From assembly GCF_011008905.1 (NCBI RefSeq), contig NZ_JAAIVI010000017.1, positions 434,001-498,000 on the forward strand: a stretch of 64,000 nt of DNA. The letters are read 5' to 3'. This document shows positions 1-64,000 of this stretch, one piece after another. Under the pieces are notes generated by a model that saw only the letters and a program-made list of their open reading frames with translations, ran no database searches and had not been told where the DNA came from. The stretch is from Wenzhouxiangella sp. XN201 (GTDB taxonomy: Bacteria > Pseudomonadota > Gammaproteobacteria > Xanthomonadales > Wenzhouxiangellaceae). Numbering within the stretch: the first letter of the stretch is position 1; the number at the start of each line of letters is the position of its first letter. Both the position numbers and the translations under genes were made by a program.

Positions 1-232
1 GTCCACCGAGCAGGGGCTGGAGGCACTGGTGCGCGAGCCCGCCGGTCAGCCGGAAGCGCCCAACTGGAAGCAGGGCGGCTATATCGAGCGCCTGATGAAA
101 GACCCCTGGGGCAACGACTACCAGTATCTCAACCCCGGCGTGCACGGCGAGATCGACGTGTGGTCGTTCGGGGCCAACGGCACCTCCGGCGGCGAGGGCA
201 TAAATGCTGAGATCGGCAACTGGCAAGACTGA
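1..232 (+). CDS. gspG: Type II secretion major pseudopilin GspG, C-terminal part (5' end outside window)
   Basis: The gene enters from the left edge in the frame beginning at base 2. The visible 76 residues read STEQGLEALVREP, then ERLMKDPWGNDYQYLNPG and a final IDVWSFGANGTSGGEG, which is the typical C-terminal half of GspG: the TEQGL helix end, the KDPWGN calcium-site loop region and the D-x-W-S-x-G-x-D/N-G tail. GspG is the major subunit of the periplasmic pseudopilus that drives substrates through the outer-membrane secretin. The prepilin leader and N-terminal helix lie outside the window. It overlaps the next gene, gspH, by 29 bases in another frame, so the two are probably translated from one message. 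Confidence 0.93.
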   Translation, partial: STEQGLEALVREPAGQPEAPNWKQGGYIERLMKDPWGNDYQYLNPGVHGEIDVWSFGANGTSGGEGINAEIGNWQD

Positions 233-713
233 GGTATCCACCGGCTTCACGTTGATCGAGGTGTTGGTGGTGGTGGCGATTGCCGCCATCGTTGCCGCCC
301 TGGTCGTGCTGCGCCTGGGCAACTGGCGTGCGCCGTCCGATCCCGATACCCAGGTGCAGCGTCTGGCTGCGCTGATCGAGCACCAGTGCGAACAGTCGAT
401 GTTCCAGTCGCGCCCGCGCGGCATTCGCCTCGATGAAGCCGGCTACGACTTCTGGCAGTCGTCCGGCGAGGGCTGGGTACCGCTGCCTGACGAGGGCCTG
501 GACCGGCCGCGAAGCTGGATCGGCGAGCCGCAGCTCGAGCTGGTGCTCGATGGCCATCGCGTGCCCCTGGGCGACTCGCCGCAAGCGCCCCAGATCGTCT
601 GCCATCCACTCGGCGAGCTGAGCCCCTTCTCCCTCGATTTTCGCCTGCAGGGGCAGTCACTGGCGCTGATCGGTGAAGCGAGCGGACGCCTGGCGCTGGA
701 GCGTGGGCGGTGA
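204..713 (+). CDS. gspH: Type II secretion minor pseudopilin GspH
   Basis: This 169-residue protein has a prepilin-peptidase site near residue 14 (G/FTLIEV, with the conserved Glu at +5), followed by a hydrophobic helix of about 20 residues and a periplasmic beta-rich domain. Together with GspI, J and K it forms the tip of the type II secretion pseudopilus. Its start lies inside the end of gspG, and its TGA overlaps the GTG of the next gene, as in a translationally coupled operon. Assignment as GspH rests on the leader motif and on the position between gspG and gspI; the periplasmic part is poorly conserved in the family. Confidence 0.85.
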   Translation: MLRSATGKTEVSTGFTLIEVLVVVAIAAIVAALVVLRLGNWRAPSDPDTQVQRLAALIEHQCEQSMFQSRPRGIRLDEAGYDFWQSSGEGWVPLPDEGLDRPRSWIGEPQLELVLDGHRVPLGDSPQAPQIVCHPLGELSPFSLDFRLQGQSLALIGEASGRLALERGR

Positions 714-1069
714 AGTCGCGCCGCGGTTTCACGCTGCTGGAAGTGCTGGTCGCCCTGGTGGTGGTGGCCGTGGCGGTGGCCGCGCTGGGGCGTGCCGGCA
801 GCCAGGTGCTCGACGGCCAGGCCGAAATGGAAGAGCGCAGCCTGGCGCTGTGGGTTGCCGACAATGCGCTGGCCGAACTGCGGCTGGAAAGCGGGGTGGC
901 GACCGGGCGCCGCCAGGGCACAAGCGAAATGGGCGGCCGGACCTGGTACTGGGACATGCTGATCCAGCCGGCACCGGGTGAGGAACTGTTGCGTGTCGAT
1001 GTGGCCGTGCATTCAGACCAAGCGCGTTCAGAGCCGGTGACGCTACATACCGGTTTCATCGCGCCATGA
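710..1069 (+). CDS. gspI: Type II secretion minor pseudopilin GspI
   Basis: The 119-residue product starts MKSRRGFTLLEVLVAL, a short basic leader with a G/F prepilin cleavage site and Glu at +5. After the helix comes the characteristic GspI pattern in which small helical residues and W-V-A-D-N-A-L-A-E are visible (about residues 43-53). The start is GTG at 710, overlapping the gspH stop (GTGA); the gene ends by overlapping the ATG of gspJ. Length and order match GspI of other gammaproteobacteria. It is expected to nucleate the pseudopilus tip with GspJ and GspK. Confidence 0.92.
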   Translation: MKSRRGFTLLEVLVALVVVAVAVAALGRAGSQVLDGQAEMEERSLALWVADNALAELRLESGVATGRRQGTSEMGGRTWYWDMLIQPAPGEELLRVDVAVHSDQARSEPVTLHTGFIAP

Positions 1070-1659
1070 CGGGCCGAATGCGAGGGGCCGGTGGCTATAC
1101 CCTGGTCGAGGTGCTGGTCGCCGTGGTCGTCTTCGGCATCCTGGCGGCCAGCGCCTATGTCGCCCTCGATGCCCTGGCCCGGGCGGCCGAAACGCATCGC
1201 GATCGCAGCGATGAATTTGCCGCGGTGCAGGTCGCCGTGGCCCGGCTCGACAACGATCTGCGTCAGCTGGCTGCCCGCCCGGCCCTGGCCCCGGGTGGCC
1301 GTCTGGAGCCCGCACTGGTCGGTGACGAGCGCGTACTCGCCGGCACACGCGCAGGCTGGGCCAATCCGGCCGGGCTGGACCGATCGACGCTGCAGCGCTT
1401 CGGCTGGCGACTGTCCGGCAGCGACCTGCAGCGCATCCACTGGCCGGTGACCGACCGCGCGCCCGGCAGCCGGTCGGTGACCGAGACCGTGCTGGCCGAT
1501 GTCACCGCCCTTCGATTCCGCTTTCGCGACGGCACGGGCAGTTGGCATTCCGGCTGGCCGCTGGAAGAGGCGGCCAGTGCCCGCTTGCCGACGGCCATCG
1601 AGACGGTCCTGGAAAGCCGGCGGTTCGGACGCATCCGGCGCGTGGTGGTGTTGCAATGA
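1066..1659 (+). CDS. gspJ: Type II secretion minor pseudopilin GspJ
   Basis: The 197-residue product has the prepilin motif G/YTLVEVLVAVVVFG near residue 9, followed by the helix and a periplasmic domain with typical GspJ features (DEFAAVQVAVARLDNDLRQL around residues 46-65, then V-T-A-L-R-F-R-F and a near C-terminal RRVVVL strand). GspJ is a tip pseudopilin that contacts GspI and GspK. ATGA overlaps at both ends couple it to gspI and gspK. Confidence 0.92.
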   Translation: MTGRMRGAGGYTLVEVLVAVVVFGILAASAYVALDALARAAETHRDRSDEFAAVQVAVARLDNDLRQLAARPALAPGGRLEPALVGDERVLAGTRAGWANPAGLDRSTLQRFGWRLSGSDLQRIHWPVTDRAPGSRSVTETVLADVTALRFRFRDGTGSWHSGWPLEEAASARLPTAIETVLESRRFGRIRRVVVLQ

Positions 1660-2591
1660 GGGGGGGGCGTCGACAGCCAGGCCGACAGCGCGGCAGTGCG
1701 CTTTTGATCGCACTGGTAACGGCTGCGCTGGCGGCGGTAATCGCCACGGCCATGCTCGAACGCGGCCAGCGCTCGCTGGCCCGCGGTGAGGCCCTGCTGG
1801 CCTCGGAACGCGCCTGGCAGTACGCCCGCGGCATGGAACTTCTGGCCGGGAACAAGTTGCGTCAGGCCGTCGCCGAGGGGGCTGATCCCGGCGTTCTCGA
1901 CAACAGTTGGACGGTGCCTTTCGAGGTGCCCGGCGGCATGGTCCAGGGTCGCGTGGTCGACCAGGGCGGGCGCTTCAACCTCAATGCCCTGGGCCATCCC
2001 GACCGGGCCGTGGCGACCGAGGCACGGGCCGCATTCGCCCGCCTGCTCGAGCTGCTCGGTCTGCGGCCGGTGATCGCCGACGAACTCGCCGACTGGCTCG
2101 ACGGCGCGGTCATGCCGCGGCCGGGCAGCGCCGCCAGCGATTACTACGGCCGCCTTGATCCGCCCTATCGCACGGCCGGCGTGCCCCTGGCCAATACCAG
2201 TGAGCTGCGCTGGCTCCGAAGCGTGGACGAGGCGGCCTGGCGACAGCTCGAGCCGCTGGTAGCGGCCTTGCCCGAATCCGAGCTGCGCGTCAACGTCAAC
2301 ACGGCGCGGCCCGAAGTGCTGGCGGCGGTGATCGAGGAGCTGGGCGTGGAAGAGGCCGGCCGGGTGATCGCCGACGGCCCGTTCTCCGACCCGGTGCGGT
2401 TTCGCGAACACCCGCTCGTGGCGGGCGTGATCCGGCCCGACGAACAGATCCGGATCGTGATTCGCAGTCGCTGGTACATGGCCCAGGCGCGGGTGGTGCT
2501 CGACGGCGTTGAACGCGACTACTTCCGCCTGATCAACGCCGCGGGGGCGGGTTATGATGGCCGGCGTTATCTCAGCCAGGGAGTGCCCTGA
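1656..2591 (+). CDS. gspK: Type II secretion minor pseudopilin GspK
   Basis: I place the start at the ATG overlapping the gspJ stop (ATGA), which puts a basic leader and the G/SALLIALV cleavage region at residues 13-21; the same frame is open further upstream but that would run deep into gspJ. The 311-residue product lacks the +5 Glu, as GspK normally does. It contains the alpha-domain signature, with Q-G-R-V-V-D-Q-G-G-R-F-N-L-N-A near residues 96-110 and V-N-V-N-T-A near residue 210. GspK caps the pseudopilus tip and is the largest minor pseudopilin. A short 2-base gap separates it from gspL. Confidence 0.93.
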   Translation: MRGGRRQPGRQRGSALLIALVTAALAAVIATAMLERGQRSLARGEALLASERAWQYARGMELLAGNKLRQAVAEGADPGVLDNSWTVPFEVPGGMVQGRVVDQGGRFNLNALGHPDRAVATEARAAFARLLELLGLRPVIADELADWLDGAVMPRPGSAASDYYGRLDPPYRTAGVPLANTSELRWLRSVDEAAWRQLEPLVAALPESELRVNVNTARPEVLAAVIEELGVEEAGRVIADGPFSDPVRFREHPLVAGVIRPDEQIRIVIRSRWYMAQARVVLDGVERDYFRLINAAGAGYDGRRYLSQGVP

Positions 2592-2593
2592 AC

Positions 2594-3769
2594 ATGGCGC
2601 GAGCGCGCTCCGACAGCCTGGTGATTCACGCCTGCGGCCGTGACTGGCCGTGGCTGGCGCTGGATCGTTCCGGAGCCGTTGTCGACCGCGGCCAGGCCTC
2701 GAAGGATGCTCCGGGCTGGCCTGCCGACCGGCCGGCGCTGGTCCTCGTCGACGCGTCCCGGTGCCTCGGGCTGACGCTCGACCTGCCGCCGCTGCGTGGT
2801 CAGCGCCTGCGCCAGGCCCTGCGCTGGGCGGCCGAGGAACACCTCGCCGGCAGCGCCGAGGACGAACATGTCGTGCCCGGTCCACGTGACGCCGAAGGCC
2901 GGCTTTACTGCGTGAGCGTGGGCAACGCGACCATGGATGAAATCATGGCGCGCCTGGGCGATCTCGCGCCCGAGCGCCTGGTGCCGGATGCGCTGTGCCT
3001 GCCCTGGCAGCCCGGGCAGATCGGCCTGGCCGAGCATGAAGGCAGGATCCTGGTGCGCTGGGGCGAGTGGTCCTTCGCCGGCTTCGATCGCGAGTTGGCC
3101 GCCGACATGATCGCGTCGGTGGCGCAGCCTGAAGCCGAATGGATCTGGTACGGCGGTGACATGCCCGACTGGGTTGCCGATTCCGATCCGGCCGACGGCG
3201 CCGCCGGACGGCCCCTGCTGCAAGTCTTGGCCGAGCGCGCACGCAGCGTTCCGGTCAACCTGTTATCCGGTCCCTGGGCGCCGCGTTCGGCCGCCGCGGC
3301 GCATACCCGCTGGCGCTGGGTGGCGGTGCTGGCCGCTGTCCTGGTCGTCGGCAGCATCATGACCGCGGGCGTGGAGCGCTGGCAGCTGGCGGCCCGCGCC
3401 GATTCCCTCGAGACCGCCATCGAAGCGCAGTTCCGTGAGGCCTTTCCCGATGTTGGCCGCATCGTGCGACCGCAAGCCCAGGCCGAACGCGAGCTGGCAC
3501 GCTTGCGCTTCGGTCAGGCCGCCGGCCTGCTCGACCTGATGCATCGCGTCGCACCGGTGATCGATGGGCAGCCGGATCTGCTGGTTGATCGCATCGACTA
3601 TCGCAATGGCGTGCTCGAACTCGGATTGCGCGCTCCGGACGTCGCGGCGCTCGATGAGCTCGAACAACGACTCCGGGCTCTGCAACTTTCGGCCGAGGTG
3701 CAGTCGGCCAGTCTCGATGACGAAGGCGCCACCGGTCGCATCCGGGTGGCCGAGCGGGGTGGCGCATGA
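2594..3769 (+). CDS. gspL: Type II secretion inner-membrane protein GspL
   Basis: The 391-residue product has an N-terminal cytoplasmic actin-like region (residues about 1-230), a single transmembrane helix at about 240-260 (WVAVLAAVLVVGSIMTAGV) and a periplasmic ferredoxin-like domain. This is the GspL layout: the cytoplasmic half binds the GspE ATPase and the periplasmic half pairs with GspM. It begins two bases after the gspK stop and ends in an ATGA overlap with gspM. It resembles PilM plus PilN fused, and those proteins are encoded as separate genes later in the window. Confidence 0.93.
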   Translation: MARARSDSLVIHACGRDWPWLALDRSGAVVDRGQASKDAPGWPADRPALVLVDASRCLGLTLDLPPLRGQRLRQALRWAAEEHLAGSAEDEHVVPGPRDAEGRLYCVSVGNATMDEIMARLGDLAPERLVPDALCLPWQPGQIGLAEHEGRILVRWGEWSFAGFDRELAADMIASVAQPEAEWIWYGGDMPDWVADSDPADGAAGRPLLQVLAERARSVPVNLLSGPWAPRSAAAAHTRWRWVAVLAAVLVVGSIMTAGVERWQLAARADSLETAIEAQFREAFPDVGRIVRPQAQAERELARLRFGQAAGLLDLMHRVAPVIDGQPDLLVDRIDYRNGVLELGLRAPDVAALDELEQRLRALQLSAEVQSASLDDEGATGRIRVAERGGA

Positions 3770-4260
3770 AGGCCTATTGGCAGCAGATCGAGCCGCGCCA
3801 GCGGCGGCTGATTCTCCTGGCGCTCGGCGTGGCCCTGGCAGCGCTGGTCTACGTCTGGATCTGGGAGCCGCTGGCCGAGGCGCGCGCACAGGAACGCGAG
3901 CGCATTGCCGAACAGCAGGCCCTGCTTGGCTGGCTCGAGGCCGTGGCACCGCTGGCCGAGCAGCTTCGACGCAACAGCGGGCCCGATCGCGATCTGGACG
4001 GACGCTCCCTGCTCGGCGTAACCGATGAGACCGCCCGGGCTGCCGGCCTGGCCGGCAGCGTGGCGCGTATCGAGCCATCTGGAGACGGCCAGGTCCGCGT
4101 CTGGCTCGAAGGCGCCGATTTCGTCACGGTCATGAGCTGGCTCGAACAGTTCGCCCGCACCCGGCCGGTCCAGGTCGACCAGCTCCAGGTCGATCGCGCC
4201 GAGGCCGAAGGCCGCGTCAACGTGCGTGTGACCCTGGTGAATGATTCCGGGGCGAGTTGA
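3766..4260 (+). CDS. gspM: Type II secretion protein GspM
   Basis: This 164-residue single-pass membrane protein starts MKAYWQQIEPRQRRL, then has a transmembrane helix (about residues 16-35) followed by W-E-P-L and a periplasmic coiled coil and small ferredoxin-like domain. That is the normal GspM layout; GspM binds GspL and stabilises the inner-membrane assembly platform. It overlaps gspL by four bases and gspN by one. The sequence is divergent, as usual for this family, so the call combines topology with position. Confidence 0.9.
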   Translation: MKAYWQQIEPRQRRLILLALGVALAALVYVWIWEPLAEARAQERERIAEQQALLGWLEAVAPLAEQLRRNSGPDRDLDGRSLLGVTDETARAAGLAGSVARIEPSGDGQVRVWLEGADFVTVMSWLEQFARTRPVQVDQLQVDRAEAEGRVNVRVTLVNDSGAS

Positions 4261-4970
4261 TGCGAAAGATTCTGTGGCTGGCGCTGCTGGCAATTCCCGT
4301 CATCGTGATCGTGACCCTGCCGGCGAGTGTCGTGATGCCGCGGCTCGAGGCTGGTGAGGATCTGCACGATGTGCGCGGCACGCTCTGGCAAGGCAACGCT
4401 ACCTGGCGGCAGCCCGGCTTCGTGCCGGTCGATCTGGACTGGTCCTGGCAGGGTGGCCGCAGCTGGCGCTGGCAGGCCGATGGTGTCGGCACGGACCTGT
4501 CCGGATTCTGGCGAGCGGGCGCCGGCGGCACGGAGTTGGTGGACGTGCGCGGCACCATCAGCATGGATCGACTCGACGTCCGGCTCTGGCTGGCCAACGC
4601 CCGCCCGCGCGGCGAGGTGATGCTCGATATCGAACGGGCCCTGATTGCCGAGGATCGAGCGCCGCAAATCGATGGGCAGCTGGTCTGGCAAAACGCCCGG
4701 CTCGAGGGCACCGTGCACGAGTCGCTGGGCGAGATTACCGTTACCCTCAGCAGCGGGGAATCGGGACAGGAGGCGCGCGTCGAATCGACCCGTGAGGGTG
4801 CCATCCAGGTGCGCGGCCGGATTGACCTCGAGGTCGATCGCTATACCGTGGACCTGTGGTTGCGTGCGCGCTCCGATCGCCCGGAACTGGCGCGCCAGAT
4901 TGCCTGGCTGGGCGAGCCGCAACCCGATGGCCAGGTGCGGGTGCAGCTCAGCGGTGCCCTGGGATGGTAG
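4260..4970 (+). CDS. gspN: Type II secretion protein GspN
   Basis: I start this at the ATG that shares its A with the gspM stop (TGATG); a TTG one codon upstream is also possible. The 236-residue product has an N-terminal membrane anchor (MRKILWLALLAIPVIVIV) and a periplasmic region with the GspN hallmarks L-x-x-V-R-G-T-L-W-Q-G (about residues 36-46) and W-x-W-Q-G-G-R. GspN is an accessory part of some type II systems. It is the last secretion gene of the operon here; gspC-F, and the secretin gene gspD, are not in the window and are presumably upstream. Confidence 0.88.
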   Translation: MRKILWLALLAIPVIVIVTLPASVVMPRLEAGEDLHDVRGTLWQGNATWRQPGFVPVDLDWSWQGGRSWRWQADGVGTDLSGFWRAGAGGTELVDVRGTISMDRLDVRLWLANARPRGEVMLDIERALIAEDRAPQIDGQLVWQNARLEGTVHESLGEITVTLSSGESGQEARVESTREGAIQVRGRIDLEVDRYTVDLWLRARSDRPELARQIAWLGEPQPDGQVRVQLSGALGW

Positions 4971-5029
4971 GTTTCTCGCGCCCGCTCGGTGGCGAGAAAT
5001 GTCGAACAACAAGGACAAGGAACGATGGC

Positions 5030-5797
5030 ATGATCGATCTGGACCATGCGCTGAGCGTTGCCCGACAGGCGGCCGAAGCAGCCGAACGCGTGGCCATGCG
5101 CTACTTCGGGGGCGACATCGCGGTCGACCTCAAGGCCGACGAAAGCCCGGTCACCGTCGCCGACCGGGAGGCCGAGCAGGCCATCCGGCAAGTGATCCGC
5201 GAGCACTTTCCCGATCACGCCCTGTTCGGCGAGGAATTCGGCCGGGACGGCGACGGCGACTGTCTCTGGCTGATCGATCCCATCGACGGCACCCGCAGCT
5301 TCATTCGCAAGCTGCCGTTCTGGTCGACCCAGATCGCGTTGATGATCGACGGCGAACTCGTTCTCGGCGTTTCGTCGGCCCCGCCATTCAATGAAACCGC
5401 CTGGGCGGTGCGCGGGGGCGGGGCGTTCATCAACGGACAACCGGTTCGGACCCGGGCGGTCGATCGTCTCGAGCAGGCCGACGTCTGCTTCGGCAACCTG
5501 CGCTCGCTCTCGCGCGGCGCCGGCTGGAGCTGGGTCGGCGAGATCGTGTCGCGGGCGGCACGTTCGCGCGGTTACGGCGATTTCTATTCCTACCACCGCC
5601 TGGCCGATGGCGGTCAGGATGTGGTGATCGAAAGCGATGTCAATATCCTCGACATCGCGGCGGTTGCGGTGATCGTGCGCGAAGCCGGCGGCATCTTCAC
5701 CGACCTGGCCGGCGATGAGCCCGGCCTGGAGACCACCTCGGTGCTGGCAGCCTGTCCCCAATTGCACGGTCAGTTGCTATCCTCCCGTCATGAGTGA
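5030..5797 (+). CDS. Inositol-monophosphatase-family phosphatase (HisN-like)
   Basis: The start at ATG 5030 follows an AAGGACAAGGA ribosome-binding site at 5011-5021. The 255-residue product has the metal-binding motifs of the family: GEE(F) near residue 66, W-L-I-D-P-I-D-G-T-R-S-F-I near 80, and the C-terminal ESDVNILDIAA motif. The text around DPIDGT and the K-A-D-E-S-P-V-T-V-A-D element look more like histidinol-phosphatase HisN than CysQ or inositol monophosphatase SuhB. However, cysQ is the usual neighbour of nudE in pseudomonads, so a 3',5'-bisphosphate nucleotidase role is the main alternative. It overlaps nudE by 8 bases, suggesting co-translation. Confidence 0.75.
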   Translation: MIDLDHALSVARQAAEAAERVAMRYFGGDIAVDLKADESPVTVADREAEQAIRQVIREHFPDHALFGEEFGRDGDGDCLWLIDPIDGTRSFIRKLPFWSTQIALMIDGELVLGVSSAPPFNETAWAVRGGGAFINGQPVRTRAVDRLEQADVCFGNLRSLSRGAGWSWVGEIVSRAARSRGYGDFYSYHRLADGGQDVVIESDVNILDIAAVAVIVREAGGIFTDLAGDEPGLETTSVLAACPQLHGQLLSSRHE

Positions 5798-6359
5798 ACG
5801 CGAGACTTCCCGTGACCTGCCCGTCATCCACGACCGGCGTGAACGCCGTCCCGCCGACCTGTTCAAGGTCGAGCAAGTCGACCTCGAATTTGCCAACGGC
5901 GAGCGGCGCACCTACGAGCGCCTGATCAGTCGCGGTGTCGGCGCGGTGATCGTCGTGGCCATGCCCGACGACGATCATGCGCTGCTGATCCGCGAATACG
6001 CCTGCGGTGTGCACCGCTACGAACTCGGCCTGCCCAAGGGGCGACTCGAACCGGGCGAGACCCACATCGAGGGCGCCAATCGCGAACTGCAGGAAGAATG
6101 CGGCTATGCCGCGCATTCGCTGACCGAACTGGGCTACCTGACCCTGGCGCCCGGCTACATGACGCATCGAACGCACGTGATTCTCGCCCGCGATCTCTAT
6201 CCCTCACGCCTGCCCGGCGACGAGCCCGAGGAAATCGAGGTAATCAAGTGGCCGCTCAACGACCTGGTCTCGCTCATCCGCCGCGAGGACTGTAGTGAGG
6301 GCAGGACGATTGCGGCGCTTTACATGGCAAGAGACATGCTGGGGGCTGGCGACTCCTGA
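5790..6359 (+). CDS. nudE: ADP compounds hydrolase NudE (Nudix family)
   Basis: The 189-residue product contains a complete Nudix box, G-x5-E-x7-R-E-L-x-E-E-x-G (GRLEPGE...RELQEECGY, about residues 84-106). It matches NudE in length and in its flanking text (EYACGVHRYELGLPKG before the box, the LGYLTLAPGYMTHRTH segment after it). NudE hydrolyses ADP-ribose, NADH and diadenosine polyphosphates. The ATG at 5790 lies within the end of the upstream phosphatase gene, 8 bases overlapping. The next gene, hemJ, converges on it from the other strand across a repeat-filled gap. Confidence 0.9.
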   Translation: MSERETSRDLPVIHDRRERRPADLFKVEQVDLEFANGERRTYERLISRGVGAVIVVAMPDDDHALLIREYACGVHRYELGLPKGRLEPGETHIEGANRELQEECGYAAHSLTELGYLTLAPGYMTHRTHVILARDLYPSRLPGDEPEEIEVIKWPLNDLVSLIRREDCSEGRTIAALYMARDMLGAGDS

Positions 6360-6382
6360 TAGCGGTTGCGCCAGTAGGGCCT

Positions 6383-6572
6383 GTTGGCTGGTTGGCTCGT
6401 TTGCTGGTTGGTTGGTTCGGCAGCTGCCTGGCCTTGGAGTGCGGCTGCGCCGCGTTGGCCTTGGAATCAGCCGATAAGTCGACAGGGTGCCCGTGGTCAA
6501 GCGCGGCGAAGCCGCCCCGCAACCCGATCGGTTGCCGAACCAGCCAACCAGCTAACCAGCAAACCAGCCAAC
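6383..6572. repeat. Imperfect long inverted repeat between nudE and hemJ
   Basis: The left arm (6383-6424) is built of GTTGGCTGG and TTTGCTGGTTGG units and ends in TTCGGCAG. The right arm (about 6530-6572) is its imperfect reverse complement, with CCGAACCAGCCAACC and AACCAGCAAACCAGCC. The roughly 105-base centre also holds two copies of GGCCTTGGA (6430-6465). The whole unit sits between two convergent genes and could fold as a long hairpin in either transcript. I see no coding sequence here. Confidence 0.7.
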
Positions 6573-6579
6573 GTGTCTT

Positions 6580-6999
6580 TCAGAAGGGTTTGACGATCAC
6601 CAGCACCACGATCGCGATCAGGAACAGCGCCGGCACCTCATTGAAGAACCGGTACCATTTCGAGCCGTGGCGGTTTTCGCCGCGGGCGAAGGTCCGCACC
6701 AGACGCCAGCACCAGAGGTGATAGGCGACCAGGCCGGCGACCAGGGCCAGCTTGGCGTGCATCCAGCCGCCGCCGGACAGGTGCCAGGGTTCGCCGGCCA
6801 GGGTGGCCAGCCCGAAACCGATCGCCAGCGCCCCGCCGATGTGGGTGATGCCGAGCAGCCTCTTCTGCATCACCATCAACAGCTCAAAGCGCTGCCCGCC
6901 GGGGTTTTCCGCGGCATAGACGAATAGTCGCGGCAGGTAGAACAGACCGGCGAACCAGGTGACGACAAAGACGACGTGAAAGGCTTCAAGCCAGCGCAT
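6580..6999 (-). CDS. hemJ: Protoporphyrinogen oxidase HemJ (CopD-like membrane protein)
   Basis: This 139-residue membrane protein has four hydrophobic segments and reads MRWLEAFHVVFVVTWFAGLF followed by Y-L-P-R-L-F-V-Y, the HemJ signature with its conserved early His. The later segment W-M-H-A-K-L-A-L-V-A also fits. HemJ oxidises protoporphyrinogen IX to protoporphyrin IX in heme synthesis in bacteria that lack HemG/HemY. The length is that of the family. It is transcribed away from erpA; the intervening region is AT-rich and holds a TATAAT on this strand. Confidence 0.9.
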   Translation of the reverse strand: MRWLEAFHVVFVVTWFAGLFYLPRLFVYAAENPGGQRFELLMVMQKRLLGITHIGGALAIGFGLATLAGEPWHLSGGGWMHAKLALVAGLVAYHLWCWRLVRTFARGENRHGSKWYRFFNEVPALFLIAIVVLVIVKPF

Positions 7000-7080
7000 G
7001 GCGGATTCTCCGGTCGAGTGGGGGTGCGTGAACGCGTGCCGCCGACCTGGCGCCGGCGGCTTGACGCAGCCGGGGTGGGC

Positions 7081-7150
7081 ACGGTATAAACAACGCGCAC
7101 ATTATAAAAAATTCATGAAAATACAACATCATGAAATCCAAATATAACGT
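7081..7150 (-). promoter_or_regulatory. AT-rich promoter region between hemJ and erpA
   Basis: The stretch is conspicuously AT-rich against a GC-rich background. On the minus strand it contains TATAAT (7106-7101), about 100 bases upstream of the hemJ start, with no clear -35 match. On the plus strand TATAAA elements occur at about 7084 and 7104. Two similar TCATGAA words (about 7113-7119 and 7129-7135) lie close together and could be an operator. Direction and use are inferred. Confidence 0.35.
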
Positions 7151-7185
7151 GTGCTGATCCATCCGGTTTGGGGCATTACCTATTG

Positions 7186-7212
7186 AAGCGGTCGACAGGC
7201 CGCTTTCTTTTT
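7186..7212 (+). terminator. Rho-independent terminator upstream of erpA
   Basis: The stem AAGCGG (7186-7191) pairs with CCGCTT (7200-7205) across an 8-base loop and is followed by TTTCTTTTT (7204-7212). It lies 77 bases before the erpA start and downstream of the AT-rich region, so it would end a short transcript initiated there or act as a leader attenuator of erpA. Confidence 0.6.
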
Positions 7213-7288
7213 GGGCATGATTGAAGGATATGGGAGCAATCACCATTTTGTCGGTGTCCAAGCTTTCGACCGCGACTGGAGCGTTTCA

Positions 7289-7630
7289 ATGACCGATGCC
7301 GAACCCATGATCTTCACCCCTGCTGCTGCCTCCAAGGTGCGCGAACTCATCCTCGAGGAAGGCAATCCCGCGCTCAAGCTGCGTGTCTATATTACCGGGG
7401 GTGGCTGCTCGGGTTTCCAGTACGGCTTCACCTTCGACGAGCAGGTCGAGGATGGCGACATCACCGTCGATCGCGAAGAGGTCACGCTGGTGGTCGATCC
7501 CCTGAGCTTTCAGTACCTGGAAGGCGCCGAGGTCGATTACAGCGAGTCGCTGCAGGGCGCGCGCTTCGTCATTCGCAACCCCAACGCCGCGACGACCTGC
7601 GGTTGTGGCTCCTCTTTCGGCGTCGCCTAG
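7289..7630 (+). CDS. erpA: Iron-sulfur cluster insertion protein ErpA
   Basis: The start at ATG 7289 has a GGAG site about 7 bases upstream; an in-frame extension to 7217 or 7211 would overlap a terminator stem and is unlikely. The 113-residue product is an A-type Fe-S carrier with the three conserved cysteines in [11 protein letters not shown] (residue about 42) and CGCGSSF (about residues 106-108). ErpA delivers 4Fe-4S clusters to apo-targets such as IspG/IspH. The product starts with an acidic M-T-D-A-E, as ErpA proteins do. Its stop codon is the first base set of a long palindrome (7629-7774). Confidence 0.93.
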
Positions 7631-7774
7631 GAGGCTCCGGAAAACGCAGTGAGCGAGCGGCTGACGGCGTCCGGCGGGTGCTCGCAATCCTCATGTATTC
7701 GCACATACACTGCGGTTCCTGCGCTCCGGCGGCCACCGTCAGCCGCCCGCTCACTACGTTTTCCGAAGCCTCCT
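7629..7774. repeat. Palindromic repeat family A, copy 1
   Basis: A 146-base unit begins at the erpA stop codon. The left arm (7629-7670) and the reverse complement of the right arm (7733-7774) agree over about 42 bases with only a few mismatches. The centre contains AATCCTCATGTATTC and CTGCGGTTCCTGCGCTCC. Nearly the same centre and right arm occur in copy 2 at 8656-8862. It encodes nothing convincing. Confidence 0.85.
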
Positions 7775-7842
7775 GCGTTCATTAGAGGCCGCTGGCTGGC
7801 ACGGGCTGGCATCGGGTTGCCGATTCGTGGTATCACTCGTCC

Positions 7843-8655
7843 ATGACTGTTCTGATCGTTCTCGCCGGGCTGGTACTCAGTCACTACTTCACGGCTGTCG
7901 GCCGCTGGCGCAATTTCGACTGGCTGCTCTGGCCAGTCCATGAGACGCGCCAGCGGTTTCCGGAACAGCCGGGATTGGTGCTGGCGGTGCTGATCCTGAC
8001 CGTGGTGATTGCCTCGGCGCTGGCGGCCTGGCTGATGACAGCCCTGCTCGGCCTGGCGGGCTGGGCCCTGCTGGCCCTGGTCGTTTTCATTTATACCCTG
8101 GGGCCACGCGATCTTGATCGCGACATCCAGCGCATGCTCGACGAGCCGGGTCACGCCGATAGCCGGGAGGCGGCCGCCTCCCTCGGTCTGGAATCGGATG
8201 CCGGCGCGAGCGAGGCGGCCGCCGCGGTACTGCACGGTGCTCGCTCGCGCTGGTTCGCCATCCTGTTCTGGTTTACTTTCCTCGGAATCCCCGGCGCGCT
8301 GCTCTACCGGCTGTGTCAGAAGGCCATGCAGATCGATGATCTCAAGGCGGCCGAACTCGACTGGCTCGCGCGCCTGCGCTGGGTGCTGGAGTGGCCGGTG
8401 CTGGTACTGATGACCCTGGCGACCGGTCTGGTCACTGACCTCGACCGGGTCGTGCAGGCCTGGAAGCGCTACCATGCCGAGCGGCCCTGGTGGTTCTTTG
8501 CGCCGGGAATCCTGGATGCCGTGGCCACAGCGTTGATCGACACCGAGACAGATCGCGCTGATGGGCTGCGGCGCGGCCATCAGCTGGCCTGGCGGATGCT
8601 GGTGTTGTGGCTGGTGGTGATGAGTTTGATGCTGATCGCCGGGTGGCTCGTTTAG
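7843..8655 (+). CDS. AmpE-like integral membrane protein (CobD/CbiB superfamily)
   Basis: The 270-residue product has about four to five hydrophobic segments (residues 1-15, 45-85, 140-165, 180-205 and 245-270). It contains the motif L-G-P-R-D-L-D-R-D-I near residue 86 and a W-F-A-I-L-F-W-F segment that resembles AmpE, the inner-membrane partner of the AmpD amidase. AmpE proteins are poorly conserved and their function is unclear, so this is a family-level call. No ampD is adjacent, but a periplasmic-type amidase lies at 45.9-46.5 kb. The gene is bracketed by two copies of palindromic repeat A; the downstream copy starts exactly at its stop codon. Confidence 0.6.
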   Translation: MTVLIVLAGLVLSHYFTAVGRWRNFDWLLWPVHETRQRFPEQPGLVLAVLILTVVIASALAAWLMTALLGLAGWALLALVVFIYTLGPRDLDRDIQRMLDEPGHADSREAAASLGLESDAGASEAAAAVLHGARSRWFAILFWFTFLGIPGALLYRLCQKAMQIDDLKAAELDWLARLRWVLEWPVLVLMTLATGLVTDLDRVVQAWKRYHAERPWWFFAPGILDAVATALIDTETDRADGLRRGHQLAWRMLVLWLVVMSLMLIAGWLV

Positions 8656-8862
8656 GGAGCCTCTGAAAACTACTGCGCGTGTGCCTGACGGCGTCCGGCG
8701 GTGCTCGGAATCCTCATGTATTCACATATACACGCGCGACGGCTCCGATCCAGTGCTCCTTGCGCTCCGCGCAAACCGCACCGGATACTTCGCCTGCGCT
8801 GCGGTTCCTGCGCTCCGGCGGCCACCGTCAGCCACCCGCTCGCTACGTTTTCAGAGGCTCCC
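8656..8862. repeat. Palindromic repeat family A, copy 2
   Basis: This 207-base unit abuts the stop codon of the AmpE-like gene. Its outer arms GGGAGCCTCTGAAAAC (8656-8671) and the complementary GTTTTCAGAGGCTCCC at the right end match perfectly. The right half is almost identical to copy 1 for about 55 bases (from CTGCGGTTCCTGCG near 8799 to CTACGTTTTC). Compared with copy 1, the centre carries roughly 65 extra bases (about 8734-8798), themselves a partial palindrome (GATCCAGTGC ... GCACCGGAT). Confidence 0.85.
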
Positions 8863-8914
8863 TGAGTAAGGATTGTTAAGGTTTTAGTTGACTATGGGTT
8901 GCGAGGAGTAATAC

Positions 8915-10207
8915 ATGAATCGATTGTTGGTTTTTGTCGGGTTGATGGCTTGTGCCGGTGCAGCTTTCGGGGAAACCTGGGTGCGCTGCGGGTCGGTGAT
9001 TGATGTCGATGCGGGTGAGCGCCTTGGGGCGCATACCGTAGTGATTGTCGACGGCAAGGTTTCCGAGTTGCAGTCGGGACACCCGGAGTGGGCCGAAGAC
9101 GTCGAGCGGGTGGATCTGTCCTCGCTGACCTGTCTGCCGGGGCTGATGGACATGCATACGCACATCACCTCCGAGTCCAGCCCTTCGGCCTATATCGAGC
9201 GCTTTACCCTCGACGAGGCCGATGTTGCCCTGCGCGGTGCACAATACGCGCGCCGTACACTCGAGGCCGGGTTTACCACCGTGCGTGACCTGGGCGATTC
9301 CTTTAATGCCTCGGTCGCCTTGCGCGACGCGATCGAAGACGGGCGCGTCCCCGGGCCGCGCATCTTCACCGCCGCCAAGTCCCTGGCAACCACCGGCGGG
9401 CATGCCGATCCGACCAACGCCTGGCGCCAGGATCTGGCCGGTGACCCGGGCCCGCGCGAGGGCGTACTCAATGGCGTGGCCGAGGCCCGTCAGGCGGTTC
9501 GCCAGCGTTACAAGGACGGTGCCGACCTGATCAAGATCACCGCCACCGGCGGCGTGCTGAGCGTTGCCCGCAGCGGCGACAACGCCCAGTTCACCGATGA
9601 GGAACTGACCGCCGTGATCGAGACGGCCGCCGACTACGGCATGCACGTCGCCGCCCACACCCACGGCAGCGAGGGCATGAAGCGCGCGGTAGCTGCCGGC
9701 ATTCACTCGATCGAGCACGGCACCTACATGACCGACGAGATCATGACCATGATGATCGAGCGCGGCACCTGGTACGTACCCACCATTTCGGCCGGCAAGT
9801 TCGTCGCCGAAAAGGCCGAGGAGGAGGGCTACTATCCGCCGGTGGTGGCGGACAAGGCCCGGCGGATCGGGCCGGTGATTCAGCAGACCTTCGAACGCGC
9901 CCACGCCGCCGGCGTGCGCATCGCCTTCGGCACCGACTGTGGCGTATGCCCGCACGGCAGCAATGCAGCCGAATTCGGCTATATGGTCGAGGTCGGCATG
10001 AGCCCGGCCGATGCCCTGCGCACAGCAACCATCAATGCTGCCGAACTACTCGGGCAGGAAGAGGTCCTGGGCCGGCTACAATCCGGCTATGCCGCCGACC
10101 TGATCGCCGTGGACGGTAACCCGCTCGAGGATGTGTCCGTTCTCAACGATGTCCGCTTCGTCATGCGCGACGGGCAGGTGTTCGTCGACCGATCGGTGGA
10201 AGGTTGA
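8915..10207 (+). CDS. Secreted metal-dependent amidohydrolase (imidazolonepropionase-like)
   Basis: The start at ATG 8915 has a GAGGAG site 6 bases upstream. The 430-residue product has a signal peptide (MNRLLVFVGLMACAGAAFG) and the amidohydrolase metal motifs: H-T-H in LMDMHTHITSE near residue 76, the carbamylated-Lys region D-L-I-K-I-T-A-T-G-G near residue 205, A-A-H-T-H-G (about 247), I-E-H-G-T (about 268) and F-G-T-D-C-G (about 341). Such enzymes often cleave prolyl or other hydrophobic dipeptides, or act as secreted carboxypeptidases; the actual substrate cannot be read from the sequence. A second secreted member of the superfamily lies at 46612-47955. Confidence 0.85.
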   Translation: MNRLLVFVGLMACAGAAFGETWVRCGSVIDVDAGERLGAHTVVIVDGKVSELQSGHPEWAEDVERVDLSSLTCLPGLMDMHTHITSESSPSAYIERFTLDEADVALRGAQYARRTLEAGFTTVRDLGDSFNASVALRDAIEDGRVPGPRIFTAAKSLATTGGHADPTNAWRQDLAGDPGPREGVLNGVAEARQAVRQRYKDGADLIKITATGGVLSVARSGDNAQFTDEELTAVIETAADYGMHVAAHTHGSEGMKRAVAAGIHSIEHGTYMTDEIMTMMIERGTWYVPTISAGKFVAEKAEEEGYYPPVVADKARRIGPVIQQTFERAHAAGVRIAFGTDCGVCPHGSNAAEFGYMVEVGMSPADALRTATINAAELLGQEEVLGRLQSGYAADLIAVDGNPLEDVSVLNDVRFVMRDGQVFVDRSVEG

Positions 10208-10211
10208 CCAG

Positions 10212-10386
10212 AAAAACCTTTATGTCGCAAAGCAGCGAAGCAGCAAAGACGCAAAGATACTGAAGGGATTTCTATTTGCTGGAGCGCCGATGCAATAGTT
10301 CTATGGCCCTACAGCTCTTTTGAATATTAATTTCTCTTCTCTTCGCGTTCTTTGCTGCTTTGCGTCTTTGCGTTTCAAAGGTTTTA
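10212..10386. repeat. Inverted repeat family B, copy 1
   Basis: The left arm (10212-10256) contains CGCAAAGCAGCGAAGCAGC and GCAAAGACGCAAAG. The right arm (10341-10386) is its imperfect reverse complement (TTCTTTGCTGCTTTGCGTC and TTTGCGTTTCAAAGG). The 84-base spacer is unrelated, AT-richer sequence. The unit lies between two convergent genes. Two more copies are at about 45765-45884 and 46460-46622. Confidence 0.85.
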
Positions 10387-10394
10387 TTCTTTAT

Positions 10395-11510
10395 TCACTC
10401 AGCATAGCCGCTCAGTTCGAGATAGCCCCGCCCCACTGATTCCCCCGTGCCGGCATCGCGCACGCTGACCGCGCCTTCCCAGTAGTCGACCGCGCCGGTC
10501 CAGCGCTGCTCGTCGAAGCGGGCCTCGACTTCCAGCTTCAAGTCCTCCGAAGGCACCTCAACCGTCCAGGCGACCGGCCAGCGGTGGCCCTGGGGATCCC
10601 GCCATTGGCGTTGGGGTGTCGCCGTGAACTCCTCGGGGCCGAGCGTGCGCGCGTTGCCGTCGGGATCGACGAGCTTGCCGGCGGAAAAGCGCGAGGCTTC
10701 GCCGTCCTGGGTGCGCAGCCGGTAGACCATCAGGTCACGCCCGTCATCGAGCTGCAGGGAAAACCAGTCCCAGCCGGCCAGGTCAGCGGCGAGCTGGCTC
10801 GAGCCCCACTCGCGATCCAGCCAGGCCAGGCCGCTGACCGGCCACTCCCGCTGATCAACCCGGACCGCGCCCTCGACGCCCAGACGGGTGATCGAATAAT
10901 AGTACGAGGCATTACCGGGTTCGGGCCCCTTGCGGCTGTAGCCGGCATCGCCCTGCAGCACAATCGGCTTTTGTGGCACCAGCGTCAGGTCGAGGTCGAA
11001 ATCGGGGGTCGATGCGCTCAACTCGAAGCGGTCGCCGACGCGTTCGACCGTCCAGTCCCGCAACCACCACCGATGTGTGTCGGCGCCGGCCAGGCCGAGT
11101 GCGCCGCGCGCGAAGCGTTGGGCCTGATGGAAGGTCCGCGATTGGATGTCGCTCAGCGCCAGATGGGCCATCCAGACGGTATCGCTTGCCCAGGCCGACT
11201 GCGGCCGTGGACCGGGCTCGAGCTCGAATCGAAACAGGGTGAACTGGAAGCCGAGTAGCTTGCCCTCGGGTGTTTCGAGATTGCCGGTGAAATACCACCA
11301 CTCGTTGCGAAAGCCTGGGTGGGCGGCGTGGTCGGCGGGAAATTCGAATGCCCGCGGGCCGGTCACGCGCCGAAATTCCGCGGGCGCGCTGGCCAGCAAT
11401 TCGCCGGCCTGCATCGCATCGGACGAGGCATCGTCGCGCTGGACCTGCCAGGCAAGCCATGCGATGAGCGCCAGCGCGGCGGCAATGAGGAGTGCGAAGT
11501 CCCTGGCCAT
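10395..11510 (-). CDS. attH: AttH-like lipocalin-type protein (CrtC/hydroxyneurosporene synthase-like fold)
   Basis: The 371-residue product has a single N-terminal membrane anchor (FALLIAAALALIAWLAW) and then the AttH signature A-H-P-G-F-R-N-E-W-W-Y-F-T-G-N-L near residues 62-77, with D-R-E-W-G-S-S-Q-L in the second half (about 230). This is the paired lipocalin-like domain of carotenoid 1,2-hydratase relatives. Its gene is one base after the permease stop, so it belongs to an attE-permease-attH operon. In such operons the protein is thought to be an exported partner of the ABC transporter; the substrate is unknown. No carotenoid genes are nearby. Confidence 0.82.
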   Translation of the reverse strand: MARDFALLIAAALALIAWLAWQVQRDDASSDAMQAGELLASAPAEFRRVTGPRAFEFPADHAAHPGFRNEWWYFTGNLETPEGKLLGFQFTLFRFELEPGPRPQSAWASDTVWMAHLALSDIQSRTFHQAQRFARGALGLAGADTHRWWLRDWTVERVGDRFELSASTPDFDLDLTLVPQKPIVLQGDAGYSRKGPEPGNASYYYSITRLGVEGAVRVDQREWPVSGLAWLDREWGSSQLAADLAGWDWFSLQLDDGRDLMVYRLRTQDGEASRFSAGKLVDPDGNARTLGPEEFTATPQRQWRDPQGHRWPVAWTVEVPSEDLKLEVEARFDEQRWTGAVDYWEGAVSVRDAGTGESVGRGYLELSGYAE

Positions 11511-11511
11511 C

Positions 11512-13941
11512 TCAGTCGCCTCTCAGTTCCCGCGCGGGCGGCCGTCGGCCGATCCGCCAGGCCGGGTAGAGGCCGGCCAGCACTCCGCAGACGACGGCGA
11601 GTGGCAGCAAGGCCGCGGCCGGCAACAGCGGCCAGCTCAGCGGCAGGCTCCAGCCAAAGGCCCGGGGCTGGACGACCAGCGACAGGCCCAGGTGGATGGC
11701 CAGGGCGATCGGCACGGCCACCAGGGCGGCGGCCAGGGCCAGGCCGGCGGTCTGGGCGATGACCAGGGTGTAGAGTCGCGCCGGTGTGAGTCCGAGCGCC
11801 CGCAGGGTGGCATAGTCGCGCCGGCGTTCCAGTCCGAGCGCCAGCAAGGCGCTGACCAGGGCGATCACGGAAATGAGTCCGACCAGTGCCGCCAGGGCCC
11901 AGGAAATGCGGAAGGTCCGATCGAAGACCGCCAGGGTGGTGTCGCGGACTTGCTCGCGAGCGGTGAGCCGCAGTTCGTCCGAGATTGCGGCGAGTGCCTC
12001 CAGCAGCACTTGCCGGTCCGGCGGCGGATCGGCGTAGTACAGGCCAATGCTGTCGCGCAGCGGATCATCGAACACACGGCGATAGAGGGGGGCGTGAATC
12101 GCAATACTGCCCCGCTCGCTGGCGTAGTCACGGTAGATCGCCGCGATCGGTCGTTCAAGCGTTTCATTGGCTGCGTTGATCTCGACCGTGTCGCCAACCT
12201 GAAGGCCGCTGCGACGGGCCATCGGTTCGGAGATCACCACGGCCTGGCCTTGGCTGAATGCCGCCCAGGCCGCCTGTGAATCGCCGGCCAGCCATTCGAA
12301 GCCGCGCCAGGCTTGTTCGTGGAGATCGTAGGCGACGAGATCGCGGCCGTCCTCCAGCGGGATGCGGCGCGCGCTGGTGGTGGCGGCGATGTCCGGCAGA
12401 TCGCAAATGCGGGCCACCCGTTCCGGATCGAGCGCGCCGCGGCTGGCGGTGACGTAGCTGTCGGCCTGCAGCAGGCGGTCGATCCAGTCATCGACGGCGG
12501 CACGGAAACCCATCACCATCATGGCAATGCCCGCCGCCAGCGCCAGCGAAACACCCAGCGCGGCCAGGGGTGGGCCAATGCGCCGGCGCCCGGCCAGCAG
12601 CAGCGCCAGGGCGCGCGCGACCAGGCTGCGACCGGCGATGGACTTGAATATTCGCAATACGCGCAGCCCCGCCACTGGGGCCAGCAGTGCGCAGCCGGCC
12701 AGCCCGAGAAACAGCCCGGCGAAGGCCGCCGGCAGGCTGTCGGAAAAGCCGATGACGGCCAGCGCAAGCGCCAGCAGGCCCAGGGCCAGGATCAACGGAT
12801 GCCAGTCACGGTTCTGAGAGTCGCTGCGACGCAGCAACTGGCCGGGCGGAATGCCGCGGGCCTCGCGCAACAGCCCGGTCATCGAGATCAGCGCCATGCC
12901 GACGGCCAGGCCCCACAATGCCAGGTAGAGTCCGGTCGTGGGCATGACGCGGGCCGGTGGCAGCAGATCGTAGAGCGAGGCCACCGGGTCGCGGACCAGG
13001 CCAAGCAGTGCATCAGCCAGGACCGTGCCGAGCACCAGCCCGGCCAGGGCGCCGAGCCCCGCGATCACGGCCGTTTCGCTCAACAGCAGCAGCGCAATCC
13101 GGCCGTGGGTCACGCCCACGGCGCGCAGCATGGCCAGCGCCCGTCGACGCTGCACCAGCAGGAAGGACAGCACGCTGAAGATCACGAACAGGCCCACCGC
13201 CAGGCTGATCAGGCCCATGGCGCTTAAGTTGGCGCGCATGCCCTCGGTGAGGCGGGCGGCCGAACTGCGCCGGGCGTCGGCCGAGCGCAGCTCCAGGCCT
13301 TCGGGAAGGTTTTCGTTGAGCCAGTCGCGGGCTGTGGCCGGAGCGTCAATCCAGCTCAGTTCGCCCGAACGGTCGAGCCGGTCCTGGGCCGCGGCAATGT
13401 CCATGAGTAGGCGGTCGTCGAATCCACGGTGTTCGGGCAACAGTGCGGAGACGGTCAGCGTGATTTCGCGACGGCCGTGGCGAAGTGGCAGGGTGTCGCC
13501 GACTTCGAGATCGAGACGTTCGAGGGTCGAAGGGCTGACGGCAACGGCATCCGGCAAGGCCAGAAGTTCGGCCGGCAGCCCGGGCGGCAGCCGACCAGAG
13601 CGCGCACCGCCGCCGAACAGGTCGACACCGAGCAATTCGAGGTGCCGATCCCGGTGGCGAACGGTTTGTGCCAGTACCGGCAGCAGGGTGGGTGAGCCCG
13701 CTCGGGTGGCCAGCTCGGCATAAATCGCTTCGTCGAGGGGGCCGTCTGCCGCGCTGATTCGCAGGCTGTCCTCACCGGCCAGGGCGGTCGCGGCCCCGTC
13801 GAGCGAATCGACCAGGACATCGCGCATCAGGGCCACGCCGGTCATGACCGCCACGCCGGCGGCCATGCCGGCCAGGGCCAGCATCAACTGGCCGGGATGG
13901 CGCCGGAAGAATCGCCGCGAAGACTGCAGCAGCAGGCGCAT
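11512..13941 (-). CDS. FtsX-like ABC transporter permease (AttF/AttG fused type)
   Basis: I start this at the ATG sharing one base with the attE stop. The 809-residue product has an N-terminal transmembrane helix, two FtsX/MacB-type three-helix blocks (about 245-370 and 690-790), an extra membrane pair around 385-480, and two large extracytoplasmic domains. This is the LolC/E-like duplicated permease arrangement. With AttE (ATPase) and AttH it would form an AttEFGH-type system, which resembles lipoprotein- or envelope-acting ABC machines rather than small-molecule importers. The substrate is not known. Confidence 0.85.
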   Translation of the reverse strand: MRLLLQSSRRFFRRHPGQLMLALAGMAAGVAVMTGVALMRDVLVDSLDGAATALAGEDSLRISAADGPLDEAIYAELATRAGSPTLLPVLAQTVRHRDRHLELLGVDLFGGGARSGRLPPGLPAELLALPDAVAVSPSTLERLDLEVGDTLPLRHGRREITLTVSALLPEHRGFDDRLLMDIAAAQDRLDRSGELSWIDAPATARDWLNENLPEGLELRSADARRSSAARLTEGMRANLSAMGLISLAVGLFVIFSVLSFLLVQRRRALAMLRAVGVTHGRIALLLLSETAVIAGLGALAGLVLGTVLADALLGLVRDPVASLYDLLPPARVMPTTGLYLALWGLAVGMALISMTGLLREARGIPPGQLLRRSDSQNRDWHPLILALGLLALALAVIGFSDSLPAAFAGLFLGLAGCALLAPVAGLRVLRIFKSIAGRSLVARALALLLAGRRRIGPPLAALGVSLALAAGIAMMVMGFRAAVDDWIDRLLQADSYVTASRGALDPERVARICDLPDIAATTSARRIPLEDGRDLVAYDLHEQAWRGFEWLAGDSQAAWAAFSQGQAVVISEPMARRSGLQVGDTVEINAANETLERPIAAIYRDYASERGSIAIHAPLYRRVFDDPLRDSIGLYYADPPPDRQVLLEALAAISDELRLTAREQVRDTTLAVFDRTFRISWALAALVGLISVIALVSALLALGLERRRDYATLRALGLTPARLYTLVIAQTAGLALAAALVAVPIALAIHLGLSLVVQPRAFGWSLPLSWPLLPAAALLPLAVVCGVLAGLYPAWRIGRRPPARELRGD

Positions 13942-14645
13942 CAAATCTCCTGCAAGCGTCCGCCGCGCAGCTCGAGGCGTCGGTCACAGATGGCCGCTGC
14001 CGCCGGGTTGTGCGTCACCAGCACCAGGGCACAGCCGCGTTGTGCAGTGATCTGCTCGAACAGCGAGAGCACATCTGCAGCCGTGCTTTCGTCGAGACTG
14101 CCGGTGGGCTCGTCGGCCAGCATCAGGCCGGGTTCATGGACCAGCGCACGCGCGATGGCCACGCGCTGTTTCTCGCCGCCTGATAGCTGTTCGGGCAAGC
14201 GGTCGAGCAGCTCATCGATGCCCAGTGCCGCGGTCAGTTCGTCGAGGGCTTCGTTTTTCCGGGGCCGCCCGTTCAGCCACAGGGGCAGGTCGATGTTCTC
14301 ACCCGCGCTGAGCGAGTCGATCAGGTTGAAATCCTGGAATACCAGGCCTACCGTGCGGGCGCGGAACCGTGTCATTTGGGGTTCGGCCAGGGTACCGAGA
14401 TCGCGGCCCAGCAGTTCGACCTGCCCGGCATCGGGCCGGTCCATTCCGGCGGCGAGGTGGAGCAGGGTGGACTTGCCTGAGCCGGAGGCGCCCATGACGG
14501 CCACGCGTTCGCCGCTTCCGATCTTGAGGTCGAGTCCGCGTAGAACCGGGACCAATCGCTTGCCCGAGCGAAACGTGCGATCGATGCCGTGCATCGAAAG
14601 CGCCGGCGCCGTTTCCGCCGGCATGGCAGGGGTCGGAGCGCTCAT
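13941..14645 (-). CDS. attE: ABC transporter ATP-binding protein (AttE-like)
   Basis: The 234-residue ATPase shows Walker A G-A-S-G-S-G-K-S-T (about residues 54-62), a Q-loop (V-F-Q-D-F-N), the signature L-S-G-G-E-K-Q-R (about 158-165), Walker B L-M-L-A-D-E-P-T-G-S-L-D and a switch His (L-V-T-H-N). It belongs to the MacB/LolD-type subfamily that pairs with FtsX-like permeases, which agrees with the overlapping downstream permease gene. It is the first gene of the attE-permease-attH operon. Confidence 0.93.
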   Translation of the reverse strand: MSAPTPAMPAETAPALSMHGIDRTFRSGKRLVPVLRGLDLKIGSGERVAVMGASGSGKSTLLHLAAGMDRPDAGQVELLGRDLGTLAEPQMTRFRARTVGLVFQDFNLIDSLSAGENIDLPLWLNGRPRKNEALDELTAALGIDELLDRLPEQLSGGEKQRVAIARALVHEPGLMLADEPTGSLDESTAADVLSLFEQITAQRGCALVLVTHNPAAAAICDRRLELRGGRLQEI

Positions 14646-14770
14646 GAAAACTCATCCGTGGCGAGTCGAAATACCACTATAGAGGAACAGGTGAGAAGGC
14701 CAATGGAACTTTTGAGCGCGTAGTCACTCGAATTCTCGTGCTTTGCGGACTGTGTCCGAGGTCACTTTTC

Positions 14771-14799
14771 TTGGCAATCTGTAATTGCTGTGGTAGACT
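14771..14799 (+). promoter_or_regulatory. Sigma70-type promoter of the panD leader
   Basis: TTGGCA (14771-14776), a 17-base spacer and TAGACT (14794-14799) preceded by TGG, giving an extended -10. Expected transcription start about 14806. No other good promoter is visible between here and panD. Confidence 0.6.
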
Positions 14800-14805
14800 T
14801 ACCAC

Positions 14806-14912
14806 CAACCTTGGTAAAACCGCAACGGTTGAGCAAGGTCGCAGGGCGCGAAGCGAGGTACATCACTCCGACATCCGTTGCCCCTCCCTCGACCAGGGGA
14901 GGGGTTTTTTTT
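14806..14912 (+). ncRNA. Candidate structured leader RNA or small RNA upstream of panD
   Basis: The 314-base gap between attE and panD holds a promoter, about 75 bases with pairing potential and a strong terminator. Visible pairings are CCTTG (about 14809-14813) with CAAGG (about 14835-14839), enclosing the hairpin AACCG-CAA-CGGTT (about 14818-14830), and a small CGC-GAA-GCG loop further on. The unit ends 46 bases before the panD start codon. It may be a cis-acting attenuator or riboswitch controlling panD, or an independent small RNA. I do not recognise it as a known family; a pan-motif RNA is a possibility I could not test. Confidence 0.4.
14881..14912 (+). terminator. Strong rho-independent terminator ahead of panD
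   Basis: CCCCTCCC (14881-14888) pairs perfectly with GGGAGGGG (14897-14904) across an 8-base loop, followed by eight T (14905-14912). Confidence 0.9.
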
Positions 14913-14958
14913 GGGTGACGCATTATCACCAAACCCTTGTTGACAGAGGTTCGGCAAC

Positions 14959-15339
14959 ATGCAATTGACGATGTTGAAGGGCAAGATTCATCGCGCGACC
15001 GTCACGCGCGTCGAACGTGACTACGAGGGGTCCTGTGCGATCGACAGGAACCTGCTCGAGGCGGCCGGAATTCTCGAGCACGAACAAGTACATATCTACA
15101 ATATTACGAGCGGCGAACGGTTCGTGACATACGCTATCCGGGCCGAGCGCGACTGCGGCATCATCTCGGTCAATGGCGCTGCGGCGCACTGCGCCAGCCC
15201 GGGCGATCTGGTCATTATTGCCGCCTATGCGCGCATGAGCGAAACCGAGGCCGAGCTGCACCGGCCGCGCCTGGTCTATCCCGACACCGAGAACCGCATC
15301 GCGCGCACGGCCGAGGGCGTGCCGGCCCAGGCTGCCTGA
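14959..15339 (+). CDS. panD: Aspartate 1-decarboxylase proenzyme PanD
   Basis: The start at ATG 14959 follows AGAGG (14945-14949). The 126-residue product is a pyruvoyl enzyme that self-cleaves at Gly-Ser within Y-E-G-S-C-A-I-D (about residues 22-29), and carries the catalytic-loop text [12 protein letters not shown] and N-G-A-A-A-H. It makes beta-alanine for pantothenate and coenzyme A. panB and panC are not in the window upstream. The short distance to the upstream terminator suggests leader-based regulation. pgi follows 13 bases downstream. Confidence 0.95.
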
Positions 15340-15352
15340 AACCGGTTCCGGG

Positions 15353-16783
15353 ATGTTGCAAAAAAACAACATTCCGCCCGTATCCGAACTCTTGGCGGAA
15401 GATCCGAACCGGGCGCGCGACTTCGTCTGCCGCGGCGGCGGCTGGACCCTTGATTTCTCCCATATCCCCCTGACCCGCGAAGGGCTCTCGTCCCTGCAGC
15501 GCCTTCCGGCTGCGTGCGGCCTGGATGGGGCCGTGGAGCGCCTTTTTTCCGGGGCAATCGTCAATCCCAGCGAGGGTCAGCCGGCGCTGCACATGGCCCT
15601 GAGAGCCAACGATCCGTTCCAGGGCCTGTCGCCGGAAGCGGGAGCGGATTTGATCGCCGGGCGCAATCGCTTCCTGGCCGTTGCGGATCGGCTGCACGCC
15701 GGTGAGACGGGCCTGACCGACCTGTTGCATGTCGGCATCGGCGGCTCGGACCTGGGGCCGAGGCTGGTGGCCGATGCGCTGGATGAAGATGACAGTGCCG
15801 TGCGCGTCCACTGGCTGTCGACGCTCGACGGTCGGCGATTCGAGCGCTTGTGCCGCCAGCTGGATCCGGCCACCACCGGCCTGGTAATCGCCTCGAAATC
15901 CTTTTCCACGGAGGAAACCCTGGAGCAGGCGCGTGCGGCGCGCGACTGGCTGGGGGCCGACTGGACCCGGCGAAGCTGGGCGGCGACCGCCAACGTCGAT
16001 CGTGCCCGGGAATTCGGACTCGACGATGACCACATTCTGGCTTTTCCTGCCTGGACCGGCGGCCGTTTTTCACTGTGGTCCTCGGTGGGCGTAAGCGCCG
16101 CGGCCGTTGTCGGTTCCCAACGCTTCCGGGCCTTGCTGGCCGGTGCCGAAGCAGCGGATCTCGACTTTCACGGGCAACCCGATGCGAACGGACTGGCCGT
16201 TCTTATCGGCCTGTTGGTTCACTACCTGCGTCGTGAACTCGACTGCAGCACGCTGGGTATCGTCAGCTACGAGCCACGCCTGGCCCTGCTGGCCGACTAC
16301 CTGCAACAGTTGTTCATGGAAAGCCTTGGCAAGGGTGTCGACCTCGACGGCAAGCCGGTCGACGGTCCAACCGTGCCGCTGATCTTTGGCGGGCTGGGAA
16401 CCGACCTGCAGCACTCGATTTTCCAGGCCCTGCATCAGGGGCCGGACACGCACCCACTGATTCTGGTTGGCGCGCGCGAGGCTGACCACGAGCACCCGGA
16501 CTGGCAGCGTCGCCAGCTTGCCCATCTGTATGCCCAGGCCAGCGCATTTGCCAACGGTCGCAGCGACGGCGAACCGCACCAGAAGCTGCCCGGTAGCCGG
16601 CCGGTCGCAACCTTGCTGGTCGATCGACTCGATGCCGGCAGGCTAGGCTGGTTACTGGCCACCCTGGAAGCTGCCGTCTACGCCCTGTCGGTGGTCTGGC
16701 ACATCAATGCCTTTGATCAATGGGGCGTAGAAGAAGGCAAACGCCTGGCGCGCGATTTTCGCAATCGCCTCAAGGACGGCTAG
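15353..16783 (+). CDS. pgi: Glucose-6-phosphate isomerase
   Basis: The 476-residue product interconverts glucose 6-phosphate and fructose 6-phosphate. It is shorter than E. coli Pgi (about 549). Family motifs present are V-G-I-G-G-S-D-L-G-P-R (about residues 126-136), A-S-K-S-F-S-T-E-E-T (about 182-191), F-G-G-L-G-T-D-L-Q-H-S with H-Q-G shortly after, and N-A-F-D-Q-W-G-V-E-E-G-K near the C-terminus, which retains the active-site Lys. The GGLGT version replaces the usual GEPGT. It lies 13 bases after panD and is probably co-transcribed with it; the downstream lipoprotein gene converges on it. Confidence 0.93.
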   Translation: MLQKNNIPPVSELLAEDPNRARDFVCRGGGWTLDFSHIPLTREGLSSLQRLPAACGLDGAVERLFSGAIVNPSEGQPALHMALRANDPFQGLSPEAGADLIAGRNRFLAVADRLHAGETGLTDLLHVGIGGSDLGPRLVADALDEDDSAVRVHWLSTLDGRRFERLCRQLDPATTGLVIASKSFSTEETLEQARAARDWLGADWTRRSWAATANVDRAREFGLDDDHILAFPAWTGGRFSLWSSVGVSAAAVVGSQRFRALLAGAEAADLDFHGQPDANGLAVLIGLLVHYLRRELDCSTLGIVSYEPRLALLADYLQQLFMESLGKGVDLDGKPVDGPTVPLIFGGLGTDLQHSIFQALHQGPDTHPLILVGAREADHEHPDWQRRQLAHLYAQASAFANGRSDGEPHQKLPGSRPVATLLVDRLDAGRLGWLLATLEAAVYALSVVWHINAFDQWGVEEGKRLARDFRNRLKDG

Positions 16784-16789
16784 CCCGAA

Positions 16790-17374
16790 TCAGTCCCCGC
16801 CTTCCCCGCTGCGGTCGATGCTGGAGATGGGAATGGTGATGATCGGCAGCCCGATCGCGTCGGTGCGGGTGCGCGCCTGCAGCACATCGCCTCGCTGCTC
16901 GCTGCCGGAAGGCCCCAGGAAGTAATACATCTCCGCCACGCCGTGGAACTGGTCGAGCGAGATCAGGTCGATCTGGGTCGTGTCATCCACCCCGGGAATG
17001 TATCCAATGGGCAGCACGAAGCCCTTGCGGCTGTGGTCCGTACCCAGGGCCGTGTAGAAGACCTGCAGCTGCAGGTCTGCCAGTAGCGGGTCTTCGACGA
17101 CCTTGATGTCGAAGCGCCGGGCCAGTTCGACCGCCAGGCGCTGGTCGGCGTAATTCTGCAGACCCGTATACTCGACGAAGTGGCTGGCAAGATGAATGCG
17201 CTTGCCGGCGTGGGGAGCAAAGTCCGCATCCGGCAGGCTTCGCGCCAGATCGTCGATGCTGTGCGTCATCAGCTGCTGGGCGGTTGCTCCGGCCAGGGAA
17301 TCCTGGACCTGGCGTGTGCTGCATGCGCTCAGCAATGCCAGGCTCAAACAGATCAGAATCAGTCGCAAGGGCAT
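16790..17374 (-). CDS. Lipoprotein of unknown function
   Basis: I place the start at ATG 17374, which has GGAGG close upstream and gives a clean lipoprotein signal, MPLRLILICLSLALLSAC, with the lipidated Cys at residue 18. Longer frames would add an unlikely basic extension. The mature part (about 176 residues) has no domain I recognise: features are E-Y-T-G-L-Q-N-Y-A-D-Q-R-L-A, a hydrophobic D-L-Q-L-Q-V-F-Y strand and G-F-V-L-P-I-G-Y-I-P-G. The protein is probably anchored in the outer membrane. It converges on pgi and diverges from the MATE transporter gene. Confidence 0.7.
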   Translation of the reverse strand: MPLRLILICLSLALLSACSTRQVQDSLAGATAQQLMTHSIDDLARSLPDADFAPHAGKRIHLASHFVEYTGLQNYADQRLAVELARRFDIKVVEDPLLADLQLQVFYTALGTDHSRKGFVLPIGYIPGVDDTTQIDLISLDQFHGVAEMYYFLGPSGSEQRGDVLQARTRTDAIGLPIITIPISSIDRSGEGGD

Positions 17375-17526
17375 GCTCCGCCTCCGTAAGTGAGAACCGG
17401 CCGTTACCGGCTCATTCATTGCCTCTGGCAGGATAACAGCCGCGCCGTGTACGCATGCTTGCATGCATCCGTCGGGCAACGGACAATGCCGCTTCCTCAA
17501 CCGGTTCCGGCCGTCTTTCAAGTCGC

Positions 17527-18909
17527 ATGTCCGCCAGCGCGCACGCTCCCAACCTGCCGGCCGAGATCCGCCGGACCTTGCTGCTGGCCGGCCCCCTCAT
17601 TGTCGGTCAGGTGACCAGCTACGGCATGAGCTTTGTCGACACCGTGATGGCGGGCCGCCTGGGCGCACTCGATCTCGCGGCCGTGGCCGTCGGTTCGTCG
17701 GTCTGGTCGGCCGGCATGGTTTTCGTTGTCGGACTGATGATGGCCGTGTCGGCCGCGGTATCCCAACTGGAGGGAGCGGGACGGCGTCGGCAGGCCGGGG
17801 AGCTGACCCGCCAGGCACTCTGGCTCGCACTGATGGTTTCGGCCGTCTTGTTCGTGCTGATGCGCCGCGGCGAGTGGGTGATGTCATTGATCGGCGTGGA
17901 ACCGGCCGTCGCCGACCTGGCCAATCGTTACCTGCTGGCGATCAGCTGGGGCGTACCCGCGCTGGCCGGGATGTTCGTGCTGCGCTTCTTTTCCGAGGGA
18001 ATCGGCTATACCCGGCCGACGATGTATATCGGCGTCGTCGGCATCCTGATCAACGTGCCGCTCAATTACGTGCTGATGTTCGGCAAGTTGGGATTCCCGC
18101 AACTGGGCGCCGAGGGTTGTGGCTGGGCCACCGCGATCGTGTTGTGGCTGCAATTGGGAATGATCGCGAGCTGGATTTTGTGGCGGCCGCGCTACCGTCC
18201 CTTCCAGGTATTCTCGCGCTTCGATGGACCCGATCGACGCGAAATTCTGGCGCTGGCCAGGCTGGGTCTGCCCATCGGCTTGATGGTTTTTCTCGAGGTC
18301 AGCCTGTTCGTCGCCGCCGCGTTGGCCATCGGCACGCTCGGAACGATTCCGGTGGCCGCCCACCAGGTGGCGATCAACTATTCGGGGCTGATCTTCATGG
18401 TGCCGCTGGGCCTGTCGGGCGCAATTACCGTGCGTGTCGGCAATGCGGTGGGCCGCAAGGACCGCGCCGGGGCGCGCCGTGCCGGCGTGGTCGGCATGAT
18501 GATGGCGCTGGCCTTCGGCGCGCTGTCATCGCTGGTCATCGTGCTTTTCCCCGAGACCATCGTTCGTCTCTATACTTCCGATCCCGCGGTCATCGCGCTG
18601 GCCGCCAGCCTGCTGTTTTTCGCCGCCGTGTTCCAGTTGGCCGACTGCCTGCAGGTCTCGGCCGCTGGCGCGCTGCGCGGGCTCAAGGATACCCGCGTGC
18701 CCATGCTCTACAGCATTCTGGCCTACTGGCTGGTCGGCATGTCCCTCGGCTGGTGGCTGACCTTCCGGCTTGACTGGGGGCCGGCCGGCATGTGGTGCGG
18801 CATCATCGCCGGGCTGACCGTGGCCGCGTTCCTGCTCGGCGGGCGTTTCATGCGGATCACGGCGTCCTGGAACGAGATCCGCGAAGTGGCTCGTGAGCCA
18901 CGCGGCTGA
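17527..18909 (+). CDS. MATE-family multidrug efflux transporter (NorM-like)
   Basis: The start at ATG 17527 gives M-S-A-S-A-H-A-P-N-L; an open frame extends upstream but only into the divergent region. The 460-residue protein has twelve predicted hydrophobic segments in two halves and the MATE signatures A-G-P-L-I-V-G-Q near residue 26, V-D-T-V-M-A-G-R-L-G (about 38-47) and, in the second half, P-V-A-A-H-Q-V-A-I-N (about 276-285). It exports cationic compounds using Na+ or H+ gradients. Substrate cannot be told. It stands alone between divergent and co-directional neighbours. Confidence 0.9.
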   Translation: MSASAHAPNLPAEIRRTLLLAGPLIVGQVTSYGMSFVDTVMAGRLGALDLAAVAVGSSVWSAGMVFVVGLMMAVSAAVSQLEGAGRRRQAGELTRQALWLALMVSAVLFVLMRRGEWVMSLIGVEPAVADLANRYLLAISWGVPALAGMFVLRFFSEGIGYTRPTMYIGVVGILINVPLNYVLMFGKLGFPQLGAEGCGWATAIVLWLQLGMIASWILWRPRYRPFQVFSRFDGPDRREILALARLGLPIGLMVFLEVSLFVAAALAIGTLGTIPVAAHQVAINYSGLIFMVPLGLSGAITVRVGNAVGRKDRAGARRAGVVGMMMALAFGALSSLVIVLFPETIVRLYTSDPAVIALAASLLFFAAVFQLADCLQVSAAGALRGLKDTRVPMLYSILAYWLVGMSLGWWLTFRLDWGPAGMWCGIIAGLTVAAFLLGGRFMRITASWNEIREVAREPRG

Positions 18910-18945
18910 TTGGGTAACGCTCGAGAAGCAATGACCAACGGCACA

Positions 18946-18975
18946 TTGTGGGCCGGGACGCTGGCTGGGTAGAAT
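18946..18975 (+). promoter_or_regulatory. Putative sppA promoter
   Basis: TTGTGG (18946-18951), an 18-base spacer and TAGAAT (18970-18975), placing the transcription start about 27 bases before the sppA ATG. Confidence 0.5.
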
Positions 18976-19008
18976 GAACGCCTTCTTTTCCAGCGCAAAC
19001 ATCCTTCG

Positions 19009-20868
19009 ATGACTTCGAACTCGAGACCCAACGTGCTCGTCCGGCTCTGGCTGGGCTTCTGGCGCGGCCTGACGGCCTTTCGCATGGCCGTATTCAACAT
19101 CCTGTTCCTGATCCTGCTGGCGCTTGTCATTCGGGTGCTGTTCTTCTCCTCCGACGAGATTCTGGTCGATGAGCGGACCACACTGGTGATCGCGCCCGAG
19201 GGCCTGATCGTGGAAGAGTACACGGGCACGCCGATGGAGCGGGCGATCAACGAGGCGCTCGGTCAGGAGACCCCGGAGACCCGGCTGCGAGACATCCTGG
19301 CGGCGCTCGACTACGCGGCCGAAGACGATCGCATCGTTCAGGTGCTGGTGCGCACCGACGAGCTTTGGGGCGTGGCGCCGGGCATGCAGACCGAACTGGC
19401 CGATGCGTTTGCCGAGTTCCGCGAGTCGGGCAAGCAGGTCGTCGCACATGGCGGCATGATGATGCAGGGCCATTACATGCTGGCGTCCATGGCCGACGAG
19501 ATCTGGCTAGATCGCGACGGGTTGCTGCTGTTCGAAGGCTACGGTCGCTATCGCCAGTATTACGCCGAAGGGCTCGACAAGCTCGATGTCGACGTCAATC
19601 TCTTCCGTGTCGGCGAGTTCAAGTCGGCGATGGAACCGTTCATTCGCAACGACATGTCCGAAGCCGACCGGCGGGCCAGTCAAGCCTGGTTGGGCGAATT
19701 GTGGCAGAGCTGGCTGGACCAGGTGGCCCTTCATCGGGGTCTGCCGGTCGAAGTGCTGGTCGATCTGACCGAGAATTTCTCCGACGCGGTGGAAGCGGCT
19801 GACGGCGATATTGCGGCCATGGCGCTGGATCGCGGCCTGGTCGATCGCCTGGTCAATCGTCCCGAGGTGCGCGCTGAACTGGCCAACCGCGGTGCCAGCG
19901 ACCCGGAACGCGGTTTCCGCCAGATCGATTTCGAAACCTATGTGAACGCTTCCAGGGAATGGCATCCGCGGGCCGACCGTGTCGGCATCGTCGTCGCCCA
20001 GGGCGCGATTACCGAGGGGGACCAGCCGCCGGGCACGATCGGGTCGGCATCGACCTCGCGCCTGCTCAGGGAAGCCGCCCGTGACGAGCGCATCAAGGCC
20101 GTCGTCCTGCGTGTCGATTCCGGTGGCGGCAGTGCGTTCGCCTCCGAGATGATTCGCAGCGAGATGATGGCGCTCAGGGAGGCCGGCAAGCCGGTCATCG
20201 TGAGCATGGGCAATGTCGCCGCCTCCGGCGGTTACTGGATTGCCATGGGCGCCGACGAGGTCTGGGCCTATCCGACCACCCTGACCGGCTCGATCGGTAT
20301 CTTCGGGTTCTTCCCCACCTTCCAGGACACCCTGGCCCGCATCGGTATCCATACCGATGGCGTGGGCACCACGCCCCTGTCCGGTGCCCTGCGTGCCGAT
20401 CGCGCCCTGCAAGAGCCGGCCCGAAGGCTGCTGCAGAGCTTCATCGAACACGGCTACCAGGAATTCATCTCGCTGGTGGCCGAGTATCGGCGCATGTCGC
20501 TCGAGCAGGTCGACGAGGTGGCCCAGGGCCGGGTCTGGAGCGGACAGCAGGCGCAGCAACGCGGCCTGGTCGATCAGCTCGGAACACTCGATCAGGCGAT
20601 CGCCTCGGCCGCGCGCAGTGCCGGTATCGGCGAGGACTACGAGGTGGACTACGTCGAACGTCAGCTGACGCCTTTCGAGCAGTTCTTCGTCGACATGAGT
20701 GCCGCCTCGATTCGCATGGCCGGAATCGATACGACACTCGGCGTCGCTGCGTGGTTGCCGGGTGACTTCGGTCGGCAACTGATTGACGACCTGCGCCTGG
20801 TCTTCTCGCAGGCACAGTCCGGCCGACCCGGCGTGATGGCTCACTGCCTGTGCGAAGCGCCGCGCTGA
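19009..20868 (+). CDS. sppA: Signal peptide peptidase SppA (67-kDa type)
   Basis: The 619-residue product has one N-terminal membrane helix (about residues 25-48) and two tandem protease domains, as in the long SppA of E. coli. The catalytic Lys lies in the first half (V-G-E-F-K-S-A-M-E-P-F, about 201-211), the catalytic Ser in the second half (G-N-V-A-A-S-G-G-Y-W, about 402-411), followed by the G-S-I-G-I-F-G text. It degrades signal peptides left in the inner membrane after export. The start follows a plausible sigma70 promoter. Its neighbours appear unrelated. Confidence 0.93.
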   Translation: MTSNSRPNVLVRLWLGFWRGLTAFRMAVFNILFLILLALVIRVLFFSSDEILVDERTTLVIAPEGLIVEEYTGTPMERAINEALGQETPETRLRDILAALDYAAEDDRIVQVLVRTDELWGVAPGMQTELADAFAEFRESGKQVVAHGGMMMQGHYMLASMADEIWLDRDGLLLFEGYGRYRQYYAEGLDKLDVDVNLFRVGEFKSAMEPFIRNDMSEADRRASQAWLGELWQSWLDQVALHRGLPVEVLVDLTENFSDAVEAADGDIAAMALDRGLVDRLVNRPEVRAELANRGASDPERGFRQIDFETYVNASREWHPRADRVGIVVAQGAITEGDQPPGTIGSASTSRLLREAARDERIKAVVLRVDSGGGSAFASEMIRSEMMALREAGKPVIVSMGNVAASGGYWIAMGADEVWAYPTTLTGSIGIFGFFPTFQDTLARIGIHTDGVGTTPLSGALRADRALQEPARRLLQSFIEHGYQEFISLVAEYRRMSLEQVDEVAQGRVWSGQQAQQRGLVDQLGTLDQAIASAARSAGIGEDYEVDYVERQLTPFEQFFVDMSAASIRMAGIDTTLGVAAWLPGDFGRQLIDDLRLVFSQAQSGRPGVMAHCLCEAPR

Positions 20869-20982
20869 GTCCGGCGCGTTCCAATCTCCAGGAGCTTTCA
20901 GTATGATGGCGGCTTCACGCCGGCCGGTCGGGGAAGGTAAGGCCGGCGTGATTGCTGACACCAACGGGGATGATTCCAACTC

Positions 20983-22395
20983 ATGCTGGCTGCCGTAACA
21001 GACTTTCTCTGGTCCTACATCCTGGTCGTCGTGCTCATCACGATCGGCCTGGTTTTCACCATTGGTTCGCGCTTTGTCCAGTTGCGCTACTTCGTGGAAA
21101 TGTTCCGTGTGCTGGGCCAGGCTTTCAAGCACCATACCGGACACGTCTCCTCCTTCCAGGCCCTGACCCTGAGCGTGGCCGGGCGGGTCGGCGCGGGCAA
21201 CATCGCCGGCGTGGCCGTGGCGATTACGCTTGGCGGCCCCGGCGCCGTGTTCTGGATGTGGGTCGTCGGCCTGATCGGCATGGCCACCAGTTTCTTCGAG
21301 TGTTCCCTGGCCCAGGCCTTCAAGGTGGCCGATTTCAAGTCCTCGACCTTCCGCGGCGGGCCGATGTACTACATGGAGCGCGGTCTGGGCAGTCGCAAGC
21401 TGGGCATGATCTTCACCCTGCTGCTGCTGTTCACTTTCGGGCTGGCCTTTGTGGCCTTGCAGTCGTTTACCGCCTCGTCCTCGCTGGAACAAGCCTTCGA
21501 TATTCCGATGCACATCACCGGCATCGTCATGACCATTGTCGTGGGGCTGACCATCTTCGGTGGTGTTCAGCGGATTTCGCGCGTGACCGAGATCGTCGTG
21601 CCGATCATGGCGGTGGCTTACGTCATCGTTGCCGTAGCCGTTGTCGGTCTCAACGTGGACCAGATTCCGAGCGTGATGTCGCTGATCGTCAAGAGCGCGT
21701 TCGGCCTCGAGCAGGCCGTCGGCGGCGGCATTGGTGCGGCCATCATGATGGGGGTTCGTCGGGGCCTGTTTTCCAACGAGGCCGGTCTGGGCAGCGCGCC
21801 CAATGTCGCCGCGGTGGCCTTCGTGCCGCACCCGGTCAACCAGGGCATCGTGCAGTCGTTCAGCGTCTTCATCGATACGGCCATCATCTGCACCGCGACG
21901 GCCATGATCATTCTCATGTCCGGTATCTACGAAGCCAGCCCGGTCGAAGACGGCGTGGTGCTCACCCAGCTCGCCCTGCAGGACCATGTCGGGCCCTGGG
22001 GACAGACATTCGTCAGCGTCATCCTGACCCTGTTCGCGTTCAGCTCGATTCTCTACAATTTCTACCTGGGTGAGAACTCCTCGAGCTGGATGACGCCCGA
22101 TAACCCGGTCTTTTTCATCATCTTCCGGCTGCTGATGCTGGTCCTGATCCTGTGGGGTTCGATGCAGGACCTGACCACCGTCTTCAGCTTTGCCGACCTG
22201 ACAATGGCCCTGCTGGCCGTATTCAACCTGGTCGCGCTCGCGTTGCTGATGAAAGTCGGCTTCCGACTGATGAATGACTACGATCGGCAGTGGCGTGCCG
22301 GCAAGGTTCCGATTTTCGATCCCGACCAGTTTCCAGACCTGAATATCGATCGCGAAGCCTGGAAGGATGCCGCCGACGCGGTCGATCGCAGTTGA
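20983..22395 (+). CDS. Sodium:alanine symporter family protein (AGCS)
   Basis: The 470-residue multi-pass membrane protein shows the family signature G-R-V-G-A-G-N-I-A-G-V-A-V-A-I (about residues 67-81) followed by G-G-P-G-A-V-F-W-M-W, plus F-R-G-G-P-M-Y-Y-M-E (about 124-133) and G-L-F-S-N-E-A-G-L-G (about 261-270). AGCS members import alanine or glycine with Na+. The start at ATG 20983 is preceded by GGGGATGA. The C-terminal tail (last 35 residues) is polar and cytoplasmic. Confidence 0.92.
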   Translation: MLAAVTDFLWSYILVVVLITIGLVFTIGSRFVQLRYFVEMFRVLGQAFKHHTGHVSSFQALTLSVAGRVGAGNIAGVAVAITLGGPGAVFWMWVVGLIGMATSFFECSLAQAFKVADFKSSTFRGGPMYYMERGLGSRKLGMIFTLLLLFTFGLAFVALQSFTASSSLEQAFDIPMHITGIVMTIVVGLTIFGGVQRISRVTEIVVPIMAVAYVIVAVAVVGLNVDQIPSVMSLIVKSAFGLEQAVGGGIGAAIMMGVRRGLFSNEAGLGSAPNVAAVAFVPHPVNQGIVQSFSVFIDTAIICTATAMIILMSGIYEASPVEDGVVLTQLALQDHVGPWGQTFVSVILTLFAFSSILYNFYLGENSSSWMTPDNPVFFIIFRLLMLVLILWGSMQDLTTVFSFADLTMALLAVFNLVALALLMKVGFRLMNDYDRQWRAGKVPIFDPDQFPDLNIDREAWKDAADAVDRS

Positions 22396-22475
22396 ACGGA
22401 TCTTCAGACCGGTCCGGGCGGGAGTTGCCCGGGTTGAACTGCAGTAATAAAAACAACTACAAAGGGAAATATCAA

Positions 22476-24203
22476 TTGGAAACAGTGACAGACTTCGGGC
22501 GGTTGGAAAACCGCTCTGGACAGGGGGCTTTTGTGCCTGCGTCGTGGCGAATCGTTTTGAGGGGTTTGGCCTTCGCTGCGTGTCTCGCCGTTCTGGCCTC
22601 GCCGGTATCGGGTCAGGAGATCCCCGATTATCGCGAGTGCGTACTGAAGCAAATGCTCGGTGCGGATGTCGAGTGCAGCTCCGAGCCACCGCCGATCGGG
22701 CGCGAAGTGGCCATGACCCGTTACCTTGCCGACGGTGAGGAATTCACGATCGCGTTGCCCGAACTCCTGCAACACGGCAAGCGCCTGTTCGATGCCAATT
22801 GGACCGTCCAGGATGGGGCCGGTCGGCGCGGACTGAAGGGCACGGGTGCGCCGCTGTCCGATCCCGATGCGCCGCTGGACTTCCCATTCAACTTCAACCG
22901 CATCTCGGGCCCGGACGCCAATTCCTGTGCGGGCTGCCACAACATGCCGCGCTCCGGCGGTGGCGGTGACTTCGTCACCAATGTGCACGTGCTGGGGCAG
23001 CGTTTCGATTTCGCGACCTTTGACGCCCTCGACGAATACGAGGAAGACTTCGCCACGCGCGGGGCCTTCGACGAGATCGGCCTGCCGGTGACCCTGCAGA
23101 CGATTGCCAATTCACGTTCCACCCTGGGCATGTTCGGTGCCGGCTACATCGAGATGCTGTCGCGCCAGATGACCGCGGACTTGCAGCGCCAGCGCGATGC
23201 GCTTGCGCCGGGCGAGTCGGTTTCGTTGGAAAGCAAGGGCGTGGCCTTCGGTGTCCTGTCCAGGGCAGCCGACGGCAGCTGGATCGTCGATGAGGTCGAA
23301 GGCCTGGTGCCGCCGAGCCTGGCCAGCGGCGGTGCCGAACAGCCGCCCAGCCTGATCATCCGGCCATTTCACCAGGCCAGTGCCGTGATTTCCCTGCGCC
23401 AGTTTTCGAACAACGCGATCAATCACCACCACGGGATCCAGTCGGTCGAGCGTTCCGGTCATGGCGACGTCGACCAGGACGGTTACGACGACAACCTGAG
23501 TACGGCCGACATCACGGCGCTGACCGCCTACCAGGCCCAGCTGGGTGTACCCGGCCGCGTCATTCCGCGCAATGCCTACATCGAGAAGGCCGTGGCCGAT
23601 GGCGAGGCGCTGTTCATGGATGTCGGATGTGGTAGCTGCCACACGCCGTCGTTGCCGTTGACCGACGGTGGCTGGGAGTTCGCCGAACCCAATCCCTACA
23701 ATCCGTCCGGTAACCTGCAGCCCGGAGAGGCTCCGGAATTCGTCTTCGACCTGAACGACCGGCGACTGGAGTTGCCGCGCCTGGCGGTCGATCCCGCCAC
23801 GCAGGCCGTGCACGTGCCGGCTTTCACGGACATGAAAGTCCACGACATCACCAGTGGTCCGGACGACCCCAACTGCGAATCACTCAACATGCACGCCTTG
23901 CCGGGAACGCCGGAATTTCACGGCGGCAATTGCCGCTTCCTGACCAAACGGCTGTGGGGTATTGCCAACGAACCGCCGTATTTCCACCACGGCAAGTTCA
24001 CCACCATGCGCGAGGCGATCGAAGCCCACCGCGGCGAAGCCCTGGCCAGCTGGGAAGCCTGGCGCGCGCTCGACGACTACGGCCGCGATGCCATCATCGA
24101 GTTCCTCAAGACCCTGCAGATTCTGCCGCCGGATACACCGGCACGCATCGTCGATACGCGCATGCGTCCGCGCAACTGGCAGTCGGAACTGGACGGAAGC
24201 TGA
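22476..24203 (+). CDS. Secreted di-heme oxidoreductase / putative peroxidase (DUF1111-type)
   Basis: I choose TTG 22476 because AAAGGGA lies 8 bases upstream; the frame is open further upstream but that overlaps the previous gene. The 575-residue product then has a signal peptide at about residues 24-48 (L-A-F-A-A-C-L-A-V-L) and two c-type heme sites, C-A-G-C-H near residue 151 and C-G-S-C-H near residue 386. Also visible are I-S-G-P-D-A-N-S before the first site and W-G-I-A-N-E-P-P-Y-F-H-H-G-K near the C-terminus. This fits the di-heme oxidoreductase family related to MauG/cytochrome c peroxidases. Physiological substrate unknown. Confidence 0.85.
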   Translation: METVTDFGRLENRSGQGAFVPASWRIVLRGLAFAACLAVLASPVSGQEIPDYRECVLKQMLGADVECSSEPPPIGREVAMTRYLADGEEFTIALPELLQHGKRLFDANWTVQDGAGRRGLKGTGAPLSDPDAPLDFPFNFNRISGPDANSCAGCHNMPRSGGGGDFVTNVHVLGQRFDFATFDALDEYEEDFATRGAFDEIGLPVTLQTIANSRSTLGMFGAGYIEMLSRQMTADLQRQRDALAPGESVSLESKGVAFGVLSRAADGSWIVDEVEGLVPPSLASGGAEQPPSLIIRPFHQASAVISLRQFSNNAINHHHGIQSVERSGHGDVDQDGYDDNLSTADITALTAYQAQLGVPGRVIPRNAYIEKAVADGEALFMDVGCGSCHTPSLPLTDGGWEFAEPNPYNPSGNLQPGEAPEFVFDLNDRRLELPRLAVDPATQAVHVPAFTDMKVHDITSGPDDPNCESLNMHALPGTPEFHGGNCRFLTKRLWGIANEPPYFHHGKFTTMREAIEAHRGEALASWEAWRALDDYGRDAIIEFLKTLQILPPDTPARIVDTRMRPRNWQSELDGS

Positions 24204-24210
24204 CGGTGAT

Positions 24211-24233
24211 CCGGGGCGGGCGATCCGCCCCGG
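24211..24233. terminator. Hairpin between convergent di-heme oxidoreductase and mnmG genes
   Basis: CCGGGGCGG (24211-24219) pairs perfectly with CCGCCCCGG (24225-24233) around a 5-base loop. No T-run on either side, so it is a possible bidirectional termination or 3'-end stabilising hairpin rather than a classic intrinsic terminator. Confidence 0.5.
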
Positions 24234-26114
24234 TCACGCCGCCGAACGGTGGCGCTTGAGGTAGACCAGCAGTTGCGAGATGGCGGCCGGCGTCATGCCG
24301 GGAATCCGGCTGGCCTGATCGATGGTGTGCGGGCGGGTCTTGTCGAGCTTTTCGAGCAATTCGGATGACAGGCCCTTGACCGTCTCGAAGGCAAAGTCTT
24401 CGGGGATGGTCTGTTCGGCCGCCTTGCGCTGACGATCGATCTCGGCGCGCTGGCGATCGAGGTAGCCGGCGTAGCGCACCTGAATGGCGACCTGTTCGCC
24501 GACATCTTCAGCATTGACGCCGGGGCCGATGCCTTCGACTGCCATCAGCGCGTCGTAGTCGATTTCAGGTCGACGCAACAGTTCCTCGGCCGTCGTGTCC
24601 TTGCGGATCTCCACGGCCAGCGCCTGCGCCGCGCGTGAGGCCAGTTCCGACGATGCCGGGATTCGCAGTCCGCGCAGACGCTCGCGCTCGCACTCGATCG
24701 CTTCGCGTCGCTGCCGGAAATGCTGCCAGCGCTTGTCGTCGACCAGGTTGAGCTCCCGGCCGGCTTCGGTCAGGCGCAGGTCGGCGTTGTCCTCGCGCAG
24801 GTGCAGCCTGAATTCCGCCCGGCTGGTAAACATGCGGTAGGGCTCGGGCGCGCCCTGGGTAATCAGGTCGTCGATCAGGACGCCGATGTAGGCCTGGTCG
24901 CGACCGGGTGTCCAGGGCGCCTCGCCGTGCGCCTGGCGGGCCGCATTCAGGCCGGCGATCAGGCCCTGGGCAGCGGCTTCTTCATAGCCTGTGGTGCCGT
25001 TGATCTGCCCGGCAAAGTACAACCCCGCCAGGTGTCGCGTCTCGAGACTGGGCTTGAGTTCGCGCGGGTCGAAGAAGTCGTATTCGATGGCGTAGCCCGG
25101 GCGCGTGATATGGGCCCGTTCCAGCCCCGGAATCGAACGCACCAGCTCGATCTGCACGTCGAAGGGCAGGCTGGTTGAGATGCCGTTCGGGTACCACTCG
25201 TTGAGACCCAGTCCTTCAGGCTCAAGAAAGATCTGGTGCGAGTCCTTGTCGGCGAAGCGCACCACCTTGTCCTCGATCGAAGGGCAGTAGCGCGGGCCCG
25301 TGCCCTCGATGGCGCCGGCATACATGGGTGAACGATCGAGATTGTCGCGGATCAGTTCGTGCGTGCTCTCGTTGGTGCGGGTGATGTAGCACGAGACCTG
25401 CTCGGGATGATCTTCGCGTCGGCCGAGAAAGGAAAAGACTGGCCGATGTTCGTCGCCGGGCTGTTCCTCCAGTCGGGAGAAGTCGATGCTGCGGCCGTCC
25501 AGGCGTGGCGGCGTGCCGGTCTTGAGCCGGCCGACGCCAAACGGCAGTTCGCGCAGGCGCGCGGCCAGGGCATTGGCCGGCGCATCGCCCGCCCGGCCAC
25601 CGGCCAGCTTGGTCTCGCCGATATGGATGCGCCCGCCCAGGAATGTGCCGGTGGTCAGCACCACGGCCGGGGCATGAAAGTCCAGGCCCATGGCGGTGCG
25701 CACACCGGTCACGCGATCGCCCTCGACGATCAGGTCGTCGACCGGCTGTTGGAACAGGGTCAGTCCAGCCTGTGCTTCGACCGCCCGACGAATGGCGTTG
25801 CGGTAGAGCGTGCGATCGGCCTGGCAACGGGTGGCGCGCACGGCCGGGCCCTTGCGCGCGTTGAGCCGCCGCCACTGGATGCCGGCGGCATCTGCGGCTT
25901 GCGCCATGATGCCGCCCAGGGCATCGAGTTCCCGGACGAGATGGCCCTTGCCGATGCCGCCGATGGCCGGATTGCAGCTCATCTGACCGATGGTCTCGAT
26001 CGCGTGGGTGGCCAGGAGTGTGCGCGCACCCGCCCGCGCCGCGGCCAGGGCGGCCTCGGTACCGGCATGACCGCCGCCGATGACGATCACATCAAATGAA
26101 TCGGGATAACGCAT
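24234..26114 (-). CDS. mnmG: tRNA uridine-5-carboxymethylaminomethyl(34) synthesis enzyme MnmG (GidA)
   Basis: The 626-residue product has the N-terminal FAD-binding motif [10 protein letters not shown] (about residues 13-22), [12 protein letters not shown] (about 48-59), the Y-C-P-S-I-E-D-K-V region (about 270) and the conserved [16 protein letters not shown] segment (about 370-385). With MnmE it modifies the wobble uridine of several tRNAs. It lies about 75 bases after the Tyr-rich lipoprotein gene and on the same strand as mrcA, so read-through from that group is possible. Full length for the family. Confidence 0.96.
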
Positions 26115-26188
26115 CGGTTCTGACCGACAGGGTTTGAAATCAAGGGTTTATTGTATCGCCGCGCGCAGGTTCCGCACAACGGGCCAGC

Positions 26189-27136
26189 TCAGTGTCGGCG
26201 TTCCCGGCGGGTGTCCGAACTGCTGCGATTGGGGCGGGCCGGCGGCCGGTCCCGCGTTCTGGCGGGCGATCTGGACGGGGGATTGTCGGGCACGCTCACC
26301 GGATTTCGCGGGCGTTGCTGTCGTGCCGGCGGAGCCGCAGGCTGGCGAACGGGTGCCTGGCTGCGCGCGCCGTCACGCGGCGGGGTTCGTTCCACTGTCC
26401 GCTCGGGCGGGCGGCTGGGCAAGGATTCCGGACGCCAGGTTTGCGGCGGCCGGTTACGACTGTCCGGCAATGCAACCGGGTCGATCGTCCGGGGTCTGTC
26501 GCGATCATCCAGGCGCCGCAGCAGTTCGGCGCGACGCTCCAGTGCCAGGCCGCTGCGGTCCTGGCGCTCCAATGCCGGACCGCGCGCGGGCGCCAGCCGC
26601 TGGTCGGTCGGCGTGCGGCGGTTGGCCGGCAGACGCTGGGAGACCCTCGGCATCAGCGCCGTGCGGTCCGGGCGCTGCGAGCGAACCGCCAGTGAGCGAC
26701 GCGTTTCGAGTTCATGCAGGCGTGCATCGAGCTGCTTGACGCGATGCCTGTGTGAGCTGCGGTAGTCGCCGAAACTGAAGTAGCCGCCGACATACCAGGG
26801 CTGGTAGTAGCGATAGCGCGATCCATAGCCATACCAGGGGTGGTGGTAGCCGGGGCGGTGAGCGTAGTACCAGCCCGGGAAGGGGTAGTACCAGGGATCG
26901 TAGCGATGCACGACGACGGAGTACGGATGGTAGTAGTGCGAAAAGTAGAAATGGTCGAGCGACCAGTACGGGTAAACCAGCGGGTCGATCAGCGCAACAT
27001 GGTGCGCACGCTGGGCGCGTGGCTCGTAATAGACGCCGTCACCGCGCTCGTAATAGGTGACGCAGCCACTGAGCATCAGGCCCAGCATGGCGAGCGCCAA
27101 TAGCTTGATCGTGCGTCCACGACTTTTCATGATCAT
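26189..27136 (-). CDS. Tyr/His-rich then Arg/Pro-rich lipoprotein of unknown function
   Basis: I start at the ATG 27136 that overlaps the upstream stop (ATGA) and has GGATGAG 8 bases before it; ATG 27142 or 27130 are alternatives. The roughly 315-residue product has a lipoprotein signal (L-M-L-S-G-C, Cys at about residue 25). The mature part has two zones: residues about 30-135 are packed with Tyr, His, Trp and Pro (for example W-Y-Y-P-F-P-G-W-Y-Y), and the C-terminal half is highly basic and Pro-rich (RDRPRT, PARTRDRPPARP). It is a low-complexity envelope protein; I know no function for it. Confidence 0.65.
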   Translation of the reverse strand: MIMKSRGRTIKLLALAMLGLMLSGCVTYYERGDGVYYEPRAQRAHHVALIDPLVYPYWSLDHFYFSHYYHPYSVVVHRYDPWYYPFPGWYYAHRPGYHHPWYGYGSRYRYYQPWYVGGYFSFGDYRSSHRHRVKQLDARLHELETRRSLAVRSQRPDRTALMPRVSQRLPANRRTPTDQRLAPARGPALERQDRSGLALERRAELLRRLDDRDRPRTIDPVALPDSRNRPPQTWRPESLPSRPPERTVERTPPRDGARSQAPVRQPAAPPARQQRPRNPVSVPDNPPSRSPARTRDRPPARPNRSSSDTRRERRH

Positions 27137-27774
27137 GACCATAGCTCATCCGGGTGAACCGAACCTGAATCGGCCAGCAGTCGCTCAACCTCGGCCACCC
27201 CGGCGCGGCGCTGGCCGCGCCCGTCGACCGGGCTCGGCGGAGCCTGGCGGGCGTCCGGGCCGATCATCTGGATCAGCTCGATGGCGTGGCCACCGCCCTC
27301 GATGACGACGATTTCGAGATCGCGACCGCTGCCGTCGTGCCAGCGAATGCGACGCACTTCCTGGGTGAACGGCACGTGGCGTTCCATCAGGAACCTAACC
27401 ACGGCATCGGGATCGTCGGCGAACACATGCAGGCTGATTCGCGAAAATTCGTCGGCCGTGCCCTCGAGCACCGGTCCGACCAGCTTGGGCCGGAACGGCG
27501 CCAGGAAATGCATGGCCGACAGGGCAGCCTCGCGCAACTCGAGCAGCGTCTGCCGCAGCGACTCGCCGCCATACAGAAATTGCCACTCACGCAGGGCCTG
27601 CTCGACCTCGCTGTTCGAGGGCAGGCTGGTGCGCGAGCTCGCACCCAGTCGGCTGGCGGCCTTCTCCTTGGCGGCCAGGAAACCGCGCTGGCCCTCTGTG
27701 GCCATGATGCGCGCAGCCTCGGCGGCGATTTCCAGCCGGATGCGATTGTTCTTTGGCGGCTGTCGACTGCCCAT
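27133..27774 (-). CDS. Conserved hypothetical protein between mrcA and a lipoprotein gene
   Basis: The 213-residue product starts six bases after the mrcA stop and overlaps the next gene by four bases. No signal peptide or membrane segment is evident. The N-terminus is basic and helical (R-L-E-I-A-A-E-A-A-R-I-M). The centre reads L-A-P-F-R-P-K-L-V-G-P-V-L-E-G-T-A, then D-P-D-A-V-V-R-F-L-M-E-R, a pattern weakly like nucleotidyltransferase-type or AbiEii-like regions, but I would not assign it. The likely translation coupling suggests it works with its neighbours or is simply co-transcribed. Confidence 0.7.
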   Translation of the reverse strand: MGSRQPPKNNRIRLEIAAEAARIMATEGQRGFLAAKEKAASRLGASSRTSLPSNSEVEQALREWQFLYGGESLRQTLLELREAALSAMHFLAPFRPKLVGPVLEGTADEFSRISLHVFADDPDAVVRFLMERHVPFTQEVRRIRWHDGSGRDLEIVVIEGGGHAIELIQMIGPDARQAPPSPVDGRGQRRAGVAEVERLLADSGSVHPDELWS

Positions 27775-27780
27775 GGGTCA

Positions 27781-30279
27781 TCAATAAACTTCGTACGGGT
27801 CGGCCTGCTCGCCCGAATCTTCGGGGTCTGACAGCGGCGGCAGATTATCGGCATGGAACCATTCATGGACCGCGCCGGGTGCGCCGGGACGGGCCCGCAG
27901 CCCCGTTTCCGGATCGATCAGCGCGCGCGTCAGACCGATCGGTGTGGGCCGGGTGGATTCCGGGCGGCCCTCGAGGGCGGTTGCCATGAAATCCACCCAC
28001 AGGGGCAGGGCCGTGCGCCCGCCCTGTTCCTGGCTGCCGAGCGACTCGTTGTCGTCGCGGCCGAGCCACACGACCGTGACCAGGTCACCGCCGTAGCCGG
28101 CAAACCAGGTGTCGCGCAGATCGTTGGTGGTGCCGGTCTTCCCGGCCAGGTCGCCGCGCTCGAGGGCGAGTGCGCGTCGTCCGGTGCCGCGTCGCACCAC
28201 GTCGCCGAGCATCGAGTCGATCAGCCAGGCGGTCTGGCCCGACAGGACACGCTCGGCATGCTGTGGGCGCGGCGGCCCGACCAGCTCGTAATCTTGTTCC
28301 GTCCCGGACTCGTCCGCATCCGAAATCTTTTCACGCGCCAGTTCAGGGCGAATTTGCCGGGGGCCGTCGGGGGATTCCTCGACGGCTGTCTCGGGTTCGT
28401 TTGGGGGTGGAATCTCGGGGCAGTCCGGGCAGGGCAGGCGCCACTCGGTCTCGAGGATGCTCTCGCCGTCGGCGTCGCGGACACTGTAGAGATATTGCGG
28501 TTCGACTTCGAAGCCGCCATTGGCAAACACGGCATAGGCGGCCGTGAGTTCGACCGGGGTAATGGCTGCCGAACCCAGTGCCATCGATGGCCCGTTGGGG
28601 AGCTTGGATCGCTCGAACCCGAATCGCGTGACGTAATCGCGACCGGTATCGATGCCCATGTCCATCAGCAAGCGGACACTGACCAGGTTGCGGGAATTGA
28701 CCATGGCTTCGCGCAGCCGGGTCGGGCCGAAGAAGCGCTGGCTGAAATTGGTCGGCTTCCACTCCCGCTCCATCGAGGGGTCATTGACCACCACCGGAGC
28801 ATCGTTGACGCGCGAGGCCGGCGTGAAGCCGTGGTCCAGGGCGGCCGCGTAAATGAAGGGCTTGAACGCAGATCCCGGTTGGCGCTGACTTTGGGTGGCG
28901 CGATTGAACTGGCTGTGGGCGAAATCGATGCCACCGACCAGGGCCCGGATCTCGCCGGTGCCGGCCTGCATGCTCACCAGGGCCGCTTCGGCCTCGGGTA
29001 GCTGTGCCAGCTGCCAACCCTCCCCGGCGCGGCGAACGCGCACGATGTCACCCGGTTCGAGCACGTCGGCGACGGTTTCCGGTGCCGAACCGACGGCGTT
29101 GATGTTGAGGAAGGGACGAGCCCACTCAACGCTCTCGAGCGTGATCGAAATCGACTCCCCGCCAGCCAGTCGCAGCCTGGCCGATTCAGCCTCGACCTGT
29201 TCCACCAGGGCCGGCTGCTGATCGGCGATGGGACGGATCGAAGCCAGTCGGTCCTCGATGCGGTCATCGTCGGACAGTGCCTCGGCCGGCATCCGGTCTT
29301 CCGGGCCGCGCCAGCCATGCCGGCGGTCGTAGGCGACCAGGCCGTCGCGCACGGCCCGGACGGCGGCCCGCTGAAGGTCCGAATCGATGGTGGTCAGCGC
29401 CACAAGGCCCTCACTGTAGGCCGCCTCGGCGCCCACCCGTTCGACCACGTCGCTGCGCACCATCTCGGCGATCCACGGCGCTTCCAGTTCGACCACCGGG
29501 CCGTGGAAACTGGCCGTATTGGGTTGGGCGACCGCGCTTGCATGCGCGTCTTCCGAGATATGGCCGAGTTCGAGCATTCGGCCCAGGATCCAGTTGCGCC
29601 GGATCATGGCGCGCTCAGGTCCGGAAATCGGGTTGTCGCGCGATGGCGCCTTGGGCAGGCCGGCGATCATCGCCATCTCGGCCAGGGTCAGATCTTCGAG
29701 GGTCTTGCCGTAATAGACCTGGGCCGCTGCAGCGACGCCGTAAGCGCGATGGCCCAGAAACTCCTTGTTGAGGTAGAGTTCGAGAATCTCGTCCTTCTCG
29801 AGCTCACGCTCGATCTTGAAGGCCAGCAACATCTCGCGCAGCTTGCGCGTGACGGAATAGTCGGTCGACAGGAAAAAGCGGCGTGCGACCTGCTGGGTGA
29901 TGGTGCTGCCGCCCGGGACCCGTCCGCGGCCCATGCTCAGCGCGTACAGCCACACCGCCCGGGTCGTGCCACGCCAGTCGACGCCGGGATGACGGTAGAA
30001 GCGATCGTCTTCCGCCGACAGAAATGCGAGTTTGAGATTTTCCGGCATATCATCCAGCGCCACCGGTCGCCGGCGCTGTTCACCGATTTCGGCCATCAGC
30101 GCGCCGTCGGTCGAGTAGATGCGCAACGGAACCTGCAGTTTAAGGTCGCGCAGCGACTCTACCGAGGGCAATGACGGCACAATCGTCAGCCAGATCACGA
30201 CCACGCCAATTAGCCCCAAGGCGAACAGCAGGAAAAACAGGCGGATAGAAAAAACTATTAAAGGCTTTATTCGAACCAT
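27781..30279 (-). CDS. mrcA: Penicillin-binding protein 1A (bifunctional glycosyltransferase/transpeptidase)
   Basis: The 832-residue product has an N-terminal membrane helix (about residues 9-32) and the GT51 motifs E-D-D-R-F-Y-R-H-P-G (about 90-99) and G-G-S-T-I-T-Q-Q (about 122-129). It also has the transpeptidase motifs S-A-F-K (about 455), S-R-N (about 514) and K-T-G-T-T (near 701). An inserted OB-like region lies between the two catalytic domains. It polymerises and cross-links peptidoglycan. As in many gammaproteobacteria it is divergent from the pilMNOPQ operon; the 217-base region between them must hold both promoters. Confidence 0.96.
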   Translation of the reverse strand: MVRIKPLIVFSIRLFFLLFALGLIGVVVIWLTIVPSLPSVESLRDLKLQVPLRIYSTDGALMAEIGEQRRRPVALDDMPENLKLAFLSAEDDRFYRHPGVDWRGTTRAVWLYALSMGRGRVPGGSTITQQVARRFFLSTDYSVTRKLREMLLAFKIERELEKDEILELYLNKEFLGHRAYGVAAAAQVYYGKTLEDLTLAEMAMIAGLPKAPSRDNPISGPERAMIRRNWILGRMLELGHISEDAHASAVAQPNTASFHGPVVELEAPWIAEMVRSDVVERVGAEAAYSEGLVALTTIDSDLQRAAVRAVRDGLVAYDRRHGWRGPEDRMPAEALSDDDRIEDRLASIRPIADQQPALVEQVEAESARLRLAGGESISITLESVEWARPFLNINAVGSAPETVADVLEPGDIVRVRRAGEGWQLAQLPEAEAALVSMQAGTGEIRALVGGIDFAHSQFNRATQSQRQPGSAFKPFIYAAALDHGFTPASRVNDAPVVVNDPSMEREWKPTNFSQRFFGPTRLREAMVNSRNLVSVRLLMDMGIDTGRDYVTRFGFERSKLPNGPSMALGSAAITPVELTAAYAVFANGGFEVEPQYLYSVRDADGESILETEWRLPCPDCPEIPPPNEPETAVEESPDGPRQIRPELAREKISDADESGTEQDYELVGPPRPQHAERVLSGQTAWLIDSMLGDVVRRGTGRRALALERGDLAGKTGTTNDLRDTWFAGYGGDLVTVVWLGRDDNESLGSQEQGGRTALPLWVDFMATALEGRPESTRPTPIGLTRALIDPETGLRARPGAPGAVHEWFHADNLPPLSDPEDSGEQADPYEVY

Positions 30280-30496
30280 CAGTTATGGTAAATGTAGGCA
30301 CAGACAAGTCGGAATGACGCTCGTCTTGGACGGGGTTCCGGGGCAAAAGTGCCCACGAACTGAGATCCGGACGACCTTTGAGCAGAGGGTAGCACAGACA
30401 TACGCTTGTCCAGACCGGCGTTGTGGGGGACGTTTCGGACAGGTCAAGCCATGACATGGACAGGGCCATGCCGACCACGAGGGCATAAGAAAAAAC

Positions 30497-31570
30497 ATGA
30501 GTGATTTTCTCAGCAAGCTGTTCCGAACAGCGCCACCACCATTGCTCGGTGTCGATATCGGATCAAGCAGTATCAAGGTTTTGCAGCTCGGTGCCAGCGG
30601 CTCGGGTTATCGGGTCGAGGCATTTGCCATCGAGCCGGTGCCGGAAGGCGCGATCTCCGAAGGTGCAATCGGTGACACCGACCGTGTGGCCGAGGCCGTC
30701 AGGCGTGCCGTCAAGCGTTCGGGATCGAAAGCCAAGGCCTGCGCCATGGCGGTCAGCGGCTCGGCGGTGATCACCAAGATCATCAATCTGCCCGCAGATC
30801 TCACGGAAGATGACATCGAGGCCCAGATCGAAGTCGAGGCCGGGCAGTACATCCCGTATCCACGCGAAGAAGTCAGTCTGGATTTCGAGGTGCTCGGGCC
30901 GGCGCCGCGCAATGCTGATCTGGTCGAGATCCTGCTCGCGGCCTCCAAGACCGAGAATGTCGATCTGTGCTCGGAAATCGCGGATCTGGCCGGACTCAGC
31001 CTGCGCCTCGTCGATGTCGAGTCCTACGCGGTGGCCAGCGCCTTCGAGCTGGTTCGAAAGCGCGAGGGCCTGGATGATGCCGAGACCGTCGGCGTGCTCA
31101 ATATGGGCGCCAATGCCTCGACGCTGATCGCGTTGCGCGGCGGTCGAATGACTTACAGTCGCGAACACGCGTTCGGCGGACAGCAGTTGATCGAGGACTG
31201 CATGCGCCGCTACGGCATGGACATCGAGCAGGCTGCATTCCTGCAGCGCGGCGAGACCCCGCCGGCCGGATTCGAGGACGAGATCCTGGAGCCCTTCAGG
31301 CAGAATGTCATCCAGCAGATCAGTCGTGCCCTGCAGTTCTATTCTTCGTCGAGCGACTATTCGGGGATCAACACGCTCTACCTCACGGGTGGTGCGGCCT
31401 CGACACCAGGGTTGGCCGAGGCTGTTGGCGACGAGGTCGGTGTCTCCTGCGAGGTCACCGACCCGGTCGAGGGCATGCGCCTGGCGCCGGCCATCGATGC
31501 GAAACGACTGGAGCGAGCGCGGCCGGCACTGACCACAGCCTGCGGGCTTGCGTTGCGAGGGTTTGACTGA
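30497..31570 (+). CDS. pilM: Type IV pilus inner-membrane assembly protein PilM
   Basis: The 357-residue cytoplasmic protein has an actin/FtsA-like fold: L-L-G-V-D-I-G-S-S-S-I-K (about residues 15-26) is the phosphate-binding motif, and G-Q-Q-L-I-E-D (about 228) and Y-L-T-G-G-A-A-S (about 296) are further family text. PilM binds the N-terminus of PilN and connects the cytoplasmic motor to the periplasmic alignment complex. First gene of the operon; its TGA shares a base with the pilN ATG. The divergent region to mrcA holds no convincing -35/-10 pair that I can point to. Confidence 0.95.
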   Translation: MSDFLSKLFRTAPPPLLGVDIGSSSIKVLQLGASGSGYRVEAFAIEPVPEGAISEGAIGDTDRVAEAVRRAVKRSGSKAKACAMAVSGSAVITKIINLPADLTEDDIEAQIEVEAGQYIPYPREEVSLDFEVLGPAPRNADLVEILLAASKTENVDLCSEIADLAGLSLRLVDVESYAVASAFELVRKREGLDDAETVGVLNMGANASTLIALRGGRMTYSREHAFGGQQLIEDCMRRYGMDIEQAAFLQRGETPPAGFEDEILEPFRQNVIQQISRALQFYSSSSDYSGINTLYLTGGAASTPGLAEAVGDEVGVSCEVTDPVEGMRLAPAIDAKRLERARPALTTACGLALRGFD

Positions 31571-32166
31571 TGGCGAGAATCAACCTGCTGCCCTGGCGAG
31601 AGAATCGCCGTCAGGAGCGACAGAGAAACTTCATGATCGGGCTGGTGGCGACCGCCATCGGGGCCGTTCTGCTGGTGTTCCTGGCCGGTCATCTGGTGCA
31701 GCGCCAGATCGATGCCCAGGAGGTGCGCAACGACTTCCTGCGTGGCGAGATCAGGACGCTCGATGATCAGATCAGGCAGATCGAGGAACTCGAGGAGCGG
31801 CGCGACAACCTGCTGGCACGCAAGAACGTCATTGAACGGCTGCAGGAAAATCGCTCGATGATGGTTCACCTGTTCAACTACCTGGCCCAGACCGTACCCG
31901 AGGGTGTCCGCTTGTCATCGGTACGCCAGGCGGGTGAAGAACTGACTATCCTGGGGACGACACAATCCGAAACGCGGGTTTCCGATTACATGCGCAACAT
32001 CGAGAGCGCCGAGTGGCTGCATCAACCTGAATTGCGCATCATCGAGGTGATCCCGGGTGAAGGGGCCGGCGCCGAGCCGTTCCGGTTCGAATTGAGGGCG
32101 CGACTCGCTTCGCCCAGAGTGGTCAAAGAAGACGAAGCGGGCGATTCGTCCGGCGAGGAGAATTGA
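31570..32166 (+). CDS. pilN: Type IV pilus assembly protein PilN
   Basis: The 198-residue product begins M-A-R-I-N-L-L-P-W-R-E, the conserved PilM-binding N-terminus (INLLPWR). A transmembrane helix follows (about residues 22-42), then a coiled coil (residues about 45-95, D-D-Q-I-R-Q-I-E-E-L-E-E-R-R-D) and a ferredoxin-like periplasmic domain. It pairs with PilO. The acidic C-terminus ends E-D-E-A-G-D-S-S-G-E-E-N. Confidence 0.95.
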   Translation: MARINLLPWRENRRQERQRNFMIGLVATAIGAVLLVFLAGHLVQRQIDAQEVRNDFLRGEIRTLDDQIRQIEELEERRDNLLARKNVIERLQENRSMMVHLFNYLAQTVPEGVRLSSVRQAGEELTILGTTQSETRVSDYMRNIESAEWLHQPELRIIEVIPGEGAGAEPFRFELRARLASPRVVKEDEAGDSSGEEN

Positions 32167-32169
32167 CGC

Positions 32170-32790
32170 ATGGATCTTTCGGAAATCAGAGACCTCGACT
32201 ACAGCAACATCGGTTCGGCTTCGACCGGCGTCAAGGTTCTGCTGCTCGGGCTGCTGGCCCTGGTCATCCTGATCGGTGGCTATTTCTATATCGTCAAGGA
32301 CAAGCGCGAGACGCTGGCCGAACGCGAGCGCACCGAGAGCGAGCTCAAGCAGGAGTTCAGCACCAAGCAGGAGAAGGCTGCCAATCTTGAGGCCTACAAG
32401 GCCCAGTTGGCCGAGATGGAAGAGATGCTCGAGGTGATGCTGCGCCAGCTACCGTCGCGCACTGAAATGCCCGAGCTGCTGGTCGATATCTCCCAGACGG
32501 CGCTCGGGGCCGGCATTGACAACGAGCTGTTCGAACCACGCGCTGAAATCAAGCGCGATTTCTATGCCGAGCAGCCGATCAATGTACGCATGGTCGGCAC
32601 CTACCACGAGTTCGGCAATTTCGTCAGTTCGGTGGCATCACTGTCGCGAGTTGTCATCCTGACGATGCGCGACATTTCCCTGCAGCCCGTCGAAGGCACG
32701 GGCCGCCTGCGCCTGGAGGGGGTGGTGACCACGTACCGCTATCTCGATGACACCGAAGGCGGTGCCGTAACCGCGGGAGGTGGGCAATGA
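32170..32790 (+). CDS. pilO: Type IV pilus assembly protein PilO
   Basis: The 206-residue product has a membrane helix (about residues 22-42, V-L-L-L-G-L-L-A-L-V-I-L-I-G-G), a periplasmic coiled coil (K-D-K-R-E-T-L-A-E-R-E through E-M-E-E-M-L), then the PilO text L-P-S-R-T-E-M-P-E-L-L-V-D-I-S and a ferredoxin-like domain. PilO heterodimerises with PilN in the inner-membrane alignment complex. It starts three bases after pilN and overlaps pilP by four bases (ATGA). Confidence 0.93.
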   Translation: MDLSEIRDLDYSNIGSASTGVKVLLLGLLALVILIGGYFYIVKDKRETLAERERTESELKQEFSTKQEKAANLEAYKAQLAEMEEMLEVMLRQLPSRTEMPELLVDISQTALGAGIDNELFEPRAEIKRDFYAEQPINVRMVGTYHEFGNFVSSVASLSRVVILTMRDISLQPVEGTGRLRLEGVVTTYRYLDDTEGGAVTAGGGQ

Positions 32791-33317
32791 ATCTGGTGAT
32801 TCGAAGCCTGATGATCCTGACTCTGGCGCTGCTGGCAGTTGCTTGCACCAAGGGGACGGATGACCTGCGTGACTGGGTCTCGGATGTTCGCCAGCGCGAA
32901 CCCGAGCCGATTGACCCGATACCGCCGATTCAGACGCCGGAAGTCGTCGCGTACGAGGGCGAAGGCCTGCGCGATCCGTTCCGGGGCGTGGGCGGTCGCG
33001 ATGAGCAGGACGAGCAGCTGGCCGGCGAAGGAGGCGGGTTGCGTCCCGACCCGGATCGGCGCAAGGAGTACCTGGAGGAATTTCCACTCGACACCCTGTC
33101 GATGGTGGGGACGATCGAAATGGATGACGTGGAGTATGCCCTGATCCGCGACAACGAGAGCGTAGTCCACCGGGTACGCGAAGGCAATTACATGGGGCAG
33201 AATCATGGTCTGGTGACGGCGGTCGAGCCCAACCAGGTCGAAGTGCGTGAACTTGTACAGGATGGTCGTGGCGGCTGGGTCGAACGCCGGGTGCGCGTGG
33301 CCATGGCTGAAGACTAA
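32787..33317 (+). CDS. pilP: Type IV pilus lipoprotein PilP
   Basis: The 176-residue product has a lipoprotein signal ending L-L-A-V-A-C (Cys about residue 19), a proline-rich linker (P-I-D-P-I-P-P-I-Q-T-P) and a compact C-terminal beta-domain with R-D-P-F (about 60), L-S-M-V-G-T-I (about 104) and V-R-E-G-N-Y-M-G-Q-N-H-G (about 128). PilP links the PilN/PilO complex to the PilQ secretin. The residue at -3 of the lipobox is Ala rather than Leu, still plausible. Confidence 0.93.
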   Translation: MNLVIRSLMILTLALLAVACTKGTDDLRDWVSDVRQREPEPIDPIPPIQTPEVVAYEGEGLRDPFRGVGGRDEQDEQLAGEGGGLRPDPDRRKEYLEEFPLDTLSMVGTIEMDDVEYALIRDNESVVHRVREGNYMGQNHGLVTAVEPNQVEVRELVQDGRGGWVERRVRVAMAED

Positions 33318-33382
33318 CCGGATACCGGCAAGGAATGAACATCATGATGAAGTCTTCATGGGCGATTAACGGGAGATGGGCA

Positions 33383-35527
33383 ATGAACAGCAGTAGCAAA
33401 GCGTTATCGCTTCTGATCGGGCTGTTCTGGATGGCCTCGGCGGCCCAGGCCACGGAATTGACGGATATAGAGGTCGAAAGTGGATCCGGAGAAGTGCGCT
33501 TCGTGCTTAGCCTGGATGGCGAGGCGGGCAATCCATCCGTTTTCACCACCGAGAATCCACCGCGTATCGTGCTTGAATTGCCGGATACGACCTCGAGCGT
33601 GAACGCGTCACGCGTGCCGGTTGATATCGGCCCGGCGCAAAGCTACTCCGCCCTGAGTGCCGGTGGTCGGACACGCCTGGTCGTCGACATGGCCCGCAAC
33701 GCACCGTATGAGGTGCAGGTCGGTGCCAACAGCGTTTCCCTGGTTGTCGAAACCGGAACGACTGCTTCCGCCGCCTCACGCGCTACGAGCAGCACGGCAA
33801 TGTCCGGCGGTTCGGCCGGCTACGAGGTGACCGGCATCGACTTCCGGCGCGGCGATGACGGCTCAAGCCGTGTTCTGGTCGATGTCGATCGCTCGGGCGT
33901 TAATCTCTCGGTCAATGAGCGCACCGGCGGCCTGCGTGTGGATCTGTTCGATACGCAACTGCCTTCGGATCTGCACCAGCGTCTCGATGTCACCGACTTT
34001 GCCACGCCGGTCCAGATGATCACACCAGAGCAGCGCGGCGATCGTGTTCGCCTCAATCTGGAAATCGCCGGGGCCTACGAGCATCTCGCTTACCAGTCCG
34101 GCGGCCAGGTCGTCATCGAAGTCGGCCGGCCGGAAGAGGAAGAAGCTCCAGCCGATCGTGAACTGACCTTCTTCGAGGATCGCGATTACGAAGGCGAACG
34201 GATCACCCTGAACTTCCAGGACATCCAGGTCCGGTCGGTGCTGGCCCTGATTGCCGACGTGTCCGAGAAGAACATCGTCGTATCCGACTCGGTCACCGGC
34301 AATCTGACCCTGCGGCTGACCAACGTGCCCTGGGATCAGGCGCTGGATATCGTGCTCGAATCGAAGAACCTGGACATGCGCGAGTCGGGCAACGTCATCT
34401 GGATCGCGCCGACTGACGAAATCGCAGCACGTGAGCAGGCCATCCTCCAGGCGCGTGCCGATCGGCAGACCCTGGAGCCGTTGCGCACTGCGATTATCTC
34501 GCTGAGTTACGCTGACGCCTCTGAAATGGCGACGCTCATTCGCGCAGCCTCCGAAGGCGAAGTTTCCGAGACCGGCTTGCTTTCGGAGCGCGGTTCAGTC
34601 TCCATCGATCAGCGCACCAATACACTGTTGATCAACGATACCCCCGAGCGTATCGAGCAGGTGCGCGAGCTGGTCGCTGATCTCGACCGGCCGGTGCGCC
34701 AGGTCCAGATCGAATCGCGAATCGTCATTGCCCGCAGTGACTTCAATCACGAACTCGGCGTGCGCTTCGGTGTAACCGGAGCCCGGCAGGATTCGCGCGG
34801 TAATCTCTACACCATGGCGGCGACGGCTGAAGGGACCGACGGCATGATCCGTGACGGTCTCGCTAATCGACGCGGCGGCACCGGCTCGTCGACCCCGGTG
34901 GGCGTGCCCGGCCTGGGCGATCGCCTCAACGTCAACCTGCCGGTTTCCAACCCGGCCGGCAGCCTCGGCTTCAGCGTGCTGGCGGCGGACATGTTGCTCG
35001 ACCTCGAGCTCAGCGCCCTGGAAAGTGAAGGTCGGGGTGAAGTCATCTCCAACCCGCGCGTGATCACGGCCAACCAGGCCGAAGCCTATATCCATCAGGG
35101 TGTGCGCATTCCCTATGAGTCGGTCCAGACCGGCGGCGGCGGACAGAGCTCCAATATCGAGTTCGAAGACGCGGTGCTGGAACTTCGCGTCACGCCGCTG
35201 ATTACGCCCGACAATCGCGTTCAGCTTCAGCTCACCGTCAAGCAGGACACGATTGGCGAGGTATTCGTCACGCAGAACGGCCAGCAGATTCCGAGCATCG
35301 ACACGCGCGAGCTGGGGACCCGTGTGCTGGTTGATAACGGACAGACGGTCGTTCTCGGCGGCATCTTCCAGGAAGAACGCAACTACCAGGAAGACAAAGT
35401 GCCGGTCCTGGGCGACGTGCCGGTGCTCGGCGCCCTGTTCAGGAATCGCGGAACCGAAGAACTCAAGCGCGAGCTGCTGATCTTCGTGACTCCGTCCATC
35501 CTCGACGAACGGGTCGTGGCCGACTGA
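33383..35527 (+). CDS. pilQ: Type IV pilus outer-membrane secretin PilQ
   Basis: I favour ATG 33383 because GGGAGA lies 6 bases upstream and it yields a normal signal peptide (MNSSSKALSLLIGLFWMASA); in-frame ATGs at 33335, 33344 and 33347 are alternatives. The roughly 714-residue product has two AMIN domains (about residues 25-120 and 145-240), N0/STN and N1 domains (about 270-410), and a C-terminal secretin barrel. Secretin text includes V-P-V-L-G-D-V-P-V-L-G-A-L-F (about 671-684) and the R-E-L-L-I-F-V-T-P tail. It forms the gated pore for the pilus. Last gene of the pil operon. Confidence 0.95.
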   Translation: MNSSSKALSLLIGLFWMASAAQATELTDIEVESGSGEVRFVLSLDGEAGNPSVFTTENPPRIVLELPDTTSSVNASRVPVDIGPAQSYSALSAGGRTRLVVDMARNAPYEVQVGANSVSLVVETGTTASAASRATSSTAMSGGSAGYEVTGIDFRRGDDGSSRVLVDVDRSGVNLSVNERTGGLRVDLFDTQLPSDLHQRLDVTDFATPVQMITPEQRGDRVRLNLEIAGAYEHLAYQSGGQVVIEVGRPEEEEAPADRELTFFEDRDYEGERITLNFQDIQVRSVLALIADVSEKNIVVSDSVTGNLTLRLTNVPWDQALDIVLESKNLDMRESGNVIWIAPTDEIAAREQAILQARADRQTLEPLRTAIISLSYADASEMATLIRAASEGEVSETGLLSERGSVSIDQRTNTLLINDTPERIEQVRELVADLDRPVRQVQIESRIVIARSDFNHELGVRFGVTGARQDSRGNLYTMAATAEGTDGMIRDGLANRRGGTGSSTPVGVPGLGDRLNVNLPVSNPAGSLGFSVLAADMLLDLELSALESEGRGEVISNPRVITANQAEAYIHQGVRIPYESVQTGGGGQSSNIEFEDAVLELRVTPLITPDNRVQLQLTVKQDTIGEVFVTQNGQQIPSIDTRELGTRVLVDNGQTVVLGGIFQEERNYQEDKVPVLGDVPVLGALFRNRGTEELKRELLIFVTPSILDERVVAD

Positions 35528-35551
35528 CCGGTTCGAGGGAGCAATCCAGCC

Positions 35552-38254
35552 ATGAACATCACATCAAAAAACTCGGGATTTCGATTCATGAAGATATTCA
35601 GGTATAGCATCATTCTGGTGACCGCCGCTCTCCTGGCCGCTTGCGGAGGCAGTTCCTCGGGCGGGTTCGACGACGGCGGATCGGCAAGCATGAGTATCAC
35701 GGTCGAATCGAGCGAGGTTGCGACCAACAGTTCCACTTCGGTTGGTGTGCGCTTCCGGGCTGCCGACGGATCGGCGGTTGCCGACGGCACCACGGTGACG
35801 CTGCGCTCCAGCAACACCAACCGCGGTGTCGTTTCGCCCGTGGGTGGATCGTCGGGTGAATCGGCGACTGCCACCACCAGCGGCGGGCAGGCCAATTTCA
35901 CCTTCACGGCGCGTTCCAGCACTGGACCGGTCACCCTGACGGCCTCCGGAGCCAACCCGAGTGGCTCCGGAACGGTATCGACCACGCGCGAGATCGAAGT
36001 GATTGAAGATCCCGATGCCGACGCTCGCCTCGAAATCAGCGGCGCGAGCTCCATGCCGGCCAACAATGAGAATGTCGAGATCTTCATGGGCTCGCCCTTC
36101 ATCAATGAGCTGACCGTGCGCTACAACAACCCTGACGGTAGTGCCGGCAGCGTGGTTGAAGGCCAGATTTCGGTCGCCGTTTCCCCGGTCAGCCGCGGCG
36201 CGTTTTCAACACTCGACGACCCGGAAACCGATGACGTCAACGAGTTTTTCGTGCTGATGGGAAGCGCGCCGGTCAACATGACTGCCGGTGTCGCCACCGT
36301 TTTTGTCCACAGCTTTGATCAACCGGGAACGCTGACCGTCAGTGTTTCGGCGGAGGACGCCGAAACCGGCGATACATTCTCGGAAGATTTCGAAATCGAA
36401 ATCATCGAAGGAGCCGCCGACTTCCTGCCGGCCAACCTCGATTTCTCGATGTCGAGTGATCCTGTCTACACGCAGGGATCGGGTGGATCGACCAGCAAGA
36501 GCGTGTCACTGTTCGTCACGGATTCCGGCGGCAACCCCGTGCCCGATCCGGAGGGCAGCGGGGCAGAGTACAACAACGTCATTCTGTCGCTGGATGCGCC
36601 CGATGGCAGCGACGCCCGTTTGAACGGCACTGGCGCTTCCGGCTCGGTGAGCGGATCCGAGATCAGTGTGCAGACGGTCAATGGTGTGGCGAACTTCTCG
36701 ATCAGCGGCGCGACCGAGACCGGTCCGCACGAAATCACGGCCACGGTCGACCGTGCCGACAACAACGTCGACAATGACCTGCTCGACCCGTTGACGGCCA
36801 CGACTACGGTAGGCGTCGGCGACGGCCGCCTGTTCAGTCTCGAAATCGTCAGTCCTTCGGTCAGCGCCATCATTGCCAACAGCGTGGTGGGTAGCATCCA
36901 GACCGACCAGGAGCCGCAGATCGATCCCGAAACCGGCGCAGTGATTCCGCCCGATGCCGATGGCACCTATTCACTGACCATCACTGCACAGGGAAGCGAC
37001 CAGGCGGGCAACGCGGTCCTCACCAATACGCCAATCGATTTCGGCAAGATCGATGCACCGCTGACCCAGACCCTGCCGAGAACGTTCGTGTTCTCCGGTG
37101 GCGACGGTAATCCGGAAGAGGGTGGCAACCTGTTCAGCGTTGTCGATCCTCCAGAAGGCTTCGGTGACAATCCGTCCACGGTCGACGAGGCTGTCGAACC
37201 GGGTGATACGTTGGCCCTGTTCGGCAAGAGCGTGCCCGGCAACCGTGAACACGAGGCTGCGCGCACGGTGGCAAGCGTGATCGATTCATCGACCATTACC
37301 GTGACCGAAGACTTTAACCGCAACGACGGTAGCGGCAGCATTGTCAACGATGGCTTCGTCATTCCCTGGGTGATTGGCCGTTCGCGGATGGGCGTGGTCG
37401 ACAGTCATACCAGCCTGACTACTCAGGGTCGCGGTTCGGTTGAGCTAACTTATCCGATCAGCGCCATCGGTCGGCCGTTGGTGCTCTGGGGCCAGGGAAA
37501 CCGGGTCGAAGCCGATCAAAGTCAGACGGTTGCCGATGTCGAAGCCATGGTCTTTCCGGGCATTGCCCCGGCCCGGCTTTCGGCCACTCCTTCTTCAATT
37601 CAGGGCAATTCCACCACGAACATCGAGCTTTGCCTGAGCGATGCGCTAGGCGCGCCAATCAACGATGTGTTCATTCGAGGCGACATTGTCGAAGGGCCTG
37701 CGAATGGAAGCCTGGATGGCCAGCCCATGCCGGCCCGAACCGAATTGCCGACCGGTTCCGCCGGTGACGGTTGCACCATTACCGAGGTGACTACCTCCGG
37801 CATGGTGCCGGAAGGTGAGGAGTCGCTCATCCGCTTCAGCGTGGGCGGGGCCACGGCCGACGTCCAGGTCGTGCCGCCGGGCTCGGCCATGCTGCTGGTT
37901 AGTCCGTCGCGTTACAACGATCCGTCGCCGAACATCGTATCGGTAACCGTGACCCTGACCCTGCTCAACGGTGAGGGTGAGCCGATTTCCGGCGTGGATC
38001 TTACCGGTGAGTGCGAAGCCGAGGGTGGCACGCTCGAAATCGAATCCGACCCGGGCGTGACCGATGCCGACGGAGTAACCACCGCGCGCGTGGCGGTGGG
38101 TCTGACCGAGTGTGCGGCAGCCGATGCCGAAGGCTTCCCACGCACTGGCACCTGTACCTTCACGACGCCGAGCGGTACGCCGGTAGGCACGTTCCTCGCT
38201 ACCGGCATAAATGGCACCAATAATGCCGTTTCGCCGTCGTGCCCAGCGCCCTGA
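35552..38254 (+). CDS. Large Ig-like (Big-1 type) lipoprotein of unknown function
   Basis: The start at ATG 35552 follows GAGGGAG; ATG 35588 is an alternative. The signal ends L-L-A-A-C (Cys about residue 31), then a Gly/Ser linker, so the protein is predicted to be lipid-anchored. The 900 residues are Thr/Ser/Gly/Asp-rich and contain several Ig-like repeats of the bacterial Big-1/invasin kind: about 45-150, 150-280, 290-425, 430-540 and 780-890. Recurrent elements are G-T-x-V-T-L-R-S, A-N-F-T-F and, near the C-terminus, D-A-D-G-V-T-T-A-R-V. It lies 24 bases after pilQ and may be co-transcribed, but no pilus role is known. It ends at a strong terminator. Confidence 0.7.
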   Translation: MNITSKNSGFRFMKIFRYSIILVTAALLAACGGSSSGGFDDGGSASMSITVESSEVATNSSTSVGVRFRAADGSAVADGTTVTLRSSNTNRGVVSPVGGSSGESATATTSGGQANFTFTARSSTGPVTLTASGANPSGSGTVSTTREIEVIEDPDADARLEISGASSMPANNENVEIFMGSPFINELTVRYNNPDGSAGSVVEGQISVAVSPVSRGAFSTLDDPETDDVNEFFVLMGSAPVNMTAGVATVFVHSFDQPGTLTVSVSAEDAETGDTFSEDFEIEIIEGAADFLPANLDFSMSSDPVYTQGSGGSTSKSVSLFVTDSGGNPVPDPEGSGAEYNNVILSLDAPDGSDARLNGTGASGSVSGSEISVQTVNGVANFSISGATETGPHEITATVDRADNNVDNDLLDPLTATTTVGVGDGRLFSLEIVSPSVSAIIANSVVGSIQTDQEPQIDPETGAVIPPDADGTYSLTITAQGSDQAGNAVLTNTPIDFGKIDAPLTQTLPRTFVFSGGDGNPEEGGNLFSVVDPPEGFGDNPSTVDEAVEPGDTLALFGKSVPGNREHEAARTVASVIDSSTITVTEDFNRNDGSGSIVNDGFVIPWVIGRSRMGVVDSHTSLTTQGRGSVELTYPISAIGRPLVLWGQGNRVEADQSQTVADVEAMVFPGIAPARLSATPSSIQGNSTTNIELCLSDALGAPINDVFIRGDIVEGPANGSLDGQPMPARTELPTGSAGDGCTITEVTTSGMVPEGEESLIRFSVGGATADVQVVPPGSAMLLVSPSRYNDPSPNIVSVTVTLTLLNGEGEPISGVDLTGECEAEGGTLEIESDPGVTDADGVTTARVAVGLTECAAADAEGFPRTGTCTFTTPSGTPVGTFLATGINGTNNAVSPSCPAP

Positions 38255-38296
38255 GGGCGCTCGAGCCGCATCGCCGGCTCACTTTGAGTCCATCAC

Positions 38297-38325
38297 GGGC
38301 CCGGCACTGCCGGGCCCACTTTTTT
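38297..38325 (+). terminator. Rho-independent terminator after the Ig-like lipoprotein gene
   Basis: GGGCCCGGC (38297-38305) pairs perfectly with GCCGGGCCC (38309-38317) across a 3-base loop, followed by AC and six T (38320-38325). It separates the pil-lipoprotein unit from hutG. Confidence 0.9.
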
Positions 38326-38345
38326 GGAGGCCGTACAATATCCGT

Positions 38346-39128
38346 ATGGTCTACGAGTATCTCGCTGGAACGACACCGCTGTTGGTCAACGTGCCACATG
38401 CGGGCCTGAACGTTCCTGAACGCATCGAAGCGCGCCTGGCCCCGCCGATCCGTTCGCTTCCCGACACGGACTGGCATGTTCACAGGCTGGTCGAACAGGC
38501 GCCGGCGTTCGGGGCATGCTTGCTTCGTGCGCTTCATTCGCGCTATGTCATCGACCTCAACCGGGGCCGCGACGACCAGCCGCTTTACGCCGGGCCCACC
38601 ACGGGCCTGGTGCCGACCGAAGCCTTTGATGGCCAGCCCGTGTACGCCGGCCATCCACCGGATGCTGCGGAGATCGAAGACCGAATCGAACGCTACTGGC
38701 AGCCCTATCACGACAAGCTGCGCCAGACGCTCGATGGGATTCGCGAGCGTCACGGCCATGCGTTGCTGTTTGACGTGCATTCGATTCGCAGCCGTGTACC
38801 GCGTCTGTTCGAAGGTCGCTTGCCCGATCTGAATCTCGGCACCAACGACGGTGCCAGCTGCGACCCCGAGCTGGGGCAGACGGTGGCGGATGTGCTGGAC
38901 AAGGCGCGCGGCTTCAGCCACGTGGTCGACGGTCGCTTCAAGGGCGGTTACATCACCCGGCACTACGGTCAGCCCGAGAAGGGGATCCACGCCCTGCAGC
39001 TCGAGATCGCCCAGGCCTGCTACATGGACCAAACCGATCCGTCGCGCTGGGACGCGGAACGCGCGGCCCCACTGGTGAGCGTCCTGCACGACATCATTGG
39101 CCGACTGACCCGGTGGCGGCCACAGTGA
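38346..39128 (+). CDS. hutG: N-formylglutamate deformylase HutG
   Basis: I start at ATG 38346, just past the terminator. The 260-residue product contains the family text L-L-V-N-V-P-H-A-G (about residues 12-20), L-P-D-T-D-W-H-V (about 39-46), D-L-N-R-G (about 70-74) and F-D-V-H-S-I (about 137-142), which hold the zinc ligands. It removes formate from N-formylglutamate. Paired with HutF in the next gene, it completes the five-step histidine degradation route. Its stop overlaps the hutF GTG. Confidence 0.9.
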   Translation: MVYEYLAGTTPLLVNVPHAGLNVPERIEARLAPPIRSLPDTDWHVHRLVEQAPAFGACLLRALHSRYVIDLNRGRDDQPLYAGPTTGLVPTEAFDGQPVYAGHPPDAAEIEDRIERYWQPYHDKLRQTLDGIRERHGHALLFDVHSIRSRVPRLFEGRLPDLNLGTNDGASCDPELGQTVADVLDKARGFSHVVDGRFKGGYITRHYGQPEKGIHALQLEIAQACYMDQTDPSRWDAERAAPLVSVLHDIIGRLTRWRPQ

Positions 39129-40483
39129 GTGCCCGCGTCCTGCACTGTCGGCATGCGCTCCTGCCCCGGGGGTGGCAAGAAGATGTCGTGTTCACGATCG
39201 ACCAACAGGGCCTGATCGCCGGGATCGAGTCCGGCCCCGCTCCGGCCGGTAGTGAGCAGATCGAGGGCGCGGTGCTGCCCGGCATGGTTGACGTGCATTC
39301 GCATATCCATCAGCGCCTGATTGCCGGACTGACCGGTCGTCGTGGTGCCGTCGATGACAGCTTCTGGAGCTGGCGCGAACAGATGTACGCTGCGGTGGCC
39401 ATGCTCGACGGCGAGGCTTTCCAGACCCTTGCCGCCCATGGATTCATGGAACTGCTCGAAGGCGGCTACACCACGATCGGCGAGTTTCACTACCCGCACC
39501 GAATCGGCGGGCGGCCGCCGTTTGAAACGGCAGGCCGCATCCTGCAGGCGGCCGAATCGGCCGGTTGCGGCCTGACCCTGCTGCCGGTGTGGTATCAGCA
39601 CGGCGGCTTCGGGCGTCAGCCGCTGGGCGAGCGGCAGCAGCCGTTCGGCTTGTCCCTCGATGAACTGATCGAGCTGATCGAACAACTGCGCCACGCCGGC
39701 GGATCATCGTTGACCCGGGTCGGCGTCGCGCCGCATTCCCTGCGCGCGGTCGATGTTGCCGACCTGCCTATGCTGCTCGAGCGGATACCGGAAGGGCCGG
39801 TACATCTGCATATTTCCGAACAACCCGCCGAGGTCGAAGCCTGTCTCGAACATCATGGTTGCCGGCCGATCGAGTTGCTGCAATCGCATGTCGATCTGGA
39901 CGAGCGCTGGTGTCTGATTCATGCCACTCACGCCAACGATCACGAGGTCGAACTGCTGGCCCAAAGCGATGCAGTCGTCGGCCTCTGCCCGACTACCGAA
40001 GCGGATCTGGGCGACGGTCTGTTTCCCGTCTACGAATATCTGCAAGGCGGCGGTCGGGCAGCCATCGGATCCGACAGCAATCTGGTGGTCTCCGCGGCCG
40101 AGGAGCTCCGCCTGCTCGAGTGGGGACAGCGCCTGCGGCTTCATCAGCGCAACGTGCTTTGCCAAACGGAATCGAATATCGCGACCGAACTCTGGCAGCA
40201 GGCAGCGCGTTCGGGCGCCCGGGCGCTACAGCAGCCGGTCGGTGAACTGGCCCTGGGCCGGCGCGCGGACCTGGTTGTCCTCAGCGACACCCATCCACTG
40301 CTTGCCGGCTTGCCCCCGGCAGAACAGCTCGATGCTTTCGTATTTGCCCACGCGCCGGATATGATCGCCGAGGTTCGAGTGGGCGGTGAGGCGCGGGTCC
40401 GGGACGGCCGGCACCGGGCCCGCGACGCGTTGGCCCCGACCGTTGCACAACTGCGGCAACGCCTGACAAATCAGCGGGTCTGA
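39125..40483 (+). CDS. hutF: Formimidoylglutamate deiminase HutF
   Basis: I start at GTG 39125, which overlaps the hutG stop (GTGA); GTG 39113 is an alternative. The 452-residue amidohydrolase shows V-D-V-H-S-H-I-H-Q-R (metal-binding His pair, about residues 57-66), F-W-S-W-R-E-Q-M-Y, G-V-A-P-H-S-L-R-A-V (about 202), H-L-H-I-S-E-Q (about 230), I-H-A-T-H (about 265) and G-S-D-S-N (about 315). It converts N-formimidoyl-glutamate to N-formylglutamate and ammonia. hutH, hutU and hutI are not in the window. Confidence 0.9.
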   Translation: MSARVLHCRHALLPRGWQEDVVFTIDQQGLIAGIESGPAPAGSEQIEGAVLPGMVDVHSHIHQRLIAGLTGRRGAVDDSFWSWREQMYAAVAMLDGEAFQTLAAHGFMELLEGGYTTIGEFHYPHRIGGRPPFETAGRILQAAESAGCGLTLLPVWYQHGGFGRQPLGERQQPFGLSLDELIELIEQLRHAGGSSLTRVGVAPHSLRAVDVADLPMLLERIPEGPVHLHISEQPAEVEACLEHHGCRPIELLQSHVDLDERWCLIHATHANDHEVELLAQSDAVVGLCPTTEADLGDGLFPVYEYLQGGGRAAIGSDSNLVVSAAEELRLLEWGQRLRLHQRNVLCQTESNIATELWQQAARSGARALQQPVGELALGRRADLVVLSDTHPLLAGLPPAEQLDAFVFAHAPDMIAEVRVGGEARVRDGRHRARDALAPTVAQLRQRLTNQRV

Positions 40484-40486
40484 ATC

Positions 40487-41083
40487 ATGACTGCAAGAGA
40501 TCTACCCTGGTCCGACGCGGCCGAGCGCAACGCCGAACCGATTGCCCGGGTGCTGGAGCGGTGGCTGCCGCCGGCTGCCCGGATCCTGGAGATCGGCTCC
40601 GGTACCGGTCAGCACGCCGTCTATTTCAGCGACCGATTGAATGTGGACGCCTGGCAGGCCAGCGACCGGCGTGAACACCTGGCGAGTCTGAAGACTCGGC
40701 TTGAGCGCGAGAACCTGCCGGCACCGATCGAACTGGATGTGGTCGAATCCCAATGGCCGTCCGGCCCCTGGGACGCAGTATTCACGGCCAACACGCTGCA
40801 CATCATGCCCTGGAAGAATACGCCGACCCTCCTGGAACAGTCGGCCCGCATACTGACCGCTGGCGGATTGCTTGCCATCTATGGGCCGTTTCACGACGCG
40901 GGACGCTATGATGCCGAGAGCAATCGAAAATTCGATCAGAGCCTGCAAATGCGCGACCCGGCCATGGGTTTGCGCGACGCGCGTGAAGTGATCCAGATCG
41001 GGACACGAGCCGGCCTGCTGCCGGAGGCCGAGATCGCGATGCCGGCCAACAACCGCACACTCATCTTTCGGAAGCCCCAATGA
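40487..41083 (+). CDS. DUF938-family SAM-dependent methyltransferase-like protein
   Basis: The 198-residue product has a Rossmann methyltransferase motif I, I-L-E-I-G-S-G-T-G-Q-H (about residues 33-43), then a D-A-V-F-T-A-N-T-L-H-I-M-P-W strand (about 96-109) and L-A-I-Y-G-P-F (about 133). This matches the DUF938 family, whose substrate is unknown. It is 3 bases after hutF and overlaps the methionine sulfoxide reductase gene by four bases, so it is probably translated with that gene. Confidence 0.85.
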   Translation: MTARDLPWSDAAERNAEPIARVLERWLPPAARILEIGSGTGQHAVYFSDRLNVDAWQASDRREHLASLKTRLERENLPAPIELDVVESQWPSGPWDAVFTANTLHIMPWKNTPTLLEQSARILTAGGLLAIYGPFHDAGRYDAESNRKFDQSLQMRDPAMGLRDAREVIQIGTRAGLLPEAEIAMPANNRTLIFRKPQ

Positions 41084-41541
41084 GCGAGAACACCGTCAAT
41101 TACGACGAATTGGTACAGCAGGCCGAGGGTCTGCTTTCGGGACAGAAGCACCGCATTGCCAACGCCGCGAATCTCAGCGCCCTGATCTTCGACAGCCTGC
41201 CGGAAATCAACTGGGCCGGGTTCTACTTTCTAGAAGGCAATGAACTGATCGTGGGACCGTTCCAGGGCCGGCCGGCCTGCGTCACCATCGAGATGGGGCG
41301 CGGTGTATGCGGCACGGCCGCGGCCACCCGCACGACCCAGCGAGTCGAGGACGTGCACGCATTCGAAGGTCATATCGCCTGTGACCCGGCTTCCCGCTCG
41401 GAAATCGTCGTACCCCTGATCGTCGACGGACAGGTGATCGGTGTGCTCGATATCGACAGCCCCAGCCCGGGTCGTTTCTCGGCCGAGGATCAGGCAGGCA
41501 TCGAGCGGCTGGCCGAAGTCTACGCCAGGTCGCTGGGCTGA
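41080..41541 (+). CDS. msrC: Free methionine-(R)-sulfoxide reductase (GAF-domain MsrC)
   Basis: This 153-residue single-GAF protein keeps the three catalytic/resolving cysteines of fRMsr: G-R-P-A-C-V-T-I (about residue 67), G-R-G-V-C-G-T-A (about 77) and H-I-A-C-D (about 101). Also typical are N-W-A-G-F-Y-F-L (about 43-50) and G-V-L-D-I-D-S-P. It reduces free Met-R-sulfoxide with thioredoxin. It is the last gene of a four-gene tightly spaced run from hutG. Its 3' end overlaps that of sixA on the other strand by 22 bases. Confidence 0.9.
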   Translation: MSENTVNYDELVQQAEGLLSGQKHRIANAANLSALIFDSLPEINWAGFYFLEGNELIVGPFQGRPACVTIEMGRGVCGTAAATRTTQRVEDVHAFEGHIACDPASRSEIVVPLIVDGQVIGVLDIDSPSPGRFSAEDQAGIERLAEVYARSLG

Positions 41542-41996
41542 GTGATCTGGCGAATTCGCCCGCAACCAGGCGCGGGCGGCATCTCGGCATCGATGATGAT
41601 CAGTGTGCCCGGCTGAACGCCCAGGCGGGGCCGCTGGTTGGTCAGCCATTGCACCAGCCATTCGAAGCCCGGATTGTGGCCGACCAGCATCAGCGAGTCG
41701 GCGTCGGCGTTCCTCTGCAGCACGCCGATGAGATCCTCCTCCAGCGCGTCCCACAGGGCCGGTTCGACCACCTGTTCGGGCGCTTCCAGACCGTCAAGGA
41801 CCAGCTTGGCCGTTTCACGCGTGCGAGTAGCCGGGGAGACGCGCACGCGGGTGGGTACCGACAGCCCCGACTCAAGGATCCATTCACGCAGATTGCCGGC
41901 CGTCTGGCGCCCGGAATCGGTCAACGGCCGGTCGCGATCGTGCTCGTCCTGCGCTGCCGCCCGGGCACGGGCGTGACGCAAAAGCCATAACTCCAT
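41520..41996 (-). CDS. sixA: Phosphohistidine phosphatase SixA
   Basis: The 158-residue product begins M-E-L-W-L-L-R-H-A-R-A with the RHG-type active-site motif and contains P-L-T-D-S-G-R-Q-T-A (about 25-34), V-S-P-A-T-R-T-R-E-T-A (about 52-62) and the second catalytic His in L-M-L-V-G-H-N-P-G (about 102-110). SixA dephosphorylates phosphohistidine on phosphotransfer proteins. It is a small, standalone gene converging on msrC. Confidence 0.9.
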   Translation of the reverse strand: MELWLLRHARARAAAQDEHDRDRPLTDSGRQTAGNLREWILESGLSVPTRVRVSPATRTRETAKLVLDGLEAPEQVVEPALWDALEEDLIGVLQRNADADSLMLVGHNPGFEWLVQWLTNQRPRLGVQPGTLIIIDAEMPPAPGCGRIRQITQPSDLA

Positions 41997-42109
41997 ACAG
42001 GCAAGGCTCCCCTCGAAGCTGATTCAGGAATTGCGATCAGGATACCAGTCATCGCTCGGGCACGTGACGGCTTTGCCGGCAGCCGGGCAGGGTCGCCCTA
42101 CGGAGTGAT

Positions 42110-43063
42110 TCAGAGGCCCGCCAGCCGTTCGGCGACATCCAGGTTGCCGCCGCTGATAACGATGCCGACCCGTTGGTTCCGAAACCGCTCGGCGTGCGCC
42201 AGCACACCGGCCAGGGCGACCGCGCCCGACGGTTCGGCCACTTGCTTGAGGTGTTGCCAGATGTTGCCCATGGCCGAGATGATCTGCGCCTCGCTGACCG
42301 GCAGGACCGCCTCGACATGTTGCCGAATCAGCGCAAGGTTGCGCTCGCCGACCAGGGCGCGTAGGCCATCGGCAATGGTGTCGGGCCGATGGTCGTCGAC
42401 CCGCCGGCCCGCTGCGAGTGAGCGCATCACGTCGTCGGCACCGGCTGGTTCGACGGCGATGACCTGCGGCCGGTGGTGTTCACAGGTCAGTGCCGCCAAA
42501 GCGATCCCCGAGACGAGACCGCCGCCGCCGACCGGCGCCACGATGACATCCAGGTTCGGCACCTGTTCGAGCAGTTCCAGCCCGACCGTGCCTTGGCCGG
42601 CGATGATGTGATCGTCGTCGTAGGGTGGCACCGGCGTCAGGCCGGTCTCGACCAGGGCGGCCAGGGCTGCTTCGCGGCCGGCCTGGGTGGGTTCGCAGTA
42701 ATGGATCGTGCCGCCGTGGCGGCGGATGTTGTCGACCTTGCTGGCCACCGCGCCTTCCGGCACCACGATGTCGGCGGCAAAGCCGCGCAGGGAGGCTGCG
42801 CGGGCGAGAGCCGCACCGTGATTGCCGGAGGAGTGCGTGGCCACCCCCGGGCAGTCAGCGGGTAGCTGCGACACCGCATGGCTGGCGCCGCGCAGCTTGA
42901 ACGATCCGGTGTCTTGGAGGTGCTCGCACTTGAAAAACAGCGTCGCGCCCGTCAACTCATCAAGAATATCGGATGTCATGACCGGGGTTTCCCGGATCAT
43001 CGACCGGATCCGCTCCCGGGCACGGACGGTGTCACCGGGTTTTAGCGAGGATTCGACAGGCAT
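42110..43063 (-). CDS. PLP-dependent threonine/serine dehydratase-family enzyme
   Basis: The 317-residue product is a fold-type II PLP enzyme: the Schiff-base Lys lies in D-T-G-S-F-K-L-R-G-A (about residues 51-60), S-S-G-N-H-G (about 77-82) binds the carboxylate, and a glycine-rich phosphate loop V-G-G-G-G-L (about 177-182) is present. The length matches catabolic threonine dehydratase without a regulatory ACT domain or serine racemase; the sequence cannot settle which. It diverges from pepN, with both starts within 40 bases of each other. Confidence 0.87.
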   Translation of the reverse strand: MPVESSLKPGDTVRARERIRSMIRETPVMTSDILDELTGATLFFKCEHLQDTGSFKLRGASHAVSQLPADCPGVATHSSGNHGAALARAASLRGFAADIVVPEGAVASKVDNIRRHGGTIHYCEPTQAGREAALAALVETGLTPVPPYDDDHIIAGQGTVGLELLEQVPNLDVIVAPVGGGGLVSGIALAALTCEHHRPQVIAVEPAGADDVMRSLAAGRRVDDHRPDTIADGLRALVGERNLALIRQHVEAVLPVSEAQIISAMGNIWQHLKQVAEPSGAVALAGVLAHAERFRNQRVGIVISGGNLDVAERLAGL

Positions 43064-43102
43064 CCCCCTATACTACCCGTCCAGTCTGTACAGGAGTTCT
43101 TC

Positions 43103-45751
43103 ATGTCCGCACGTGGTGACCAGCCTCGCACCCCCGTTCTCCGCCAGGAATACCGGCCACCGGCCTGGTGGGTCGATCATGTAGAACTCGATTTCGACCT
43201 CGACGCTGCCGAAACCCGGGTTATCAGCCGGATATCGGTTCGGCGCAATCCGGAGGTCGACTCCGAGCCCTTGACCCTTTCGGGTGCCAACCTGGACACC
43301 CGGCGCGTCGAGATTGACGGCGAATCCGTGCCGTTCGAAGAGCGTTCCGGCGACGAAGCCCTGGTGGTCGAGAACGTGCCCGATCGGGCCGTGGTGACCG
43401 TCGAGGTGCTCATCCATCCCGACCGCAACACCGCGCTCGAGGGCCTTTACCGCTCCGGCGCCATGCTGCTGACCCAGTGCGAGGCCGAGGGTTTCCGCAA
43501 GATCACCTGGTTCCCCGACCGGCCCGACGTCATGGCGACCTATCGCGTGCGCCTGGCCGGTGATCGCCAGCGCTTCCCCGTCCTACTGTCCAACGGCAAC
43601 TGCGTCGAGGACGGTGAACTCGAAGACGGTCGCCACTTCGCGGTCTGGGACGACCCGTTCCCCAAGCCGAGCTACCTGTTCGCCATCGTCGCCGGTGAGC
43701 TCGACGTGCTGGAAGACACGTTCACCACGCAGTCCGGCCGCGAGGTAAAACTCAAGATCTACTCCGAACCGGAGAACATCACGCAGCTCGATCACGCCAT
43801 GGACAGTCTCAAGCGCTCGATGGCCTGGGACGAGGAGCGCTTCGGACTGGAATACGATCTCGATGTCTTCCACGTCGTCGCCACCCACGACTTCAACATG
43901 GGTGCGATGGAAAACAAGAGTCTCAACATCTTCAACGCCCGCTACGTGCTGGCCGACCGTGAAACCGCGACCGATGCCGACTACGAAGGCATCGAGTCGG
44001 TCATCGCCCACGAGTACTTCCACAACTGGACCGGCAACCGCGTTACCTGCCGCGACTGGTTCCAGCTCACCCTCAAGGAAGGGCTGACGGTTTACCGCGA
44101 CCAGGAATTCACCTCCGACCAGCGCTCCCGGGGCGTGAAACGCATCCAGGACGTATCCGCCCTGATGGCGCGCCAGTTCCCGGAGGATGACGGGCCGATG
44201 GCGCATCCGATCCGGCCCGAGCGCTACGTCGAGATCAACAATTTCTACACCGCCACCGTCTACGAGAAGGGCGCACAGGTCGTTCGCATGTACGAGACCC
44301 TGCTCGGCCGCGACGGTTTCCGGCGCGGCATGGATCTCTACTTCGAGCGCTTTGATGGCCAGGCCGTTACCTGCGACGATTTCCGGCGCGCCATGGCCGA
44401 TGCCAACGACACCGACCTCGAGCAGTTCGAGCGCTGGTACCGCCAGGTGGGCACGCCGACGCTCGAAGCCGACACGCGCTTCGACGACGACAGCGGCGAA
44501 CTCGTGCTCACGCTCAAACAGCACCTGTCCGATCACCGCGACAACCGCAACCTCGGCGCGCTGATGATCCCGGTCAAGGTCGGCTTCCTCGATGCCGACA
44601 ACCGGCCGCTGCCGGTCACCCTGGCCGGAGAGAGTGAATCCGGGCCGAACACCCGTCTGCTGGTGCTGACCGACAGCGAGGCCGAGTTCCGTTTCAGCGG
44701 CTTGTCCGCCGATGCGCTGCCGTCGCTGCTCCGGGACTTCTCCGCCCCGGTCAAGCTCGAGTTCGACTGGTCCAGCCGCGACCTGGCACGTCTGGCCGGC
44801 TTTGATCCCGACCCTTTCAGCCGCTGGCGTGCCATGCGCGGCCTGAGCGAGCGCGTCCTCGGTGACTGGATCGAGGGGCGCGAAGACCATGATGCCGACC
44901 TGCTGGTCGAGGCCTGGGCCGCCGTGCTCGATGACTCCGACCGTGATCCCGCACTCGCCGCCGAATTGCTCAGCCTGCCATCGGAAGGCGAGCTGGCCCA
45001 GGACCGCAGTCCGGTTGATGTCGATGCGATCCACGCGGCCCGCAAAAAGTTGGTGCAATTGCTCGGCCGTCAACTGGAGATGAGACTGCTCGAGCGTTTC
45101 GAAGCCCTGGCCCCGAGCGGTGACTGGTCGGCCGACGGACCCGATGCCGCCCGCCGGCGCCTGCGCAACGTCGCGCTGGGGCTGCTGGCCGCGGGGGGGT
45201 CGGACGGTGCCGATCAACTGGCCTCGAAGCACTACGAGCAGGCCGATAACATGACCGACCGCCTGGCCGCCTTCCGCATCCTCACGCACAACGAACTCGA
45301 GGGGGGCGACCGTGCACTGGCCGACTTCGAACAGCGCTTCGCCGACAACCCGCTGGTGATGGACAAGTGGTTCACCGTCCAGGCCACGCGCGCCGACGCG
45401 AGTGCGGTCGACGATGTGCACCGCCTGATGGATCACAGCGCCTTCCGGCTCAACAACCCCAACAAGGTGCGCTCACTGATCGGCGCCTTCGCGATGGGGA
45501 ACCCGGTGGCCTTTCACCGCGCCGACGGTGCCGGCTACCGGCTGGTCGGTGAAGTCCTCAACCAGCTCGACGACTTCAACCCGCAAGTCGGTGCCCGACT
45601 GGCCACCACCTTCAACCGCTGGGGTGCCTATGACGACAAGCGCGCGGCAATGATGAAGGAACAGCTGCAGAAACTGGCGGACAAGAAGGGCCTGTCGCCC
45701 CACATCGAAGAAATCGTCACTGCGGCGCTCAAGGATCGCAGTGGGGGTTGA
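43103..45751 (+). CDS. pepN: Aminopeptidase N
   Basis: The start at ATG 43103 follows AGGAG (43092-43096). The 882-residue M1 metallopeptidase has the exopeptidase motif G-A-M-E-N-K (about residues 269-274) and zinc site H-E-Y-F-H-N-W followed by L-K-E-G-L (His and Glu ligands, about 305-330), a beta domain (about 450-560) and a helical C-terminal half. It removes N-terminal residues from peptides in protein turnover. TATACT at 43069-43074 is a possible -10. Its stop is followed by a family B inverted repeat. Confidence 0.95.
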   Translation: MSARGDQPRTPVLRQEYRPPAWWVDHVELDFDLDAAETRVISRISVRRNPEVDSEPLTLSGANLDTRRVEIDGESVPFEERSGDEALVVENVPDRAVVTVEVLIHPDRNTALEGLYRSGAMLLTQCEAEGFRKITWFPDRPDVMATYRVRLAGDRQRFPVLLSNGNCVEDGELEDGRHFAVWDDPFPKPSYLFAIVAGELDVLEDTFTTQSGREVKLKIYSEPENITQLDHAMDSLKRSMAWDEERFGLEYDLDVFHVVATHDFNMGAMENKSLNIFNARYVLADRETATDADYEGIESVIAHEYFHNWTGNRVTCRDWFQLTLKEGLTVYRDQEFTSDQRSRGVKRIQDVSALMARQFPEDDGPMAHPIRPERYVEINNFYTATVYEKGAQVVRMYETLLGRDGFRRGMDLYFERFDGQAVTCDDFRRAMADANDTDLEQFERWYRQVGTPTLEADTRFDDDSGELVLTLKQHLSDHRDNRNLGALMIPVKVGFLDADNRPLPVTLAGESESGPNTRLLVLTDSEAEFRFSGLSADALPSLLRDFSAPVKLEFDWSSRDLARLAGFDPDPFSRWRAMRGLSERVLGDWIEGREDHDADLLVEAWAAVLDDSDRDPALAAELLSLPSEGELAQDRSPVDVDAIHAARKKLVQLLGRQLEMRLLERFEALAPSGDWSADGPDAARRRLRNVALGLLAAGGSDGADQLASKHYEQADNMTDRLAAFRILTHNELEGGDRALADFEQRFADNPLVMDKWFTVQATRADASAVDDVHRLMDHSAFRLNNPNKVRSLIGAFAMGNPVAFHRADGAGYRLVGEVLNQLDDFNPQVGARLATTFNRWGAYDDKRAAMMKEQLQKLADKKGLSPHIEEIVTAALKDRSGG

Positions 45752-45764
45752 TCCTTAAAACCTT

Positions 45765-45884
45765 AAAACCTTTAAAACGCAAAGCAGCTAAGCAGCGAAG
45801 GACGCAAAGAAAGATTAAAAGAATAAAGAGAATAGGTTTTCTTTGCGATCTTTGCTGCTTCGCTGCTTTGCGTTTATAAGATTT
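45765..45884. repeat. Inverted repeat family B, copy 2
   Basis: The left arm (45765-45813) begins AAAACC and contains AACGCAAAGCAGC, GCAGCGAAGG and ACGCAAAG. The right arm (45841-45884) is its reverse complement with few differences (CTTTGCGATC, GCTGCTTCGCTGC and TTTGCGTTTATAAG). The spacer is AT-rich and short (27 bases). It fills the gap between convergent pepN and an amidase gene; the right end touches the amidase stop codon. Confidence 0.85.
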
Positions 45885-46512
45885 ACATCCCAGAGCGCTT
45901 CAGACCGACTCGGGCTTCGACTTCGCCCCAAGGAAACAACGGCCCGGGGTCGACTTTTCTTCGGACCGTGATCGATGCATCATCGCTGGCGTTCACCACG
46001 CCGGTGTCCAGGTCATCGTGGCCGGCGATCGATTGCAGGCCGGGTAGGTCGGTCTGCAGTTTCTCCAGCAGCTTGATCAGTGCCTCGATCTGCGCCTCGC
46101 TGTAGTCCTCGGTCCAGTCCTGGTGGCGACTGTCGAGCCAGTTCGGCCAACGGCCCTGATTGACCAGCTCGATCCCCACCGAGTTTCGGTTGTGACCCCG
46201 CACGTGATGTGCCACGCGCTCGAGCGGTACCCATAGTTCAACGCTGCCGTCGCGGTCGATGTAGAAGTGCCCGCTATTGCCGGTCTGCGAGCTTTCATGG
46301 TGAATGCGTTCGCCGTACTCCCGCGCCGTCGCCAGGTCGGGCAGCTCGGTGGCATGGATCACGACCAGCTCGATCGATTCGACGGCGCGCTCGTCGAGGC
46401 GGTCGATGTAGCTGAGCGGGTTGTAGGCTGTGTTTGGAGTTGTCGGGTTCATGGAGCAGGAAAATCCTATAAAAGCGAAGCAGCAAAGCAGCAAAGCACG
46501 CAAAGAATTCAC
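45883..46512 (-). CDS. N-acetylmuramoyl-L-alanine amidase (AmpD/amidase_2 type) with repeat-derived N-terminus
   Basis: Two starts are possible. GTG 46512 gives 209 residues with a hydrophobic, signal-like N-terminus (R-A-L-L-L-C-C-F-A-F-I-G-F-S-C-S) that is translated from the left arm of a family B repeat. ATG 46452 gives 189 residues with no signal. The catalytic region shows V-V-I-H-A-T-E-L-P (first zinc His, about residue 53 of the long form), H-F-Y-I-D-R-D-G, V-A-H-H-V-R-G-H-N, S-V-G-I-E-L-V-N and A-G-H-D-D-L-D-T-G, ending in K-V-D-P-G-P-L-F-P-W. It cleaves the amide bond between muramic acid and the stem peptide. The preferred start depends on whether the protein is exported. Confidence 0.85.
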   Translation of the reverse strand: MNSLRALLLCCFAFIGFSCSMNPTTPNTAYNPLSYIDRLDERAVESIELVVIHATELPDLATAREYGERIHHESSQTGNSGHFYIDRDGSVELWVPLERVAHHVRGHNRNSVGIELVNQGRWPNWLDSRHQDWTEDYSEAQIEALIKLLEKLQTDLPGLQSIAGHDDLDTGVVNASDDASITVRRKVDPGPLFPWGEVEARVGLKRSGM

Positions 46513-46622
46513 AAAAAATAAAAGTAATTAGAAAGAATGCTTGGTTCCTGATTGCCTCTTTCAGTATCTTTCATCAACTTCGCGTTCTTTGCTGCTTCGC
46601 TGCTTTGCGTGTCAAAGGTTTT
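46460..46622. repeat. Inverted repeat family B, copy 3
   Basis: The left arm (46460-46512) contains AAAGCGAAGCAGC and CAGCAAAGCACGCAAAG. The right arm (46578-46622) is the inverted counterpart (TTCTTTGCTGCTTCGCTGC, then TTTGCGTGTCAAAGG). The 65-base spacer is AT-rich. This copy overlaps coding sequence at both ends: the left arm encodes the long-form N-terminus of the amidase and the right arm supplies the last two sense codons and the stop codon of the amidohydrolase upstream. Confidence 0.85.
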
Positions 46623-47955
46623 CGGTCGTACCGCCACCCGCACGCTCGGCGATCGCCTCCAGCGCCGTATCCAGCCGCCCGCGATCGAACCACTCGCCGG
46701 CGCGCATCACGCCCTGGATTGAGCGGGTGTGGTCGATGTCTTCCAACGGATTGGACTCCAGCAACACCAGGTCGGCCACACAGCCGGGCTCGAGGCAGCC
46801 GCGGTTTTTCTCGCCCAGGTAGTCGGCCACGTTGCTAGTCGCGGTGGCCAGGGCTTCGGCGGGTGTCAGCCCGGCATCGACATAGATCGCCAGCTCGTGG
46901 TGGATGGCATCGCCGGGCACGCTCAGGATCTGTGGTGAATCGGCGCCGGCCAGGATCATCGCCCCGGCCTCGTGCAGTTCGCGGATCAGTCGTCGGCGCA
47001 GCTCGACGTAGCGTTCGGCGTCCGCGCTGGAGTCGTAGCTGGCACGCAGTTGCGTGACCCGCTCACGCCACTGTGCCGCCATGTCGGCCGGAATCCAGCG
47101 CATCGCGTCGCGCTGCATCAAGGCGTCGACATCACCGGTCGCCCAGTTCTCGACCAGGCTCTGCGTGGGGACGTTGGCGATGCCGGCATCGGTGGTTCGG
47201 CGTGCCAGGTCGGGAATGCGGTCGGCGACCATGCCGTCGATCAGGTTGACGCCGAACAGGCCCGGATCGGTGCCGTGGCGGTCGTGGTCTTCCGGCACCA
47301 TCAGTTGCGCATAGCCGTCGAGATGATCGATCGTGCCCTGGCTCGATTCGAACACGCGCTCCAGTCCGACGGCGACGGAAACATGACCGGAGTAGTCGAT
47401 GCCGAGCCGGTCGGCACTCTCGACGATCGCGTCGAAGGCCTGCGGCCACAGGCCGGGATGCAGCTTGAGCAGGTCGTAGCCGGCCTCGTGCTGGGCCAGG
47501 ACCATGCGGCGTGCCGCCTCGGGCGAAGAAACCGAACTGCCGTTGAACGAGGGCCCGGAAGTAACCAGACGCGGGCCGGGGACCTCGCCGTTGGCCAGCT
47601 GCTGACGAAGCGTCAGGTGACCCGGCTCGCCCAGCATGCCGCGAACGGTGGTGATGCCGTGGGCCAGCCAGAGCATCAGGGTGTCGTGAACCACTTGTTC
47701 GCCGGCGCGCATCTGCGGCACATGGGCGTGCATCTCCGCCAGGCCGGGAATCAGGAAACCGTCTGCCTCGACGGTCGCGTCGGGCTGCTCGATCGAATCG
47801 GCATCGACAATGAAGCCATCGACCACGCCGACGCGCATCGGCTCCGACACCGAGCCGTCCTTGACATCGACCAGGCGGACATTCTCGAAAACCAGCGACC
47901 CGGCCTGCGCGCCGAGTGCCAGGGTGAGGGTCAGGGCAGCAATCAGAATACGCAT
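46612..47955 (-). CDS. Secreted amidohydrolase-family protein
   Basis: The start at ATG 47955 follows GGAGGA on this strand. The 447-residue product has a signal peptide (MRILIAALTLTLALGAQA) and amidohydrolase features: a urease-like small domain, A-E-M-H-A-H-V-P (about residues 74-81) as the first metal motif, K-L-H-P-G (about 164) in the Lys-ligand region, G-H-V-S-V (about 190) and A-G-A-D-S-P-Q (about 350-356). The Asp ligand appears present. Substrate unknown; it differs from the other secreted member at 8915-10207. The C-terminus (E-N-L then stop) comes from a family B repeat. Confidence 0.82.
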   Translation of the reverse strand: MRILIAALTLTLALGAQAGSLVFENVRLVDVKDGSVSEPMRVGVVDGFIVDADSIEQPDATVEADGFLIPGLAEMHAHVPQMRAGEQVVHDTLMLWLAHGITTVRGMLGEPGHLTLRQQLANGEVPGPRLVTSGPSFNGSSVSSPEAARRMVLAQHEAGYDLLKLHPGLWPQAFDAIVESADRLGIDYSGHVSVAVGLERVFESSQGTIDHLDGYAQLMVPEDHDRHGTDPGLFGVNLIDGMVADRIPDLARRTTDAGIANVPTQSLVENWATGDVDALMQRDAMRWIPADMAAQWRERVTQLRASYDSSADAERYVELRRRLIRELHEAGAMILAGADSPQILSVPGDAIHHELAIYVDAGLTPAEALATATSNVADYLGEKNRGCLEPGCVADLVLLESNPLEDIDHTRSIQGVMRAGEWFDRGRLDTALEAIAERAGGGTTENL

Positions 47956-47997
47956 GGGGCTTCCTCCATGGAATGCAGTCCTTGAGTGTACTCCGGC

Positions 47998-49911
<1,914 letters not shown>

Positions 49912-50060
49912 TCAATCGCAACATGTTAGCAGCCGCTGCCCGGGGTCGAGCGGGTTCGGACGGACCGAATCGGTTCATGACCACTGGCACAGTCGAATTG
50001 ATGCGTGACCGAGTACAATATCTCCGCAATCCGTCATCAAAGTCATTGGAAGTTTCAGCC

Positions 50061-50720
50061 ATGTCGATCAATCTCGAACAGGCCCGATTCAACATGGTCG
50101 AGCAGCAGGTTCGCACCTGGGACGTGCTCGACCCCGCCGTGCTTGATGCGCTGCGCGAAGTGCCGCGTGAGGATTTCGTGCCGGCCAAGTATCGCCGCCT
50201 GGCATTTTCCGACCTGCGGATTCCGCTGGGTGACGACCAGGTCATGATGAAGCCGATCGAGGAAGGCCGGATGCTCCAGTCGCTGGAGATCCAGCCTGGC
50301 CAGCGCGTGCTCGAGATCGGCACGGGTTCGGGCTTCATCGCCGCCTGTCTCGCCCACCTGGGTGCCTCGGTCGTCTCGGTCGAGTGTCTGCCGAAACTGG
50401 CCGAGCGGGCCGAACGTCGGCTCGAGAGCGTCGGTGTTGAAGGGGTCGAAGTGATCGCCGCCGATGCCTTGTCGGATTACCAGCCCGACGGATCCTTCGA
50501 TGTGGTTGTCGTGACCGCCTCGGCGGCGTCCGTCCCGGAGCGCTTCTGCCAGTGGGTCAAGGCCGGTGGTCGCCTGTTTGCCGTACGCGGTTTCAGTCCG
50601 GCCATGGAGGCGATCTGCATGACCCGTACGGAACAAGACCACTGGCGGATCGACAGTCTGTTCGACACCGACCTGCCGCGCCTGATCGGCGCCGAAGACA
50701 AGCCCGAGTTCGAATTCTGA
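50061..50720 (+). CDS. Protein-L-isoaspartate O-methyltransferase family protein
   Basis: The start at ATG 50061 gives a 219-residue protein with N-M-V-E-Q-Q-V-R-T-W-D-V (about residues 11-22), R-E-D-F-V-P (about 36-41), the SAM motif V-L-E-I-G-T-G-S-G-F (about 82-91) and D-V-V-V-V-T-A-S (about 149). This is the short PIMT-family type usually found directly upstream of tolC in gammaproteobacteria. It lacks some features of canonical Pcm, so repair of isoaspartate is likely but not certain. TACAAT at 50014-50019 may be its -10. tolC follows after 22 bases. Confidence 0.88.
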   Translation: MSINLEQARFNMVEQQVRTWDVLDPAVLDALREVPREDFVPAKYRRLAFSDLRIPLGDDQVMMKPIEEGRMLQSLEIQPGQRVLEIGTGSGFIAACLAHLGASVVSVECLPKLAERAERRLESVGVEGVEVIAADALSDYQPDGSFDVVVVTASAASVPERFCQWVKAGGRLFAVRGFSPAMEAICMTRTEQDHWRIDSLFDTDLPRLIGAEDKPEFEF

Positions 50721-50742
50721 TTTCTCAAGCGAGCCGAATCAC

Positions 50743-52098
50743 ATGATCAATCGCAACAAAATCTTCCTGACCCTGGCGGTCGCGCTGGGGCTGAGCAGTA
50801 CGGCCAACGCCGTCGACCTGATGGGTGTCTATGAGCTGGCGCAGAGCCACGATGCCGAGATCCGCGTCGCCGAGCAGCGGCTGAATGCGGCCGGTGAAAT
50901 CCCTACCCAGGCCCGCGCCAGTCTGCTGCCGAGCATCAATGCCTCGGCCGGCGTCAGGCAGGGATCTTCAACCACGACCATCGCCGGTACCGAGCTTGAA
51001 TCGCAAGACACCGATACTGACAACTGGAGCGTCTCGCTGCGCCAGAGCATCTACGACGATGCCAATTACGGCCGGCTCGATCGCGGGCGGGCTGAACTGA
51101 GCGTGGCCGAGGCACAGTATGTAGAGGCCTGGCAGGCATTCCTGTTTCGCGTCTCGGAACGCTACTTCGATGTGCTCACGGCCCTCGACTCGGTGCGATT
51201 TGCCCAGTCCGAGCAGACCGCTCTTCAGCGCCAGTTCGAGCAGGCCGAGCAGCGTTTCGAGGTCGGTCTGGCGGCCGTGACCGACGTCCATGAAGCACGT
51301 GCGGTCTACGATGCGGCCCGTGCGCGCGTCATCACGGCCGAGAACGCCCTCGAGGATGCCCGCGACGCGTTGCGGGAAGTCGCCGGTGCGTGGTTCGAGA
51401 ACTTCGCGCGCCTGGCCAATGAAATCCCGCTGGAAATGCCCGAGCCGTCCGATGTCGAGGAGTGGGTGGCACAGGCCCTGGAACTCAATCCGCAGTTGAT
51501 GCAACAGCGTTCCCAGGTCGATGTAGCCCAGGCCGATCTGCGTGTTGCCCGAGCCGGTCACTTGCCGAGCCTGGGACTCGAAGCGGGTTATTCGAGCTTC
51601 AGCGACAACGAGTGGGTGGGTCGCGATCCGGTCACGCAGGAACCGATTGCATCAGCAACCCTGGAAAATGAGGGTTGGGAAGTTGGCCTGGTCCTGGATG
51701 TCCCGATCTTCTCGGGCTTTGCCACGCAATCGCGCCGTCGCCAGGCCGGCTATTCACTTCGCGCCGCCGATGCCACGCTGTCGCAGACCGAGCGCGCCAT
51801 CAAGCGCCAGACCGAAACCGCCTACCGTGCCATCGTTGCCGGCATCCAGGAGGTCGAAGCCCGCCGCCAGGCCCAGGTTTCGGCCAATAGCGCGCTCGAG
51901 GCCACCAACGCCGGTTTCGAGGTAGGTACACGCACGATCGTTGACGTGCTGCAGGCCGAGCAGCGTTTCTACCAGGCCGAGCGCAACTACTCCGACGCCC
52001 GCCACCAGTTCATCCTTAACCAGTTGCGCCTGCGCCAGACCGCCGGGCTCCTGAACGAAGACGATCTGGCCTGGGTCAACGAGCTCTTGGTCAACTGA
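50743..52098 (+). CDS. tolC: TolC-family outer-membrane channel protein
   Basis: The 451-residue product has a signal peptide (about residues 1-23, cleavage after A-N-A) and two tandem outer-membrane efflux domains (about 30-215 and 235-430), each ending in long alpha-helical segments. The spacing of A-Q-S-H-D-A-E-I (about 32) and A-L-E-L-N-P-Q-L (about 243) shows the internal duplication. It forms the trimeric exit duct for tripartite pumps and type I secretion. No pump genes are adjacent. Its 3' end overlaps waaA by 8 bases on the other strand. Confidence 0.93.
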   Translation: MINRNKIFLTLAVALGLSSTANAVDLMGVYELAQSHDAEIRVAEQRLNAAGEIPTQARASLLPSINASAGVRQGSSTTTIAGTELESQDTDTDNWSVSLRQSIYDDANYGRLDRGRAELSVAEAQYVEAWQAFLFRVSERYFDVLTALDSVRFAQSEQTALQRQFEQAEQRFEVGLAAVTDVHEARAVYDAARARVITAENALEDARDALREVAGAWFENFARLANEIPLEMPEPSDVEEWVAQALELNPQLMQQRSQVDVAQADLRVARAGHLPSLGLEAGYSSFSDNEWVGRDPVTQEPIASATLENEGWEVGLVLDVPIFSGFATQSRRRQAGYSLRAADATLSQTERAIKRQTETAYRAIVAGIQEVEARRQAQVSANSALEATNAGFEVGTRTIVDVLQAEQRFYQAERNYSDARHQFILNQLRLRQTAGLLNEDDLAWVNELLVN

Positions 52099-53344
52099 TC
52101 AGGGGTTCGATCAATTTTAGGGTGCGGCGGACACTGCCGCGCCCGTTTTCCACCACCTCCAGGGCCGCCCGACCGTAGTCGAGCGCGCACTGAGGATCTT
52201 CCCAGATCGACCCCACCGCCTGTGCCAGTTCGTCGGCATCGTGGACTTCCAGCAGTGCACCGTTGGCGCGTAGCGCCCGGGCCGAGTCGGCCTGCTGATG
52301 CAGGTGGGGGCCGGCGATGACCGCCTTGCCGAAGGCGGCCGGTTCGAGCAGGTTGTGACCGCCGATATCGACCAGGCTGCCGCCGACGAAGGCGGCCGGC
52401 GCGGCCGCATAACAGGACTGCAACACACCGATCCGATCGACCAACACGATCGCCGTATCCGCCTCGATGGTTTCGTCGAACGACTGCTGTTTCATCCCGG
52501 CCTCTTCGATCAGGCCGCGGATCTCGACGCTGCGATCGGGATGGCGGGGCGCGAGTATCAGCAGGGCGTCGGAACGCCGCTCCCGCAACTGCCGATGGGC
52601 CTCGAGCACGATCGTTTCTTCGCCCGGGCGCGTGCTGCCGGCCACCCAGGTCGCCCGCTCGCCCCACTGCTCGCGCAGCCGGCGGACCGTCGCGCCGAGG
52701 TTGTCGGGCAGGATGCGATCGAATTTGAGGTTGCCGGCCATGGCGACCCGATCCTTGTCCATGCCCAGGTCGCGAAAACGCTGCGCGTCATCCTCGCTCT
52801 GGCAGATCGCCAGGTCGACGGCGGACAGGGCGCCGGCAAACAGCGACCGGAAGCGTTCGTAGCGCTGCATGGCCGAGGGCGCCAGCCGGGCATTGACCAG
52901 CACCAGGGGCACGCCGCGCTTGCGGCAGCCGCGATACAGTTCGGGCCAGATCTCGGTTTCGGCTACCATGGCCAGCCGCGGACGGATGCGTTTGAGCCAG
53001 CGACCGACGAGCCAGGGTGTGTCCAGCGGCGCGAACACCGTCTCGACCCGGTCGCCAAATCGGCGAATCGCCTCGGCCCGGCCGGTGACCGTGATCGTAC
53101 TGACGACCAGGCTGTGTTCGGGATAGCGCTCGAGCAGTGCCTCGACCAGGGCGGCGATGGCGTTGACTTCGCCCACCGAGGCGGCATGCAGCCACAGGAC
53201 CGGCCGCTCGCCGGCCATCGGCACCTGGCCGAGGCGTTCTTTCCAGCGGGCGCGAAGCTCGGCCGGTCCGGCGATTCTCCAGCGCAGCCAGATCAGCGCC
53301 AGGGGCGCGACGAGAACAATGAGCAAACGGTAGACTGCAAGCAT
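52091..53344 (-). CDS. waaA: 3-deoxy-D-manno-octulosonic acid transferase WaaA (KdtA)
   Basis: The 417-residue product has an N-terminal membrane segment (about residues 4-24) and the GT-30 family text R-W-K-E-R-L-G (about 33-39), W-L-H-A-A-S-V-G-E (about 49-57), T-P-W-L-V-G-R-W-L (about 108-116), A-E-T-E-I-W-P-E (about 128-135), A-G-S-T-R-P-G-E-E (about 236-244) and G-G-S-L-V-D-I-G-G-H-N-L-L-E-P (about 317-331). It adds Kdo to lipid IVA. It converges on tolC and diverges from lpxL, the other lipid A gene of this cluster. Confidence 0.94.
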   Translation of the reverse strand: MLAVYRLLIVLVAPLALIWLRWRIAGPAELRARWKERLGQVPMAGERPVLWLHAASVGEVNAIAALVEALLERYPEHSLVVSTITVTGRAEAIRRFGDRVETVFAPLDTPWLVGRWLKRIRPRLAMVAETEIWPELYRGCRKRGVPLVLVNARLAPSAMQRYERFRSLFAGALSAVDLAICQSEDDAQRFRDLGMDKDRVAMAGNLKFDRILPDNLGATVRRLREQWGERATWVAGSTRPGEETIVLEAHRQLRERRSDALLILAPRHPDRSVEIRGLIEEAGMKQQSFDETIEADTAIVLVDRIGVLQSCYAAAPAAFVGGSLVDIGGHNLLEPAAFGKAVIAGPHLHQQADSARALRANGALLEVHDADELAQAVGSIWEDPQCALDYGRAALEVVENGRGSVRRTLKLIEPLIS

Positions 53345-53425
53345 GACGGCGACGAGTTTACTTCATGATCCGGGCCCCGGCCCGGCGCGCCGGGTGGTCG
53401 GCGTCGACGAGCAACGGCAACCCGC

Positions 53426-54349
53426 ATGATCGACTTCCTGACCTGGATCCTGCTTCAGCCGATCCGGCTGCTTGGCCGCATGCCCCCGGGCGCGGCGCGC
53501 GCCCTGGTTCGCCCGCTCGGGCCGCTGTTCGCACTGGCTCTGCCGTCGCGTCGCCGGATTGCCGAGCGCAACATCGAGTTGTGCTTTCCCGAGATGAGTG
53601 CCGAAGAGCGTCAGGACGTTGTCCGGCGCCACTTTCGCTTCCTCGCCGAGATGCTGGCCGAGGGCGCCATCGCCTGGTGCCGGCCGGGCACGCTCGACGA
53701 GCGATTTGGCACGGTCGAGGGTCTCGAGCACCTCGAGCGGGCCCGCGCGACCGGCAAGGGCATTCTGCTGCTGACCGGGCATGCCACCTCGCTCGAACTG
53801 GGTGGACGGTTGCTGTGTGAAGCCACGCCGACCTGGGGTGTTTACCGGCCGCAGCGCAACCAGGCGGTCGAGAAATTCCAGAACCGCGGCCGCCTGCGCT
53901 ACGCCCGGGGCATGTTCCGGCGCAACGAACTGCGCGCCATGGTGCGTCACCTGCGCGCCGGCAAGCTGCTGTGGTACGCGCCCGACCAGGACTTCGGGCC
54001 GCAGCGTTCGATCTTCGTGCCCTTTTTCGGCCTGGCCACGGCCACCGCCACCGGCATTTCCAACATGGCGCGCATGGGCGATGCCGTGGTGCTGGGCATG
54101 TACCCGCTGCGCGACGCCGAGTCCGGCCGTGTCCGGGTCGTGATCGAACCGCCGTTCGAGCATTTTCCCAGCGGCGACGACGCGTACGACCTGGCCCGCT
54201 TCAATGCCTTTCTCGAGCGCCAGATCCGGCAGGATCCGGCGCAGTACTTCTGGGTCCACCGCCGCTTCAAGACCGCGCCTGAAGGCGAAGCGAATCGCTA
54301 TCCAGGCGTCAATCCACACCGCAAGCGCAAGCGGCGGCAACAATCATGA
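53426..54349 (+). CDS. lpxL: Lipid A biosynthesis acyltransferase (LpxL/HtrB family)
   Basis: The 307-residue product has an N-terminal membrane-associated helix, P-L-F-A-L-A-L-P-S-R-R-R-I-A-E-R-N-I-E-L-C-F-P (about residues 34-56), the catalytic H-x4-E (L-L-T-G-H-A-T-S-L-E, about 113-122) and G-V-Y-R-P, then R-x-M-F-R (about 160-164). It transfers a secondary acyl chain to Kdo2-lipid IVA. It is translationally coupled (ATGA) to the following glycosyltransferase-like gene. Which acyl chain it uses cannot be read. Confidence 0.9.
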   Translation: MIDFLTWILLQPIRLLGRMPPGAARALVRPLGPLFALALPSRRRIAERNIELCFPEMSAEERQDVVRRHFRFLAEMLAEGAIAWCRPGTLDERFGTVEGLEHLERARATGKGILLLTGHATSLELGGRLLCEATPTWGVYRPQRNQAVEKFQNRGRLRYARGMFRRNELRAMVRHLRAGKLLWYAPDQDFGPQRSIFVPFFGLATATATGISNMARMGDAVVLGMYPLRDAESGRVRVVIEPPFEHFPSGDDAYDLARFNAFLERQIRQDPAQYFWVHRRFKTAPEGEANRYPGVNPHRKRKRRQQS

Positions 54350-55416
54350 ATCGCGCGGCTGTGCGCATTCTCCTGGCCCCGGCCAGCGGACCGAAGGGCA
54401 GCGGCGAGTACTACCGCTGCCTGACCCTGGCGCGCGAGATCCGGCGCCAGGACGAAAGCGCCGGGATTGCCTTTCTATTGCATCGCGAAGCCCGGGTCGA
54501 ACGCGACGAGCGCTTCGATTACCACCTGCTCGATGACACGCCGGCGCGAGCGGGCGACGCGGTGATTGAACAAGTCCGCGCCCTGCGTCCCGACGTGGTG
54601 GTTTTCGACCACAGCGGTCGGGTCCGGCAGATGCGGGCTGCCAAGGAAGCCGGCGCCCGGGTGGTGTGGATCAGTAACCGGCCCCGCAAGCGCCTCAAGG
54701 GGTTCAGGCCGCGCCAGCTTCGCTGGCAGGACCTGCACGTGGTGATCGACGATCGCCCTGAGCGGCGACTGCATTTTCATGAACGGGCGCTGCTGGCCTG
54801 TTTCCCCGGCAGCCGGGCGGAACTGTCGCCGCCGGTCATTCCGCTAGCCGATACGGCAGCACTCGAGCCCTGGCGCGATCAGTTACCGGCACCCAATACG
54901 GGCGCTGTGTTCATCCCCGGCGGCGGGGGCTATCAACTGCAGGGCCGGCCGGTGCCGGAGATCTTTCTTGAATCCGCCCGCAAATTCAGCCGCGAAAGCG
55001 GTCGCCGGGCGGTCGTGGTGATGGGGCCGCAGTATGCCGGCCCGGTCGATTCAGATCCGGACGTGTTGGTGATCCCGAAAATGCCGGCAGCCGCTGTGGG
55101 TGCCCTGCTGAGCGAGGCCAAACTGGCCGTGATCGGCGCCGGCAGCATGCTCAGTGCCCAGGCATTCGCCGCCGTTCGGCCGCTGGTGCTGGTAGCGCTC
55201 GGCGGTCGCGATCAGCCCGCGCGGGCCAGGCGTCTGGCACAGGCCGGTGCGGCGATTGCCGCCGAGCCCGACCCCGATCGGCTTGCTGCGGCCGCTCTGC
55301 GCATCGAGCGCGAGCCGGAACTGGCCCGGGACTTGTGCCGGCAAATGGAACAATGGCAGGCCGGCGACGCGGCCTCAGGGATCTCCGCCTGGATCCTCGC
55401 GCTCGCCCGGGACTGA
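54346..55416 (+). CDS. GT-B-like (PseG/MurG-like) protein, probable glycosyltransferase or hydrolase
   Basis: The 356-residue product lacks membrane helices. The N-terminal half shows a PseG-like order with L-A-P-A-S-G-P-K-G-S-G-E-Y-Y-R-C-L-T (about residues 9-26) in place of the usual G-x-G-H-x-x-R, and R-P-D-V-V-V-F-D-H-S (about 80-89). The C-terminal half has I-P-G-G-G-G-Y-Q (about 189), P-A-A-A-V-G-A-L-L-S-E-A-K-L-A-V-I-G-A-G-S (about 247-267) and a G-G-R-D-Q-P (about 286) donor-site loop. Its overlap with lpxL and its position next to an O-antigen ligase suggest work on a cell-surface polysaccharide. The specific reaction is unknown. Confidence 0.65.
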   Translation: MNRAAVRILLAPASGPKGSGEYYRCLTLAREIRRQDESAGIAFLLHREARVERDERFDYHLLDDTPARAGDAVIEQVRALRPDVVVFDHSGRVRQMRAAKEAGARVVWISNRPRKRLKGFRPRQLRWQDLHVVIDDRPERRLHFHERALLACFPGSRAELSPPVIPLADTAALEPWRDQLPAPNTGAVFIPGGGGYQLQGRPVPEIFLESARKFSRESGRRAVVVMGPQYAGPVDSDPDVLVIPKMPAAAVGALLSEAKLAVIGAGSMLSAQAFAAVRPLVLVALGGRDQPARARRLAQAGAAIAAEPDPDRLAAAALRIEREPELARDLCRQMEQWQAGDAASGISAWILALARD

Positions 55417-56691
55417 TTGCTGCCGAGCGCTACCGCCGGCCAGGGCGGTCGTGACCGAGGCCAAAAAGGCCAGCCAGACAACACCGGCATTGCGCTCGAA
55501 CAGCGACTCGGACAGGGCCAGGGTCGCAAACACCACGGCGGCAGCCAGCGCGCACCAGGCCAGGTAGCGACACTGCTGCGAGAAAGTCCGGCTCAACGGC
55601 GAGACCAGCAGGATCGGCGCGGCCAGCAGCAGCAGCAGACAGGCGAAAAGGCCGACGCCGCCCTCGATCAGGCTCGACAGGTACTGGTTGTGGGGATGCT
55701 CGTAGCGCAGCAGGCCCGGGTCATACAGGCCGGCCTGAACCGATTCCACCAGCGCGACCCGGAACGTGCCCGGCCCGGTTCCCCACAGCGGGTCGGCCTG
55801 GATCAGGCCGGCCGCGATCTCCCACATCTGCATGCGCAAGCCGATGCCGCCCTGGCCATTGGTGCCCTCGGCGATCAGGCTCAGTTCGAGCAGGGTTTCG
55901 CTGACCCGCTCGCTCATCGGCAGGGTCGGCACGAACAGCACGACCAGGCTCAGCACGAGAATGACCAGCGGCACGCCGAGTCGCATCCGGATCGGCTGGC
56001 GCGCACCGGCGGTAAACAGGTAGACCGCCAACAGCAGCGGAATCGCCAGCCAGGCCCCGCGCGATCCCGACAGGGCATTGGCAACGAAGGCCAGCATCAC
56101 GGCCAGGCCCGCCAGCGAACGCGCTCCCGTGGACTGGCGTTCGTCGGCCAGGCGGGGAATGAGCATCAGGGCGTAGGCCATGGCGAAACCGCCGAAATAG
56201 ATCGGGTTGGTCGGGCCGGTCACGCGCGCGTCGTACTCGCCCGTCTGTCCGGTCAGCAACCACCAGAGGGCATAGCCGCCGGCCAGCAGGGCCCCGGCGA
56301 CCAGGCCGTTCCACCACCAGTCTTCCAGGCCGTCGACCCGGCGCAGGTAGAGAAACACCGGAATCGCGCCCAGCAGCTTCAGCAGGCGCTCGGTGGTGCC
56401 GCTTCCCGCCTCGGCCAGGCCGTGCCCGGTCCAGGCCAGCAGCCAGGCGGCCACGTAGACCACGATGCTGGCCAGAAACAGCCATTCCATGCGGTGCAGT
56501 TCATGCCGGCGCCAGCCGTCGGGGCGGGGCAGCCAGCCCAGGGCCAGCAGCACCAGAGCGACCATGCCGGCGTCGAGCGCATTCGGGACCACCAGGGCGG
56601 TGGCCAGGGTGAGAAACAGAATGCCGGCGGTGACCCGGCCGAGTGCTGAATCGGCCGCTACGCGCTGTGGGCCGAATTCATGCATCGGCAT
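55375..56691 (-). CDS. O-antigen ligase/polymerase family membrane protein
   Basis: The 438-residue product has about ten to twelve hydrophobic segments and the O-antigen ligase (WaaL/Wzy_C) region: a periplasmic loop with G-T-G-P-G-T-F-R-V (about residues 310-318), then [10 protein letters not shown] (about 338-347). R-G-A-W-L-A-I-P (about 210-217) is also typical. It would attach an O-polysaccharide to lipid A core or polymerise it. The start overlaps purC by 14 bases (ATG 56691; ATG 56685 also possible). The 3' end overlaps the end of the GT-like gene by 42 bases. Confidence 0.82.
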
Positions 56692-57559
56692 CGAGCAGGC
56701 GTTGTTCGGCCTCGCGGTAGCGCGCCACCGTCTGTTCGATGATTTCTGCGGGCAGTTTGGGCCCCGGCGCGGTCTTGTCCCAGTCCAGGGTCTCCAGGTA
56801 GTCGCGCACGAACTGCTTGTCGAAACTGGGCGGGCTGGTGCCCAGGCGCCACTGATCGATCGGCCAGAAGCGCGAGCTGTCGGGGGTGAGCAACTCGTCG
56901 ATCAGGTAGAGCTCGCCGTCACCGTCGACGCCGAATTCGAACTTGGTGTCGGCGATGATGATGCCGCGATCGCGCGCAAAGGCCGCAGCGCGGCGATAGA
57001 TGGCCAGGCTGATGTCGCGAATGCGAAGCGCCAGCTCGGCGCCGATCTGCTTTTGCATGGCGGCCATGTCGATGTTTTCGTCGTGATCGCCCACGGCGGC
57101 CTTGGTCGAAGGCGTGAAGATCGGGTCGGGCAGGGCGCCGGCCTGTTCCAGCTCTTCGGGCAGCTCGATGCCGCAGATGCCGCCGCTCTTCTGGTAGTCC
57201 TTCCAGCCCGACCCGGCCAGGTAGCCGCGCACGATGGCCTCGACCGGCAGCGACTTCAGGCGCTTGACCAGCATGCTGCGCGGTGTCAGCTCGGCCGCCA
57301 GGTCCGCGCTGCCGACGATCTCGGTTAGATCACCGTCGAGCAGGTGGTTGGGCACCAGGTCGGCGAACTGGGCGAACCAGAACTTCGAAATGCGCGTGAG
57401 AATCTCGCCCTTGCCCGGAATGGCGTCGGGCAGGACTACGTCGAAGGCCGACAGGCGGTCGGAGGCGACGATCAGCAGGCGATCGTCGTCGACGGCGTAA
57501 ATATCGCGCACCTTGCCCTGGTGCAGCAGTTCCAGCGGTGGGACGGGGTAGTCGCTCAC
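56678..57559 (-). CDS. purC: Phosphoribosylaminoimidazole-succinocarboxamide synthase (SAICAR synthetase)
   Basis: I choose GTG 57559 because a TATAAT (57595-57590) lies just upstream on this strand; an open frame continues further up, but that would place the start inside the promoter. The 293-residue product then reads [12 protein letters not shown], followed by the family text [20 protein letters not shown] (about 33), [10 protein letters not shown] (about 109) and D-T-K-F-E-F-G (about 200). It catalyses step 8 of purine synthesis. Its start region overlaps that of rpe. Confidence 0.93.
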
Positions 57560-57568
57560 GTTGGCGGG

Positions 57569-57595
57569 TACAATGTCGGCCAGCCCCGAATTATA
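57569..57595. promoter_or_regulatory. Face-to-face -10 elements for purC (minus) and rpe (plus)
   Basis: The minus strand has a perfect TATAAT (57595-57590) about 31 bases before the purC GTG. The plus strand has TACAAT (57569-57574) about 37 bases before the rpe ATG. No good -35 is evident for either. The two initiation sites would fall within a few bases of each other (about 57580-57583). Confidence 0.45.
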
Positions 57596-57611
57596 CGCAC
57601 CTGATCCAGCC

Positions 57612-58271
57612 ATGAAGCAGCCCACCCTGATTGCGCCCAGCATTCTCTCCGCCGATTTCGCCCGCCTGGGCGAGGAAGTCACCCAGGTGCTCGATGACGG
57701 CGCCGACTGGGTGCACTTCGACGTCATGGACAACCACTACGTGCCCAACCTCACCATCGGCCCGATGGTCTGCCAGGCGCTCAGAAACCACGGCATCACC
57801 GCACCCATCGACGTGCACCTGATGGTCGAGCCGGTCGACCGCATCATTCCCGATTTCGCCAAGGCCGGCGCCAGCGTGATCAGTTTCCATCCGGAAGCCA
57901 CCAAGCACGTCGACCGCTCGCTGGCCCTGATCCGCGAACAGGGCTGCAAGGCCGGCCTGGTGTTCAACCCGGCCACGCCGCTCGACATCCTCGAGTGGGT
58001 CATCGACAAGGTCGACCTGGTGCTGATCATGTCGGTCAACCCGGGCTTCGGCGGCCAGAAGTTCATTCCCGCCGCCCTCGAGAAGCTCAAGCAGGCGAGA
58101 AAAATCATCGACGACTCCGGCCGCGACATCCGCCTGGAAATCGACGGCGGCGTCAAACCCAACAACGCGGCCGAGATCCGCGAGGCCGGTGCCGATACGC
58201 TCGTTGCGGGGTCAGCAATTTTCGGCCAGGACGACTACGCCCAAGTCATCCGGGCACTGCGCGGCGATTGA
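57612..58271 (+). CDS. rpe: Ribulose-phosphate 3-epimerase
   Basis: The 219-residue TIM-barrel enzyme shows A-P-S-I-L-S-A-D-F (about residues 8-16), [12 protein letters not shown] (about 35-46), D-V-H-L-M-V-E-P (about 67-74), [10 protein letters not shown] (about 139-148) and D-G-G-V-K (about 176-180), which hold the metal and catalytic residues. It interconverts ribulose 5-phosphate and xylulose 5-phosphate. In many gammaproteobacteria rpe is followed by gph and trpE; here a protease gene takes that place. Confidence 0.95.
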
Positions 58272-58296
58272 ATGCGACGGGTTGCGGTGATATAAG
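58268..58296 (+). promoter_or_regulatory. Promoter of the large subtilisin gene
   Basis: TTGAAT (58268-58273), a 17-base spacer and TATAAG (58291-58296). The -35 overlaps the rpe stop codon. Expected start about 58303, giving a leader of about 90 bases to GTG 58393. Confidence 0.6.
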
Positions 58297-58392
58297 AGAT
58301 TTCGAATATTGATTCGGCACCGCACCAGCACAATCCCTCAATTGAAACGACAACGCCGCCGAACATCTAGCGGCAACGATGGTGATTTACCA

Positions 58393-61300
58393 GTGAAAAA
58401 CCAGCATGTTGACCGCAAGCGCATCACGCAGCTTGTCTCCATTGTGCTCACGGCGATTTTTCTCTCGTCAGTGGTCTGGGCCGCCGATGGCCCGGAGAAG
58501 CCTGGCTCGCGCTCGCCGGATGCATTGACCTTGGAATATTTCATGGTTCCACAGGCATTGGTCGGGCAATTGCCTGCGGACGCCGAATTGATTCATGGGT
58601 ATCAGGGTCGGTGGCTTGTTCGTACGCCGGCAAATTCGCTGCCTTTGCAGCTGCGCCGCTTGAGCAGTGAACTGGAGGACCGGCAGTCCCTGAGTTACCG
58701 TTCCTGGCGCGGGACTGTGGATGGATATGAGCCGGAAGCACTTTCGGCGCACACGAACAGTTATTTTCTCCTTTCCCTTGTGGGGCCGCTCGATGCCCGG
58801 TGGCGGGATGAGATCGAGGCTCAAGATCTAACGATCGTTGATCACGCAAGCCCATATGGGTTGGTGGTGCGCGGCGACAGTGCCAGGATCCAGGATGCCG
58901 CGACATCAATTGTGACCTCTCAAGGTTTCCAGGTCATCCGGCATGCGTTGCCTTTGCCTGAGTCAAGTCGCATTGCACCGAAAGTGAGCGACTGGCTTTC
59001 GGGCCGTGCCACGGCTGCTGCTGTCGGCATGCGGATGTCTGGAGAACGCGCGCTGGTGCGGGTCATTTTTCATGCCGATGCGGATCTGTCCAATGTCCAT
59101 CGGCGGGTGCTGGCCATTCTGCAACAGGGCCCTGAGTACCGTCCCGGTCGCCGAGCGGCTCAGTTCCTGGCAACGGCCCCGGGCCTATCCAGGCTTCTGG
59201 AAGATGTGCCCGAAGTGGCGTTCGTGCACGGTGAATATCCGCGCCGTAAGTTCAACAACCTGGCAGCCAAGGACTACATCATCAATGCCGAGCCCGTGTG
59301 GACCGAGCCCGGGCTGGGTTATACCGGTTCGGGCATTATTGCGGGCGTAAACGATTCAGGAATGGATCTGAGCCACCCGGATTTTCCGGCCGGAAGTGTC
59401 GTGGCGTTTCTGGGTACGGAGACCGAAACGGACAATGCACACGGTACCCATGTCACGGGCACGGTGGCCGGTCGCGGTGCTGCCAGTTCTCCCAACAATA
59501 CGTCCAACTGCGGTGATCAAACGACACCGCTGCCCGATGCCCGGGGTATCGCTTGGAATGCCAGCATTACCCACAACAATATCTTTGACGGCGGTAGCAC
59601 GACCGAGACGGGAATGATGCAATGGCATGCCCAGCAGGGCGCCGACCTGACCAATAATTCCTGGGGCTACACCACTACCTATGGTTATCTGGCCCAAACT
59701 GCGGATATCGATGCCGCCGTGCGAGACGCCGATCCGTCGACTTCGATCTCCGACCAGATGACCATCATCTTCGCTGCGGGCAATGATGGTCCCACAAGCG
59801 AAACAATCGGCACACCCGGCAACGCCAAAAACGCGATCACCGTCGGGGCGTCGCAGAACGATCGTTGTGGCAGTTATGTGCCCAGTAATTGTAGCGGCCC
59901 GGGCATCGACAGCATGGCGTGCTTTTCCGGACGCGGCCCAGCCCAGCAGCGCATCAAGCCCGATGTCGTGGCGCCTGGTTCCGATGTCTTGTCAACCGAA
60001 AGTACGGACCCTTCGGCCACCAATCCATGGGAACAGGCCTGGACGGGCAGTGAATATGCACTGATGCCCGGCACTTCCATGGCCAGTCCGGTTGTGGCCG
60101 GTGCTGCGGCGGTGTTCATGGAAGCCCATCTCGATCGTCATGGCGCGATGCCCAGCCCAGCACTGGTTAAGGCGGCCCTGATCAACACTGCCACTGACAT
60201 GGGCTTCGGGTTTCCATCCATGGATCAGGGGTGGGGCCGAATCAACCTGCGCAAGGCCATTGAGGGCCCGGTGCCTGACGGGATTCGATACTTCGATCAA
60301 CATGAGGTCGATCATCTCTCCACCGGTGAAAGTTGGGATACGAGCATTGCCGTCGACTCTTCAACTGAACCGTTCCGTGTGACCATGACATGGACCGATC
60401 CGCCGGGCGCTGGCGGTTGCGATCCCTGTCATATCAACGATCTCGATCTGATCATTACGGCGCCCGACGGTACGGTTTACCGGGGTAATCAGTTCACCGC
60501 AGCATGGTCGGAGCCGGATCCGGCTGGGCGTGACGCCATCAACAACGTGGAGAATGTCTACGTCGAGTCACCAGTGACCGGCGAATGGCAGATCGAAGTG
60601 GCATCAGTGAGCACCGCGCAGAATCCGCCAGATCTGAGTGGCCAGGATTTTTCCTTGGTGATGACCGGCGAACTGGCCGATACCGGTGTGCTCCTGGATC
60701 CTTTCGAAATGAGTGTGTGTTCTTCTGAGGGAAGTGTTGACTCCACGCTCACACTCAGCGAACAGTTCGGTGGCACTACCGATCTGTCGGTCGCCAGCCT
60801 TCCAGCCGGCGCCTCGGAAAGCTACTCGGAAAATCCGGTCGTGTATCCAATCAATCAGTCCGTTCTGACCATCAGCGGCCTGGGCAGCGTTGCAAGCGGC
60901 AGCTATGACATCGAGGCCATCGCCATCGACGATGCGGATCCGGGCAATACGGCGAGTGCATTTTTGACGCTGAACGTGGACTCAGCAACGCCCGATCAGA
61001 CAACTTTGCAGTCTCCCGCCGACAGCAGTGCCGGCATTTCCCTGCAGCCCTCTCTGAGTTGGAATGCAGCCATTGATGCCTCGGAATACCGAGTTGATAT
61101 CGCGACTGATTCCGGTTTCAGCTCCATCGTGCATGCAGCGACCGTGGCAGGCACTAGCTACGATCTGCCGGTTGCCTTGAATGAAAGTACGACCTACTAC
61201 TGGCGGGTGACCGCCGTGAACTCCTGTGGTGACGGAGTCGTTTCATCGGCCTTCAGCTTCATCACGGAAAGCATTGTTCAGGTTTGCAGTGCACCCAACG

Positions 61301-62601
61301 TAGCGATCCCGGATGGCGATACGGCGGGTGTCTCCGATTCGTTATCGGTGACCCCCAGCGAGAACATCGTCGATGTCAATCTCTATTTACGCGGGGATCA
61401 TGATTGGGTTGGTGATCTTGTCTTCAGCCTGACCCATCCTGATAGCTCGACTCAGGCCATCGTGGTCGACCAACCGGGTGTGACGAACGGCGGTTTTGGC
61501 TGTTCCGCTGACGATTTTGATCTCTGGCTCGATGACGAAGGCACGGATGGGCCGGTAGAAGATCAGTGTGGCGGTTCGCCCCCTGCGCTGTTCGGTAACC
61601 CCACGCCCAACGAGGCCCTGTCGGTCTTTGACGGCTTGGCCAGTGATGGAACCTGGACGCTGAATGCCGCGGACGTTGCCGGTGATTTCAGTGGCACCCT
61701 GGCAGAATGGTGCCTGGAGATTTCTTACGAGACAGCCGCTTCCTACACGCTGATCTACACGGCCGGCGCCAACGGTTCAGTCACCGGTACTACACCGCAG
61801 ACGGTCGACCACGGCGGCGACGGCACGTCGGTCGAAGCGGTACCGGATGCCAACTACCATTTCGTGCAGTGGAGCGATGGCAACACCGCCAACCCGCGCA
61901 CGGACACCAATGTGACCTCCGACATCACAGTCGAAGCCGAATTCGCCATCGATACCTATCAGCTAACCTACACGGCTGGCGCCAACGGATCGATCAGCGG
62001 CACGACGCCGCAGACGGTCGACCACGGCAGCGACGGAACCTCGGTCGAAGCGGTCCCCGACACCGGCTATCACTTTGTTCAGTGGAGCGACGCCAGCACC
62101 GCCAATCCGCGCACCGATACCAATGTGCAGGCCGATGTGACGGTGGAAGCTGAATTCGAGATCAATTCCTACACGGTCACCTTCGTCGACCATGACGGCA
62201 GCGAACTGAAGGCTGAAACCGTGGATCACGGTTCGGCGGCGACGGCTCCGGCCGATCCCACGCGCGAGGGCTACACTTTCACCGGCTGGGATGTCCCCTT
62301 CGACAACGTCACAGGCAACCTGACGGTGACGGCCCAGTACGAGATCAATAGCTACACGCTGACCTATACGGTCGGCGCCAACGGCACTATCAGCGGCACG
62401 ACAACGCAGACCGTCGACCACGGCAGCGACGGCGCGTCGGTCGAAGCGGTGCCGGACAGCGGCTACTTCTTCTCGCAGTGGAGCGACGGCAGCACCGAGA
62501 ACCCGCGCACGGATGCGGGCGTCACTTCCGATGTCACGGTCGAAGCGGAGTTTCTGAGTATCTCGGTCTTCTCCGACCGCTTCGAAGATGCCGGTCCGTA
62601 G
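58393..62601 (+). CDS. Large secreted S8 subtilisin-family protease with P-domain and InlB-type repeats
   Basis: I choose GTG 58393, as it yields a signal peptide (M-K-N-Q-H then a helix I-T-Q-L-V-S-I-V-L-T-A) and lies well downstream of the promoter; a TTG at 58309 is possible. The 1402-residue product has a propeptide-like region (to about 295), a subtilisin domain with Asp321 (N-D-S-G-M-D), His350 (H-G-T-H-V), Asn464 (A-A-G-N-D-G) and Ser562 (G-T-S-M-A-S-P), a beta region with V-T-M-T-W-T-D-P near 660, a convertase P-like domain (about 963-1110) and four InlB/Flg_new-like repeats (about 1118-1390). It probably leaves the cell by type II secretion; that is inferred. Confidence 0.9.
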   Translation: MKNQHVDRKRITQLVSIVLTAIFLSSVVWAADGPEKPGSRSPDALTLEYFMVPQALVGQLPADAELIHGYQGRWLVRTPANSLPLQLRRLSSELEDRQSLSYRSWRGTVDGYEPEALSAHTNSYFLLSLVGPLDARWRDEIEAQDLTIVDHASPYGLVVRGDSARIQDAATSIVTSQGFQVIRHALPLPESSRIAPKVSDWLSGRATAAAVGMRMSGERALVRVIFHADADLSNVHRRVLAILQQGPEYRPGRRAAQFLATAPGLSRLLEDVPEVAFVHGEYPRRKFNNLAAKDYIINAEPVWTEPGLGYTGSGIIAGVNDSGMDLSHPDFPAGSVVAFLGTETETDNAHGTHVTGTVAGRGAASSPNNTSNCGDQTTPLPDARGIAWNASITHNNIFDGGSTTETGMMQWHAQQGADLTNNSWGYTTTYGYLAQTADIDAAVRDADPSTSISDQMTIIFAAGNDGPTSETIGTPGNAKNAITVGASQNDRCGSYVPSNCSGPGIDSMACFSGRGPAQQRIKPDVVAPGSDVLSTESTDPSATNPWEQAWTGSEYALMPGTSMASPVVAGAAAVFMEAHLDRHGAMPSPALVKAALINTATDMGFGFPSMDQGWGRINLRKAIEGPVPDGIRYFDQHEVDHLSTGESWDTSIAVDSSTEPFRVTMTWTDPPGAGGCDPCHINDLDLIITAPDGTVYRGNQFTAAWSEPDPAGRDAINNVENVYVESPVTGEWQIEVASVSTAQNPPDLSGQDFSLVMTGELADTGVLLDPFEMSVCSSEGSVDSTLTLSEQFGGTTDLSVASLPAGASESYSENPVVYPINQSVLTISGLGSVASGSYDIEAIAIDDADPGNTASAFLTLNVDSATPDQTTLQSPADSSAGISLQPSLSWNAAIDASEYRVDIATDSGFSSIVHAATVAGTSYDLPVALNESTTYYWRVTAVNSCGDGVVSSAFSFITESIVQVCSAPNVAIPDGDTAGVSDSLSVTPSENIVDVNLYLRGDHDWVGDLVFSLTHPDSSTQAIVVDQPGVTNGGFGCSADDFDLWLDDEGTDGPVEDQCGGSPPALFGNPTPNEALSVFDGLASDGTWTLNAADVAGDFSGTLAEWCLEISYETAASYTLIYTAGANGSVTGTTPQTVDHGGDGTSVEAVPDANYHFVQWSDGNTANPRTDTNVTSDITVEAEFAIDTYQLTYTAGANGSISGTTPQTVDHGSDGTSVEAVPDTGYHFVQWSDASTANPRTDTNVQADVTVEAEFEINSYTVTFVDHDGSELKAETVDHGSAATAPADPTREGYTFTGWDVPFDNVTGNLTVTAQYEINSYTLTYTVGANGTISGTTTQTVDHGSDGASVEAVPDSGYFFSQWSDGSTENPRTDAGVTSDVTVEAEFLSISVFSDRFEDAGP
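61745..62560 (+). repeat. Tandem InlB-type coding repeats in the protease C-terminus
   Basis: Four units of about 65-70 residues. Units 1, 2 and 4 share Y-T-x-G-A-N-G-x-(V/I), T-x-Q-T-V-D-H-G, S-V-E-A-V-P-D and W-S-D-x-(N/S)-T. Unit 3 is a different, shorter relative (V-D-H-D-G-S-E-L-K, G-Y-T-F-T-G-W-D-V-P). DNA of units 1, 2 and 4 is highly similar, so recent duplication or gene conversion is likely. Confidence 0.85.
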
Positions 62602-62638
62602 CCCACGACAGCGCGCCCCGAAACCGACGCGAATCGTC

Positions 62639-62660
62639 GTCCCGGACCCCGATCCGGGAC
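62639..62660. repeat. Perfect short palindrome downstream of the protease gene
   Basis: GTCCCGGA (62639-62646) and TCCGGGAC (62653-62660) are perfect complements around a 6-base loop. No T-run. Confidence 0.6.
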
Positions 62661-62713
62661 CTCGCACATTCACGCCGGCACGGCAAAACTCACTGCCAGC
62701 CGAAGCGTGCAAG

Positions 62714-62745
62714 GCCCCGGATAACCGCTTCGCGGTTTCCGGGGC
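62714..62745. repeat. Two-tier hairpin between the protease gene and trpE
   Basis: GCCCCGG (62714-62720) pairs with CCGGGGC (62739-62745); inside, AACCG pairs with CGGTT. There is no T-tract, so termination is uncertain. Confidence 0.5.
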
Positions 62746-62762
62746 GACATAGTTGCTGTTGA

Positions 62763-62791
62763 TGGCCAGCCCGCGCTTGGGCGCATACAAT
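62763..62791 (+). promoter_or_regulatory. Possible trpE promoter
   Basis: TGGCCA (62763-62768), a 17-base spacer and TACAAT (62786-62791), about 20 bases before the trpE ATG. The -35 is weak. No trp leader peptide with Trp codons is apparent. Confidence 0.4.
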
Positions 62792-62810
62792 AGCCGGCTC
62801 GTTCTTTTCG

Positions 62811-64000
62811 ATGGATGGCCCAGTGGATTCGGCCCGTTTTGAGGAATTCGCCCGCGAAGGCTACAACCGCATTCCGGTCTGGCGCTCGATTGCGGCCGAC
62901 CTGGATACGCCGCTGTCGGTCTACCTGAAGCTGGCCGACGGCCCCAACGCCTTTTTGCTCGAATCGGTCGAGGGCGGCGAGAACTGGGGTCGATATTCCA
63001 TAATCGGCCTGCCGTGCCGCCGCGCCTGGCGCGCCACGGGTCGCACGCTCGAATCCCTGGAATACGGCCGCGTCGTCGAGCGTAGCGACGACATCGACCC
63101 GCTCGAACAGATCGACGCCCTGGTCAAAAGCCGCAAGGCCCCCGAGCTGGACGAACTGCCCGGCTTCAGTGGCGGCCTGGTCGGCTACTTCGGCTACGAG
63201 ACGGTCGCCCACCTCGAACCCAGGCTGGATTTTTCGGCCAAGCCCGACGAGCTGGGCGTGCCCGAGATCCTGCTGCTGGAAGCCGAGGAACTGGCCGTGT
63301 TCGACAACCTGGCCGGCCGGCTCTACCTGATCGTCAATGCCGACCCGGACGAAGAACAAGCCTGGGACCACACCAATCGCCGCCTCGACCAGCTCGTCCA
63401 TCGCCTGCGCAGCGGCTCGCCCGGCTACCCGCCGCCGGTCTCGCTCGAAGCCCCGGGCGAGGATGATTTCCGCTTCGGCTTTGCCGAAAAGGACTTCAAG
63501 GACGCGGTTGCGCGCATCAAGCAATACATCCTCGACGGCGACACCATGCAGGTGGTGCTGTCCCAGCGCATGAGCGTGGACCTGGCCGCCCGGCCGCTCG
63601 ACGTCTACCGGGCCTTGAGAAGCCTCAATCCCTCGCCCTACATGTACTTTTTCGATTTCGGCGACTTCCAGGTCGTCGGCTCCTCGCCCGAAGTGCTGGT
63701 GCGCGTGTCCGACCGCGAGGCCATGGTGCGCCCCATCGCCGGCACACGCCCGCGCGGCAAGACGGCCGAAGAGGATCGCCGCCTTGAAGAGGAACTCAAG
63801 GCCGATCCCAAGGAACTGGCCGAGCACCTGATGCTCATCGACCTGGGCCGCAACGACATTGGCCGCATCGCCGCCACCGGCACGGTCGAGCTGACCGACC
63901 GCATGGTCATCGAGCGCTACTCGCACGTCATGCACCTGGTCTCGGAAGTCCACGGCCAGCTCGACACCGACATGAGCGCGATTGACGTGCTGCGCGCCAC
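62811..64000 (+). CDS. trpE: Anthranilate synthase component I TrpE, N-terminal part (runs off the window)
   Basis: About 396 residues are visible, open to the last base. The start is ATG 62811 (M-D-G-P-V-D-S-A-R-F); GTG 62823 is an alternative. Family text includes G-Y-N-R-I-P-V (about residues 17-23), L-L-E-S-V-E-G-G-E-N-W-G-R-Y-S-I-I-G (about 48-65, the tryptophan-binding LLES motif), S-G-G-L-V-G-Y-F-G-Y (about 118-127), G-D-T-M-Q-V-V-L-S-Q-R (about 244-254), P-Y-M-Y-F and G-S-S-P-E-V-L-V, then P-I-A-G-T-R-P-R-G and D-L-G-R-N-D-I-G-R. It makes anthranilate from chorismate with TrpG. Confidence 0.95.
   Translation, partial: MDGPVDSARFEEFAREGYNRIPVWRSIAADLDTPLSVYLKLADGPNAFLLESVEGGENWGRYSIIGLPCRRAWRATGRTLESLEYGRVVERSDDIDPLEQIDALVKSRKAPELDELPGFSGGLVGYFGYETVAHLEPRLDFSAKPDELGVPEILLLEAEELAVFDNLAGRLYLIVNADPDEEQAWDHTNRRLDQLVHRLRSGSPGYPPPVSLEAPGEDDFRFGFAEKDFKDAVARIKQYILDGDTMQVVLSQRMSVDLAARPLDVYRALRSLNPSPYMYFFDFGDFQVVGSSPEVLVRVSDREAMVRPIAGTRPRGKTAEEDRRLEEELKADPKELAEHLMLIDLGRNDIGRIAATGTVELTDRMVIERYSHVMHLVSEVHGQLDTDMSAIDVLRA

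Follow-up and report, generated by a model that had tools for sequence, protein, structure and literature searches.

Does the short transcription unit directly in front of panD in Wenzhouxiangella sp. XN201 serve panD, or is it a gene in its own right? A preliminary description of the window (the whole stretch of 64,000 nucleotides analyzed here) had pointed out a promoter, a structured RNA, and a terminator at this place, and had read them as a transcription-attenuating leader or riboswitch of panD or, equally, as an independent small RNA. Comparison with related genomes favors the second reading. The stretch before panD is unlikely to work as a panD switch; the unit is probably a gene of its own, with a small RNA product about 107 nucleotides long that would act in trans.

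Anatomy and conservation of the unit

The promoter (14771–14799, forward strand) was located by a consensus scan and consists of TTGGCA, a gap of 17 bases, and TAGACT with the extended −10 letters TGG; it is of the extended −10 type described earlier, with TG before the −10. The small RNA would occupy 14806–14912 on the same strand (about 107 transcribed bases), its 5′ start being deduced from the −10. It is built from a variable 5′ hairpin, a near-invariant core that is predicted to be mostly unpaired, and a terminator that usually carries seven to nine U. The hairpin is closed by the outer pairing ACCTTG/CAAGGT (14808–14839), which is indicated by covariation and per-sequence folds. The core (CAGGGCGC...GGTACATCACTCC, 14842–14869) is unpaired in the centroid fold and partly paired in the minimum-energy fold. 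The intrinsic terminator (14880–14912) is likewise indicated by covariation and comprises a stem at 14880–14905 followed by T up to 14912. Read directly, its strict stem is the perfect 8-bp helix first reported (CCCCTCCC/GGGAGGGG) with eight T. A spacer of 46 bases (14913–14958) leads to the ATG of panD at 14959, a distance that had been given correctly, and neither the consensus scan nor our own reading of the letters found a second clear promoter in these 46 bases, in agreement with the earlier view. A 5-bp inverted repeat, GGTGA/TCACC, lies within the spacer at 14914–14930.

Motif scans of a 3-kb region returned two promoter-like sites (0.4 expected from shuffles) and seven terminator-like sites (2.2 in shuffles), among which the terminator of the RNA has the most pairs (10). 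The promoter-RNA-terminator unit is real and exceeds chance.

Mean identity to the window rises from 0.43 upstream to 0.88 at the −10, 0.81 in the 5′ hairpin, and 0.96 in the core, is 0.79 in the terminator and 0.97 in the T-run, and falls to 0.28 in the spacer to panD. These values come from 30 aligned rows, that is, 33 sequences less three that are cut at contig ends (L017, L019, and L065, the last also being left out of alignment A1). Since the RNA is conserved from the −10 to the T-run and the spacer is not, selection acts on the RNA, and none is shown by the spacer. Of 102 distinct relatives, 87 have TGGTANNNT no more than 100 bases before the core, and in 100 the T-run reaches at least seven (seven to nine in 98). 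A DNA search of 61 genomes with E below 1e-8 recovered 31 of the 37 members of the window's family and two of the 24 others, both from family f8. With a covariance model, 41 of 43 genomes of the window's family match at E ≤ 0.01, the weakest being marginal. In the window's own genome, the only strong match is the RNA itself, and the other matches listed are short and weak. In one draft genome (G009), two contigs (C164 and C249) both end in the RNA, probably representing one place split by the assembly. In g4 and g5, two genera of the window's family, the core has eroded or disappeared (L161, L165, L166, and L170) while the terminator remains before pgi or panD; in g4, promoter-like letters are also retained in place.

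The fold of 14806–14912 has an energy of −40.6 kcal/mol (z −2.26), which was equaled by 6 of 200 shuffles. In an alignment of 33 sequences, 99.0% of the cells of the outer 5′ pairing are paired and both sides have changed in three of six pairs; in the terminator, both sides have changed in four of ten pairs. Taken together, the two helices are paired in 99.2% of cells, with both-side changes in 7 of 16 pairs. None of 500 shuffles, which ignore the relatedness among the 33 sequences, was as high on any measure, and slid controls gave one to three such pairs. The preliminary description had listed two nested pairings and a small hairpin with a GAA loop, all of which are present in the window. 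Across the 33 sequences, covariation backs the outer pairing, whereas the CGC/GCG stem of the GAA-loop hairpin (complete in 28) never varies in its letters and the inner pairing AACCG/CGGTT is complete in only five (at least four of its five pairs in 17). The cores of other families do not form the GAA-loop hairpin. Judged from these sequences, neither the GAA-loop hairpin nor the inner pairing is a general feature.

Across the order, the 5′ hairpin varies greatly in sequence and length, and its 3′ end stays close to the core. A GCAACG element recurs in the hairpin of several families although the surrounding helix changes. Per-sequence folds of 102 rows gave a mean z of −2.4 against single-base shuffles, in a survey in which the start is misplaced in a few rows (L218, L169, and L279) and from which L167 was left out. 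At least four outer pairs form in 99 of the 102 rows, yet single-base shuffles average 4.3, and the fold energy is a better measure than this weak count.

Forms of the core and their spread in Lysobacterales

Across many families of Lysobacterales, the core follows the pattern CAGGGCGC-N-GGTA(CA/ATCG)TCACTCC and takes two forms, which are distinguished by TACATCACTCC versus TAATCGTCACTCC. The form CAGGGCGC-N-G(G/A)TACATCACTCC is found in families f1 and f8. The form CAGGGCGC-N-GTAATCGTCACTCC, with small changes, is found in f4, f5, f6, f7, f10, and f11, in two genomes of f2, and in part of f12. Of the twelve families of the order that were sampled, ten have the core; among 398 genomes of the order, the pattern was not seen in f3 and f9, in most of f2, or in much of f12. 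It matches 98 of the 398 genomes (reversed control, four genomes), a count that includes seven judged by our own reading to be chance only and misses true members such as G024, G043, and G053. The covariance model passes E 0.01 in 161 of the 398 genomes of the order and in 50 of 369 genomes of the class, the best match outside the order scoring 32.9 bits; matches of 20–33 bits in class and order are taken as chance unless the core is present.

A scan of a genome collection with the core pattern yielded 99 stretches, of which four are chance (L234, L259, L284, and L285) and one carries the label of an odd phylum (L231). Among the 80 that were listed with titles, most are labeled Wenzhouxiangella, Lysobacterales, or a wider enclosing group, and the named matches include Wenzhouxiangella, Dokdonella, Tahibacter, Rudaea, Pseudomarimonas, and Lysobacter sp. 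CAU 1642. The order-wide core alignment left out these five stretches, L176, L190, and duplicates. One metagenome-assembled genome labeled Alphaproteobacteria (L227) has a CAGGGCG repeat in its core; it is probably mislabeled, because it carries the RNA and a panD that is 84% identical to that of the window. Neither phage records, searched with the window's stretch, nor plasmid records, searched with a relative's RNA (L216), gave a match. Viral contigs returned four stretches and one stretch for two patterns, all of which were dismissed as chance on our own reading of the letters.

The stretch from the odd phylum, L231, is labeled Candidatus Paceibacterota, a group of ultra-small, often host-bound bacteria. 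Its core lies at 3286–3315 on the reverse strand, and 35 bases are identical to the core of two Lysobacterales loci of the f11 type (L204 and L216). The core sits between a 252-aa frame and a 376-aa frame resembling a membrane protein; further out, by our own reading, are frames like glycyl- and methionyl-tRNA synthetase. The G+C content is even (0.41–0.48), and the 5′ part, the flanks, and the terminator hairpin are unlike those of Lysobacterales. The folded stretch has a z of −3.6 and, unlike in the window, the core is largely paired. Mis-assembly confined to 35 bases within unrelated flanks seems unlikely. That the core is used between organisms, with an epibiont making a mimic of its host's small RNA, is a reading that we consider very unlikely.

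Neighboring genes and the leader question

In the window, the RNA gene is followed on the same strand by panD (aspartate decarboxylase, 14959–15339; PF02261, E 1.5e-46), which lies outside it, and by pgi (glucose-6-phosphate isomerase, 15353–16783; PF00342, E 1.8e-99), a neighbor in many relatives with or without panD. The divergent upstream neighbor found in Wenzhouxiangella is an ABC transporter ATPase gene (13941–14645, reverse strand; PF00005, E 1.2e-33). For all 99 stretches, the surroundings were searched with a set of query proteins, so that "nearest" means nearest among the queries and an unrecognized gene may intervene; names were assigned by Pfam on one example of each kind, except leuS, which was named by our own reading. 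Upstream, panC lies on the same strand in 61 stretches, the ABC ATPase on the other strand in 18, and another gene or none in 20. In five loci (L192, L202, L218, L230, and L247), the core starts as little as 53–65 bases behind the panC match, and the promoter of the RNA must then sit at the end of panC. The ancestral order was probably panB-panC-RNA-panD-pgi, and the place of the RNA between panC and panD or pgi looks inherited rather than functional.

The idea of a cis-acting attenuator or riboswitch leader that answers to a metabolite and controls panD (or panD-pgi) draws on several of these observations. Downstream, 89 loci are informative (the 99 stretches less the four chance ones, L231, and five that end within 200 bases), and panD is the nearest recognized gene in 46 of them and pgi in 27, an opposite-strand gene takes that place in 13, and three have none; a same-strand panD or pgi is therefore nearest in 73. 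In the window's family, panD, where it follows, begins 21–79 bases after the RNA, which leaves little room for another promoter, and the highly conserved core resembles an aptamer. The same survey, however, speaks against a leader, for which a same-strand gene would be required behind every member. Eleven of the 89 loci have a full-length opposite-strand gene next (queG in six, a HerA-like helicase in four, and SEC-C in one), and two more have a HerA remnant. In Wenzhouxiangella genomes such as G007, G021, and G024, the RNA is kept before pgi and no panD match occurs in the genome. The preliminary description had held that a lack of conserved structure upstream of panD would count against a leader. 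The structure is conserved there, but it is conserved without panD too. The one antiterminator-like candidate that was tested (GCAACGG/CCGTTGC, 7 bp) is complete in 3 of the 33 sequences and has six or seven pairs in 11. The proposed search for a pan motif gave no support for a leader. None of the 4227 families of Rfam release 15, riboswitch and leader families included, matches the window at the curated cut-off, and of six matches at the cut-off in ten divergent loci, all are tRNAs and none lies at the RNA. At E up to 10, six weak matches appear in the window, with no pan family among them; the best is PyrR (RF00515), whose 23.9 bits fall short of its gathering score of 54. Both PyrR and the pan motif are leader RNAs of biosynthetic genes. 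We consider a leader of this kind very improbable. Retention of the RNA without panD, or with an opposite-strand gene next to it, makes it independent of any downstream gene and thus points to an independent RNA gene, the other reading that had been offered at the outset.

A leader peptide was also considered and rejected: a TTG-started frame is not kept, as the spacing between the first TTG and the core, taken modulo 3, is 0 in 17 of 33 rows, 1 in 14, and 2 in two, and an ATG occurs in 5 of 33. In L218 and L230, leuS follows on the strand of the RNA, 561 and 472 bases after the core, and 34–41 residues of the HerA-like gene are left in between, apparently decaying in place.

A milder form of the same idea combines both roles. 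In Wenzhouxiangella and its relatives, a trans-acting small RNA could end in a leaky terminator that supplies the panD or panD-pgi transcript. Where panD lies 21–79 bases behind the RNA, and with no clear promoter in the window's spacer, leaky read-through may express panD. The divergent ATPase gene, which replaces panC upstream in the 18 Wenzhouxiangella-type stretches, means that no panBC transcript can run in. Conversely, the unconserved spacer could hide a weak promoter unlike the consensus scanned, and the terminator looks strong. This dual role is possible, though less likely than not; being compatible with the independent small RNA, it shares part of the likelihood given to that reading. 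Read-through into panD would be a consequence of position and not the reason that the RNA is kept.

Proposed action as a trans-acting small RNA

The independent small RNA is supported by the conserved extended −10 motif, the covarying 5′ hairpin, the near-invariant core, and the terminator. By analogy, it would be of an ordinary kind, laid out like the base-pairing small RNAs of the Hfq type. It appears to have its own promoter and an intrinsic terminator with at least seven U, and the core, with its identity of 0.96 and its predicted single-stranded state in the centroid fold, could provide the conserved unpaired contact sequence. The RNA would be transcribed as a discrete molecule, its U-tail and terminator would bind Hfq, and the core would pair with mRNAs in trans. 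Contact would most likely be made by UCACUCC, a sequence similar to the anti-Shine-Dalgarno end of 16S rRNA (AUCACCUCC). This closeness suggests pairing with ribosome-binding sites; UCACUCC would cover those of the GGAG type and block translation. Leaky read-through may nevertheless contribute to panD expression where that gene starts a few tens of bases behind the RNA. A core so constant implies that the targets should be old and general.

Xanthomonas, the host of the small RNA sX13, presumably belongs to the same order as the window's genome, judging by its name. sX13 is described as having three stem-loops with C-rich loops and acting without Hfq, and its C-rich contact sequences are reported to act on G-rich motifs near translation starts (PMC3771888). 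Set against this description, the RNA at panD differs: it has a single 5′ hairpin and a long U-tail, and CCCC does not occur in its core; its centroid fold consists of the 5′ hairpin and the terminator instead of three stem-loops. Hfq-dependent enterobacterial small RNAs are characterized by a single-stranded targeting part and a Rho-independent terminator (PMC3771888), features that the RNA appears to share, its own terminator having a long U-tail. In the RNA at panD, the segment that would do the targeting is flanked by a hairpin on either side instead of forming the 5′ end. Of the 61 genomes examined, 59 encode Hfq, the window's own among them; as sX13 works without Hfq, its presence in a genome proves little.

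Targets were sought in 43 genomes with a single 11-mer complementary to the core (CGGAGTGATGT). It occurs in 72 places, of which 36 are the RNA itself and 36 are other sites, distributed over 25 of the 43 genomes; the reversed control gave five. For this one 11-mer in the 43 genomes, no gene on the sense strand is common to genomes among the 36 sites. Three sites are common to genome pairs (L332/L334, L329/L337, and L335/L341), and each lies on the strand opposite to the long frame, which means that the letters needed for pairing would be absent from the message. The excess over the reversed control is taken as due to composition and codon use.

This missing shared sense-strand target would suit a core that binds a protein or a small molecule instead of mRNAs, as in a titrating or sensing RNA, and so would its two conserved boxes with a variable loop between them. 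CsrA sponges carry repeated GGA motifs, which our own reading did not find in the core, and the unpaired UCACUCC fits pairing. We regard a protein- or ligand-binding core as unlikely, and pairing with mRNAs remains the preferred reading.

In the literature surveyed (titles and abstract openings, with subscription papers mostly outside its scope), no RNA between panC and panD or before pgi is described in Lysobacterales. The locus in front of panD represents an RNA family that matches no entry of Rfam release 15 and extends over ten of the Lysobacterales families sampled. It also holds a caution for the reading of similar loci: a promoter, a hairpin, and a terminator before a gene need not form a leader, and here it was only the comparison of neighbors that separated the two.
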